Source of the DNA: Planctomycetaceae bacterium
GTDB taxonomy: Bacteria > Planctomycetota > Phycisphaerae > Phycisphaerales > SM1A02
Assembly: GCA_021297815.1 (NCBI GenBank)
Contig: JAJTGK010000038.1
Location: 1 to 37,551, forward strand
DNA length: 37,551 nt
Direction: 5' to 3'
This document shows, piece by piece, positions 1 to 37,551 of this stretch. The notes beneath the pieces are model-generated. The model saw nothing but the letters and a program-made list of their open reading frames with translations. It was not told where the DNA came from and did no database searches. The translations under genes and the position numbers were made by a program. Each line of letters starts with the position of its first letter. The first letter of the stretch is position 1.

Positions 1-1
1 G

Positions 2-1411
2 CTTATGAAGGTGCTTTCGGGCTCGGTGCGCCCGACCTCGGGCGAGGTGCTCGTCGATGGCCGTGGAGCTTCGTTCGCGAAGCCCTCGGAGGCGCTGCGT
101 GCTGGCATCGCCATGGTGCACCAGGAGCTCAACCTCGTGCCCACGCTGTCGGTGGCCGACAATGTCATGCTCGGCCGCGAGGCCGTGCGCGGGCTCGGCG
201 TGGTCGTGCACGCGTCGGCGCAGCGTGCGCGGGCGGCGCATCTCCTCGGGTTGCTTGGTGCCGAGGTCGGCCTGTCGCGCATGGCGGGCAGTCTTTCGGT
301 GGCCGAGGCGCAGTTTGTCGAGATCGCGAAGTGCCTTGCCAGCGACGCGCGCGTCCTGATCTTCGACGAGCCGACGGCGGTGCTCGGCGAGCAGGAGGCG
401 GCGAAGCTCCTCGCGCTCATGCGGCGCCTGCGCGACGAGGGGCGCGCGGTGATCTTCATCTCGCACCACCTCGACGAGGTGGTCGCGATCGCCGACCGCG
501 TGAGCGTGCTGCGCGACGGCAGGCTGGTGCAGGAGTTCACGCGTGGCCACGACGGAACCGCGGCCGGCGAGGACGCGCTTGCCCACGCCATGGTGGGCCG
601 CGAGCTTGGGTCGGTCTATCCCTCGAAGGGTGTCGCGCGCGAGGGCGCGACGCATGCGATCGAGCTCGTCGGCTTCGGCGCCGAGGGGCGTTCGCGCGGC
701 ATCTCGCTCGCGGTGCGGCCTGGCGAGATCGTCGGGCTCGCGGGGCTCGTCGGCAGCGGGCGCACCGAGACGGCCGAGGCGATCGTGGGCGTGCGCCGCG
801 CGACAGGCGAACTGCGCGTCGACGGCCGCGCCGTGCGATTCGCGAGCCCGCGCGCCGCGATGCGTGCGGGCGTCGCGTATGTGAGCGAGGACCGCAAGGG
901 GCGTGGCCTGCATGTCGCGCTCTCGTCGGTGGCGAACATGACGCTGCCGTCGCTCGACGCGCATGTGCGCCTTGCGGGCGCGAGCATCGATGGCCGCAGC
1001 GAGCGCGCGGTCGCCGCGCGCTGGATCGGCGAGTTCGCCATCCGCTGCGCGCGGCCCGAGCTGCCGATCTCGTCGCTTTCGGGCGGAAACCAGCAGAAGT
1101 TCGCGCTCGCGCGCTGGCTCGAGACGCGGCCCAAGGTGCTCGTCATCGACGAGCCGACGCGCGGCGTCGATGTGGGCGCCAAGGCCGAGATCTACCGCAT
1201 CGTCGCGGGGCTCGCCGCCGAGGGGCTTGCGTGCATCGTGATCAGTTCGGAACTGCCCGAGCTCATCGGGCTTGCGCACCGCGTCGTGGTGATGCGCGAG
1301 GGTTCGGTCGCGGGCGAGGTGTCGCGCGAGGAGCTCGAGGGTGGTTCCTGCGAGGAGCTCATCGTGCGCCTCGCCTCGGGGCTTGGTCGGGCGAAGGAGG
1401 TCGCATCGTGA
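2..1411 (+). CDS. Sugar ABC transporter ATP-binding protein (RbsA/MglA type), 5' end cut off
   Basis: This is the double-nucleotide-binding-domain ATPase of a CUT2-family sugar importer, acting on the cytoplasmic face of the inner membrane. The window starts inside the first domain: the frame is open from base 2 and reads LMKVLSGSVRPTSGEV, the segment that normally follows the first Walker A, which is therefore outside the window. Domain 1 keeps a signature-like LSVAEAQFVEIAK and Walker B VLIFDEPTA. Domain 2 has the degenerate P-loop GLVGSGRTE usual in this family, signature LSGGNQQKFALAR and Walker B VLVIDEPTRGVD. The ATG at base 5 is internal and is not the real start. The stop overlaps the GTG of the permease by four bases, so the two are translationally coupled. 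The family is clear; the sugar cannot be named. Confidence 0.93.
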   Translation, partial: LMKVLSGSVRPTSGEVLVDGRGASFAKPSEALRAGIAMVHQELNLVPTLSVADNVMLGREAVRGLGVVVHASAQRARAAHLLGLLGAEVGLSRMAGSLSVAEAQFVEIAKCLASDARVLIFDEPTAVLGEQEAAKLLALMRRLRDEGRAVIFISHHLDEVVAIADRVSVLRDGRLVQEFTRGHDGTAAGEDALAHAMVGRELGSVYPSKGVAREGATHAIELVGFGAEGRSRGISLAVRPGEIVGLAGLVGSGRTETAEAIVGVRRATGELRVDGRAVRFASPRAAMRAGVAYVSEDRKGRGLHVALSSVANMTLPSLDAHVRLAGASIDGRSERAVAARWIGEFAIRCARPELPISSLSGGNQQKFALARWLETRPKVLVIDEPTRGVDVGAKAEIYRIVAGLAAEGLACIVISSELPELIGLAHRVVVMREGSVAGEVSREELEGGSCEELIVRLASGLGRAKEVAS

Positions 1412-2493
1412 GCGCTGCAGCCGTCAAGGGTGGGAAGTCGTCGGGTTCGGGCCGCCTCGCCGCGGCGCAGCGGTTCCTCGAGCGCTGGGGCGTGGCGGTC
1501 GCGTTCGTCCTGCTCTTCGCGGCGAGCACCTGGATGCAGGGCTTCGACTTCCTCAACTTCGAGAACTTCCGCACGCTGCTCAATTCGAACGCGGCCGTCG
1601 GCATCCTGGCCGTCGGCATGACCTTCGTGATCATCTCGGGCGGCATCGACCTGTCGGTCGGGAGCATCGTCGTGCTCTCGGCGGCGCTCGGCACCACGGC
1701 GATGAACCACCTGATCGGCGGCGAGACGGCCGAGGGAACCGCGGTGCTTGCGGCGGTCGGGGCGACGCTGCTCGCAGGGCTCGTCGCCGGTTCTGTCAAC
1801 GGTTCGCTCGTCGTCTTCGGCCGCATCGCGCCGTTCATCGCCACGCTCGGCGGACTCGCGGCGTATCGCTCGATGGCGCTTGCGATCGCCGAGGCGGGCG
1901 AGATCCGCTCGGCGAGCTCGACCGTGTTCAGCAAGATCGGTCGCGGCGGCATTCCGCTTGCGGTCGAGTCGACGAACGAGGCGGGCGAGACCGTGTACCG
2001 CGGCCTGCTCAACGCCGCGGGCAAGCCGCTCACCGTGACCTATGCGATCCTCGTGTTCCTTGCGATCGCGGCGATCGCGCAGTGGTTCCTGTCGGCGAGC
2101 CGGTTCGGGCGCCATCTCGTCGCCGTGGGCGCGAACGAGGTCGCCGCGCGATACGCGGGCATCGCGGTCGGCTGGGTGCGTTTCCGCGTGTACGCGCTCA
2201 TGGGCCTGCTCGCGGGCGTGGCGGGGATCCTGCAGAGTTCGCGCATGAACTCGGTGTCGACCTCGGGCCTCGGCGTCGGCGCGGAACTCGATGCGATCGC
2301 CGCCGTCGTGATCGGCGGCACCAGCCTGCGCGGCGGTTTCGGCCGCGTGTGGGGTACCGTGATCGGCGTCCTGATTCTCGGCATGATCACCAACATCCTG
2401 ACCATCTCGGGCGTCAGCCCGTACTGGCAGGGCGCCGTCAAGGGCGGCGTGATCGTGCTCGCGGTGCTTGTCCAGCGCGGTTCGCGCGAGTGA
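1408..2493 (+). CDS. Sugar ABC transporter permease (RbsC type)
   Basis: This is the membrane permease of the CUT2 sugar importer, 361 residues with about eight to ten hydrophobic segments. Family landmarks are GILAVGMTFVIISGGIDLSVGS in the first half, NGSLVVFGRIAPFIATLG, and near the C-terminus AVVIGGTSLRGGFGRVWGT, the cytoplasmic loop that meets the ATPase. The start is the GTG at 1408, which overlaps the ATPase stop as GTGA and follows a GGAGG at 1396-1400. A hydrophilic stretch of roughly 40 residues in the middle (IGRGGIPLAVESTNEAGETV) probably forms a periplasmic loop. The specific sugar is unknown. Confidence 0.94.
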   Translation: MSAAAVKGGKSSGSGRLAAAQRFLERWGVAVAFVLLFAASTWMQGFDFLNFENFRTLLNSNAAVGILAVGMTFVIISGGIDLSVGSIVVLSAALGTTAMNHLIGGETAEGTAVLAAVGATLLAGLVAGSVNGSLVVFGRIAPFIATLGGLAAYRSMALAIAEAGEIRSASSTVFSKIGRGGIPLAVESTNEAGETVYRGLLNAAGKPLTVTYAILVFLAIAAIAQWFLSASRFGRHLVAVGANEVAARYAGIAVGWVRFRVYALMGLLAGVAGILQSSRMNSVSTSGLGVGAELDAIAAVVIGGTSLRGGFGRVWGTVIGVLILGMITNILTISGVSPYWQGAVKGGVIVLAVLVQRGSRE

Positions 2494-2504
2494 CGCCTTC
2501 GCGG

Positions 2505-2510
2505 TAGTCT
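2505..2510 (+). promoter_or_regulatory. Possible -10 element TAGTCT ahead of the sugar-binding protein gene
   Basis: The hexamer TAGTCT, preceded by GCGG, lies 39 bases before the ATG at 2550. It matches the GGTAnnnT pattern seen upstream of several other genes in this window. No clear -35 is visible. It could give the binding-protein gene its own promoter, often needed because the binding protein is made in excess over the permease. This is weak evidence. Confidence 0.3.
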
Positions 2511-2549
2511 GCCCCCTCGCGTCTTTCGCCGCATACAGAGGGGTACACC

Positions 2550-3554
2550 ATGAACCGCATCACCTTCCTTTCGCTTTCCGCCGTCGTCCTCGCGTCCGCC
2601 TCGTCGCTCTTCGGCCTCTCGGCCGCCGAGCCGTCGGCCCCCGCGCCGATCGTCCAGCAGGCCGCCAAGCCGAAGATCGGCGTGTCGATTCCCGCCGCAG
2701 ACCATGGCTGGACTGCGGGCGTCGTGTGGTGGGCGCGCGAGTGCGAGAAGCTGCACCCCGAGATCGAGTGGACGATCGTCACCGCCGAGACTCCCGAGAA
2801 GCAGATCGAGCAGATGGAGGCGCTCATGGCGAAGAAGGTCGACGGCCTCGTCGTCCTCGCCACCGAGAGCGCGCCGATCACGCCCGTCGCCGAAGAGGCG
2901 CACAACCGCGGCATCCTGATCGTGAATGTCGACCGCGGCTTCCTGAAGCCCGTCGCCGACATCTTCATCGAGGGCGACAACAAGGCCTTCGGCCGCAAGA
3001 GCGCCGAGTTCATGGTCCAGAAGCTCGGCGGCAAGGGCAAGGCGAAGGGCAACCTCATCATCCTCGAGGGCATTCCCTGCACGGTGAACACCGATCGCGT
3101 GAACGCCGCCATGGAGATCTTCAAGGCGGAGCCCGGCATCAAGATCGTCGGCCAGCAGGCCGCGAACTGGAACCGCCAGAAGGCGCTCGAGGTCACCGAG
3201 ACGCTGCTCACCAAGGCGCCGAATGTGACGGCGATCTGGGCGTCGGACGACGACATGGCGCTCGGCGCCGAGCAGGCGCTCGCCGAGAAGGGCATCGAAG
3301 GCGTGTGGATCCTCGGCGGCGCGGGCATGAAGGACATCATCAAGCGCGTGATGGACAAGGACCCGATGTACCCCGCCGACATCACCTATCCGCCGTCGAT
3401 GATCGCGACGGGCATGGAGCTGGCCGCCACCGTCCTCAAGGACGGCAAGAAGGCCGAGAAGCTGCAGTACATGCCGAAGCACCTCATGATCGATGTCGAT
3501 CTGGTCACGCCTGAGAACGCGAAGCAGTACTACTTCCCGAAGTCGGTGTACTGA
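2550..3554 (+). CDS. Periplasmic sugar-binding protein of the ABC importer (RbsB-like)
   Basis: This is a periplasmic binding protein of fold type I (Peripla_BP_4 family) that delivers a sugar to the importer encoded just upstream. The 334-residue product begins with a Sec signal peptide (MNRITFLSLSAVVLASASSLF, cleavage probably near residues 25-27); there is no lipobox cysteine. The mature part opens with KIGVSIPAADHGWTAGVVWW, followed by KQIEQMEALMAKKVDGLVV and PITPVAEEAHNRGILIVNVD, all typical of ribose/xylose/allose-type binders. The second lobe has WNRQKALEVTETLL and AIWASDDDMALGAEQAL. AGAGGGG at 2537-2543 is a good ribosome-binding site six bases before the ATG. Ligand specificity cannot be read from the sequence. 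Confidence 0.93.
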   Translation: MNRITFLSLSAVVLASASSLFGLSAAEPSAPAPIVQQAAKPKIGVSIPAADHGWTAGVVWWARECEKLHPEIEWTIVTAETPEKQIEQMEALMAKKVDGLVVLATESAPITPVAEEAHNRGILIVNVDRGFLKPVADIFIEGDNKAFGRKSAEFMVQKLGGKGKAKGNLIILEGIPCTVNTDRVNAAMEIFKAEPGIKIVGQQAANWNRQKALEVTETLLTKAPNVTAIWASDDDMALGAEQALAEKGIEGVWILGGAGMKDIIKRVMDKDPMYPADITYPPSMIATGMELAATVLKDGKKAEKLQYMPKHLMIDVDLVTPENAKQYYFPKSVY

Positions 3555-3557
3555 GCC

Positions 3558-4190
3558 GTGCACGCGGGGCACGCGGGGCACGCGGCGCCACTTGAACCGA
3601 GGCTCGGCGAAGTGCTCGCCTCGGCATGGAGTGATCTTGTGCGCGGCGCGGTCGACCGCAGGCATGGCTTCCATGTGCCTGTCGTCGCGTCTATTGGGCT
3701 CGATGGCGCGCCCTCGGCGCGCACGGTGGTGCTTCGGCGCGTCTTGCCTGAGTCGTGCGAACTGCACTTCCACACCGATCTGCGTGGGCCGAAGGTCGCC
3801 GAGCTTGCGCGCGACCCGCGCGTGTCGTGGACCTTCTACGACGCGGGGCGCAAGCTGCAGCTGCGCGTCGCGGCGGTTGCCGAGGTGCACGCGACGGGCG
3901 CGCGCGCCGACGAGGCGTGGGCGCGCAGCGCGCCGTCGAGCAGACGCTGCTATCTCGCGCCCGCGGCGCCTGGTGCGCAGTGCGACGCGGTGTCGCCGAA
4001 CCTGCCCGAGGCGTTGCGGATGCGCGTGCCGACGGTCGAGGAGTCGCTCGCGGGGCGGGTGAACTTCGCCCTCGTCGCAACGCGGGTGACCGCCATCGAC
4101 TGGCTGCACCTTGCGAGCGAGGGCCATGAACGCGCGCGCTTCGAGCGCGGCGCAGACGGGCTGTGGAGCGGCTGCTGGTGCGAGCCGTAG
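3558..4190 (+). CDS. Pyridoxamine-5'-phosphate-oxidase-like flavin split-barrel protein
   Basis: The 210-residue protein looks like a member of the PNPOx/Alr4036 split-barrel superfamily, usually FMN-binding dimers. Supporting segments are VVASIGLDGAPSARTVVLRR, LHFHTDLRGPKVAELARDPR and VSWTFYDAGRKLQLRVAA, in the order and spacing of PNPOx. The later RRCYLAP and the C-terminal segment FALVATRVTAIDWLHLASEG also fit, the last resembling the family's W-x-L substrate-side strand. The start is taken as the GTG at 3558, three bases after the binding-protein stop. A later start is possible, because the first residues (HAGHAGHAA) come from a short tandem repeat. It may ride on the ABC operon transcript, but no functional link is evident. 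It is not necessarily the vitamin B6 enzyme itself. Confidence 0.75.
   Translation: MHAGHAGHAAPLEPRLGEVLASAWSDLVRGAVDRRHGFHVPVVASIGLDGAPSARTVVLRRVLPESCELHFHTDLRGPKVAELARDPRVSWTFYDAGRKLQLRVAAVAEVHATGARADEAWARSAPSSRRCYLAPAAPGAQCDAVSPNLPEALRMRVPTVEESLAGRVNFALVATRVTAIDWLHLASEGHERARFERGADGLWSGCWCEP
3561..3587 (+). repeat. Short tandem repeat, three 9-base units
   Basis: CACGCGGGG occurs twice in a row and is followed by CACGCGGCG. It encodes the His-Ala-Gly repeats at the extreme N-terminus of the split-barrel protein, directly after the proposed GTG start. Confidence 0.7.
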
Positions 4191-4203
4191 GCGGGCGGCT
4201 GGT

Positions 4204-5370
4204 TCAGCCCCACGCCGCGAGCAGCTGCGAGAGATCCGCCGCGTCGACCAGCCCCGAGCCGTCGAGGTCGGCGGCGGAGCCCGCCGTTCCCCACGCGCCG
4301 AGGAGGATCGCAAGGTCCGCTGCGCCCACCGAGCCGTCGCCGTCGAGATCCTCGGGCAGCGAAGGCACGAGCCGGACGAGGCGCGTCACGCTGCTGCCCG
4401 CGGGAATCGCCCCCGCAAGCACCATGCGGTTGTCGGCGATGACCGACGCGGATCTCACGCTCCAGGTGCCCTGCGAGGGGTCGATGAGCGTGCTCAGGTC
4501 GATGTTCTCCTCGCCGATGAAACGCACCCAGCTCGAGGTGTTCGCGACATAGGCGAGCGCGTCGCCGCGGTCGTTCACCGAGGTCGCCGAGGTCGAGCTG
4601 GCGCACCCGCCCACGAACTCCCAGCCGATGCCAGGCCGATGACGCAAGGGGAAGTTGCTGCACCCCGAGAAGCCGAGGATCGAGCCGCAGATGTTGCCCG
4701 AGTCGGAGATGTCGGTGGCGATCACGCCCTGCCAGTTGCCCGTCGGCAGCGGGATCGTGGTCGTCTGCATGGTGTCGAGGTCGAGCAGCACATTCGAGGC
4801 GACGACGACGCGGTGTTCGTTCACATCGGCGGGGGTGCCGATTCCAGGAAGGAGCACGGCGGCCGCGCTCGTGAAGCGCACCGCGCGGGGATAGCTTCCG
4901 AGCCCGAGCCCGCCCGAGCCGCCCACGATGTCGCCGAGGCTGTTCACGCCGAACGCGGCGCCGTGGATGTCGCCCGGATAGGTGGGGAGGAGCGTGAAGG
5001 TGTACGCGCCCTTCGAGCCCTTGCGCGGCGGATACCACGCGGCGGGCCGTGAGCCGACCGACGCGATCGTGCCCGTGCTCACCGCACCCACGACGATGCC
5101 GTTCGCGCTGATCGCATAGGCGTCGGACGACTGCCACTGGGCAGGCACGGGCAGCAGGGTGGCGGCGCCTCCGCGCGGCGCGATGAAGGCGCGTCCGATC
5201 TGCTGCGCGTCAAGCGCGCGGCCGACGACGGTTCCCGCGTCGTTCATGTCGAAGCCCGTCAGGCCTGCGCCGATCTCTTCGACGAGGTACACGGGCGGCG
5301 CCGCGTGGCACGCCGCCGAAAGGGCGGCCACGAGACCGAAGGTTCGCATTGCATCGAGGAACCTGCGCAT
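4204..5370 (-). CDS. Secreted HAF-repeat protein with C-terminal dockerin-like calcium repeats
   Basis: This is an exported protein of unknown role. After a signal peptide (MRTFGLVAALSAACHA) it has a series of HAF-type repeats with the pattern N/S-D-x-G-x-V-V-G: GFDMNDAGTVVG, AYAISANGIVVG, AFGVNSLGDIVGG, ATDISDSGNICGS and ATSVNDRGDALAY. These probably build a beta-propeller-like domain. The C-terminus carries two EF-hand-like loops, DLDGDGSVGAADLAILLGAWG and DLDGSGLVDAADLSQLLAAWG, the dockerin-type tail common in exported Phycisphaerae proteins. The start is uncertain: ATGs lie at 5370 and 5349, and the frame runs back to 5442. None has a strong ribosome-binding site, so the one giving a credible signal peptide is used. 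The gene converges on the split-barrel gene with 13 bases between stops. Confidence 0.82.
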   Translation of the reverse strand: MRRFLDAMRTFGLVAALSAACHAAPPVYLVEEIGAGLTGFDMNDAGTVVGRALDAQQIGRAFIAPRGGAATLLPVPAQWQSSDAYAISANGIVVGAVSTGTIASVGSRPAAWYPPRKGSKGAYTFTLLPTYPGDIHGAAFGVNSLGDIVGGSGGLGLGSYPRAVRFTSAAAVLLPGIGTPADVNEHRVVVASNVLLDLDTMQTTTIPLPTGNWQGVIATDISDSGNICGSILGFSGCSNFPLRHRPGIGWEFVGGCASSTSATSVNDRGDALAYVANTSSWVRFIGEENIDLSTLIDPSQGTWSVRSASVIADNRMVLAGAIPAGSSVTRLVRLVPSLPEDLDGDGSVGAADLAILLGAWGTAGSAADLDGSGLVDAADLSQLLAAWG

Positions 5371-5466
5371 GGGCGTGGACAAACTTAGCCCGCGCGGGAT
5401 CGTCCGCAGCCTTGAGGACGCGATTGCGCAGAACTCCATCACACCCGATTCGGCGGTGTTTCTGCC

Positions 5467-5886
5467 CTACGCCCGCGAACCGCGCCATGCCGCCCGCAGG
5501 ATCAGCGCAAACGGAATCCACCACAGGAGGTCGTTCGTCGGGATCGTGGCGCCGAAGGTCCACGGGATCTCGCCGCGCGAGGCCGTCCACAAGAAGCCGA
5601 TCGGGCCGAAGATCTTCCCGAGGAAACCGACGAGCACGATCGGCCAGTGACGGATCGGATCGCGGCTTGCGCAGAAGTAGCCGACGCCGAACACGCCGAT
5701 GACCATGCCGAGGCACTGCCAGATCCCGCGCGCGGGCCCCTCGAGCGCCTGCATGCCGACGAGTTCGAAGAGCGCGTCGGGCATGAGCACGACCCACGCG
5801 CCCCAGGCGAGGTTGTAGATGGCCGCGGCCAGAAGCCACGAGCGCATCCAGGGTCGGAACGAGGGGCACGAGAGCGAATCGGACAT
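5467..5886 (-). CDS. Small four-helix membrane protein, function unknown
   Basis: The 139-residue product is hydrophobic, with about four membrane segments: SWLLAAAIYNLAWGAWVVL, WQCLGMVIGVFGVGYFCAS, WPIVLVGFLGKIFGPIGFLW and LLWWIPFALILRAAW. Phrases such as NLAWGAWVVLMPDALFEL and GVGYFCASRDP recall a widespread family of small uncharacterised bacterial membrane proteins, but I cannot name it with certainty. The gene lies upstream of the HAF-repeat gene on the same strand and diverges from the sulfotransferase gene. The ATG at 5886 has no obvious Shine-Dalgarno sequence. Confidence 0.75.
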   Translation of the reverse strand: MSDSLSCPSFRPWMRSWLLAAAIYNLAWGAWVVLMPDALFELVGMQALEGPARGIWQCLGMVIGVFGVGYFCASRDPIRHWPIVLVGFLGKIFGPIGFLWTASRGEIPWTFGATIPTNDLLWWIPFALILRAAWRGSRA

Positions 5887-5942
5887 GGGCTGCGCTTCGC
5901 CAGCGAGGTATGCGCGGATGCCGAATCGGCTTTCTAGAAATG

Positions 5943-5948
5943 TATACT
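5943..5948 (+). promoter_or_regulatory. -10 element TATACT for a leaderless sulfotransferase mRNA
   Basis: TATACT matches five of six bases of the consensus -10. It is followed by six bases (TCGACC) and then the GTG at 5955. The same spacing is seen at 30625 (TATACT, six bases, GTG of accD). Transcription would start at about the start codon. This decides the start of the downstream gene: ATGs at 5910 and 5940 would lie upstream of the transcription start. Confidence 0.55.
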
Positions 5949-5954
5949 TCGACC

Positions 5955-6809
5955 GTGGATCAAGCAGAGTCCGCAGCCCGTGATGCGCGCCTTGCGGAAT
6001 CGCCGATCCTCCTTGTCGGCGCTCCGCGCAGCGGCACGACCTTGGTGCAACGGCTGCTGCTCGCCGATCCGCGCTGCTGCGGCAGCCAGGAGTCTCACTT
6101 CTTCGCGTCGTTCGGCCGTGCGCTTCGTGATTTCGACCGCAAGGCAGCCATGGCCCGCCCGCACGGCCTCGCGTGCTACTGGCACCGCGGCGATCTCGTG
6201 GCCGAGCTCAGGCGGCTGTGGATCGCGACGGCGCGTGGACCGATCGTCGGTGCACCGCTCGCGACGGAGTTCGTCGAGAAGACCCCCGACCACGCGCTGT
6301 GGCTCGATGTGGTGAAGGAGGTCGTGCCGCGCGCGCGCATCGTGCATGTGGTGCGCGACAGTCGCGCCGTGTGCGCGTCGCTGCTCGCCGCGGGGCGCGC
6401 CACATGGGGCGCCGCGTGGGCGCCGAAGTCGCTCGACGCCGCCATCGGCGTGTGGCGCAGCCATGTGGCGGCGGTGCTCGAGCAGGCACCCGATGCGGCG
6501 GTCGTTCGATACGAGGATCTTGTGCGGGAACCCGTTCCAGCGATGCGCGCGCTCTGGCAGCACCTCGGGCTGGCGACCGACGACGACGCGCTGGCAAGGC
6601 TGTTCGACAGCGTGCGTGCCGCGCCTGCGGCGGCGTTCCGCGGCGCGGGACAGATCTCCGAGACGCCGCCCGAACCCGAGGGATTTCTCGCGACTCCGGG
6701 CGAACGGCGCGACGCGCTCGGTTGGTTCGCACGGCGTCGCGTGTGGCGAGAGACCGCCGAACTCATGCGTCGCCTCGGCTACGACGAATCGGGGCGTCGT
6801 TCCTCATGA
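5955..6809 (+). CDS. Sulfotransferase family protein
   Basis: This is a PAPS-dependent sulfotransferase of the large bacterial Sulfotransfer family, transferring sulfate to an unknown glycan, lipid or peptide acceptor. The 5'-phosphosulfate loop is SPILLVGAPRSGTTLVQRLL near residues 16-35. The 3'-phosphate motif is ARIVHVVRDSRAVCASLLAA near residues 127-146, with the usual Arg and Ser. VVRYEDLVREPVPAMRALWQ is the family's late YEDL signature. The GTG at 5955 is chosen because a TATACT -10 ends six bases before it; in-frame ATGs exist at 5940 and 5910 without ribosome-binding sites. The stop overlaps the ATG of the glycosyltransferase gene (ATGA), so the two are probably coupled and share a pathway. 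Confidence 0.88.
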   Translation: MDQAESAARDARLAESPILLVGAPRSGTTLVQRLLLADPRCCGSQESHFFASFGRALRDFDRKAAMARPHGLACYWHRGDLVAELRRLWIATARGPIVGAPLATEFVEKTPDHALWLDVVKEVVPRARIVHVVRDSRAVCASLLAAGRATWGAAWAPKSLDAAIGVWRSHVAAVLEQAPDAAVVRYEDLVREPVPAMRALWQHLGLATDDDALARLFDSVRAAPAAAFRGAGQISETPPEPEGFLATPGERRDALGWFARRRVWRETAELMRRLGYDESGRRSS

Positions 6810-7645
6810 AGCCCGTTCCTCGCGTCACCGTGGTCGTGATCGTGCGCGATGGCGAGCGGTTTCTCGGCGAAGCGCTCGAGAGCATCGCGGCCCAGCACTA
6901 CAGCGACTGGGAGACGGTCGTCGTCGACGATGGTTCGTGCGACGGTTCACGCGCGGTGGCCGAGGCTTTCGCGGCGCGCATGCCCGAGCGCTTCCGCGTC
7001 GCCATGCATGAGGCTGGCGCGAACCTCGGGATGAGCGCGTCGCGGAACCTCGGCATTGCGCTTGCCCGCGGCGAGTTCGTGACCTTCCTCGACCACGACG
7101 ACGCGATGCTTCCCGAGAAGCTTGCGCGGCAGGTCGCGTTGCTCGACGCGCACGCCGAGGTGTCGGCGGTGATCGGTCCAAACCTGCGATGGAACTCGTG
7201 GCTTCCTGGCGCGCCAGGCGACGAACCGCAGGACCTCGGCATCGTCGGGGCTTCGGTCGTCGATCCACCAGGCCTGCTTCCGTTCTTTCTTGCGCGCACC
7301 TCGGCCACGCCGCAGGCGCCGATGGTCCGACGCGAGGCGATCCGCGCGGTCGGCGGCTTCGAAGATTCGTTTCGCGGCATGTACGAGGACCAGGTCTTTC
7401 TCGCCAAGCTGTTCCTCGGCCATCGCGTGCTCGTCGTCGACGAGGTGTGGCAGAAGTACCGGCAGCACGACGACTCGTGCGTGCGGCGGGCGCACCGTGA
7501 GCGCAGCCACATGCGCGACCGCGCGAGGTTCCTGCGATGGCTCGCGGCGCGGCCAGGGCTGCCGCGCGGCGTGGCGCAACTCGTCGCGCGCGAGCGGCGG
7601 CGCGCATTCTGGTCACGCCTGCGGCTGGCGTTGCGCGTCAGGTGA
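6806..7645 (+). CDS. Family 2 glycosyltransferase
   Basis: This is a GT-A fold inverting glycosyltransferase of family GT2, 279 residues, using a nucleotide-sugar donor. The N-terminus is canonical: VTVVVIVRDGERFLGEALES, then WETVVVDDGSCDGS with the donor-binding DD. SASRNLGIALARGEFVTFLD follows, then DHDD as the metal-binding DxD. A later GMYEDQVFLAKLF supplies the ED of the acceptor/catalytic region. The C-terminus is basic with no membrane helix, so the enzyme is soluble or peripheral. It starts at the ATG overlapping the sulfotransferase stop. Its last eight bases overlap the 3' end of the convergent sulfotransferase gene. Together with three sulfotransferases it suggests assembly of a sulfated glycan. 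Confidence 0.92.
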   Translation: MKPVPRVTVVVIVRDGERFLGEALESIAAQHYSDWETVVVDDGSCDGSRAVAEAFAARMPERFRVAMHEAGANLGMSASRNLGIALARGEFVTFLDHDDAMLPEKLARQVALLDAHAEVSAVIGPNLRWNSWLPGAPGDEPQDLGIVGASVVDPPGLLPFFLARTSATPQAPMVRREAIRAVGGFEDSFRGMYEDQVFLAKLFLGHRVLVVDEVWQKYRQHDDSCVRRAHRERSHMRDRARFLRWLAARPGLPRGVAQLVARERRRAFWSRLRLALRVR

Positions 7646-8357
7646 CGAAGTGCGCCGCGAGCGGGGTACCCGCGAAGTGGGCGGCGAGCTCGTCGAAGTT
7701 CGCAAGCGCCGAGCGGAGGTCGTCGGAAGTCGCCTTCTCGATGGCGCCTGACAGTGCGCGCGGCTCGATCTCGAGAAATCCGCACACGCGCCCGAGCCAA
7801 GACGCGCGGTCCTCGAGCAGATCCTCGTAGTCGAGCATGAGGGTCGGCAGCCCGAGCGTGCCGACGAACCGCGTGACCTGCTCCTGGGCACCCGCGCAGA
7901 TCGCGACGGCTTCCTCAAGCGCCGCGGGCGCTGCAGAGAGCGGCGCGAGCGCCGAGTCGTCCGACGCGAGGTTCCAGCGCCCGGTCTCGGCGTGGATCCG
8001 CTTCGCGTTCAGGTGCGACACCGCCAGCTTCACGATGTTTCGGCGCCGCATCTCGATGATGCGCACGCGACGCTCGCGCAGCATCGCGCCGAACTCGCCG
8101 AGATCCCAGACATCCTTCGGCTTGGTCTTGAATCCCACGCAACGCACCGGGTTTTGTCGCGGCGTGTCGTAGAGATCCGCGATCCAGCGGCGCTGCCACT
8201 CCGCAGGCTGCCGCACCAGCCGCTCGCCCTCGACGGCGACCTCCGGGTGCGACGCAAGGCACGACACCAGAAACGAACTTCCCGTGCGCCCTGGGAACAG
8301 GATCGCGAAGCGCGACGCGGGTGGCGAGGTGCTGCTCCACGGCCAAGGCATGGGCAT
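7638..8357 (-). CDS. Sulfotransferase of the Stf0/NodH type
   Basis: The 239-residue product shows FAILFPGRTGSSFLVSCLAS at the N-terminus, the form of the PAPS loop in Stf0/NodH-like sulfotransferases. Later it has the 3'-phosphate-binding segment RIIEMRRRNIVKLAVSHLNA and LPTLMLDYEDLLEDRASWLG near the end. Sequence and motif form differ from the two neighbouring sulfotransferases, so it is not a recent duplicate. Starts at 8360 (GTG), 8357 (ATG) and 8351 (ATG) are possible. I prefer 8357 because CATGCT on the minus strand ends exactly six bases before it, the leaderless spacing seen elsewhere here. The gene diverges from the sulfotransferase at 8375 with 17 bases between starts. Confidence 0.83.
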   Translation of the reverse strand: MPMPWPWSSTSPPASRFAILFPGRTGSSFLVSCLASHPEVAVEGERLVRQPAEWQRRWIADLYDTPRQNPVRCVGFKTKPKDVWDLGEFGAMLRERRVRIIEMRRRNIVKLAVSHLNAKRIHAETGRWNLASDDSALAPLSAAPAALEEAVAICAGAQEQVTRFVGTLGLPTLMLDYEDLLEDRASWLGRVCGFLEIEPRALSGAIEKATSDDLRSALANFDELAAHFAGTPLAAHFVT

Positions 8358-8362
8358 CACGG

Positions 8363-8369
8363 TAGCATG
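8363..8369. promoter_or_regulatory. Symmetric divergent -10 element between two sulfotransferase genes
   Basis: The seven bases TAGCATG contain TAGCAT on the plus strand (8363-8368) and CATGCT on the minus strand (8369-8364). Each hexamer is followed by exactly six bases and then a start codon: ATG at 8375 on plus, ATG at 8357 on minus. There is no room for Shine-Dalgarno sequences. Near-palindromic -10 elements are known to drive divergent transcription in bacteria. Neither hexamer is a strong consensus match. Confidence 0.42.
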
Positions 8370-8374
8370 GCCGC

Positions 8375-9202
8375 ATGGCGATCTTGCCGTCCGATCCGCC
8401 CCTCGGCCAGGAGCAGGCCGCGATGCTGACCGACGCGCGCGCGAAGCCCTTCGAGCGGCTGACGGCGCCGTGGCGCGCGCTGCCCGACTTTCTCGTGGTC
8501 GGCGCGCAGAAGGCGGGCACCACCACGCTCCACGAACTGCTGGTCGCGCATCCGCAGGTCGCGATGTCGCGGCACAAGGAATGCAATGTGCTCACGCGCG
8601 CCGAGGCGACGCGCCTCGGGTACCGCGCGTACTTCCCGTATCGCGGGCGACTGCGGCGCGCTGCGGTCCGCCGCGTCGGCGAGGCCACCCCGTACTACCT
8701 CGTGCATCCGTTGGCTCCGCAACGGGCCGCAGCCTGGCTGCCCGGGGTTCGCGCGGTGGCGTTGCTGCGCGACCCGATCGAGCGCGCGTGGAGCCACTAC
8801 CGCCATAGCGTGCGCCTTGGGGTCGAGCGGCTCGACTTTGTGGCGGCGCTCGAGGCTGAGGCGGAGCGTGTGAAGCTGCAGGACGGGGAGCCGTTCCGCC
8901 GCCACTCGTACGCGGCGCGCGGGCGCTACGCCGAGCAGCTCGAGCGCTGGTTTTCGGCGATCGGTCGCGAGAACATGCTCGTGCTCGGATTCGGCGAGGT
9001 CGTCCGCCGTCCTGAGATCGGTCTGCCGAAGCTCGCGGAGTTTCTCGGGATCGACGACCTCTTTCCGCGCGCCGTGCCCGAGAGCAACCGCGGGGTCGAC
9101 ATGGGACGCATGCCTCACGCGGCGCGCGAACGGCTCGAGTCGCATTTCACCGAGCCGAACGCGCAGCTCGAGCGACTGCTCGGCCGGCTGCCCGACTGGT
9201 AG
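8375..9202 (+). CDS. Sulfotransferase (heparan N-sulfotransferase-like family)
   Basis: The 275-residue product has the QKAGTT form of the PAPS loop (FLVVGAQKAGTTTLHELLVA, near residues 45-64), with the catalytic-region Lys found in carbohydrate sulfotransferases of the Sulfotransfer_1 family. HKECNVLT and VGEATPYYLV follow in the expected order. RAVALLRDPIERAWSHYRHS provides the 3'-phosphate site. The C-terminal NRGVDMGRMP and the LESHFTEPNAQLERLLG tail (family end pattern 'Y..pN..L..ll') are also typical. The likely substrate is a polysaccharide or glycolipid. The ATG at 8375 has no ribosome-binding site but lies six bases after TAGCAT. Confidence 0.9.
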   Translation: MAILPSDPPLGQEQAAMLTDARAKPFERLTAPWRALPDFLVVGAQKAGTTTLHELLVAHPQVAMSRHKECNVLTRAEATRLGYRAYFPYRGRLRRAAVRRVGEATPYYLVHPLAPQRAAAWLPGVRAVALLRDPIERAWSHYRHSVRLGVERLDFVAALEAEAERVKLQDGEPFRRHSYAARGRYAEQLERWFSAIGRENMLVLGFGEVVRRPEIGLPKLAEFLGIDDLFPRAVPESNRGVDMGRMPHAARERLESHFTEPNAQLERLLGRLPDW

Positions 9203-9206
9203 CAGG

Positions 9207-9224
9207 CGCCCGCAGATGCGGGCG
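9207..9224. terminator. Hairpin between convergent sulfotransferase and smc genes
   Basis: CGCCCGC, loop AGAT, GCGGGCG: a perfect seven-base-pair GC-rich stem with a four-base loop just after the sulfotransferase stop, in the 57 bases between the two converging genes. The following T content is poor on both strands (GATCGTT on plus), so termination may be weak or need Rho. Confidence 0.45.
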
Positions 9225-9259
9225 ATCGTTCACACAGAAACGCGAGCCCGCAGCGGCGC

Positions 9260-12200
9260 CTACTCCCATGCGCCCGCGAGGCTGGTGCTTGGCGCAGCCT
9301 GCGCGGCGGCGGGGGTGACCTCGATCTCGACGCTCGCGAGCGTCGACACGGACTCGTCGGCCTGCGGCTCCAGCACGGCACGCTCGGACGCCGCCTTGTT
9401 CAGGCGTCCGTCGCTGCCGACCTCCTCGAACTTCACCGCCACGCGGCGGCTCACGCCGCGCTCGGGCATGGTGACGCCGTAGAGCTGGTGGCAGGCCTGC
9501 ATCGTGCGCTTGTGGTGCGTGATCACGATGAAGTGCGACACATCGAGGAACGGCTCGAGCGCCTTGCAGAAGCGTTCGACATTCGCCTCGTCGAGCGCGG
9601 CATCGACCTCGTCGAGGATGCAGAACGGCGACGGCTTCGACTGGAAGATCGCCATGAGGAGCGCGACCGCCGTCATCGTCTTCTCGCCGCCCGAGAGCTG
9701 GCTGATGACGCGCGGCTCCTTGCCTGGCGGCTTCGCGCGGATCTCGACGCCCGACTCGAGCCAGTCGGTCTCGCCGTTCTCGAGCGGAAGCAGGTAGATG
9801 TCGGCGCTGCCGCCGCCGAACAGCCGGCGGAACATGCCCGTCGGGCCCGCGAAGGTCTCGCGCACGCGATCGAAGGTCTGCTGGAAGCGCGTGCGGCTCG
9901 CGTCGTCGAGCTCCTTGACGAGCGCCTCGAGGCTCGACTTCGCGCTGTCGATGTCGGCGAGCTGCTTCACGAGCTCCTCGTTGCGCACCTCGAGCTGCGA
10001 GAGCTCGTCGATGGCGTCGAGGTTCACATTGCCGAGCTTGCGGATCGCGTCCTTGAGGTCGTCGATCTCGGTCTGCGCAGGCTCGCGCTCGAGGGCGACG
10101 AAGCCCTCGGCCGCGCGCTCCTCGAGGTACGCGTCGTAGTTGCCGCGCAGGTCGAGCTCGATCTCCGACAGCGTCTGCTCCTCGAGGCTTTCGCGGCGAA
10201 CCTCGAGCTCGCGCCGCGAGAGTTCGACCGCGTGGCTGTTGCGCTCGACGCGCGAGGCCTCGGTGCGCGCCGCATCGACGCCGCGCGCCGACTGCTCGAC
10301 GGCCGTCTGCGCGTCGCGCAGCCTGCCTGCCATCGAGGCGAATTCCTCGGCCAGGGCCGCGAGACCCGCCGACGCCTCGGCAAGTTCGGCGCTGCTCTCC
10401 TCGAGCGTGGCCTCGGCGCGTTCGATCGTGGCAAGTCGGCGCACGGTGCTCTCGCGAAGGGCGCTCGCCTGGCGCGCGACCTCGGCGGCGCGTGCCTCGA
10501 GATGGCGTTTTTCACGGCGCGCAGCGTCGAGCGCGGCCTGCGCCTCGGCGGTCTTCACGCGCGCGGCGGCCACGAGTTCGGCGGCCTCGGTCGAACGGGC
10601 CTTCGCCGCGTCGACGGAGGCGCGCGCCTCGTCGCGGCGGCGGGTGGCTTCTCCTGCGTCCTGGGTGGCGCTGTCGAGTCGCTCGTACACGCCGCGCGCC
10701 TCGTCCTCGCTTGCGCGCAGGCGCTCGACGAGGTGCCCGCGCTCGTTGGCGGCCGACTCGCGCTGACGCTCGATCTGGCGCATGAGCTGCTCGAGACGCT
10801 CCGCCTGGTGGGCGGCGTCGAGCGCGCTGCGGCGGGCCTCGGCGAGCTGCTGGTTGGCGGCGCGCGAGGCTTCCTGCGCGGCCTTCGACTCGACCTCGAG
10901 GCGCAGCGACTCCTCCTCGAGCGCGGCGATCTGGACGGCGAGTTCGTTCGAGCGTGTGTTGAGTTCGGCGAGTTCGGCGCGCCGCGCCAGGAATCCGCCG
11001 CTCGCGGTGTCGGTGCGCGCGGCGGCGTTGGCGATCACGCGGCCGCGGTCGTCGACAAGGACACCCGTGCGCGTCGCGATGCGGCAGCCCGCAAGCGCGC
11101 CCGAGGCGAGCGCGAGCGCCGTCTCGACCGAGTCGACCACGAAGGTCGCGCCGAGGAGCCGCTCGGCGAGCGGCCGCACGCGCGGATCGATGCGGACGAG
11201 TTCGAGGAGGGGAGTCGCCCCCGAAACCGCGCCGAGCGGCGCGCTGCGCGCGGACCCGCCTGCGTTCGCCGCCGCGAACGACACGCGCGAGCGCAGCGAC
11301 AGCGCCGCCTGCGCAAGCGCGGGAAGCGCCGCGGCATCTTCGGTGACGACGAGCTCGAGCAGGTCGCCGAGCGCGCATTCGACCGCCTCGGCGTCGGCGC
11401 GGTCGGTGTCGACGAGGTCGGCGAGCACGCCCACCACGGCGGGGAACCGCGACTTGTCCGAGAGCACGGCGCGCACGCCCGAGCCAAGGCCCTCGTGGGC
11501 GCGACTCATCTCGTCGAGCACGCGGCGTCGGCTCTCGACCGCGGTGCGGTCGTCGCGCACGCGCGCAAGCTCGCGCGCAAGCTGCGACTGCGAGTCGCCG
11601 AGCGCGCTCGCCATGACCAGGCGTTCATCGAGCCGGCGCTGGATGCGCTCGATCTCGTCCTGCGCGACCTGTCCGCGCACGACATGCGCAAGGCGCGCGG
11701 CGCGGTGCTGGTCGATCTCGCGCGCAAACGGCTCGAGACGCGTCTCGAGGCGGCGCATCTCTTCGGTCAGCGAGCGGCTGCGCGATTCGATCGCGGCCAG
11801 CCGCTGGGCCAGCGCGCCGCGTTCACGCTCGAGCCGCGCGGCCTGCTCGGCCAGCGCGTCGGCCACGCGGGTCGCCTCGAAGGCCTGCTGCTGCGCCTCG
11901 ATGCGGCGTTCGTTCTGGGCCTGCGCGGCGCGCTCGGCGTCGGCGGCGGCCTCCTGCGCGGCCGCGACCTGCTCCTCGGCCTGCGAGGTCTGCGTCGCAA
12001 GCGTGTCGGTCTCGGCCTCGAGCGACGAAAGCTGGGTGCGCTCGGCCTCGAGCCCCGTGCGAGCCTCGTCGAGCGTGCGCTGCGCGAACTCGGCGCGCTG
12101 CTTCGCCTGGCTCTCGAGCCCACCAAGCTCGAGCCTGCGCTGCTCGAGTCGGTGCTGCTCGGTCTCGACCGCGTGACGCGCGATCTCGGCTTCCTGCTTC

Positions 12201-13126
12201 GCGTCCTCGGCGTGGGTCAGCGCCTCGGCTACGGTGGCGCGCTCCTCCTCGAGCACGGCGAGTTCGCTCGTCAGGCCCTTCAGCCGCTCGACGAGTTCGT
12301 GGTAGACATCGAGTGACAGCGCGCGGCGCAGCTCGCGCCGACGCACATCGAGCTCCTGGAAGCGCCGCGCCTTGTCGGCCTGTCCGCGCACGATGCGCAG
12401 GCGGCGCTCGGTGTTCGCCAGCTGCTCGCGCGTGGCGACGAGGTTCTTCTCGGCCGCCTCGAGCTTGCGCGACGCCTCGACCTTGCGCACGCGGAAGCGC
12501 GCGACGCCCGCGGCCTCCTCGAGGATCGCCCGCCGCTCGACGGGGTTCGCAAGCAGCATCGCGTCGACCTTGCCCTGCTCGATGATCGAGTAGGCGTCGT
12601 TGCCGATGCCCGTGTCGAGGAACAGGTCACGGATGTCCTTCAGGCGGACCTTGCGGCCGTTGATCAGGTAGTCGCTCTTGCCGTCGCTCGTCAGGCGGCG
12701 CGTGACCTCGACGAGGTCGGCGTCGATCGGCAGCGTGCGGTTGCGCACCGCGCGGCGGTCGACCATGCGCTCGATCGGCTCGCCCGTCTCGGGGTCGGTC
12801 TCGGGCTCCGCGATCTGGATCTCGTCCTCGGCGCGGTCCTCGCGCTCGACCGACCGCTCAAGCAGGGGGTTGTCGAAGCACAGGGTGACGCTCGCCATGC
12901 CCGCGGGCTTGCGCGCCGCGGAACCCGCGAAGATCACATCGAGCATCGCGCCGCCGCGCAGGCTCTTCGCGCTGCGCTCGCCGAGCACCCACTTCACGGC
13001 ATCGACGACATTCGACTTGCCGCAGCCGTTCGGGCCGACGATGCCCGTGATGGGCGCGTCGAAGCGGAACTCCGTCGGATCGGCGAAGCTCTTGAACCCG
13101 CTCAGGACCAATTTGGCAAGACGCAT
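9260..13126 (-). CDS. smc: Chromosome segregation protein SMC
   Basis: This is the full-length structural maintenance of chromosomes ATPase, 1288 residues, which compacts and organises the chromosome with ScpA/ScpB. The N-terminal head is [20 protein letters not shown] with Walker [21 protein letters not shown] near residues 29-48. Long coiled coils rich in Glu, Arg and Ala flank a hinge near residues 520-680 ([20 protein letters not shown] and [20 protein letters not shown]). The C-terminal head has the signature [20 protein letters not shown] and Walker [27 protein letters not shown] lies about ten bases before the ATG. scpA and scpB are not in the window. The insertion [20 protein letters not shown]-like acidic region near residues 100-120 is longer than in many homologues. 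Confidence 0.97.
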
Positions 13127-13261
13127 CGCTCATCGACCTCCGTGTCACTGGACGCCCGCGTCGAACGAACGCGGCCGCGGCCGTGCCGACGCCCCTCCTG
13201 GGCGGTTCGGCTCGGCGCTCTCTTGGTCGCGAGGCCCGCGCACTGCGGCGGGTCGCTCGCG

Positions 13262-15127
13262 TCACCTCGGCACAGTATCGCGTCCCGGGACGGGAACTTC
13301 AACCGGCGGCGGCGGCTCGACCGTGGCGAGGTCGCTCGGCGCCGCGGGGTTGCTCGGCGCCGCGGTCTTCTCGGGGTCGAAGTCGGGCCTGCTGACCTGC
13401 TCCTCGTCCTGCTGGCTGCGGAGGATCGCCGCGAGGACGCGGTCCTGCTCGGCCTTGAAGTCGGACTTGATGTAGCCCGCCCGCCAGAGCTGGTGCACCG
13501 CGCCGATCGTCTCGCCGTACGACAGTCCGATGCCCGGGTAGGGCTTCTCGACGGTCGTCTTGTGGCCAAGGAAGGGGATGAACTCCGAGAGCCGCGGGTC
13601 GCTGACCTGGATTTCGGGGCGCGACTCGTCGTTCGGGCGCCAGAAGACCTGGATCTCGTCGTCGATCGAATCGGCCTTCATGAGCAGACGGTTGCTCCAC
13701 GCCGCGTGCGTCAGCGGGCGCTCGACCGCGAGCTCGTTGCCGAAGACGGCGATGGTCGGGCGGCCGCTCTGCGAGACATAGACGAGCGGGATCGAGCTCG
13801 GCACCAGCGCGACATCGAACTTCCCGTCGATGTTCATGCGGGCGATCACGGGGTCCTTGCGCTTGACCAGCGCCTCGTAGGTCGCGAGACGCACATCGAC
13901 ATCGGGGTCGTCGAGCAGCGGACGCAGGCCGATGTCGACATCGGGGTTGAAGTCCATCGCGCCGAGGAGTTCGATCGCCTTCAGCCGGTTCTCGACCGAT
14001 CCGCCCGTCGCAAGCGACAGCAGCGGCTTGACCGCCAGCGGATCGTCGAGCGCCGCACCCGCCTCGAGGGCCGCCATGCGCGGGTTCTCCTCGGGGTAGT
14101 CGTAGAGATCCTCGATGACGGGCAGCGCGCGCTTGCCGAGCGCGCGGAAGCGCCACATCGCGCTGCGGGCGTTGCCAGGGTTCGCGACCAGCGCGCGGCG
14201 CACGGCGAGCGCGGTGGCCTCGGTCGAGGTCACATCGAGCGGCACATGGCGCACGAGCTGGATGAAGTCCTCGGTCTTGCCGTGGTACGACGGCGGCACG
14301 CAGAGGTCGATCGAGTCGGCGTTCTCGCCGCGCGCGGTCTCGGAGTCCTGCTTCGGCTCGCGCGGGAAGGTCGAGTTGATGGCCGACTGGATCGTGCGCG
14401 CGCGCGTGTGGCTCGAGGTCGCGAGCTTCAGCTTGATCGGCAGGTCCTTCGACACGCGGCCGCCGTCGAGGATGCGACCCACGAGCCTGTTCACCGCGTC
14501 GCTGCGCGTGGCGCCAGGTTCGACGAACGGGTTGATGAAGATCGGTCCCTTGCCCTCGGCGATGATCTGCGCCTGGCGCGATCCGACGAGCAGCGGGCCA
14601 GGCCGCAGTTCGGTCGTGTAGAGGCGGCCGCCCTCGAGGCTCGTCACATCGGTGCCGGGAAGCGCGCTCACGCGCAGGTCGAACTTGGTGTCCTCGGTCG
14701 CGCCAGGGGGCACGACGCCTTCGACCACCACGACCGCGGTGTCGGGGCTGTCGAGCATCTTCTGCGGCGTCAGGCCGTCGGGGCTCGACGCGGGGTTGCC
14801 GATGCCGCGGCGCGCGAGTTCCTGCAGCATCATTGCGCGGACTTCGGCGGGCATGAGCCGTCCGCCCGTCTCCTTCAGGCCGACCACGATGCCGTAGCCG
14901 CGCACCACCACGGGCCGCAGGCCGTCGACGACGGTCTCGCTGGCCACGGTGCCGCGCATGATCGGGTCGACATCGAGGACGAAGTTCGCGGCGTTCGCGC
15001 GGTCCTGCTGGGGCTTGGGCGGCACGCGCTCGATGACCTCGCCGCAGCCCGAAAGCGCGGCGACCGCAGCGACGGTCAGGCCGAGGCGGAGCAGGCGCTG
15101 GCGGAGGTGGATGCGGGGGGTCGTCAT
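13262..15127 (-). CDS. Lipoprotein with FlgI-like (P-ring) domain and HEAT repeats
   Basis: The 621-residue product starts with a lipoprotein signal (LGLTVAAVAALSGC, lipobox LSGC). Residues about 45-320 resemble the flagellar P-ring protein FlgI in order and pattern: VVVRGYGIVVGLKETGG, AVVVVEGVVPPGATEDTKFD, VSALPGTDVTSLEGGRLYTT, an IAEGKGPIFINPF strand, GRILDGGRVSKDLPIKLKL and IDLCVPPSYHGKTEDFIQLV. Residues about 340-480 look like HEAT repeats (NPRMAALEAGAALDDPLAVK, ENRLKAIELLGAM, DPDVDVRLATYEALVKRKD). A region mentioning PLVYVSQSGRPTIAVFGNE follows, then a Pro-rich tail. No other flagellar gene is nearby, so a motor role is not implied. The ATG at 15127 has no ribosome-binding site and lies 71 bases after tRNA-Val on the same strand. 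Confidence 0.8.
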   Translation of the reverse strand: MTTPRIHLRQRLLRLGLTVAAVAALSGCGEVIERVPPKPQQDRANAANFVLDVDPIMRGTVASETVVDGLRPVVVRGYGIVVGLKETGGRLMPAEVRAMMLQELARRGIGNPASSPDGLTPQKMLDSPDTAVVVVEGVVPPGATEDTKFDLRVSALPGTDVTSLEGGRLYTTELRPGPLLVGSRQAQIIAEGKGPIFINPFVEPGATRSDAVNRLVGRILDGGRVSKDLPIKLKLATSSHTRARTIQSAINSTFPREPKQDSETARGENADSIDLCVPPSYHGKTEDFIQLVRHVPLDVTSTEATALAVRRALVANPGNARSAMWRFRALGKRALPVIEDLYDYPEENPRMAALEAGAALDDPLAVKPLLSLATGGSVENRLKAIELLGAMDFNPDVDIGLRPLLDDPDVDVRLATYEALVKRKDPVIARMNIDGKFDVALVPSSIPLVYVSQSGRPTIAVFGNELAVERPLTHAAWSNRLLMKADSIDDEIQVFWRPNDESRPEIQVSDPRLSEFIPFLGHKTTVEKPYPGIGLSYGETIGAVHQLWRAGYIKSDFKAEQDRVLAAILRSQQDEEQVSRPDFDPEKTAAPSNPAAPSDLATVEPPPPVEVPVPGRDTVPR

Positions 15128-15198
15128 GGATCGAAGCGGCGTGGTCACGGGCCGAACTGTCCGAACGGCCCCGCGGACGGTTCCGCGCAAGGGCCGAA

Positions 15199-15271
15199 TG
15201 AGCGCTGCAGGACTCGAACCTGCGACACCCGCCGTGTAATGGCGGTGCTCTACCGACTGAGCTAAGCGCCC
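15199..15271 (-). tRNA. tRNA-Val (anticodon UAC)
   Basis: The minus strand folds as a 73-base tRNA. The acceptor stem GGGCGCT pairs with AGCGCTC (one G-U pair). The D arm contains TAGCTCAGTCGGTAGAGCA. The anticodon stem CCGCC/GGCGG encloses loop ATTACAC, giving anticodon TAC (valine, GUA codons). The T arm is GCAGG TTCGAGT CCTGC. The discriminator base is A, and CCA is not encoded (TTC follows), so CCA must be added by the nucleotidyltransferase. Confidence 0.96.
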
Positions 15272-15283
15272 GGCGGGGGGCGC

Positions 15284-15289
15284 AGTGTA
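15284..15289 (-). promoter_or_regulatory. -10 element TACACT for tRNA-Val
   Basis: TACACT (five of six consensus bases) on the minus strand, preceded by GGAG, ends 12 bases before the 5' end of the tRNA. This leaves about five bases of 5' leader for RNase P. No clear -35 at the usual distance. Confidence 0.5.
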
Positions 15290-15363
15290 CTCCGACCGTC
15301 GGCCGCCCTGCGCGGCTTGGCGGGCCTGCGGCGCAGGATCCCACGGGTTGTCGCGGTTCCCGC

Positions 15364-15369
15364 TAGGCT
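15364..15369 (+). promoter_or_regulatory. Possible -10 element TAGGCT for hrpA
   Basis: TAGGCT ends 18 bases before the GTG at 15388, which would give a leader of about 12 bases without a Shine-Dalgarno sequence. It fits the TAnnnT pattern of other promoters in the window. Confidence 0.38.
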
Positions 15370-15387
15370 TCGAGTCCGAGTTTCGCC

Positions 15388-18300
15388 GTGCCCGACTCCG
15401 TCCCAGCGCTGAAGGAACTGCTCGACCGCCTGCAGGCGGCGATGCCTGCCGACCGCCGCGAGCTGCGGGCGCGGATCGGCGGCCTGGAGAAGCGGTTCCG
15501 CGAGAAGGGAGTGGCCGACCCGCGTGCGCTCGCCGTGGTCGAGGACGCGCTCGCGCGCTCGATCGCCGAGCGCGAGCGCCGGAAGGGGCTTGTGCCCGCC
15601 GTCAGCTACCCGCCCGAACTTCCCGTGACGGCGGCGCTTGACGCGCTGCGCGAGGCGATCTCGGCGCACCAGGTCGTCGTGGTCGCGGGCGAGACGGGCT
15701 CGGGCAAGAGCACGCAGCTGCCGAAGCTCTGCCTCGAGCTCGGGCGCGGCGTGGCGGGGCAGATCGCCCACACGCAGCCGCGGCGCATCGCGGCGCGCAG
15801 CGTGGCGCGGCGCGTGGCCGAGGAGCTCGGCGTGCGGCTGGGCGGCGCGGTCGGCGTGAAGGTGCGCTTCGGCGACGAGTCGGGGCGCGACACGCTCGTC
15901 AAGGTGATGACCGACGGCATGCTGCTCGCCGAGACGCGCAACGACCCGCGGCTCGACCGCTACGACACCATCATCGTCGACGAGGCGCACGAGCGCAGCC
16001 TGAACATCGACTTCCTGCTCGGCTACCTGCGGCGCCTGCTGCCGCGGCGGCCCGACCTCAAGATCATCCTCACGAGCGCGACGATCGATGTCGATCGTCT
16101 GGCCGCGCACTTCGGCGCGTGCCCCGTGGTCACGGTATCGGGGCGCGAGCACCCGATCGACATCCGCTACCGCCCGCCCGAGGTGCGCGACCTCGACGAG
16201 GAGGATCCGCGCATGCTCGAGCTCGTGGCGCGCGCGGTCGACGAGATCGATGCGTCGTTCGCCGAGGCGCATGCGTCGTCGCGCGCGGTGCCCGCGCGGC
16301 CCGATGTGCTCGTCTTCCTGTCGGGCGAGCGCGAGATCCGCGAGGTCGAGGCGCATCTCAAGGGGAAGTTCGAGGGTTCGGGCGACCGAGGCACCGAGAT
16401 CGTGCCGCTCTTCGCGCGCCAGGGCCTCGAGGAGCAGGAGCGCGTGTTCTCGCCAGGGCCGAAGCGGCGCATCGTGCTCGCGACGAATGTGGCCGAGACC
16501 TCGCTCACCGTGCCGCGCATCCACGCGGTGGTCGACCCTGGTTTCGCACGCATCGTGCGCTACAGCGCGCGTGCGCGCGTGCAGCGGCTGCCCGTCGAGG
16601 CGATCTCGCAGGCAAGCGCGCGGCAGCGCGCGGGGCGCGCGGGGCGCCTCGGGCCGGGTGTCGCGATTCGGCTCTATTCCGAGGAGAATCACGCGGCGCG
16701 CCCCGCGTTCACGCCGCCCGAGATCCTGCGCACGAACCTGGCGAGCGTGATCCTGCAGATGGAGGCGCTCAACCTCGGGAAGGCAGAGGATTTCCCGTTC
16801 GTCGACCCGCCGTCGGGCCGCGCGCTTGCCGATGGCCGCGCCACGCTCGTCGAGCTCGGCGCGTCGACCGCCGAGGGCCGACTCACGAAGATCGGTCGCG
16901 CGATGAGCCTTCTGCCGCTCGACCCGCGGCTTTCGCGCGAGCTGCTCGCGTCGATCGACGAGCGTTGCCTCGGCGACGCACTCGTCGTGGTGGCGGCGCT
17001 TGCGGTGCAGGATCCGCGCATCCGCCCGCAGGAGGAGCGCGCCTCGGCCGACCTCGCGCATGCGCGCTTCCGCGAGCCGCTGAGCGACTTCGTGTCGTTC
17101 CTGCGCCTCTGGCGCGTGTGGCGCGCCGAGACGAAGGACCTCGGTTCGTCGGCGCGCAGGCGCTGGTGCGAGAAGAACTACCTCTCGCACATGCGCATGC
17201 GCGAGTGGGCCGACACGGTGCAGCAGCTGCGCGAGCTCGTCGAGGAGCACTTCAAGATCCGCGCGGGCGAGACATCCGAGGAGCCCGACCAGAACGCGCT
17301 GCACCGCGCGGTGCTGACGGGATTCGCGTCGCACATCGGCGCGCGCAACGACGCGGCGAAGGCCGAGCGCGGCGAGTACCGCGGCCATTCGGGCGCGCTC
17401 TTCCAGATTCATCCGTCGAGCGCGCTCTCGCGGCGCACGCCCAACTGGATCGTGGCGGCCGAGATCGTGGAGACCACGAAGCGGTTCGCGCGGATCTGCG
17501 CGCGCGTGCAGCCCGAGTGGCTCGTGCGCGTCGCGCCGCACCTCTGCACGCGCAGCTGCTTCGAGCCGCACTTCGTCGACGAGACGGGGCAGGTCGCGGC
17601 GTGGGAGCGCACGGCGTTCGGAGAGCTCGTGCTCGTGCCGAAGCGCCGCGTGCCCTTCGGCCCGATCGACGCGGCGGGCGCGCGCAATGTCTTCATCCAG
17701 GAAGGGCTGGTGCAGGGCAGGGCGCGCACCGAGGGCGCGTTCCTGGCGCAGAACCGCGCGCTCCGCGACGAGCTCGAGGCCGAGGAGGCGCGCGGCCGAA
17801 GGCGGGGGCTGCTGCTCGAGGACGACGCGGCGTTCGCATTCTACGACGCGCGTGTTCCTGCCGAGATCCACTCGACGCCGTCGTTCGAGCGCTGGCGCGC
17901 CGATGTGGAGCGGCGCGACCCGCGGCTTCTTGTCATGCAGGAATCCGACCTCCTGCGCGAGGGCGCCGCGCGCGCCGACGCGGCGGCGTTTCCGCGCGAG
18001 GCGCGCCTCGACGAACTGGCCGTTCCGCTCGACTACCGCCACGACCCCGTGGACCACGCCGACGGCGTGACCGCGCGTGTGCCTGTCGAGGCGCTCACGC
18101 TCGTCGACGCATCGCGATTCGAGTGGCTCGTGCCCGGCATGCTGCCCGAGAAGGTCGAGGCGCTCGTGCGCTCGCTGCCGAAGCCGCTGCGCGTGCGGCT
18201 GTTTCCGATCGAGGAGGTCGTGCAGGGCGCGGTCGAGGCGCTCGAGTTCGGGCGCGGCTCGCTCAAGGCGCAGCTCGCGCGGCACCTGTCGCTGGTCGCG

Positions 18301-19407
18301 CAGTGCGAGATCCGCGCCGTCGACTTCCGCGACGACCTGCTGGCGCCGCACCTCTCGATGCGGTTCTCCGTGGTCGATGCGGACGGGAAGGAGCTCGGGA
18401 ACGGCCGCGACCTGGCGGCACTCGCGCAGCGCTTCGCCACCGTCGCCCGCGACCGCCTGCGCGCGAGCATCGACCCCACGACCGACCCCGTGGCGCGTCT
18501 CGAACGCGACCGCGTCGACGAGCTGCCCGACGCGCCGATCCCGCGTGAGGTCGTGTATTCCCGCGCGGGAATATCGCTTCGGGGTCATCCCGCGCTCGTC
18601 GTCGAGCGCGATGCGCCCGGCGAGCGGATCGCGCTGCGCGTCCTCGACCGCGCCGACCGCGCGGAGGCGGCGCACCGAGCGGCGGTGGCGTCGATCGTGG
18701 CGCGCGAGCAGCGCGAGGCGGTCGAGCACCACCTCGCCTACGACCCGCTGTGTGAGGAACTCGTCGCGCGCGCGGCCGACTGGGGCGTCGACGACGCGCT
18801 CGGCGCGGTGGCGCGGCTGGTCGCGATGCAGTCGGTCGCGGAGGCGGGCGACGCACCGCGCGACGCCGCATTCGCGGAGTCGGGCGACGCACCGCGCGAC
18901 GCCGCATCGCTGCTTGCGCTCGTGCGGCGCAGCGCGCCCACGCTGCACGACCGCGTCGCTGTTGTCGTGCGCACGCTGTCGGCGATCCTCGGCGAGGCGC
19001 TCGAGCTCGAGCGCAGGCTGCGCGGCACGCGTGATGGCGCAGGGCGTGCCGCGGTCGCGTCGCGGTTCCACACGATCCTTCGCCGCGGGTCGCTCGATCT
19101 CCTTGCGGCATGCGACCGTGATGAACTCGCGCACCGCCTGCGGCTGCTGCAGATGCTGCGCGAACGCACATCGCGGCTCGCCGAAGACCCCGCGCGCGAC
19201 CAGCGGCACGACGCGGAGTTGGCACCGCTGCGCGAGCAGGTCGCCGAAGCGCTCGCCGACCCGCGCTGCGGCGTCGCCCCGCGCCGCGCGATCGAGCGCA
19301 TGATGGACGAGATCGAGATCAGCCGCTTCGCGCCGCGACTTCCGCGGCAGTTTCCCGCAAGCGAGCGAAGGCTCGAGGCGATGCTCGAGGAATTGCGCGC
19401 TCGCTAG
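15388..19407 (+). CDS. hrpA: ATP-dependent RNA helicase HrpA
   Basis: This is a DEAH-box RNA helicase of the HrpA family, 1339 residues, close to the usual full length of about 1300. Walker A is [20 protein letters not shown] near residue 100. The DEAH box is [20 protein letters not shown] near residue 198, followed by ILTSATID. Motifs IV-VI include [36 protein letters not shown] and [19 protein letters not shown]. The helicase-associated domain and the long DUF3418-type C-terminal region ([40 protein letters not shown]) follow. In other bacteria HrpA resolves stalled ribosomes and processes mRNA. Start is GTG at 15388, without a clear Shine-Dalgarno site. A 36-base in-frame tandem duplication lies near residues 1151-1174. 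Confidence 0.96.
   Translation: [1339 protein letters not shown]
18838..18909 (+). repeat. In-frame 36-base tandem duplication inside hrpA
   Basis: Two adjacent 36-base units, 18838-18873 and 18874-18909, differ at only three positions. They encode [12 protein letters not shown] and [12 protein letters not shown]. The length is a multiple of three, so the frame is preserved. The unit is hydrophilic and probably forms a surface loop or linker. Confidence 0.9.
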
Positions 19408-19497
19408 CGCCCGAGTGCCGGCCAGCCAGGCCGTCTCCGATCGGACACCGAGCGCCGACACCGCGGGTCGGATGGACTTTCGCCTCGCCGTCGAACG

Positions 19498-22400
19498 CTA
19501 GATGATGTACGGCCTGAACTTCTCGAGAAGCCCAAGCTCCTCGGAGTGCAGCAGTCCGCGGTTCGTACCGAGCCGGCTCGCGGCGGGGGAGTCGATCAGC
19601 GAACTCGAATCGCTCGGGCTCAGCTGGAACAGCACCTTCCAGTCGAACTCGCGAATGGTGTTGCGGTCGAAGGTGCGCTGCAGCGACGCCAGCGTGTCGC
19701 AGGTCACGACCGTGTGCACGCCCGTCGCGGGGCCTTCACGCAGGATGCCGACGAGCAGCTTGTCGGTCGAGGGCGGCCCGTCGCTTCCGCCGAACGAGAA
19801 GTCGTCCTCGTTGCGGCGCAGCGCGCGGTAGCGCTGGAGCTGGTGGATCACGAGGAACCGTCGCGCGCGTCCCGCGGCATCGCCGCGCTCGTTCACATCG
19901 GCCGCGACCTCGGCGATGCGCGACTCGACATCGCGGAACGCCGTGAACGACGCCTTGATGCTGCGCTCGGTCACCGCGCGCTCGAGCATGCCGTACTCGG
20001 GTGCGTCGGCGGGCGTGCCGTCGAGCACATCGATCGTCGCATCGGGCGCCTCGGCCGCGATCGACAGGATCGCCGCGAGCGCGCTCGACACCGACTGGTC
20101 GTCGCGCGAGCTGATGATCGCCACATTCGCGCCCGCCGCCTTCGCAAGCCGCGCGCAGGTCGGGTCCTTGATCGCGACGGCTTCGCCGAACCAGAGCCGC
20201 ACATTGCCGCGCGGATCGGGCTTCGCGCCGCCCTTCGACGCTGGATGCAGCTTCATCGCCGCGCGCGCGTCTCCCTCGAACACGATCCGCGGCAGCGCGT
20301 CGTATGCGCCCTTCGCCTTGCTCTCGACGCCCGACAGCCAGCCGTCGCGCTTCTCGTCGGGAAGGAACGCCACCTGGAACGGGCTGTTGCCCTCGGTGCG
20401 GCCGCCCGCGTCGTTGTAGATCGCCTCGCCAGGCCGCGACAGAAGGCGCGCCGCAAGGTTCTCGTCGGAGAGGATCAGCTGCGAGTCGGTCTCGCTGCAC
20501 TGGAGCGCGATGCGCACGCCCATCTGGCCCATGGTGCTGCGCGCGAGCGAATAGGCGCCGCCGAGCGTCTGCGAGCCGAGCAGCGCATGCATGCCGAACG
20601 CACGGCCCTGGCGCACAAGTCGGTCGAGCAGCATCGAAGCGCCCTGCGCGACCTTGTCGTCGTCGAGGAAGAACTCCTGGAACTCGTCGATGACGAGCAG
20701 GATGCGCGGCATGCGCACCGTGGGGCGCTCCCTGCGGAAGCTCGCGATGTCCTGCACGCCCGCCTCGCGGAAGAGCTCGCCGCGCCGCGACAGCTCGCCG
20801 TCGAGGCCCTCGAGCACCGACAGGCCGAACTCGCGGTCGGACTCGATCGCGACCGCGCGCGCGTGCGGCAGCGCATGCTCGGCGTAGGTCTTGAACTCGA
20901 CGCCCTTCTTGAAGTCGACGAGCCAGAGCTCGACCTCGTCGGGCGAATACCAGGTCGCAAGGCCCGTGATGATCGCGTGGAGCAGCGTCGACTTTCCCGA
21001 GCCCGTCTTGCCCGCGATGAGCGCGTGCTGGCTCGTGCCTTCGCCAAGCAGGAACTGCTGCAGCCGCGTGGCGCCCGCGCGTCCGATCGGCACCTTCAGG
21101 TTGCGCGCGCTCGAGAGCGACCACATCGCGTCGCCCTTCGGCGCGATCACATCGAACGGCACCTCGACGCGGGCGGCGCTCTTCGCCTCGCGGCCGATGC
21201 GCGCGAGGAGCGGAATCAGCGCGTCGTCGGAGAGCGGCATGTCGAGCGCGAGCGGCAGGTCGGCGAACGGGCCCGCGGCGAAGCGGAAGCCCTGGGGCCC
21301 CGCGCGCACGATCTGGCAGCTCTCGGCGATGGCGTCGGCGCCGAGCCCGTCGGGCAGCGCCGCCTTCTGGTCTCGCAGCAGGATCACATGCACGCCGCAG
21401 CGCTGGCCCGCGCGCAGGATCGAGTTCATGCGCACGGCGGCCTGGTCGCTGAAGTTCGCGGGGAAATCGGCGCACACCAGGAAGCGGTAGGGCTCTGCGA
21501 TCTCGCCCGCGGCCTCGTTGTACGCGTCGATGTCGTTGAACTCGTTGCGCAGGTACTTCTGGATCACCGTCTCCATGTGCTCGGAGAGGTCGGTCAGCTT
21601 CTGCTCGATCGCGCGCGGCTCGGTCCAGATGCGCTCGCCCACGAGCTGCTCGAACTCGTCTCCAAGTCGCATGAACGCCGCGAAGTTCTCGCCAAGCCCC
21701 ACGGGATCGACGAAGGTGAGGCGCACCTTCGACGGCGGAATCGAGGTGAGGAGCCGCGCGACCAGCGCCTGCACCGCGCCGATCGCCGCGGCGCGGGTCT
21801 CGGGCGTGGTCTCGATGACGAGGTTTCCGCGCGAGGGGAATCCGAGCGCCGCGGGAAGGTCGATCCGCGCAGGCATCTCGACATGGTGCTCGCCGTCGGC
21901 AGGAAGGCCGCCCGGAAGCGCCGCGGGCGCCAGCTCGAGCGCGCCGAAGCGGAACCACGGGGCGCGCTCGCGCATCGGTTCGGGCGCATGTCCGCCCCAC
22001 GCTGGCTGGAACCGGCGGTTCACCCGTTCGGCCGCGCAGAGCAGCTCGCGGCACTCGGTCGCGGTCGCGATCCACATCGCGCGCGTGTCGGCGAGGCGAT
22101 CGCGCTCCTCGCGGTCGAGCGACGCGCGCTCTTCCGCGGCGCGCGCCATCTCGGCCTTCTCGCCCTCGACCGCCTCGGACTCGAGCGCCGCGATCGTGCG
22201 CGTGCGCTCGGCATCGGCGCGGCTGCGGGTCGTCCTGCGCTCCGACTCGATCGCGGCCCGCTCGGCGGCCGTGGCTTCGGCCAGCCGCTTCCCGCGCCGC
22301 TCGAACGCGAGCGGAATGTCGGCGATCGGCTCGTCGAGCGCGCCATGCGCCTTCTCTTCCTCGCGGCGCTCGATCTCGCGCAGCTTCGCGACACGCGCGC

Positions 22401-23349
22401 GCGACGCCTCCTCGGCTTCGTGCAGCGCGACGCTGCGCGCGGCATCGATCGACGCAAGGTCGATCTGGAAGGGCAGCCACACGCGCCGCATCGCCTTCAC
22501 CGAGACGATGCGAAGCGCGATCACGATGATCAGCATCACGCCGAGCGCGCCACCCGCCGAGTACGACGCGATGCGCGGCCAGCGCTCGGCGTCGAACATG
22601 GTCACCGCCGCGCCGATCACGCCTGCGCCCGCGACGACGGCCACGAGCAGGATGAACGGCGTCGCGCCCGCAAGCAGCCGCGCCGCGCGCGTCGCGAGGA
22701 TGGCCTCGAGGTGCTGCTCCGCGCTGCGCAGGCTCTCGTCGATCATCGCGCGCGCGCCCGACGGCGGGGGTGGCGGCGGCGGCGCGATCTCGGGCGGGGC
22801 CTTCAGCCGGCAGCGGCGCAGGTACGCGCGGGCCTGGCTGTCGAGGTCGCGCGCCTTGCGCGACGCGGCGGCGAGCTCGTCGCCGAGCGTCTTCAGGCGC
22901 TGGAGTTCGGCCTCCTCGCCCGCCTCGCGCATCGCCTCGGCCATGAGGAGCTTCTCCTCAAGTTCGCGGGTCAGGCGGGCCTGGTCGGAATCGCGACGCT
23001 GCTCGATCTCGAGTTCGCGCGCGGCGTTGCGTTCGTCGAGCCGCTGGACTTTCGAAGCCGCGAGGTCCTCGGCAGCGTTGACCGCCGCCCGGTGCGCGGA
23101 CTCCGCGGCGGCGATGCCGTCGGTCCGCCGCTGGCGAATCGTGCCGATCGCGCGCTCGTGGTCGACGCGCGCCTTCTCGCGGCGCGCCTTCATCTCCTTC
23201 GAGCACGATTCGAGCATGGACGATCGGTCGACGATCGCCTGGCGAAGCCTGCCGACGGTCCGCTCGATGCCGAGCGCGCCATCGCCCTCGCCTGCACGGC
23301 GGATCGGTTCGATGGAAACGGCGTCGACCTCAGGCAGCGGAGCAGACAT
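19498..23349 (-). CDS. Membrane-anchored FtsK/EssC-like ATPase with coiled coils and three ATPase-like modules
   Basis: The 1283-residue protein begins with a charged coiled coil (residues about 25-190) and a poly-Pro linker (APPPPPPPSG). Two membrane helices near residues 225-290 (FILLVAVVAGAGVIGAAVTM; ALGVMLIIVIALRIVSV) precede a second coiled coil to about 440. Three FtsK/SpoIIIE-like modules follow. The first (about 490-700) lacks a Walker A (NLVIETTPETRAAA). The second is intact: ALIAGKTGSGKSTLLHAIIT near 776, RILLVIDEFQEFFLDDD near 883, then RLVRQGRAFGMHALLGSQTL. The third (about 1050-1283) is degenerate (IISSRDDQSVSSAL; RRFLVIHQLQRYRALR). This architecture resembles type VII secretion EssC/EccC, but no WXG100 or FHA domain is visible. 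The ATG at 23349 is preferred over the GTG at 23367. The gene follows topA by 54 bases. Confidence 0.85.
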   Translation of the reverse strand: MSAPLPEVDAVSIEPIRRAGEGDGALGIERTVGRLRQAIVDRSSMLESCSKEMKARREKARVDHERAIGTIRQRRTDGIAAAESAHRAAVNAAEDLAASKVQRLDERNAARELEIEQRRDSDQARLTRELEEKLLMAEAMREAGEEAELQRLKTLGDELAAASRKARDLDSQARAYLRRCRLKAPPEIAPPPPPPPSGARAMIDESLRSAEQHLEAILATRAARLLAGATPFILLVAVVAGAGVIGAAVTMFDAERWPRIASYSAGGALGVMLIIVIALRIVSVKAMRRVWLPFQIDLASIDAARSVALHEAEEASRARVAKLREIERREEEKAHGALDEPIADIPLAFERRGKRLAEATAAERAAIESERRTTRSRADAERTRTIAALESEAVEGEKAEMARAAEERASLDREERDRLADTRAMWIATATECRELLCAAERVNRRFQPAWGGHAPEPMRERAPWFRFGALELAPAALPGGLPADGEHHVEMPARIDLPAALGFPSRGNLVIETTPETRAAAIGAVQALVARLLTSIPPSKVRLTFVDPVGLGENFAAFMRLGDEFEQLVGERIWTEPRAIEQKLTDLSEHMETVIQKYLRNEFNDIDAYNEAAGEIAEPYRFLVCADFPANFSDQAAVRMNSILRAGQRCGVHVILLRDQKAALPDGLGADAIAESCQIVRAGPQGFRFAAGPFADLPLALDMPLSDDALIPLLARIGREAKSAARVEVPFDVIAPKGDAMWSLSSARNLKVPIGRAGATRLQQFLLGEGTSQHALIAGKTGSGKSTLLHAIITGLATWYSPDEVELWLVDFKKGVEFKTYAEHALPHARAVAIESDREFGLSVLEGLDGELSRRGELFREAGVQDIASFRRERPTVRMPRILLVIDEFQEFFLDDDKVAQGASMLLDRLVRQGRAFGMHALLGSQTLGGAYSLARSTMGQMGVRIALQCSETDSQLILSDENLAARLLSRPGEAIYNDAGGRTEGNSPFQVAFLPDEKRDGWLSGVESKAKGAYDALPRIVFEGDARAAMKLHPASKGGAKPDPRGNVRLWFGEAVAIKDPTCARLAKAAGANVAIISSRDDQSVSSALAAILSIAAEAPDATIDVLDGTPADAPEYGMLERAVTERSIKASFTAFRDVESRIAEVAADVNERGDAAGRARRFLVIHQLQRYRALRRNEDDFSFGGSDGPPSTDKLLVGILREGPATGVHTVVTCDTLASLQRTFDRNTIREFDWKVLFQLSPSDSSSLIDSPAASRLGTNRGLLHSEELGLLEKFRPYII

Positions 23350-23357
23350 GGCCGAAC

Positions 23358-23363
23358 AGCGTA
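23358..23363 (-). promoter_or_regulatory. Possible -10 element TACGCT for the FtsK/EssC-like gene
   Basis: On the minus strand TACGCT ends eight bases before the ATG at 23349, close to leaderless spacing. It overlaps the upstream GTG of the longer reading frame, which argues for the shorter start. It would let the gene be read separately from topA. Confidence 0.38.
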
Positions 23364-23403
23364 ACACGGTTGCCCGCGCCGCAGGACGCGCCGCGGGTCG
23401 GCA

Positions 23404-26244
23404 TCACGACGCCTTGCGCTTCGGCTTCTTCTCGCCGACATGCAGCGCCGCGACGAACGGCTCCGCGATCGCCTCCGCAGATCGGTACGGGCTGATCTCG
23501 GTGGTCGGATCCTGCGGCTTTCCGCTCGCGTCGGGGTGCACGGGCAGCGTGACCACGCTCTCGGGCAGAATGAGTTCGGTCACGGGAAGACCCGCCTCGA
23601 CCTCGCGCCCATCGCGCCTGCGCAGCGTGGCGGGGCGGTTGGCGGACTCGTGCCGCTCGAGCGCCGCGAGCAGCGCCTTCTGCTTCTCGGGCGAGAGCGC
23701 CTTCCAGTCCGCGCGCCCGCGGCACTTGGGGAACCCGCTGCAACCGAGCCACGGCCCGCGCTTCCCGTTGCGCACATTGCACGGCTTGCCGCACTTCGTG
23801 CACACGACCTCGGGGTCCTGCAGCGCGGGCGCCGAAGGCAGCACGATGCGGTCCTTCTTGTCGAGCCGCACCACATACTTCACCGCGGGGTAGCTCACGC
23901 TCGTGATGTACTTGCCGAACTTGCCGCTGCGCAGCACCATCGCCGAGCCGTCGATGGGGCACACGAGGTCGAGCGCCACATCGGAGACGGGCTCGCCCTC
24001 CTCGTTGAGCCGCGACGCGAAGTCGCAGTCGGGGTAGCCCGAGCACGACAGGAACCAGCGCCCGCCGCCCACGCGCTCCTTCGTGCGCTTGCCGCACTTC
24101 GGGCAGGCGTAGCGCGACCAGCGGTAGAGCGGCACCTCGCGCATCCGCGCGAACGATTCCTCGGCCTTCGCGCCCTCGAGCTGCGCCTTGACCTCGCGGA
24201 GGATCTCCTTCCAGTCCTCCTCGTTCGCCTCGACCTTGTCGAGGCGCGCCTCCATGCGGCGCGTGTACTCGTAGTCGAAGAGCAGCGGGAACCCGCCCAC
24301 AAGCAGCGACACCACCGCCTCGCCGAGCGCGGTCGCGAAGAAGCGCCGCGACTTCTGCTCGACATAGCCGCGCGACTCGATCGTGTTCACGATCGACGCG
24401 TAGGTGCTCGGGCGGCCGATGCCGCGCGCCTCGAGCTCCTTCACGAGCGACGCCTCCGAGTACCGCGGCGGCGGCGAGCTGAACTTCTGCAGCGCGTCGA
24501 TCGACACGCCCGCGAGCTCGTCCTTCACCGCAAGCTTCGGGAAGGTGGCCTCGACCTCGTCGTCGCCCGTCGAGATGTCGTCGACGAGCTTCAGGTAGCC
24601 GTCGAACACCACGACGCTGCCCGACGCGCGCACCATCGCGCCCGTCGTGCGGTCGCTGCGCTCGAGCGTGACCACGGTCTGGTCGTACTCCTTCGGCGCC
24701 ATCTGGCAGCCGACGAAGCGGCGCCACACGAGCTCGTACAGCGCGAACTGCTCGGCGGTCAGCGCCCCGCGCACGCGGTCGGGCGTGCGGAACGGGTCGG
24801 TCGGCCGGATCGCCTCGTGCGCCTCCTGCGCGTTGGCCGCAGGCGCGTAGAAGTTCGGCTTCTCGGGCAGGTAGCGGTCGCCGTACTCGCGCTTGATCAG
24901 GTCGCGCGCCGAATGCAGCGCCTCGCCCGCGATGTGCGTCGAGTCGGTGCGCATGTAGGTGATCAGACCCACGCGGTCGCCGCCGAGGTCGATGCCTTCG
25001 TAGAGCTGCTGCGCGATGCGCATCGTGCGGTCGGTCGAGAAGCCGAGCTCGCCCGACGCGGCCATCTGCATGGTGCTCGTCTTGAAGGGCGGAGGCGGGC
25101 GGCGCGTCTTGCGCGTGGTCTCGACGCCCGTCACGCGGTAGGCGACCTTCGCGCCGATCGTGCCCGCGACCGAGCGCACGAAGCGCGCGGCGCCCTTCGC
25201 CTTCGCGTCCTCGCGCAGCGAGATCTTCACGCCCTCGAGGCCCGCCGCCTCGACCGCGGCCTTCACCTCGGCCGAAAGGTCGCGCGGCGTCACCGCGTCG
25301 GCGTCGGCGCGCAGGTCGAACTCGGCGCCGCCAAGCGCGACGAGCCGCGCCTCGAGCACGCCTTGCTTCGAGAGGAAGGCCAGGCGCTCCTTCTGCGCGG
25401 GCGCGCGTCCGCGGTCGTCGCGGCGCGCGAGGAACTCCGCGATCGCCTTCGCGACCGCCTCGCGGCGCGCAGCGTCAGGCGTGAGCCGCACGAGCACCTC
25501 CCACGACTCTTCGGGCACGAACTCGCGGATCTCCTGCTCGCGCTCGACGACGAGGCGCGCGGCCACCGTCTGCACGCGGCCCGCGCTCAGGCCGCCCTGG
25601 CGCATCATGCGCCAAAGGACGGGCGAGATGCCGTAGCCCACGATGCGGTCGAGGATGCGCCGCGAGTTCTGCGCGTTGACGCGCGACATGTTGATCGCGC
25701 GCGGATGCTCGAACGCCTCGCGGATCGCGCTCTTCGTGATCGCGTTGAACACGACGCGCTTCGCCTTCGCGGGGTCGACCTCGAGCACCTCGGCGATGTG
25801 CCACGAGATCGCCTCTCCCTCGCGGTCAAGGTCGGTGGCGAACCACACATCGGTCGCGGCCTTCTTCAGCTTGCGCAGCTGCGCCACGGTGTCGCGGCGG
25901 TCGGGCGTGACCACATAGGTCGTGGCGAACGACTCGAGGTCGACGCCTGGGATGTCCATCTTCTTCGGCTCGCGCGGTGCGGCCTCGCCCTTCTTCGCGC
26001 GGACGGGCTTCTTCTTCGGCGCATCGGGGTCGACCTTCTTCTCGGCACGCTCGGGCAGGTCGCGAATGTGGCCCTTGCTCGCCTCGACATGGAACTCGCC
26101 GAGCTCCTTCAGGTACTTCTCGATGGTCTTCGCCTTCGCGGGGCTCTCCACGATGACCAGCGCGCCGCCCTGGGGAACATCGCCGCTCGAAGCGCGGGAC
26201 TTCGTGGCGGTGCCTGCCGTTCGCGTGGTCTTCTTCGCTGCCAT
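23404..26244 (-). CDS. topA: DNA topoisomerase I (type IA)
   Basis: This 946-residue enzyme relaxes negative supercoils by a tyrosine-linked single-strand break. The Toprim domain contains ALVIVESPAKAKTIEKYLKE and the metal site WFATDLDREGEAISWHIAEV near residue 138. The active-site Tyr is in RVGLITYMRTDSTHIAGEAL near residue 428. RILDRIVGYGISPVLWRMM and GLSAGRVQTVAARLVVERE are also canonical. The C-terminus has zinc ribbons: an intact one (YACPKCGKRTK with CSGYPDC), a degenerate one that has lost most cysteines (LVCPIDGSAMVLRSGKFGKY), and another intact one (VCTKCGKPC with CSGFPKC). A Lys/Pro-rich insertion of about 30 residues follows SKGHIRDLP. It is the central gene of a minus-strand run pgk-miaA-topA-ftsK-like. 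Confidence 0.97.
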   Translation of the reverse strand: MAAKKTTRTAGTATKSRASSGDVPQGGALVIVESPAKAKTIEKYLKELGEFHVEASKGHIRDLPERAEKKVDPDAPKKKPVRAKKGEAAPREPKKMDIPGVDLESFATTYVVTPDRRDTVAQLRKLKKAATDVWFATDLDREGEAISWHIAEVLEVDPAKAKRVVFNAITKSAIREAFEHPRAINMSRVNAQNSRRILDRIVGYGISPVLWRMMRQGGLSAGRVQTVAARLVVEREQEIREFVPEESWEVLVRLTPDAARREAVAKAIAEFLARRDDRGRAPAQKERLAFLSKQGVLEARLVALGGAEFDLRADADAVTPRDLSAEVKAAVEAAGLEGVKISLREDAKAKGAARFVRSVAGTIGAKVAYRVTGVETTRKTRRPPPPFKTSTMQMAASGELGFSTDRTMRIAQQLYEGIDLGGDRVGLITYMRTDSTHIAGEALHSARDLIKREYGDRYLPEKPNFYAPAANAQEAHEAIRPTDPFRTPDRVRGALTAEQFALYELVWRRFVGCQMAPKEYDQTVVTLERSDRTTGAMVRASGSVVVFDGYLKLVDDISTGDDEVEATFPKLAVKDELAGVSIDALQKFSSPPPRYSEASLVKELEARGIGRPSTYASIVNTIESRGYVEQKSRRFFATALGEAVVSLLVGGFPLLFDYEYTRRMEARLDKVEANEEDWKEILREVKAQLEGAKAEESFARMREVPLYRWSRYACPKCGKRTKERVGGGRWFLSCSGYPDCDFASRLNEEGEPVSDVALDLVCPIDGSAMVLRSGKFGKYITSVSYPAVKYVVRLDKKDRIVLPSAPALQDPEVVCTKCGKPCNVRNGKRGPWLGCSGFPKCRGRADWKALSPEKQKALLAALERHESANRPATLRRRDGREVEAGLPVTELILPESVVTLPVHPDASGKPQDPTTEISPYRSAEAIAEPFVAALHVGEKKPKRKAS

Positions 26245-26365
26245 CGAGTCTGCCGAATCTCCGCCAAGGGCGGCCTGGGTACCGAGTGGGCCGCGGTGTT
26301 CGCGCGGCGTGTCCAGCCCGCCGGATGGATCGGTCGGAGTCCATCCCGAGGTTGAACGGGGGAGG

Positions 26366-26395
26366 GAAATAGCCGCGCGGCGGTGTCCGAGTCAA
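26366..26395 (-). promoter_or_regulatory. Possible topA promoter, TTGACT-18-TATTTC
   Basis: On the minus strand TTGACT (26395-26390, five of six consensus bases) is followed after 18 bases by TATTTC (26371-26366, three of six). The predicted transcript would have a leader of about 115 bases before the topA ATG. The -10 is weak. It is the best promoter-like pair in the 245 bases between miaA and topA. Confidence 0.33.
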
Positions 26396-26449
26396 GCGGG
26401 CGAAGGCCCCGACGACGGAAATGGCGCATGGAGCCGCGACGCCGCGCGA

Positions 26450-26501
26450 GCGCGCACGCGCACGCGTACACACACGCGTACACACGCGCTCACGCGCGCG
26501 C
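26450..26501. other. Alternating purine-pyrimidine (Z-DNA-prone) tract upstream of topA
   Basis: Bases 26450-26489 alternate purine and pyrimidine without a break for 40 bases, made of GC, CA and TA steps (GCGCACGCGCACGCGTACAC and onward). One break is followed by 11 more alternating bases to 26501. The tract overlaps the miaA stop codon at 26490-26492 and lies 55-106 bases upstream of the proposed topA -35. GC/CA alternation of this length is a classic Z-DNA former under negative supercoiling. The rest of 26245-26449 shows only the promoter candidate. Confidence 0.8.
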
Positions 26502-27443
26502 AAGCGCCTCGACGCATCGGTCGGCAAGCGACGCGACGGTCGTGTCTTCGCCGCACTCGAACGCGATGCCCGGCCGCAGCGCGCGGAACCGCTTCAGCCA
26601 GGTGCGCTGCTGGCGCGCAAGCTTGCGCGTCCTGATCTTGGTGCGTTCGGCCGCGTCCTCGAGCTCGGCGGCGCTCGGCGCGCGCGAACCGTCGCCGACG
26701 ATTCCCGCGACCTCCTCGTAGCCCACCGCGCCGCGCGCCTGCGCGCCGAGCGGCGCCACGCGCACGAGCCCTCGCACCTCGTCCACCAGGCCCGTCTCGA
26801 ACATGCGCTTCACGCGGCGGTTGATGCGTCGGTTGATCGCCTCGACGGGCCAGTCGAGGATGACGGTGAACAGGTCGTCGCGCCGCGGCACGGGGTTCGC
26901 CTCGTCCCACGCGGTGCGCTGTTCGCTGGCAGGCCTGCCCGTGGCGCGCGCGATCTCGAGCGCGCGCACGATGCGGCGGCGGTCGTTCGGGTGCAGCCGC
27001 GCTGCGGTCGGCGGGTCGCTCTCTGCGAGGCGCGCGTGCAGCTCGTGCACGGGAAGCGCCTCGAGTTCCGCGCGAAACGCCGCATCGGCCGCAGGCGCCG
27101 CGTCGAGCCCCTCGAGGAAGGCGCGCATGTAGAGGTTCGTGCCGCCGACCACGATCGGGACCTTGCCGCGCGACCTGATCGCCGCGATCGCCGTCTCTGC
27201 GGCCGCGAGCCACGACGCGACGGTGAACCCGTCCTCCGAGTGCGCCACGAGGTCGATCGCGTGGTGGGGGACTTCCGCCTGCTCGGCCGCGGTCGGCTTC
27301 GCGGTGCCGATGTCCATGCCGCGGTACACCTGCATCGAGTCGGCCGACACGATCTCGCCGCCGAGCCGCCGCGCAAGCTCGAGCGCGAGGTCGCTCTTGC
27401 CGCCCGCCGTTGGTCCGAGGATGAGCACCGTGCGCGTCGTCAT
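26490..27443 (-). CDS. miaA: tRNA dimethylallyltransferase
   Basis: MiaA transfers a dimethylallyl group from DMAPP to A37 of tRNAs that read codons starting with U. The 317-residue product has the P-loop VLILGPTAGGKSDLALELAR, the substrate motif EIVSADSMQVYRGMDIGTAK and IVVGGTNLYMRAFLEGL. HPNDRRRIVRALEIARATGR and RTKIRTRKLARQQRTWLKR complete the family pattern. The ATG at 27443 matches homologue length; the frame continues further upstream but only into Arg/Ser-rich shadow sequence. It starts seven bases after the pgk stop, so pgk and miaA are one transcription unit. The last codons merge into the alternating tract. Confidence 0.95.
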   Translation of the reverse strand: MTTRTVLILGPTAGGKSDLALELARRLGGEIVSADSMQVYRGMDIGTAKPTAAEQAEVPHHAIDLVAHSEDGFTVASWLAAAETAIAAIRSRGKVPIVVGGTNLYMRAFLEGLDAAPAADAAFRAELEALPVHELHARLAESDPPTAARLHPNDRRRIVRALEIARATGRPASEQRTAWDEANPVPRRDDLFTVILDWPVEAINRRINRRVKRMFETGLVDEVRGLVRVAPLGAQARGAVGYEEVAGIVGDGSRAPSAAELEDAAERTKIRTRKLARQQRTWLKRFRALRPGIAFECGEDTTVASLADRCVEALARA

Positions 27444-27450
27444 GCGCGGC

Positions 27451-28671
27451 TCACGCGTCGTCGAGCGCGTCGAGGCAGACGAGGTGCTTGCCCTCGAGGA
27501 CCTCGAGGCTCGCTCCGCCGCCCGTCGAGACATGCGAGAAGCCGCCCGCGAAGCCAAGCTCCTCGACCGCCGCCGCGGTGTCGCCGCCGCCCGCGATCGT
27601 CACCGCGCCGCGCGCGGTCGCGTCGACGCACGCCTGCGCGACCGCCCTCGTGCCCGCGTCGAACGGCGGCATCTCGAAGACGCCCATCGGTCCGTTCCAC
27701 ACGACCGTCCTGCTCGCGCGCACCGCGGCTGCGAACGCCTCGCGCGTCGCGGGCCCGATGTCGAGGCCCATGAGCCCATCGGGAATCGCGCCCACGGCGA
27801 TCGTGGTCGGTGCATGCGCCTCGAACTTCGCCGCGCACACATGGTCGCTCGGCAGCAGGAACTCGCAGCCGCGCGCCTTCGCCTTCGCGAGGATCTCGCG
27901 CGCAAGGTCCACGCGGTCGGCCTCGACGCGGCTCGCGCCCGTCGCCACGCCCTGCGCCTGCAGGAAGGTGTACGCCATCGCGCCGCCCACGATGCTGCGG
28001 TCGACCTTCGCCATCAGGTTCTCGATCGCGAGGATCTTGTCCGACACCTTCGCGCCGCCGAGGATCGCCGTGAACGGCCGCTCCGCCGCCGCGATGCGCC
28101 CGTAGAGGTACTCGAGCTCCGCCGCGAGCAGGTGGCCGATCACGCTCGGCGCGCCCTTCGCGCGCATCGCCATCGGCAGCGCGTGCATCGAGGCGTCGGC
28201 GCGGTGGCTCGTGCCGAACGCGTCGTTCACATACACATCGGCGTACTCGGCGAGGCGCGCGGCGAAGCCCGCGTCGCCCTTCTTCTCGCCCTTCGCGAAG
28301 CGCAGGTTGTCGAGCAGCACGACGCCCTTCTCGGGCATCGCCGCCACCGCCGCGCGCGCGGCGTCGTCGGTGCAGTCGTTCGACGGGAACGCCACGCCGT
28401 GGGGCGCCTCCGCGCCAAGGAGTTCGGCGAGCCGCCGCGCCACGGGCGCCAGCGAGTACTCCGCCTCGAAGCCCTTGCCCTCGGGCCGCCCGAGGTGGCT
28501 CGCGAGGATCACCCGCCCGCCGCGCCCGAGCACCGAGCGGATCGTCGGCAGACTTGCGCGGATGCGGCGGTCGTCGGTGATGCGATCGCCCTCCATCGGA
28601 ACATTGAAGTCGACGCGGATGAAGACCCGCTTGCCCGAGACGACGGTCTGGTCGATGTGCTTCTTGCGCAT
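27451..28671 (-). CDS. pgk: Phosphoglycerate kinase
   Basis: Pgk interconverts 1,3-bisphosphoglycerate plus ADP and 3-phosphoglycerate plus ATP in glycolysis. The 406-residue product has the usual length. N-domain motifs are RVFIRVDFNVPM, RVILASHLGRPEGKG and YVNDAFGTSHRADAS. C-domain motifs are AILGGAKVSDKILAIENLM, GGAMAYTFLQAQG, VWNGPMGVFEMPPF, AGGGDTAAAVEELG and FSHVSTGGGASLEVLEGK. The ATG at 28671 has no Shine-Dalgarno site but a TATAGT -10 nine bases upstream. It is the first gene of the minus-strand pgk-miaA unit. GAPDH and triosephosphate isomerase genes are not adjacent. Confidence 0.97.
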   Translation of the reverse strand: MRKKHIDQTVVSGKRVFIRVDFNVPMEGDRITDDRRIRASLPTIRSVLGRGGRVILASHLGRPEGKGFEAEYSLAPVARRLAELLGAEAPHGVAFPSNDCTDDAARAAVAAMPEKGVVLLDNLRFAKGEKKGDAGFAARLAEYADVYVNDAFGTSHRADASMHALPMAMRAKGAPSVIGHLLAAELEYLYGRIAAAERPFTAILGGAKVSDKILAIENLMAKVDRSIVGGAMAYTFLQAQGVATGASRVEADRVDLAREILAKAKARGCEFLLPSDHVCAAKFEAHAPTTIAVGAIPDGLMGLDIGPATREAFAAAVRASRTVVWNGPMGVFEMPPFDAGTRAVAQACVDATARGAVTIAGGGDTAAAVEELGFAGGFSHVSTGGGASLEVLEGKHLVCLDALDDA

Positions 28672-28680
28672 GGGGCGACC

Positions 28681-28686
28681 ACTATA
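28681..28686 (-). promoter_or_regulatory. -10 element TATAGT for pgk
   Basis: TATAGT (five of six consensus bases) on the minus strand ends nine bases before the pgk ATG. The transcript would have only a few leader bases and no ribosome-binding site. No -35 is apparent. Confidence 0.5.
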
Positions 28687-28794
28687 CGGACCCTCACGGC
28701 CCCGCCGAGGGCGCCCAGCAGGCGGGTGGCGGCGCGCCTCGGGGTATCTCGCAAAGCGGAATGCCCGTGCTGCGACCGCCGACCGTCGCTCGGG

Positions 28795-28800
28795 TATAGT
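28795..28800 (+). promoter_or_regulatory. -10 element TATAGT for the TlpA-like gene
   Basis: GGGTATAGT precedes the ATG at 28828 by 27 bases, giving a leader of about 20 bases that holds CAGGAGC at about 28817-28823, a Shine-Dalgarno sequence. This gene contrasts with the leaderless-spaced ones nearby. The pgk promoter on the other strand lies about 110 bases away. Confidence 0.5.
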
Positions 28801-28827
28801 CGCGACTCGCCAGAAACAGGAGCAACC

Positions 28828-29868
28828 ATGAGCCTTCCATTCGACCTCCGTCTCCTCGCCGTTCCCGCCATCGTGATTTCCGCCAGCATCGGCTCGACCG
28901 CCGCCGCCGACGGCCTCAAGGTCGGCTCCGACGCCCCCGCGCTCAGCGTGGAGTGGGTCCAGGGCGAGGTCGCCAGCCTCTCCGACCCGAGCAAGACCTA
29001 TGTCGTCGAGTTCTGGGCGACCTGGTGCGGGCCGTGCATGCGCTCGATTCCGCATCTGAACGAGCTCTACGCGAAGCACCGCGGCCAGGGCCTCGTGATC
29101 ATGGGCATCAGCGACGAGCCGATGTCGACGGTCCGTCCGTTCGTGAACAAGAAGGGCGGCGCCATGGCCTATCCCGTCGCGTGCGACAAGGAGAAGGCCA
29201 CGAGCGAGGCGTGGATGAAGGCCGCCGGCCAGAACGGCATTCCGTGCGCGTTCGTCGTGCGCGAGGGCAAGATCCGTTGGATCGGCAACCCGCTCGACAA
29301 GCAGTTCGACACCGTGGTGCTCGGCGTCCTCACGGGCCGCTACAACCCCGAGCTCAGCAAGAAGGCGGAGCCTGCGCTCAGCGCCGCGCGTTCGGCCGTG
29401 CGCCTCAAGAACTTCAAGGACGCGTACAAGCACTACGACGCGGTCATCGCGCTCGATGCCCGCGTGTTCGGCGATGTCGCGGTCCGCAAGTACCGCACCA
29501 TGATCGTCGACCAGAAGGATGCCGCCGCCGCCGCTGCATGGGGCCAGCAGATGCTGCAGACCTATGCGAGCGATCCGATGACGCTCACCGAACTCGCCGA
29601 GGTCATCCTCAAGGACGACGCCATCGTCGACCGCGACCTCAAGCTCGCGACCTCGGCCGCCGAGCGCGCCGACTCGACGGCGCCGAGCGCGTCCTCGAAG
29701 GCCCTCGTCGCGCTGGTCCGCTTCCGCGCGGGCGACCTGAACGCCGCCTCGGAAATGCAGTACGAGGCGTGGATGCGCGCCGAGCCCACCGAGAAGTCGG
29801 ACTACAAGAAGGTGCTCGACACCTACAAGAAGGCGCAGGCGACCAGCGCCGCCAAGTCGGGCTCCTGA
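28828..29868 (+). CDS. Exported TlpA-like thioredoxin-fold protein with a helical C-terminal domain
   Basis: The 346-residue product has a Sec signal peptide (LLAVPAIVISASIGSTAAA) followed by a TlpA/AhpC-type thioredoxin domain. The redox motif is VVEFWATWCGPCMRSIPHLN (CGPC). GQNGIPCAFVVREGKIRWIG contains the cis-Pro loop, oddly with a third Cys directly after the Pro. KEKATSEAWMKAAG matches the family's central insertion region. After about residue 170 comes an all-helical, Ala/Lys-rich domain (RSAVRLKNFKDAYKHYDAVI, VALVRFRAGDLNAASEMQYE) that looks TPR-like. It is probably a periplasmic thiol oxidoreductase or its partner. A 12-bp hairpin after the gene may terminate its transcript, but that hairpin also lies in the proposed rpe reading frame. 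Confidence 0.88.
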   Translation: MSLPFDLRLLAVPAIVISASIGSTAAADGLKVGSDAPALSVEWVQGEVASLSDPSKTYVVEFWATWCGPCMRSIPHLNELYAKHRGQGLVIMGISDEPMSTVRPFVNKKGGAMAYPVACDKEKATSEAWMKAAGQNGIPCAFVVREGKIRWIGNPLDKQFDTVVLGVLTGRYNPELSKKAEPALSAARSAVRLKNFKDAYKHYDAVIALDARVFGDVAVRKYRTMIVDQKDAAAAAAWGQQMLQTYASDPMTLTELAEVILKDDAIVDRDLKLATSAAERADSTAPSASSKALVALVRFRAGDLNAASEMQYEAWMRAEPTEKSDYKKVLDTYKKAQATSAAKSGS

Positions 29869-29889
29869 CGCCCGCACCCGCGCCCTCGG

Positions 29890-29895
29890 TATGCT
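29890..29895 (+). promoter_or_regulatory. -10 element TATGCT for a leaderless rpe mRNA
   Basis: TATGCT, preceded by CGG, is followed by six bases (TCGCGC) and the ATG at 29902, exactly the spacing found at 5943, 8363 and 30625. There is no Shine-Dalgarno sequence. Confidence 0.5.
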
Positions 29896-29901
29896 TCGCG
29901 C

Positions 29902-30615
29902 ATGACCAAGGCCGCGACCCAGGTTGATTCTTCGACGGCCCCCGTGTTCGGGGGCCGTCGTCTTTCTCGCACGCCCGTGCTCGTCGCGCCCTCGATCCTG
30001 AGCGCCGACTTCGCGCGGCTCGGCGACGAATGCCGCGCGGTGCTCGCCGCGGGCGGCGACCTGCTGCATGTCGATGTGATGGACGGCCACTTCGTGCCGA
30101 ACCTCTCGATGGGGCCTGCCGTCTGCGCCGCCGTGCACGCCGCGCTGCCCGAGGCATACCTCGATGTCCATCTCATGGTCACCGACCCCGCGCACTACAT
30201 CGAGCCCTTCCGCAAGGCGGGCGCCGCGCACATCACCTTCCACGCCGAGGTCGTGCCCGACCCGAAGGCGCTCGTGGCCGAGATCCGCGCGAAGGGCATG
30301 TCGGCGGGCGTCGCGATCAACCCCGACACGCCCGCGTCGGCGCTGATTCCGTACCTCGGCGACATCGACCTCGCCCTCGTGATGAGCGTGCACCCGGGCT
30401 TCTCGGGGCAGTCGTTCATCGCGCGCGTCCTCGAGAAGACCCGCGCGATCCGCGCCGCCGCGCCCGCGGGGCTGCGCATCCAGATGGATGGCGGCGTGTC
30501 GCCCGACACCGCGCCTGCGTGCCGCGAGGCGGGCTGCGATGTCCTCGTCGCCGCAAGCGCGATCTACGGAACGCCCGACTACGCCGCCGCCGTCCGCGCG
30601 ATCCGCGGCGGCTGA
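29902..30615 (+). CDS. rpe: Ribulose-phosphate 3-epimerase
   Basis: Rpe interconverts ribulose 5-phosphate and xylulose 5-phosphate in the pentose phosphate pathway. The TIM-barrel landmarks are VLVAPSILSADFARLGDE, DLLHVDVMDGHFVPNLSMGP (metal-binding His and catalytic Asp), YLDVHLMVTDP, GVAINPDTPASALIPYL, VMSVHPGFSGQSFI, RIQMDGGVSPDTAP (second catalytic Asp) and VLVAASAIYG. The length is 237 residues from the ATG at 29902. This gives a tail of about 25 residues before APSILSAD that homologues usually lack. An in-frame GTG at 29977 would give the usual N-terminus. The ATG is kept because it sits six bases after a TATGCT -10. A terminator-like hairpin covers codons 11-20. accD follows 21 bases later. 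Confidence 0.95.
   Translation: MTKAATQVDSSTAPVFGGRRLSRTPVLVAPSILSADFARLGDECRAVLAAGGDLLHVDVMDGHFVPNLSMGPAVCAAVHAALPEAYLDVHLMVTDPAHYIEPFRKAGAAHITFHAEVVPDPKALVAEIRAKGMSAGVAINPDTPASALIPYLGDIDLALVMSVHPGFSGQSFIARVLEKTRAIRAAAPAGLRIQMDGGVSPDTAPACREAGCDVLVAASAIYGTPDYAAAVRAIRGG
29933..29966 (+). terminator. 12-bp hairpin with T-rich tail inside the 5' end of rpe
   Basis: CGACGGCCCCCG (29933-29944), loop TGTT, CGGGGGCCGTCG (29949-29960), then TCTTTC. The stem is perfect over 12 base pairs. It looks like an intrinsic terminator for the upstream TlpA-like gene. It lies after the proposed rpe start, so it could instead work as an attenuator of rpe. Confidence 0.62.
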
Positions 30616-30624
30616 AGCCTCGGG

Positions 30625-30630
30625 TATACT
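30625..30630 (+). promoter_or_regulatory. -10 element TATACT for a leaderless accD mRNA
   Basis: GGGTATACT is followed by CGCGCC and the GTG at 30637. The hexamer matches five of six consensus bases and ends six bases before the start codon. No Shine-Dalgarno sequence is present. Confidence 0.55.
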
Positions 30631-30636
30631 CGCGCC

Positions 30637-31473
30637 GTGGCTGAGACGACCTGGACCCAGAACGACGCGCAGGCGCCCAAGAAGGGCGTTCCCGAAGGCC
30701 TTTGGATGAAGTGTCCCTCCTGCGAGGAGACGCTCTTCAAGAAGGCGGTCGAGTCGAACCTGTGGGTGTGCCCGAAGTGCCAGCACCACATGCGCGTCAG
30801 CGCGAAGCAGCGCGTCGATCAGCTGCTCGACCCGGGCACCTTCGAGCCGTTCGACGACGGTCTCGTGGCGACCGACCCGCTGCACTTCGTCGATGCGAAG
30901 CCGTACCTCGCCCGCGTGGCCGAAAGCCAGCGCAAGACGGGCTCGCGCGACGCGCTCCTCTCGGGCTTCGGCTTCGTGAAGGGTCGCCGCGTGGTGGTGG
31001 CCGTGATGGACTTCACCTTCCTCGGCGGCTCGATGGGTTCGGTGGTCGGCGAGAAGATCACCCGCGCGATCGAGTGTGGCATCGACCACGACCTGCCCGT
31101 CGTCACCGTGAGCTGCTCGGGCGGCGCGCGCATGCACGAGTCGGGCTTCTCGCTCATGCAGATGGCGAAGACGAGCGCCGCGCTCGCGCGCCTCGACGAG
31201 GCGGGGGGGCTCTTCATCTCGGTGCTCGCCGATCCGACCACGGGCGGCGTCACTGCGAGCTTCGCCATGCTCGGCGATGTGATCTTCGCCGAGCCGAAGG
31301 CGCTGATCGGCTTCGCAGGCCCGCGCGTCATCAAGCAGACGATCCGCCAGGACCTGCCCGAGGGCTTCCAGACCTCGGAGTTCCTGCTCGAGGCGGGCTT
31401 CATCGACCGCATCGTGCACCGCAAGGACCTGCGGTCCGAGATCGGCCGCGTGATCGACTATGCAGGCCGCTGA
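30637..31473 (+). CDS. accD: Acetyl-CoA carboxylase carboxyltransferase subunit beta
   Basis: AccD is the beta subunit of the carboxyltransferase that makes malonyl-CoA for fatty-acid synthesis; AccA, its partner, is not in the window. The 278-residue product has the N-terminal zinc ribbon with Cys at 26, 29, 45 and 48 (CPSC and CPKC). The crotonase-like core follows: SGFGFVKGRRVVVAVMDFTF, FLGGSMGSVVGEKI, VTVSCSGGARMHESGFSLMQ, SVLADPTTGGVTASFAMLGD and KALIGFAGPRVIKQTIRQ. The GTG start at 30637 is supported by the TATACT element and by the family's N-terminus. The last 14 bases overlap the start of lnt, suggesting coupled translation. Confidence 0.97.
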   Translation: MAETTWTQNDAQAPKKGVPEGLWMKCPSCEETLFKKAVESNLWVCPKCQHHMRVSAKQRVDQLLDPGTFEPFDDGLVATDPLHFVDAKPYLARVAESQRKTGSRDALLSGFGFVKGRRVVVAVMDFTFLGGSMGSVVGEKITRAIECGIDHDLPVVTVSCSGGARMHESGFSLMQMAKTSAALARLDEAGGLFISVLADPTTGGVTASFAMLGDVIFAEPKALIGFAGPRVIKQTIRQDLPEGFQTSEFLLEAGFIDRIVHRKDLRSEIGRVIDYAGR

Positions 31474-33136
31474 GCGGGCGGCGACCGCCGCCTCGCCGCG
31501 TGCGATCGCCGCGTACGCGTACGCGTTCGGTGCGCTGGCCGCGCTGGCGTTCGCGCTGTCGTTTCCGCTTTCCGAGGACTTCGTCGCGGGCTGGCCGCTG
31601 GTGTTCGCATGGCCCGCGCTGCTCGGTGCGAGCGTGCGGCTGGCGGCGTCGTGGAAGTCGGCCGCGATGGCGGCGGGGGTACCGTTCTTTGCGGCATTCC
31701 TCGCGCACGAGTGGTGGATGCACGAGGTGACCGTGCTCGGCATGCCCGTGCTGGTCGCGTATCTCGCGGTATGGACCGTCGTGCTGGCGCTTGTCGTCCG
31801 CACGCTTGGCGGCACGCGCCAGGCGCCGCGCGCGCCCTTCATCCTGGCACTGCCCGTCGCGCTCGTATCGATCGAGTTCCTTCGCGGCGACCTCGTCTGC
31901 ACGGGGTACGCGTGGTTCTTCGCCGCACATCCGCTCGTCGAGTGGCCCGCGGTCGCGCAGGTCGCGTCGATCGGTGGCGGCTGGATGCTCTCGGCGCTCG
32001 CGGCCGTGGTCGCGGGTGGCGCGCTCGATGCGTGCGTCGCGCGCGGCGCACGGCGCATCTGGTCGCCCGTGGCGGCGGCGGCGTGCCTTGGTGCGGCGGT
32101 CGCGTTCGGCGCTGCGCGCATCGCCGCGCACGATGCGGTCACGACGCCGCCCGAACGCGCGCTCCTCGTCGTGCAGACCAACCTGCCGATGTCGAACAAG
32201 CTCGCCTGGGAGCCCGCGGCGCAGGTCGAGGACTTCGTCGCCTTCGCACGCCTCACCATCGAAGGCGCCGCGGCGGCCCGCAAGGCGGGCGACTCGTTCG
32301 ACGCCGCCATCTGGCCCGAGACGATGGTCCCTGGATTCGGTCTCGAGCCCGAGTCGATCCGCGCGCTCCTCGAGGGCCGCTACTTCCCAGGCGACCGCTT
32401 CGAGGAAGGCCTCCGCGACCTCTCGTCGCGCATCGGCGCACCGCTCGTCGTCGGATCGCCCGCGTTCCTTCGGCTTCGTGCCGAGGGCCAGCGCTGGGCG
32501 TGGGACCGTCAGTTCAACAGCGCCTACCTCGTCGACGCCACGGGCGCGCGCGGGCGCACCGACAAGATCTTCCTGACGCCGTTCGGCGAGACGATGCCGA
32601 TCATCTCGAACTGGGACTGGCTCGAGCAGCGGCTGCTCGACCTCGGCGCGAGCGGCATGACCTTCGATCTCGATGCGGCTGCTTCGCCGTCGACGCTTGC
32701 GATTGAAGCTGGCGCTGCGCCGCTGCGCATGGGTGTCCCGATCTGCTTCGAGATCACGAAGCCGTGGGCCTCGCGCACCATCGCGTTCGACGGCGAAGCC
32801 CGCAGGGCCGATGTCTTGGTCAACATCTCGAACGACGGGTGGTTCAGCGCCTCGAAGGCGGGGCGCCGCCAGCACCTGCAGGTCGCGCAGCTGCGCGCGG
32901 CGGAACTTGCGACGCCTGTCGTACGCGCCGCGAACACAGGCATTTCCGCATCGATCGACGCCACGGGCCGCCTCGAAGGATCGCTCGGCGCCGTGACCGA
33001 GGGCACCCTCGTCGCCCGCTTCCGCCCCGCGACGGGCACCCCGCTCGCCGCGCGTGTCGGCGACGGCTTCGCGTTCGGCATGCTGGCGCTCGCCGTGCTA
33101 GGCTGCGCGCTCGCCCGTCGCGTGAAATCCGCATGA
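31460..33136 (+). CDS. lnt: Apolipoprotein N-acyltransferase
   Basis: Lnt adds the third acyl chain to the N-terminal cysteine of lipoproteins at the periplasmic face of the inner membrane. The 558-residue product has several N-terminal membrane helices (ALAALAFALSFPLS, VLVAYLAVWTVVLALVV, GWMLSALAAVVAGGAL), a nitrilase-like catalytic domain and a C-terminal helix (FAFGMLALAVLGCALA). The catalytic triad is readable: Glu in AAIWPETMVPG near 286, Lys in GRTDKIFLTPFGE near 368, Cys in MGVPICFEIT near 429. LVNISNDGWFSASKAGRRQH is also characteristic. It starts inside accD. Two lipoproteins in the window are plausible substrates, one encoded directly downstream. Confidence 0.94.
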   Translation: MQAAERAATAASPRAIAAYAYAFGALAALAFALSFPLSEDFVAGWPLVFAWPALLGASVRLAASWKSAAMAAGVPFFAAFLAHEWWMHEVTVLGMPVLVAYLAVWTVVLALVVRTLGGTRQAPRAPFILALPVALVSIEFLRGDLVCTGYAWFFAAHPLVEWPAVAQVASIGGGWMLSALAAVVAGGALDACVARGARRIWSPVAAAACLGAAVAFGAARIAAHDAVTTPPERALLVVQTNLPMSNKLAWEPAAQVEDFVAFARLTIEGAAAARKAGDSFDAAIWPETMVPGFGLEPESIRALLEGRYFPGDRFEEGLRDLSSRIGAPLVVGSPAFLRLRAEGQRWAWDRQFNSAYLVDATGARGRTDKIFLTPFGETMPIISNWDWLEQRLLDLGASGMTFDLDAAASPSTLAIEAGAAPLRMGVPICFEITKPWASRTIAFDGEARRADVLVNISNDGWFSASKAGRRQHLQVAQLRAAELATPVVRAANTGISASIDATGRLEGSLGAVTEGTLVARFRPATGTPLAARVGDGFAFGMLALAVLGCALARRVKSA

Positions 33137-33164
33137 TTCCGAACGGCGGCGGCATGGAGGCCTC

Positions 33165-34271
33165 GTGAATCGTTCCGCGTTCGTCGCTCTCTGCTCGGCG
33201 CTTCCGCTTTGCGGCCTGACCGCTGGCTGCATGCGCTCCGTCTCGACCGAAGCCGCGCGTTCGGAGTTCAGCTCCAAGGAGCGCTCGATGACTTCGGCCC
33301 CCGCGCAGACGGGTGGCCCGCGCGCTGCCGGTTCGCCCGCCCGCGCCGCGGCGCTCGGCAACGACGCCGAGGAGATCCTGCGCAAGGCCGCACGCAGCGA
33401 CTGGGCCGCGCTTCGCGCGCACGCGCTCGAGGCGTCGGCGCGCAAGCCCTCGCTCCTCAAGGAACTCGCGCCGCGCGGGCTCGCCGACGAGAACCGCGGC
33501 GTGCGCTTCGTCGCCTGCATGGCCATCGCCGAAGCACGCGAGCAGTCGCTCGCCGATCTCGTGCAGCCGCTCGTCGCCGACGAAAGCGGCTCGGTGCGCG
33601 CCGCGGCGCTGCTCGCGCTCTCCCGCTGCGGCCGCACGGTCGACCTCACGCCGCTCTCGCAGCTCGTCGAGTCGAAGGACCCCGAGATCCGCGCCAACAC
33701 CTACCTCGTCCTCGGCGAACTCGGCAACGCGACCGCGATTCCGCTGATCGTCGAGTCGCTCGGCCGCGGCTTCACGCTGCTCAACCCGATCCGCGCGCGC
33801 CTCGTCGACCTCGCCGCCGCCGAGGCGCTGGTCAAGCTCGGGCAGGAGTCCGAGGTCGAGCCGATCCGCGCCGCGCTGTTCGCGCCGCCCGAGCAGGCGG
33901 AGCTCTCCATCGTCGCATGCGACGCTCTTGGCAGGTTGCGCGACGAGCGCTCGCGCGACATGCTTGAACGCATCGTGACCGTCGACGGTCCAGGCAGGCG
34001 GGCCCCCGAGCTTCGGCTGGCCGCCGCCAAGGCGCTCGTCGAGATCGGCGTGCGCAACGACCTCGCCATCGCCATCTGCCGCGAGTACGCCGCCGACGCC
34101 GACCCGCGGATCCGCGCGCAGGTCGCCTCGGTGCTCGCGGTCGTGCCGACCGAGGAGTCCGCCAAGATGCTCGCCACGCTCGTCCTCGACAGCGATCCGA
34201 CCGTGAAGGTGTCGGCCGCAGGCGGCATGGCGGGTTTCCAGGCAAGCGCCGAGACCGCCGGGGACCGCTAG
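33165..34271 (+). CDS. HEAT-repeat lipoprotein
   Basis: The 368-residue product has a lipoprotein-type signal (VALCSALPLCGLTAGC; the -3 Thr is a tolerated variant). A low-complexity linker is followed by HEAT-type helical repeats to the end: DENRGVRFVACMAIAEA, DESGSVRAAALLALSRCG, SKDPEIRANTYLVLGELGN, QAELSIVACDALGRL, DADPRIRAQVASVLAVV and DSDPTVKVSAAGGMAGF. Such repeats are protein-binding scaffolds, so this is probably an envelope scaffold. The GTG at 33165 follows GGAGG at 33156-33160, and lnt ends 28 bases upstream. It is the second HEAT lipoprotein in the window; the other is the FlgI-like one at 13262. No specific function can be given. Confidence 0.85.
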   Translation: MNRSAFVALCSALPLCGLTAGCMRSVSTEAARSEFSSKERSMTSAPAQTGGPRAAGSPARAAALGNDAEEILRKAARSDWAALRAHALEASARKPSLLKELAPRGLADENRGVRFVACMAIAEAREQSLADLVQPLVADESGSVRAAALLALSRCGRTVDLTPLSQLVESKDPEIRANTYLVLGELGNATAIPLIVESLGRGFTLLNPIRARLVDLAAAEALVKLGQESEVEPIRAALFAPPEQAELSIVACDALGRLRDERSRDMLERIVTVDGPGRRAPELRLAAAKALVEIGVRNDLAIAICREYAADADPRIRAQVASVLAVVPTEESAKMLATLVLDSDPTVKVSAAGGMAGFQASAETAGDR

Positions 34272-34318
34272 TCACAGGGCTGCGGCAAGTACCGTCCAAA
34301 CCCGTGCTTCACCGCTGA

Positions 34319-34347
34319 TTGACACCCGACGCGGTCAGGGGTACAAA
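34319..34347 (+). promoter_or_regulatory. Consensus-type promoter TTGACA-17-TACAAA
   Basis: A perfect -35 TTGACA (34319-34324) is followed by a 17-base spacer and TACAAA (34342-34347, four of six consensus bases) preceded by GGGG. This is the strongest sigma-70-like promoter seen in the window. Transcription should start near 34354, giving a 5' leader of about 160 bases before the coiled-coil gene. Confidence 0.68.
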
Positions 34348-34351
34348 GCCG

Positions 34352-34488
34352 ACTTCCCGCGAAGTGTTCTCGGTCGGCAACCGAGGATTGCGGGCGCGCG
34401 AACAGACGCCGCCATCCACGCGGCTCTTCGCGAGGTGGCGAGCGAGACATCAGAAGACCCAGAAACCCGTCGCTCCATCGAGCGACGG
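34352..34488 (+). other. Structured 5' leader of the coiled-coil membrane protein gene
   Basis: Several hairpins can form: ACTTC-CCGC-GAAGT (34352-34365), TTCTCGGT-CGGCA-ACCGAGGA (34367-34387 with one G-U pair), a bulged CCACGCG/CGCGAGGTGG near 34421-34443, and a perfect nine-base-pair stem CCGTCGCTC-CATC-GAGCGACGG (34467-34488). The ribosome-binding site GAGG at 34501-34504 lies just after the last stem. No known riboswitch class is recognised. The region 34272-34318 shows nothing else. Confidence 0.45.
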
Positions 34489-34513
34489 CGCACAAGAGCA
34501 GAGGAACCCCGCA

Positions 34514-35413
34514 GTGCATGCCCTGACCAAGATCTTCGTCGTCCTTGTGGCCCTCCTGACTGTGGCGCTCGTGCCGCTCGTCGCCGTGAACGCGACGAAC
34601 GAGTCGACCTTCCAGTCGAAGTTCAAGGGCGCGCAGCTCGAGACGCAGGCCGCGCGTGACGCGCTCGGCCAGGAGCGCTCGGCTTCGCAGGCCTCGATCC
34701 AGAAGCTCGAGTCCGAGCTGCAGGCCGCGAACGCCCGCGCCGCCGACCTCGAGAAGCAGGTTGCCGCAAAGGCGTCCGAGGCCCGCAAGGCTGCCCAGGA
34801 GCTCGCGGGCGCGAAGGAGGCCGCCGCCTCGAACGCCGCCAGCCTCTCGACGCTTGCCGAGGCGACCAAGGCCAACAACCAGCTTGCCGACTCGCTCGTC
34901 GCAGAGCTTCGCGCGCTGCGCACCAAGGCGATGGAGGCTGAGACCCGCCTCGCCCAGATGCAGGACGCGTTCGACGCCTCGCAGAGCAGCCTCGAGGTCG
35001 CTGACGCGGCCCGTCGCGCCCTGCAGGAGGAAGTCCAGCGCCTCTCCGACGAGAAGGACCGCGCCGTCGCGACCATCGCCGAGTATGTGGCCCGCGTTGG
35101 CGAGATCGCCACGGCCCGCGCCGGTGCGGTGAGCGATTCCGCTCGCGTGCCCGCCGACCGCGACCTGACCGCGACCGTGATCAATGTCCGCCGCGATGGC
35201 GGCGGCGTCCTCGCCGAGATCAACGCCGGCGCCCGCGACGGCGTCAAGAAGGGCTGGGTCATGATCATCGGTGACGGCAGCACCTTCATCGGCAACCTGC
35301 GCATCACCGAAGTCGATGTGAACCGCTCGGTCGGTGTCGTCGAGCTCGAGGATGCCTCGGGTCGCGGCGAAGCCAAGGCCGGTCAGCGCGCGGTCGCCCG
35401 TTCGGGCGAGTGA
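34514..35413 (+). CDS. Membrane-anchored coiled-coil protein with a C-terminal beta domain, function unknown
   Basis: The 299-residue product starts at a GTG nine bases after GAGG (34501-34504). The frame is open further upstream, but that part overlaps the promoter and leader. One N-terminal membrane helix (IFVVLVALLTVALVPLVAV) is followed by a long Ala/Glu/Lys coiled coil (about residues 30-215). A C-terminal domain of about 80 residues is rich in beta strands: DLTATVINVRRDGGGVLAEI, NAGARDGVKKGWVMIIGDGS, TFIGNLRITEVDVNRSVGVV. The last part has the look of the MreC/secretion-barrel type fold (G-x-x-x-G-V-x-x-G-x-x...G-x-x-x-x-x-V). TM-coil-beta is also the architecture of MreC, encoded 1.6 kb downstream. 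A link to cell shape is inference. Confidence 0.8.
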   Translation: MHALTKIFVVLVALLTVALVPLVAVNATNESTFQSKFKGAQLETQAARDALGQERSASQASIQKLESELQAANARAADLEKQVAAKASEARKAAQELAGAKEAAASNAASLSTLAEATKANNQLADSLVAELRALRTKAMEAETRLAQMQDAFDASQSSLEVADAARRALQEEVQRLSDEKDRAVATIAEYVARVGEIATARAGAVSDSARVPADRDLTATVINVRRDGGGVLAEINAGARDGVKKGWVMIIGDGSTFIGNLRITEVDVNRSVGVVELEDASGRGEAKAGQRAVARSGE

Positions 35414-35449
35414 TTCGGGTCCATCTGGAACATCACAAAGAGGTGCCCT

Positions 35450-35614
35450 ATGGCTCGAACGAACACCCGTGCTCCTGAACTGAATGTCTACACCGCGCTG
35501 GTCGTGGTGACCGCGCTCGTCCTTCTTGGCGGCGTGCTTCTGCTCTCCATGAAGAACATGGAGCAGGCCGAGGCGGGCGGAGTGCCCGGCTCTCCGCTCA
35601 ACCTCGTGAAGTGA
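35450..35614 (+). CDS. 54-residue single-pass membrane microprotein
   Basis: ATG at 35450, preceded by AAAGAGGTG (ribosome-binding site), stop TGA at 35612-35614. The 54 residues are a short polar N-terminus (MARTNTRAPELN), one hydrophobic helix (VYTALVVVTALVLLGGVLLL) and a short tail ending in SPLNLVK. It begins 36 bases after the coiled-coil gene, before the strong terminator, so the two are probably co-transcribed and may act together. No family is recognised. The good ribosome-binding site and a complete membrane segment argue that it is real. Confidence 0.72.
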   Translation: MARTNTRAPELNVYTALVVVTALVLLGGVLLLSMKNMEQAEAGGVPGSPLNLVK

Positions 35615-35726
35615 CCGCGAGGCAGATCGACGCTGGGCCGCCTTTGCGGCGCCTCGGTCGAGTGCTCGCGAGCTCAAGCGCCGCGCGCCCTCAGCGTCGC
35701 CTTCCGCCTTGGACAACCTGTTCATT

Positions 35727-35768
35727 CCGCGCGCCGCCCGACTTCCTCGGGCGGCGCGCGCTTCTTCG
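35727..35768 (+). terminator. Strong intrinsic terminator before mreB
   Basis: CGCGCGCCGCCCG (35728-35740) pairs perfectly with CGGGCGGCGCGCG (35748-35760), extended by one A-T pair to 14 base pairs. CTTCTTCG follows. It ends the transcript of the coiled-coil gene and microprotein. Upstream, 35615-35726 contains only a small GCCGC/GCGGC stem and no gene. Confidence 0.72.
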
Positions 35769-35771
35769 TGC

Positions 35772-35777
35772 TACGCT
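35772..35777 (+). promoter_or_regulatory. Possible -10 element TACGCT for mreB
   Basis: GCTACGCT lies directly after the terminator and 68 bases before the mreB GTG. It fits the TAnnnT pattern. The transcript would have a leader of about 60 bases containing the GAGGGAG ribosome-binding site. Confidence 0.38.
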
Positions 35778-35845
35778 CCGTCTTTAAGGGTTGAAGCGGC
35801 CTCGCCGCTCGGGAGCATTCGCGGCCACGCCGCGAGGGAGAAATC

Positions 35846-36898
35846 GTGATCGTCGACAAGGTCCTTGGCTGGTTCAGCGTCGACATGGGCATCGACCTCG
35901 GCACCTGCAACACGCTCGTGTGCGTGCGGGGCGAAGGCATCGTGCTCAACGAGCCCTCCGTGGTCGCCGTGCGCAAGGGCACCAACACCGTCCTCAAGGG
36001 CGGCACCGCCGTCGGCTGGGCCGCCAAGGAGATGCTCGGCAAGACCCCTGGCACGATCAGTGCGATTCGTCCCATGAAGGACGGCGTCATCAGCGACTTC
36101 GAAGTCACCGAGGCGATGCTCGCCTACTTCATCCGCAAGGTCACGGGCCGCAGCCGCTTCTTCGCGCCACGCGTCGTGATCGCGGTGCCGTCGGGCATCA
36201 CGGCCGTCGAGCGCAAGGCCGTCTTCCAGAGCGCGCAGCGCGCGGGTGCGCGCAAGGTCTACCTCATCGAGGAACCGATGGCCGCGGCGATGGGCGCGGG
36301 CCTGCCCGTGGGCGAGCCGACGGCCAGCATGATCGTCGACATCGGCGGCGGCACCACCGATGTCGCCATCATCAGCCTCGCGGGCATGGTGACCTGCGAG
36401 TCGCTGCGCATCGCAGGCGACGAGTTCGACGAGGCCATCATCGGCCACATGAAGAAGCACTACGGCCTGCTCATCGGCGAGCAGACCGCCGAGCGCATCA
36501 AGATCGAGATCGGCAGCGCCGCGCCGCTCGACAAGGAACTCACCATGGATGTGCGTGGCCGCGACATGGTGTCGGGCCTGCCGCGCAAGGTCGAGGTGAG
36601 CAGCGAGGAGATCCGCGAGTCGCTGCTCGAGCCCGTCAACAAGATCGTCGCCGCGGTGCTGCGCACCCTCGAGAACGCCGACGCCGAACTCAGCGCCGAC
36701 CTCGTCGACAACGGCATCATGCTCGCGGGCGGCGGTGCGCTGCTGCGAGGCATCGGCCGCGTCATCGAGGAGCGCACGGGCCTCTCGGTGCGCATCGCCG
36801 AAGACCCGCTGACCTGCGTCGCCCGCGGAACCGCCACCTACCTCGAGAACCTCGAGGACTGGAAGGCGACCATGGAAACCGACGACGGCGAGGGCTGA
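35846..36898 (+). CDS. mreB: Rod shape-determining protein MreB
   Basis: MreB is the bacterial actin that forms membrane-bound filaments guiding peptidoglycan synthesis during elongation. The 350-residue product has all actin-fold motifs: phosphate-1 MGIDLGTCNTLVCVRG, phosphate-2 MIVDIGGGTTDVAIISLAG and adenosine NGIMLAGGGALLRGIGRVI. VVIAVPSGITAVERKAV, YLIEEPMAAAMGAGLPVGEP and GDEFDEAIIGHMKKHYGL are also typical. The N-terminus MIVDKVLGWFS is hydrophobic and may insert in the membrane. GTG at 35846 follows GAGGGAG at 35834-35840. mreC follows 75 bases later. Its presence implies a peptidoglycan-based elongation machine. Confidence 0.97.
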   Translation: MIVDKVLGWFSVDMGIDLGTCNTLVCVRGEGIVLNEPSVVAVRKGTNTVLKGGTAVGWAAKEMLGKTPGTISAIRPMKDGVISDFEVTEAMLAYFIRKVTGRSRFFAPRVVIAVPSGITAVERKAVFQSAQRAGARKVYLIEEPMAAAMGAGLPVGEPTASMIVDIGGGTTDVAIISLAGMVTCESLRIAGDEFDEAIIGHMKKHYGLLIGEQTAERIKIEIGSAAPLDKELTMDVRGRDMVSGLPRKVEVSSEEIRESLLEPVNKIVAAVLRTLENADAELSADLVDNGIMLAGGGALLRGIGRVIEERTGLSVRIAEDPLTCVARGTATYLENLEDWKATMETDDGEG

Positions 36899-36973
36899 GC
36901 GCCCCGTGCGCCGCCTTTCGGCATCGCCTGAGCCGCGTGGCTCGGCTCCGCTGGGAACGAGGAGACGGCCTGC

Positions 36974-37551
36974 ATGCTGATCGCGAACCTGGTGCGCTGG
37001 CTGCTGGCGGGGCGACGCCTCGAGTGGCTGCTTGCGCTGGTCGCCTTCATCGCGTGCATGCTGCCCGACCGCGCGCTCTCGCCGTGGACGGGCGACCTCT
37101 CTCGCATCGTCGCCGTGCCGCTCGTCCCCGTCACGCACGCGGGCGTGTTCCTGCGCGAACGCGTGCGGCCGTCGCGCGTTCCATTCGATCCGCGCGCGCC
37201 CGAGGTGCTCGAGCTCGAACGCGAGGCCGAGCAGTACCGAACGCTGCACGCGCAGGCGCTGCTCGAGAATGAACGCCTCGAGCGGGCGATCACGGCGCTC
37301 GGCGCGGTGAGCACGCGCGCGGGCACGCAGGGCATCCGTCTGGCCGACGCGTCGGTGGTGGGGCTCGACCCCGCGCGCGCCGATGGCAGCGTGCTCATCA
37401 ACGCAGGCAGCCGGCATGGAGTGCTCGAGGGCGCCGTGGTGCTCGTCGATGGCGATGTGTTCGCGGGGCGCGTCTCGTCCGATGTCGGCGCGGCGCTGTC
37501 GCGGGTCATTCCCGCCGACCGGCTGACAGGCATCGGGGTACGCCTCTACCC
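36974..37551 (+). CDS. mreC: Rod shape-determining protein MreC, 3' end cut off
   Basis: The frame starts at ATG 36974, nine bases after GAGGAG (36959-36964), and is open to the window edge (192 codons seen). It shows an N-terminal membrane helix (LEWLLALVAFIACML), a short periplasmic coiled coil (VLELEREAEQYRTLHAQALL, ENERLERAITALGA) and the start of a beta-barrel domain (ASVVGLDPARADGSVLINAG, SRHGVLEGAVVLVDGDVFAG, RVSSDV). This order and the place directly after mreB identify MreC, the scaffold that links MreB to the peptidoglycan synthases. The typical family phrase is diverged, so the name rests partly on context. Confidence 0.88.
   Translation, partial: MLIANLVRWLLAGRRLEWLLALVAFIACMLPDRALSPWTGDLSRIVAVPLVPVTHAGVFLRERVRPSRVPFDPRAPEVLELEREAEQYRTLHAQALLENERLERAITALGAVSTRAGTQGIRLADASVVGLDPARADGSVLINAGSRHGVLEGAVVLVDGDVFAGRVSSDVGAALSRVIPADRLTGIGVRLY

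What the first reader, a model, noticed from the sequence alone, without database searches (positions are those of the whole stretch)
19498..23349. EssC-like triple-module ATPase with flanking coiled coils but no type VII partners
The protein has two membrane helices between coiled coils and then three FtsK/SpoIIIE-like modules, only the middle one with intact Walker A and B. Modules two and three show parallel endings (RIALQCSETDSQLILSDENL and LFQLSPSDSSSLIDSPAASR), which indicates internal duplication. This is the plan of EccC/EssC, but FHA domains, WXG100 substrates and other T7SS genes are absent, and the gene sits behind topA. It could be a type VII-like exporter motor with unknown substrates or a DNA pump coupled to supercoil control.
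Basis: partly seen in the sequence, partly recalled or inferred. Interest (0 to 1): 0.72.

Follow-up and report, generated by a model that had tools for sequence, protein, structure and literature searches.

The report
Type VII-like export motor, partners displaced
This gene makes the membrane motor of a small type VII-secretion-like system of planctomycetes; its partner genes, which include a WXG100 protein, are on another contig of the same genome, so the motor is not an orphan, although secretion itself is still unproven.

Summary
The protein is real: 1283 residues, two membrane helices between coiled coils, then three FtsK/SpoIIIE-type modules of which only the middle keeps its Walker motifs. 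By fold, its three-module part matches EccC/EssC of type VII secretion best over its whole length.

"No type VII partners" holds for the window, not for the genome. In relatives the gene closes a four-gene cassette: WXG100 protein (A), long helical hairpin (C), second short WXG-like protein (B), motor. All three partners are in the window's genome on another contig, in the order C-B-A. In the window's genus and nearby lineages the motor sits apart, behind topA. Across 151 related genomes, A was never found without the motor.

EsaB/YukD, EssB/YukC and LXG toxins were not found. Most likely this is a reduced type VII-like exporter in a two-membrane bacterium. Export is inferred; plasmid relatives with a nuclease toxin and its likely immunity gene inside the cassette support it.

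The general kind was noted in one footnote in 2012 (PMC3482391). The fixed four-gene set, the split locus and the near-universal chromosomal occurrence in one family are new as far as the library shows. The DNA-pump idea is not supported.

The parts
19498..23349 (-). EssC/EccC-like motor gene, 1283 aa (alternative GTG start at 23367)
   Evidence: Pfam FtsK_SpoIIIE 7.6e-35; NCBIfam EccCa 4.6e-38 (below its equivalog cut-off); best PDB sequence hit EccC 4nh0 3.5e-36; full-length homologues in most genomes of the family
22795..23217 (-). N-terminal coiled coil (about residues 45-185)
   Evidence: composition only; approximate limits
22498..22656 (-). two membrane helices, residues 232-250 and 266-284
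   Evidence: Kyte-Doolittle maxima 2.50 and 2.38
22030..22467 (-). second coiled coil (about residues 295-440)
   Evidence: composition only; approximate limits
21160..21945 (-). module 1, degenerate FtsK-type domain (residues 469-730)
   Evidence: model pLDDT 85.5 for the whole region; hhalign with module 3 E 1.2e-8; no P-loop
20311..21159 (-). module 2, intact FtsK-type ATPase (residues 731-1013); Walker A at 20986-21012, Walker B at 20677-20700
   Evidence: Pfam FtsK_SpoIIIE; invariant motif residues in 49 homologues
19501..20280 (-). module 3, degenerate FtsK-type domain (residues 1024-1283), conserved EKFRPY end
   Evidence: hhalign with module 2 E 6.3e-10; profile hits EssC 5fv0/4lya 1.5e-4
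23404..26244 (-). topA, upstream neighbour; conserved only in this genus and close lineages, not part of the system
   Evidence: TIGR01051 1.3e-205; synteny
15388..19407 (+). hrpA, convergent neighbour; not part of the system
   Evidence: TIGR01967 E 0; synteny

Best explanation
The gene encodes the motor of a reduced type VII-like export system typical of planctomycetes and related phyla. Shown: the system has four proteins. They are the membrane motor, a WXG100 hairpin protein (A, 90 aa, W-R/K/Q-D at the bend), a second short WXG-like protein (B, about 70 aa), and a long antiparallel helical hairpin (C, two 72-residue helices in the model; some members carry an extra C-terminal domain). In most relatives the order is A-C-B-motor. 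In the window's genus the motor sits behind topA, and C-B-A stay together elsewhere on the chromosome. Inferred: A and B bind the hairpin of C to form a folded helical bundle that is the substrate or carrier. The bundle docks on the degenerate modules of a membrane-anchored motor multimer. ATP hydrolysis in the middle module drives the bundle across the cytoplasmic membrane, as EccC/EssC does. In distant plasmid relatives the slot of C holds a larger protein, once with a nuclease at its end and an immunity gene beside it, so C is most likely the exported carrier and the ancestral cargo was probably a toxin. How cargo would cross the outer membrane is unknown.
For: Fold: EccC 4nh0 is the first Foldseek match (E 1.5e-32, 888 columns); 707 residues align along the full tandem, 488 with EssC 4lya. 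Linkage: 48 of 61 homologue loci with enough upstream sequence carry A, C and B, 9 of the 13 others being the topA group, and cassette members are on the motor's strand. Co-occurrence in 151 genomes: both 90, motor only 7, A only 0, neither 54; in the order-level set of other families 15 both and 45 neither with no exception. WXG100 identity of A: Pfam WXG100 match in all 13 members scanned, over the cut-off in the member shown; profile hits solved WXG100 proteins HP0062 1e-12, EsxB 5e-10, EsxA 1e-5. In 12 genomes, all 9 with the motor have exactly one WXG100 over cut-off and the 3 without have none. Partners in the window's own genome in order C-B-A. Plasmid relatives: Helicobacter A - nuclease (WHH) - SMI1/KNR4 - 77 aa - motor; Caballeronia and Rhodococcus similar.
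Against: No secretion data were found for any member of this branch. No pore or outer-membrane partner was identified: EsaB/YukD, EssB/YukC and EccB gave no match over cut-off in 12 genomes (EccB had no positive control). No toxin domain was seen in the planctomycete C proteins examined. A kinase, phosphatase, VWA and CARF set beside one plasmid relative and a TerD domain in another could point to an intracellular conflict role. The window's motor is physically separated from its partners, so functional partnership there rests on co-occurrence. NCBIfam scores are far below the EccC/EssC equivalog cut-offs. Which EccC domains the three modules correspond to is unresolved.
Confidence: 0.62

Rival explanations
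1. The four proteins form an intracellular or membrane-bound conflict or stress machine that uses WXG-like hairpins as adaptors and exports nothing.
For: No pore or outer-membrane part found; no toxin domain seen in planctomycete C proteins; a plasmid relative lies with VWA, CARF, PP2C phosphatase and kinase genes; another motor carries an N-terminal TerD domain near other TerD genes; some C proteins end in an Imm33-like domain.
Against: The motor resembles EccC/EssC over its full tandem; WXG100 proteins with such a motor are the two parts common to type VII systems (PMC11217815); the Helicobacter relative has a toxin and its likely immunity gene inside the cassette.
Confidence: 0.25
2. A DNA translocase, possibly coupled to topoisomerase I and supercoiling.
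For: The middle module matches the FtsK motor domain best as a single domain (Z 32.4, 282 residues); topA is directly upstream and conserved there in the genus and close lineages.
Against: No gamma domain match; two of three modules lack nucleotide motifs; a separate FtsK candidate lies on contig C169; outside the topA group the cassette upstream is WXG100 genes, not topA; motor and WXG100 are present or absent together.
Confidence: 0.06
3. In the window's lineage the motor is a decaying leftover that no longer works with C-B-A.
For: The locus is split; three of 16 genomes of the genus show no A.
Against: The frame is intact in the window's genome and, where the contig allows, across the genus at 61-68% identity with motifs kept; C-B-A are intact and together in the genus; the three genomes without A are incomplete or strongly fragmented.
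Confidence: 0.05

Closest known systems
Three-module YueA-like ATPase with solo WXG proteins, noted for planctomycetes, verrucomicrobia, proteobacteria and others (Zhang et al. 2012, PMC3482391, Table 1 footnote 6)
   Same: Three HerA/FtsK domains with only the middle one active; WXG protein partner; planctomycetes and verrucomicrobia are named.
   Different: The footnote calls them mobile and names no further parts. Here there is a fixed four-gene set with a second WXG-like protein and a long hairpin, near-universal chromosomal occurrence in one family, and a lineage in which the motor has split off.
HP0062 and its FtsK/SpoIIIE-linked cluster in Helicobacter pylori (PMC3397514; PDB 3fx7)
   Same: Closest solved relative of protein A (E 1.3e-12); hairpin with W-R-D at the bend; clustered with an FtsK/SpoIIIE protein according to the paper.
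   Different: The H. pylori cluster itself was not examined here. Its function is unknown.
Type VII secretion systems a to j of Actinomycetota and Bacillota (PMC11217815)
   Same: EccC/EssC-type motor plus WXG100 protein, the two parts common to all.
   Different: Cell envelope with two membranes; no EsaB/YukD or EssB/YukC found; no FHA domains; long coiled coils flank the membrane helices; active module in the middle.
LXG toxins with small helical partner proteins (T7SSb)
   Same: Comparison from memory: long helical targeting domain encoded with two short WXG-like partners.
   Different: No sequence match to LXG over cut-off; planctomycete C mostly has no toxin domain.
FtsK DNA translocase
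   Same: Motor domain fold of the middle module.
   Different: No gamma domain; tandem of three modules with two dead ones; WXG100 partners.

Membership tests
Type VII secretion system (broad sense) | EccC/EssC-type membrane motor with tandem FtsK/SpoIIIE modules | tested here: met
   4nh0 and 4lya aligned along the tandem; two membrane helices. Score is far below the NCBIfam equivalog cut-offs.
Type VII secretion system (broad sense) | WXG100 hairpin protein encoded with or co-occurring with the motor | tested here: met
   PF06013 over cut-off in the own genome and 8 others with the motor, none of 3 without; cassette linkage
Type VII secretion system (broad sense) | motor-dependent secretion of the WXG100 protein | not testable with these tools
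   needs experiment
T7SSb | EssB/YukC membrane protein | tested here: not met
   none over cut-off in 12 genomes; B. subtilis control positive
T7SSb | EsaB/YukD ubiquitin-like protein | tested here: not met
   none over cut-off in 12 genomes; B. subtilis control positive
T7SSb | FHA domains at the N-terminus of EssC | tested here: not met
   no FHA match up to E 1
T7SSa | EccB | tested here: inconclusive
   none over cut-off in 12 genomes, but none of the control genomes was positive either
T7SSa | EccD, EccE, MycP | not tested
   not searched
Solo-WXG, three-module system of Zhang et al. 2012 | three FtsK/HerA modules, only the middle one active | tested here: met
   (activity judged from motifs only)
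Solo-WXG, three-module system of Zhang et al. 2012 | WXG protein partner | tested here: met
Solo-WXG, three-module system of Zhang et al. 2012 | mobile (the footnote says 'appear to be'; a remark rather than a definition) | tested here: inconclusive
   in this family the motor is in 82 of 91 genomes examined and no plasmid record covers 80% of it, which speaks against mobility here; patchy in other families of the order; more distant plasmid relatives do exist
FtsK DNA translocase | C-terminal gamma domain | tested here: not met
   no match in Pfam up to E 1; a separate FtsK candidate with an FtsK-type C-terminal region is on C169
LXG toxin (for protein C) | LXG domain | tested here: not met
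   no PF04740 match over cut-off in 12 genomes; B. subtilis control positive

The most novel reading that the evidence does not exclude
A four-protein type VII-like exporter works across the cytoplasmic membrane of bacteria with two membranes, with none of the known pore proteins, exporting a WXG-WXG-long-hairpin complex as its own product; it is inherited vertically in a planctomycete family and functions there even though motor and substrate genes have separated.
Probability: 0.35. Interest if true: 0.75.

Novelty: new variant of a known kind. Interest (0 to 1): 0.52.

Why it matters
A recent survey places type VII secretion only in Actinomycetota and Bacillota, with subtypes a to j (PMC11217815). 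Here a motor plus WXG100 set, reduced to four genes, is nearly universal in one planctomycete family and reaches Verrucomicrobia and Lentisphaerae. If it exports, it is close to the smallest set of type VII parts, and it raises the question of how cargo passes two membranes. It also gives a family context to HP0062, a solved Helicobacter protein without a known function. The split locus in the window's lineage allows motor and cargo genes to be tested separately.

Tried and rejected
DNA pump tied to topA: rejected because the topA neighbour is limited to one genus and close lineages. Orphan motor: rejected because the partners were found in the same genome. True FtsK: rejected because there is no gamma domain and a separate FtsK candidate exists. 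Toxin-carrying planctomycete C proteins: none seen; the longer ones examined end in an Imm33-like domain or in nothing known. Known fold for C: no Foldseek match under E 0.001, and VIA-align matches (Z about 10-11) are within what long helices give by chance. Which EccC domain each module corresponds to: structure pairs modules 1-2-3 with ATPases 1-2-3 in order, while sequence puts module 2 nearest to ATPase 1; the profile of module 1 alone had no hit; left open. Homology of the C-slot proteins of Helicobacter and Caballeronia with C: not significant by profile; only position, size and helical make-up agree; the Rhodococcus one is a weak match (E 3e-6). An iterated B profile was contaminated with A sequences; the cleaned profile still detects all 59 A proteins among 10,844 reading frames, but at best E 4e-5 and at worst 0.2, with one unrelated frame at 0.1, so B as a WXG100 relative is likely, not certain. 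A paper on the FtsK-HerA superfamily was not held.

Full report
What is in the window. The gene at 19498-23349 (-) encodes 1283 residues. Pfam finds FtsK_SpoIIIE (7.6e-35, best stretch 773-928) and no FHA or FtsK gamma domain. The nearest NCBIfam models are EccCa (4.6e-38), EssC (1.5e-25) and EccCb (8.8e-24), all far below their equivalog cut-offs. Two hydrophobic helices (232-250, 266-284) lie between charged stretches with coiled-coil composition. The best PDB sequence matches are EccC proteins.

Three modules. An alignment of 49 homologues over residues 469-1283 gave a model with mean pLDDT 85.5. Foldseek ranks EccC 4nh0 first (E 1.5e-32 over 888 columns), then EccC 4n1a and EssC 4lya, and FtsK only after them. 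With VIA-align the single FtsK motor domain has the highest Z (32.4 over 282 residues), but only EccC and EssC align along the tandem (4lya Z 29.1, 488 residues; 4nh0 Z 28.6, 707 residues, rmsd 11.3, probably because the domains sit differently). Profile comparison shows that modules 2 and 3 are related (E 6e-10) and so are 1 and 3 (E 1e-8); 1 and 2 are not linked directly by sequence. Walker A and B are conserved only in the middle module.

Relatives and their neighbours. A scan of bacterial genomes found at least 386 relatives; the best 80 came from Planctomycetota, Verrucomicrobia, Lentisphaerae and a few bins labelled otherwise. Clustering of flanking reading frames showed three genes upstream on the same strand: a 90-residue WXG100 protein (A), a protein of about 165-360 residues (C) and a short protein of about 70 residues (B). 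48 loci have all three. 13 others have at least 1.6 kb upstream without the full set; 9 of these are the window's genus and close lineages, with topA in that place, and one more (L024) has C and B with A beyond the contig edge. The remaining 19 are cut by contig edges, and some with a little upstream sequence hold B, or C and B.

The partners of the window's motor. Profiles of A and C find single strong matches in the window's genome on contig C15 (A: 28951-29220, E 1e-43; C: 29674-30141, E 1e-47; both -). Reading that region shows C, B and A in a row; C and B overlap by a few bases and B and A are about 30 bases apart. Eleven other genomes of the genus carry the same C-B-A order, and in one more only A is visible beside a contig edge. 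In two genomes motor and C-B-A lie on one contig, about 180 kb and 110 kb apart, so the split is not an assembly effect.

Co-occurrence. Among 151 related genomes, 97 have the motor and 90 have A. A was never found without the motor. The seven genomes with motor only are mostly incomplete or fragmented. In 60 genomes of other families of the order, 15 have both and 45 neither (Fisher test; genomes share ancestry, so the p-value is not a strict probability). In a set of 12 genomes the only Pfam WXG100 match over cut-off is A, present in the nine with the motor and absent from the three without.

What A, B and C are. All 13 A proteins scanned match Pfam WXG100; the profile matches solved WXG100 proteins, first HP0062 of Helicobacter pylori, then EsxB and EsxA. 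The hinge reads W-R/K/Q-D; HP0062 is described with W-R-D, as a hairpin dimer, and in a cluster with an FtsK/SpoIIIE protein (PMC3397514). B shares the W-x-D motif and is weakly but consistently related to A. C models as two antiparallel 72-residue helices (pLDDT 90 or more over most of them) with no close known structure. Some longer C proteins end in an Imm33-like domain.

Other type VII parts. EsaB/YukD, EssB/YukC and LXG domains have no match over cut-off in 12 genomes, with Bacillus subtilis positive as control; EccB also has none, but without a positive control.

Distant relatives. No plasmid record covers most of the window's protein, but three carry related cassettes. In Helicobacter sp. 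NHP19-012: A, a 340-residue protein ending in a WHH nuclease domain, an SMI1/KNR4 protein, a 77-residue protein, motor. In Caballeronia sp. SBC2: A, a 436-residue protein, a 113-residue protein, a 76-residue protein, motor, then CARF, VWA, phosphatase and kinase genes. In Rhodococcus sp. AH-ZY2: motor with an N-terminal TerD domain, a 314-residue C relative, a 73-residue protein, A. A proteins are clear in all three (E 1e-26 to 3e-15); the link of the C-slot proteins to C is by position and size except for Rhodococcus (weak profile match). The nuclease with its likely immunity gene suggests that the C slot carries exported toxins in some branches.

Prior knowledge. Zhang et al. [quoted passage not shown] This is the same kind. 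Garrett et al. 2024 recognise ten type VII subtypes, all in Actinomycetota and Bacillota (PMC11217815). Searches of the library found no paper that describes the planctomycete set further.

Judgement. That this is the motor of a WXG100-linked, type VII-like set is close to certain on linkage, co-occurrence and fold. That it exports A, B and C is inferred from the family; I put it at about 0.6. An intracellular role is the serious rival. The DNA-pump idea has little support.

Noticed in passing
13262-15190 (-): A predicted lipoprotein-like protein combines a flagellar P-ring FlgI domain (8e-24) with HEAT repeats (2e-7); whether it is flagellar is unclear.
   Followed up: no
L031:5710-10838: In one planctomycete the motor gene follows what look like murE, murF and mraY (named from sequence by eye), without the A-C-B cassette upstream.
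   Followed up: partly
L043:10761-12311: A second, truncated motor fragment (53% identical to the window protein, lacking the P-loop part) lies about 3 kb behind a complete cassette.
   Followed up: no
L017, L019, L059 (protein C): Long C proteins end in an Imm33-like domain (PF24719), an odd place for an immunity-type domain if C is exported.
   Followed up: partly
L171:8172-13326: On a Caballeronia plasmid the cassette is followed by CARF, VWA, PP2C phosphatase and kinase genes, and a further VWA gene stands before it.
   Followed up: no
[quoted passage not shown]
   Followed up: partly
L017, L027, L045, L052 (upstream of the cassette): Four loci share an ABC-type permease and two further membrane-associated genes, GldG-like by eye, upstream of the cassette.
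   Followed up: no

Follow-up and report, generated by a model that had tools for sequence, protein, structure and literature searches.

Planctomycetes lack FtsZ, and how they shape and divide their cells is still an open question; a passage in a study of Planctopirus limnophila describes mreB, ftsI and ftsW as deletable in that species (PMC6952346). The stretch of DNA analysed here (the window, 37,551 nucleotides from a Planctomycetaceae bacterium) contains a small frame of 54 codons, which lies between the gene for a coiled-coil protein and mreB (Table 1) and which an earlier note, made from the letters of the window, had read as a membrane microprotein and a small partner of the coiled-coil protein. 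Is this frame a gene, and if so, with what does its product work? Judged by its conservation, the frame is a real gene, and judged by its surroundings in other genomes it belongs to a two-gene Planctomycetota module, in which it follows the coiled-coil gene. The module offers a concrete candidate for the question above, being widespread, linked to mreB, devoid of a Pfam or NCBIfam family name, and retained in genomes where searches detected neither MreB nor two markers of peptidoglycan synthesis.

Table 1. Features at the locus, in window coordinates
Feature	Start	End	Strand	Details
lnt, apolipoprotein N-acyltransferase	31460	33136	+	TIGR00546 202.6 bits (cut-off 132.9)
Gene for a HEAT-repeat protein	33165	34271	+	PF13646 80.5 bits (cut-off 27.7)
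Coiled-coil partner gene	34514	35413	+	299 aa, GTG start
Ribosome-binding site GAGGTG	35440	35445	+	read from the sequence, rated good
Microprotein gene	35450	35614	+	54 aa, ATG to TGA; single membrane helix predicted at residues 13-42
GC-rich hairpin with a perfect stem, possibly terminating the coiled-coil/microprotein unit	35728	35760	+	stem 14 bp, loop 5
mreB	35846	36898	+	PF06723 470 bits, TIGR00904 490.5 bits
mreC-like gene, cut by the window end	36974	37551	+	PF04085 21.1 bits, below the cut-off of 28 (partial copy)

The frame is open throughout and encodes MARTNTRAPELNVYTALVVVTALVLLGGVLLLSMKNMEQAEAGGVPGSPLNLVK. A gap of 36 nt separates it from the coiled-coil stop codon, and a good ribosome-binding site precedes it, in agreement with the earlier note. 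This signal is shared among relatives, with a Shine-Dalgarno core (GGAG, GAGG or AGGA) at positions -18 to -5 in 48/75 microprotein orthologues, against a background of 0.22 when the upstream sequence is shuffled and of 0.12 for 658 ATGs taken anywhere in seven loci. The one clear membrane helix expected from the sequence also appears in the structure prediction (block pLDDT 94 and 97 over residues 11-30), and positive residues ahead of it suggest that the N-terminus lies inside. Conserved positions are spread along this helix, with V-Y-T at its start, G28 inside it and N36 in its final section. Across 29 aligned members M1, N36 and G47 never vary, and V13, Y14, T15, L17, L25 and G28 are nearly invariant; in a second set of 48 members M1, L17 and N36 never vary, and Y14 and G28 are nearly invariant. 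The microprotein of the window matches no Pfam or NCBIfam family at E<=1, and searches of the same databases with 54 members of its family gave scattered, weak matches, made by 1 to 4 of them (best E 0.0011). One homologue (L079:1483-2088) carries a long Gly/Ala/Pro-rich tail and totals about 200 residues, so the family is not always small. The idea that the gene falls below common gene-calling limits was overstated, as its 165 nt exceed the minimum gene length of 90 nt used by Prodigal. Its 54 codons likewise exceed the cut of 50 codons that is given as usual in the abstract of PMC7667032, so that size is a weak argument for the gene having been missed by annotation.

Conservation of the frame in relatives, together with a bias towards synonymous substitution, had been set beforehand as the check on whether it encodes a protein, and both were found, the bias in close pairs of orthologues. 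A plain protein search (E<=0.1) recovered the microprotein in 35/61 genomes, comprising 15/16 in the genus including its own, 19/21 others in the family and 1/24 in the rest of the order; its own genome holds a single match at this threshold, and paralogues there were accordingly rejected. Among the 20 closest usable orthologue pairs, dN/dS lies between 0 and 0.36 in 19 and reaches 0.53 in the remaining one, as illustrated by L169/L176 and L166/L171 (pN 0, pS 0.12 in each). Some pairs with low dS have an omega near or above 1 (L116/L118 1.41, L155/L172 1.06, L146/L155 0.86), the median over 1768 pairs with dS<2 is 0.54, and 78 same-genus pairs show a mean pS of 0.55 and a mean pN of 0.30; the 40 closest omega pairs listed are all formed by copies other than that of the window. 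Conservation in relatives and mostly synonymous change in close orthologue pairs thus identify the frame as a gene. Its sequence is very divergent, and many homologues from outside the class were assigned by gene position and a single hydrophobic helix. Profile matches (137/198 genomes in the class; 80/294 and 119/294 in the phylum) include chance ones inside long frames and are therefore unusable as prevalence.

The place of the small frame next to the coiled-coil gene is widely kept. In the first 30 loci the coiled-coil gene was detected by tblastn in 29, the exception (L003) ending at a contig edge, and mreB in all 30. The distance from the coiled-coil stop to the start of the small frame ranges from -38 to +106 nt in 61/73 loci, with eight overlaps, six of them of 20 nt; the set omits L031-L034 (repeats of L015, L007, L016 and L028) as well as L070, L076, L078 and L081 (judged off-target), and the 12 unmeasured loci comprise three without a scripted coiled-coil frame and nine that failed the motif, with the gene visible. 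Further loci came from public records, 80 in all, gathered in one contig scan with patterns taken from close relatives. Of those followed by a tail of >350 nt, 75/78 pass an automatic small-ORF test, L129 and L141 being left out of the 80 because their tails are too short, and the three misses contain a homologous frame by eye (L140 has no suitable ATG, L142 is split between frames and L190 is a coordinate artefact). These records are named as planctomycetes, as 'uncultured bacterium' or oddly (Limnohabitans, Deltaproteobacteria, Chitinophaga), and the last group we took for mislabelled bins.

The same arrangement extends through the phylum. In a Planctomycetota sample, 57/60 coiled-coil genes have directly behind them a small ORF that encodes a strongly hydrophobic helix, and 50/414 other gene ends pass the same test as a control. 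The sample consists of 60 loci picked by hand among the coiled-coil matches listed, representing 57 families (two loci each from f34, f49 and f78); it favours families with strong coiled-coil matches, leaving out f67, f95 and others with weak or unlisted matches, as well as f73, f77, f80, f87 and f99, which had been fetched earlier. Likely coiled-coil genes were removed from the control by motif, and it may still hold real small membrane genes. The three loci that failed the test are L196 (f33), L215 (f57) and L227 (f74).

These counts bear on two rival accounts of the frame. The first is that it is no protein gene at all, and instead a chance ORF, a regulatory leader or a peptide resembling a type I toxin. 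That hydrophobic small ORFs also occur at the control gene ends speaks for such an account; conservation across families, synonymous-biased change in close pairs, the enrichment of Shine-Dalgarno cores and the solitary match in its own genome speak against it, and we regard it as highly improbable. A chance ORF in particular was ruled out by conservation, by the substitution pattern and by the excess of linkage over the controls. The second account accepts the protein and has it act alone, perhaps as a regulator in the membrane or as a stress peptide, its tie to the coiled-coil gene amounting to no more than a common transcript. In favour of it is a genome of family f74 (G295), in which a microprotein-like ORF of 129 residues (L254:1666-2055) lies between a recG reading frame and mreB with its mreC-like neighbour, and the listed coiled-coil gene sits on a separate contig (L227), so the link is not absolute; contact between the two proteins is, moreover, a proposal drawn from gene linkage. 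Linkage in nearly all sampled loci and overlap of the genes in some families are nevertheless hard to explain without joint function, and independent action appears quite unlikely.

Whether the pair forms a transcription unit of its own depends in part on what follows it. The 14-bp terminator that was expected to close the unit is present as a hairpin, which starts 113 nt past the microprotein stop and is followed by a weakly T-rich tail, CTTCTTCGTG. A scan for terminators gave 1 site where shuffled sequence gave 1.0 (sd 0.9), a chance-level result, whereas RNA folding of 35700-35790 gave z = -3.71, and perfect stems of at least 8 bp lie between the microprotein gene and mreB in 9/12 same-genus loci (L112-L123) and in 31/75 loci overall. 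Given the folding score and the same-genus stems on one side and the weak tail and chance-level scan on the other, the hairpin is a plausible, not a proven, terminator. The short spacing, the overlaps and the hairpins of the same-genus loci suggest that the coiled-coil gene and the microprotein are co-transcribed, and such hairpins would in addition separate these two genes from mreB.

The coiled-coil protein itself is modelled by AlphaFold2 as an N-terminal membrane helix running into a coiled coil (residues 3-195), followed by a six-stranded barrel (218-295), with a mean pLDDT of 86.6 and a pTM of 0.32, the latter value making the relative placement of helix and barrel unreliable. Its profile, A3, reaches 289/294 phylum genomes at E<=0.001, though in families f67 and f95, with E around 1e-4 to 1e-8, the match may be a chance effect of the coiled coil. 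Most Pfam matches of the family are to generic coiled coils, and UPF0242, matched by 7/47 members of the A3 alignment (best E 1.7e-7), may likewise be reached through the coiled coil only. A Foldseek search with the protein gave no match reaching E 0.001, with F1-ATPase chains at the top, and a profile search of the PDB was set aside as uninformative, the 60 of 588 matches listed being mostly myosin, tropomyosin and similar proteins, except for the MreC structure 2j5u (E 1.5e-5). Two genomes have tandem same-strand coiled-coil matches, two in each (G247:C18, locus L200, and G298:C286, locus L228).

The other frequent neighbour is mreB, and it gives rise to the most serious rival account, in which the microprotein and the coiled-coil protein are dedicated components of the MreB elongasome, which would stand in for RodZ or MreD in planctomycetes and link MreB to the synthesis of the cell wall. 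mreB follows on the same strand, at most 1.3 kb downstream, in 44/55 sampled loci with enough tail (43/53 families), it is present in 72/72 public-record loci with a tail of >1500 nt, and in f74 the microprotein-like ORF stays with mreB while the listed coiled-coil gene is elsewhere. RodZ, furthermore, is reported as absent from planctomycetes in a passage of a review (PMC5147048). Against this account stand the possible terminators between the pair and mreB described above, and the distribution of the genes. PF06723 (MreB) reaches 271/294 phylum genomes at 1e-40, yet the pair does not occur only with MreB: profile searches place it in G394, G429 and G491, each 99% complete, where the same kind of search found no full-length MreB, G394 and G429 having no PF06723 match at 1e-40. 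A loose PF06723 search returned partial matches in these three genomes (best E 4.8e-19, 3.6e-14 and 3.2e-15, respectively), which pass the Pfam cut-off and sit in much longer frames of 650, 674 and 694 residues; control genomes, Corynebacterium glutamicum among them, give matches in the same search as well, and we take those of the three genomes for HSP70. MraY and MurC gave no match over their cut-offs in the three genomes or in G351, weaker matches below the cut-offs being present; G351 has the pair together with a weaker MreB match (1.8e-82).

The converse case, MreB with no microprotein detected, was also encountered. Seven genomes of family f67 and two of f95 have MreB and yield no microprotein match better than E 0.087, one of the f67 genomes (G352) having MraY and MurC as well. 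At two f67 loci (L252 and L253) lnt directly precedes mreB with no HEAT-repeat, coiled-coil or microprotein gene between them, and NCBIfam models identify lnt at both loci and MreB at L252; locus L257 is cut just inside mreB. Since the pair is kept where MreB was not detected and the microprotein goes undetected in MreB-positive f67, the pair is, as far as gene content can tell, no mere accessory of MreB. These same genomes make a strict MreB cofactor less likely, but the linkage to mreB, including that in f74, keeps it a live rival, if a somewhat unlikely one. The pattern fits the patchiness of MreB and peptidoglycan genes across planctomycetes that is described in parts of two published accounts (PMC5147048, PMC8567305).

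We favour, with a probability of roughly 0.6, the reading that the microprotein is a small membrane partner of a coiled-coil envelope scaffold and forms the second half of its two-gene module. The microprotein would be a small bitopic protein of the inner membrane, and the coiled-coil protein would be anchored there by its one N-terminal helix, with the long coiled coil and the single barrel at its far end presumably lying in the periplasm. Most likely the microprotein would pair with this anchor helix, with Y14, G28 and N36 as candidate contact residues, and the pairing could stabilise the coiled-coil protein or help to assemble an envelope scaffold, an idea modelled on MreC, itself a membrane-anchored scaffold of coiled coil and barrel. 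The module, which directly precedes mreB in most of the lineages sampled, may act alongside the machinery of cell-wall elongation, and it is also retained where this machinery was not found. The suggestion that the microprotein is a small partner of the coiled-coil protein thus draws support from gene linkage that holds widely in the phylum, and a physical partnership is what we infer from it; the phylum-wide spread, the adjacency to mreB and the persistence without detected MreB add a context that the earlier note did not have. A bolder extension, which we consider unlikely, is that the pair is an ancestral Planctomycetota envelope scaffold, once associated with MreB, that has outlived MreB and peptidoglycan synthesis in lineages that shed both, and that may organise cell shape or division without FtsZ.

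No paper on the coiled-coil/microprotein pair was found among the openly accessible papers listed in the literature searches. Small single-helix accessory subunits whose genes lie beside that of a larger membrane partner are familiar from KdpF, CydX and AcrZ. The microprotein resembles these in size, in its one helix and in its gene position, and it differs in that its putative partner is scaffold-like and neither a transporter nor an oxidase. The partner, in turn, resembles MreC in the predicted order of N-terminal membrane helix, coiled coil and six-stranded barrel and in a gene that adjoins mreB; by hhalign, the profile of its barrel aligns over 48 columns with the mreC-like proteins found in the genomes studied here (probability 96.8, E 2e-10), and Listeria MreC (2j5u) ranks ninth in its Foldseek search (E 8.1e-3). 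It differs from MreC in its predicted single barrel with six strands in all, E. coli MreC being described, in a passage of PMC8804602, as having two six-stranded barrel domains. It also falls short of the MreC models (TIGR00219 10.8 bits against a cut-off of 92.75; no PF04085 match at E<=1), is accompanied by a separate mreC-like gene 3' of mreB, and is present where MreB was not found. The modelled barrel further aligns with the N-terminal barrels of F1-ATPase (Z about 9) and with chain 8z5n_0 of the flagellar LPHT ring, presumed to be FlgT (Z 9.1, rmsd 1.9, 73 residues), and the FlgT C-terminal domain PF16538 matches 4/47 coiled-coil members at E<=0.1 (best E 0.0046). The six genes examined around the pair, however, include no flagellar or ATPase gene, and as the barrel is of a common small type this likeness reflects a shared fold only. 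Small single-helix partners and MreC-like scaffolds are thus already known, and what is new here is their combination, its spread through the phylum and its persistence without detected MreB.
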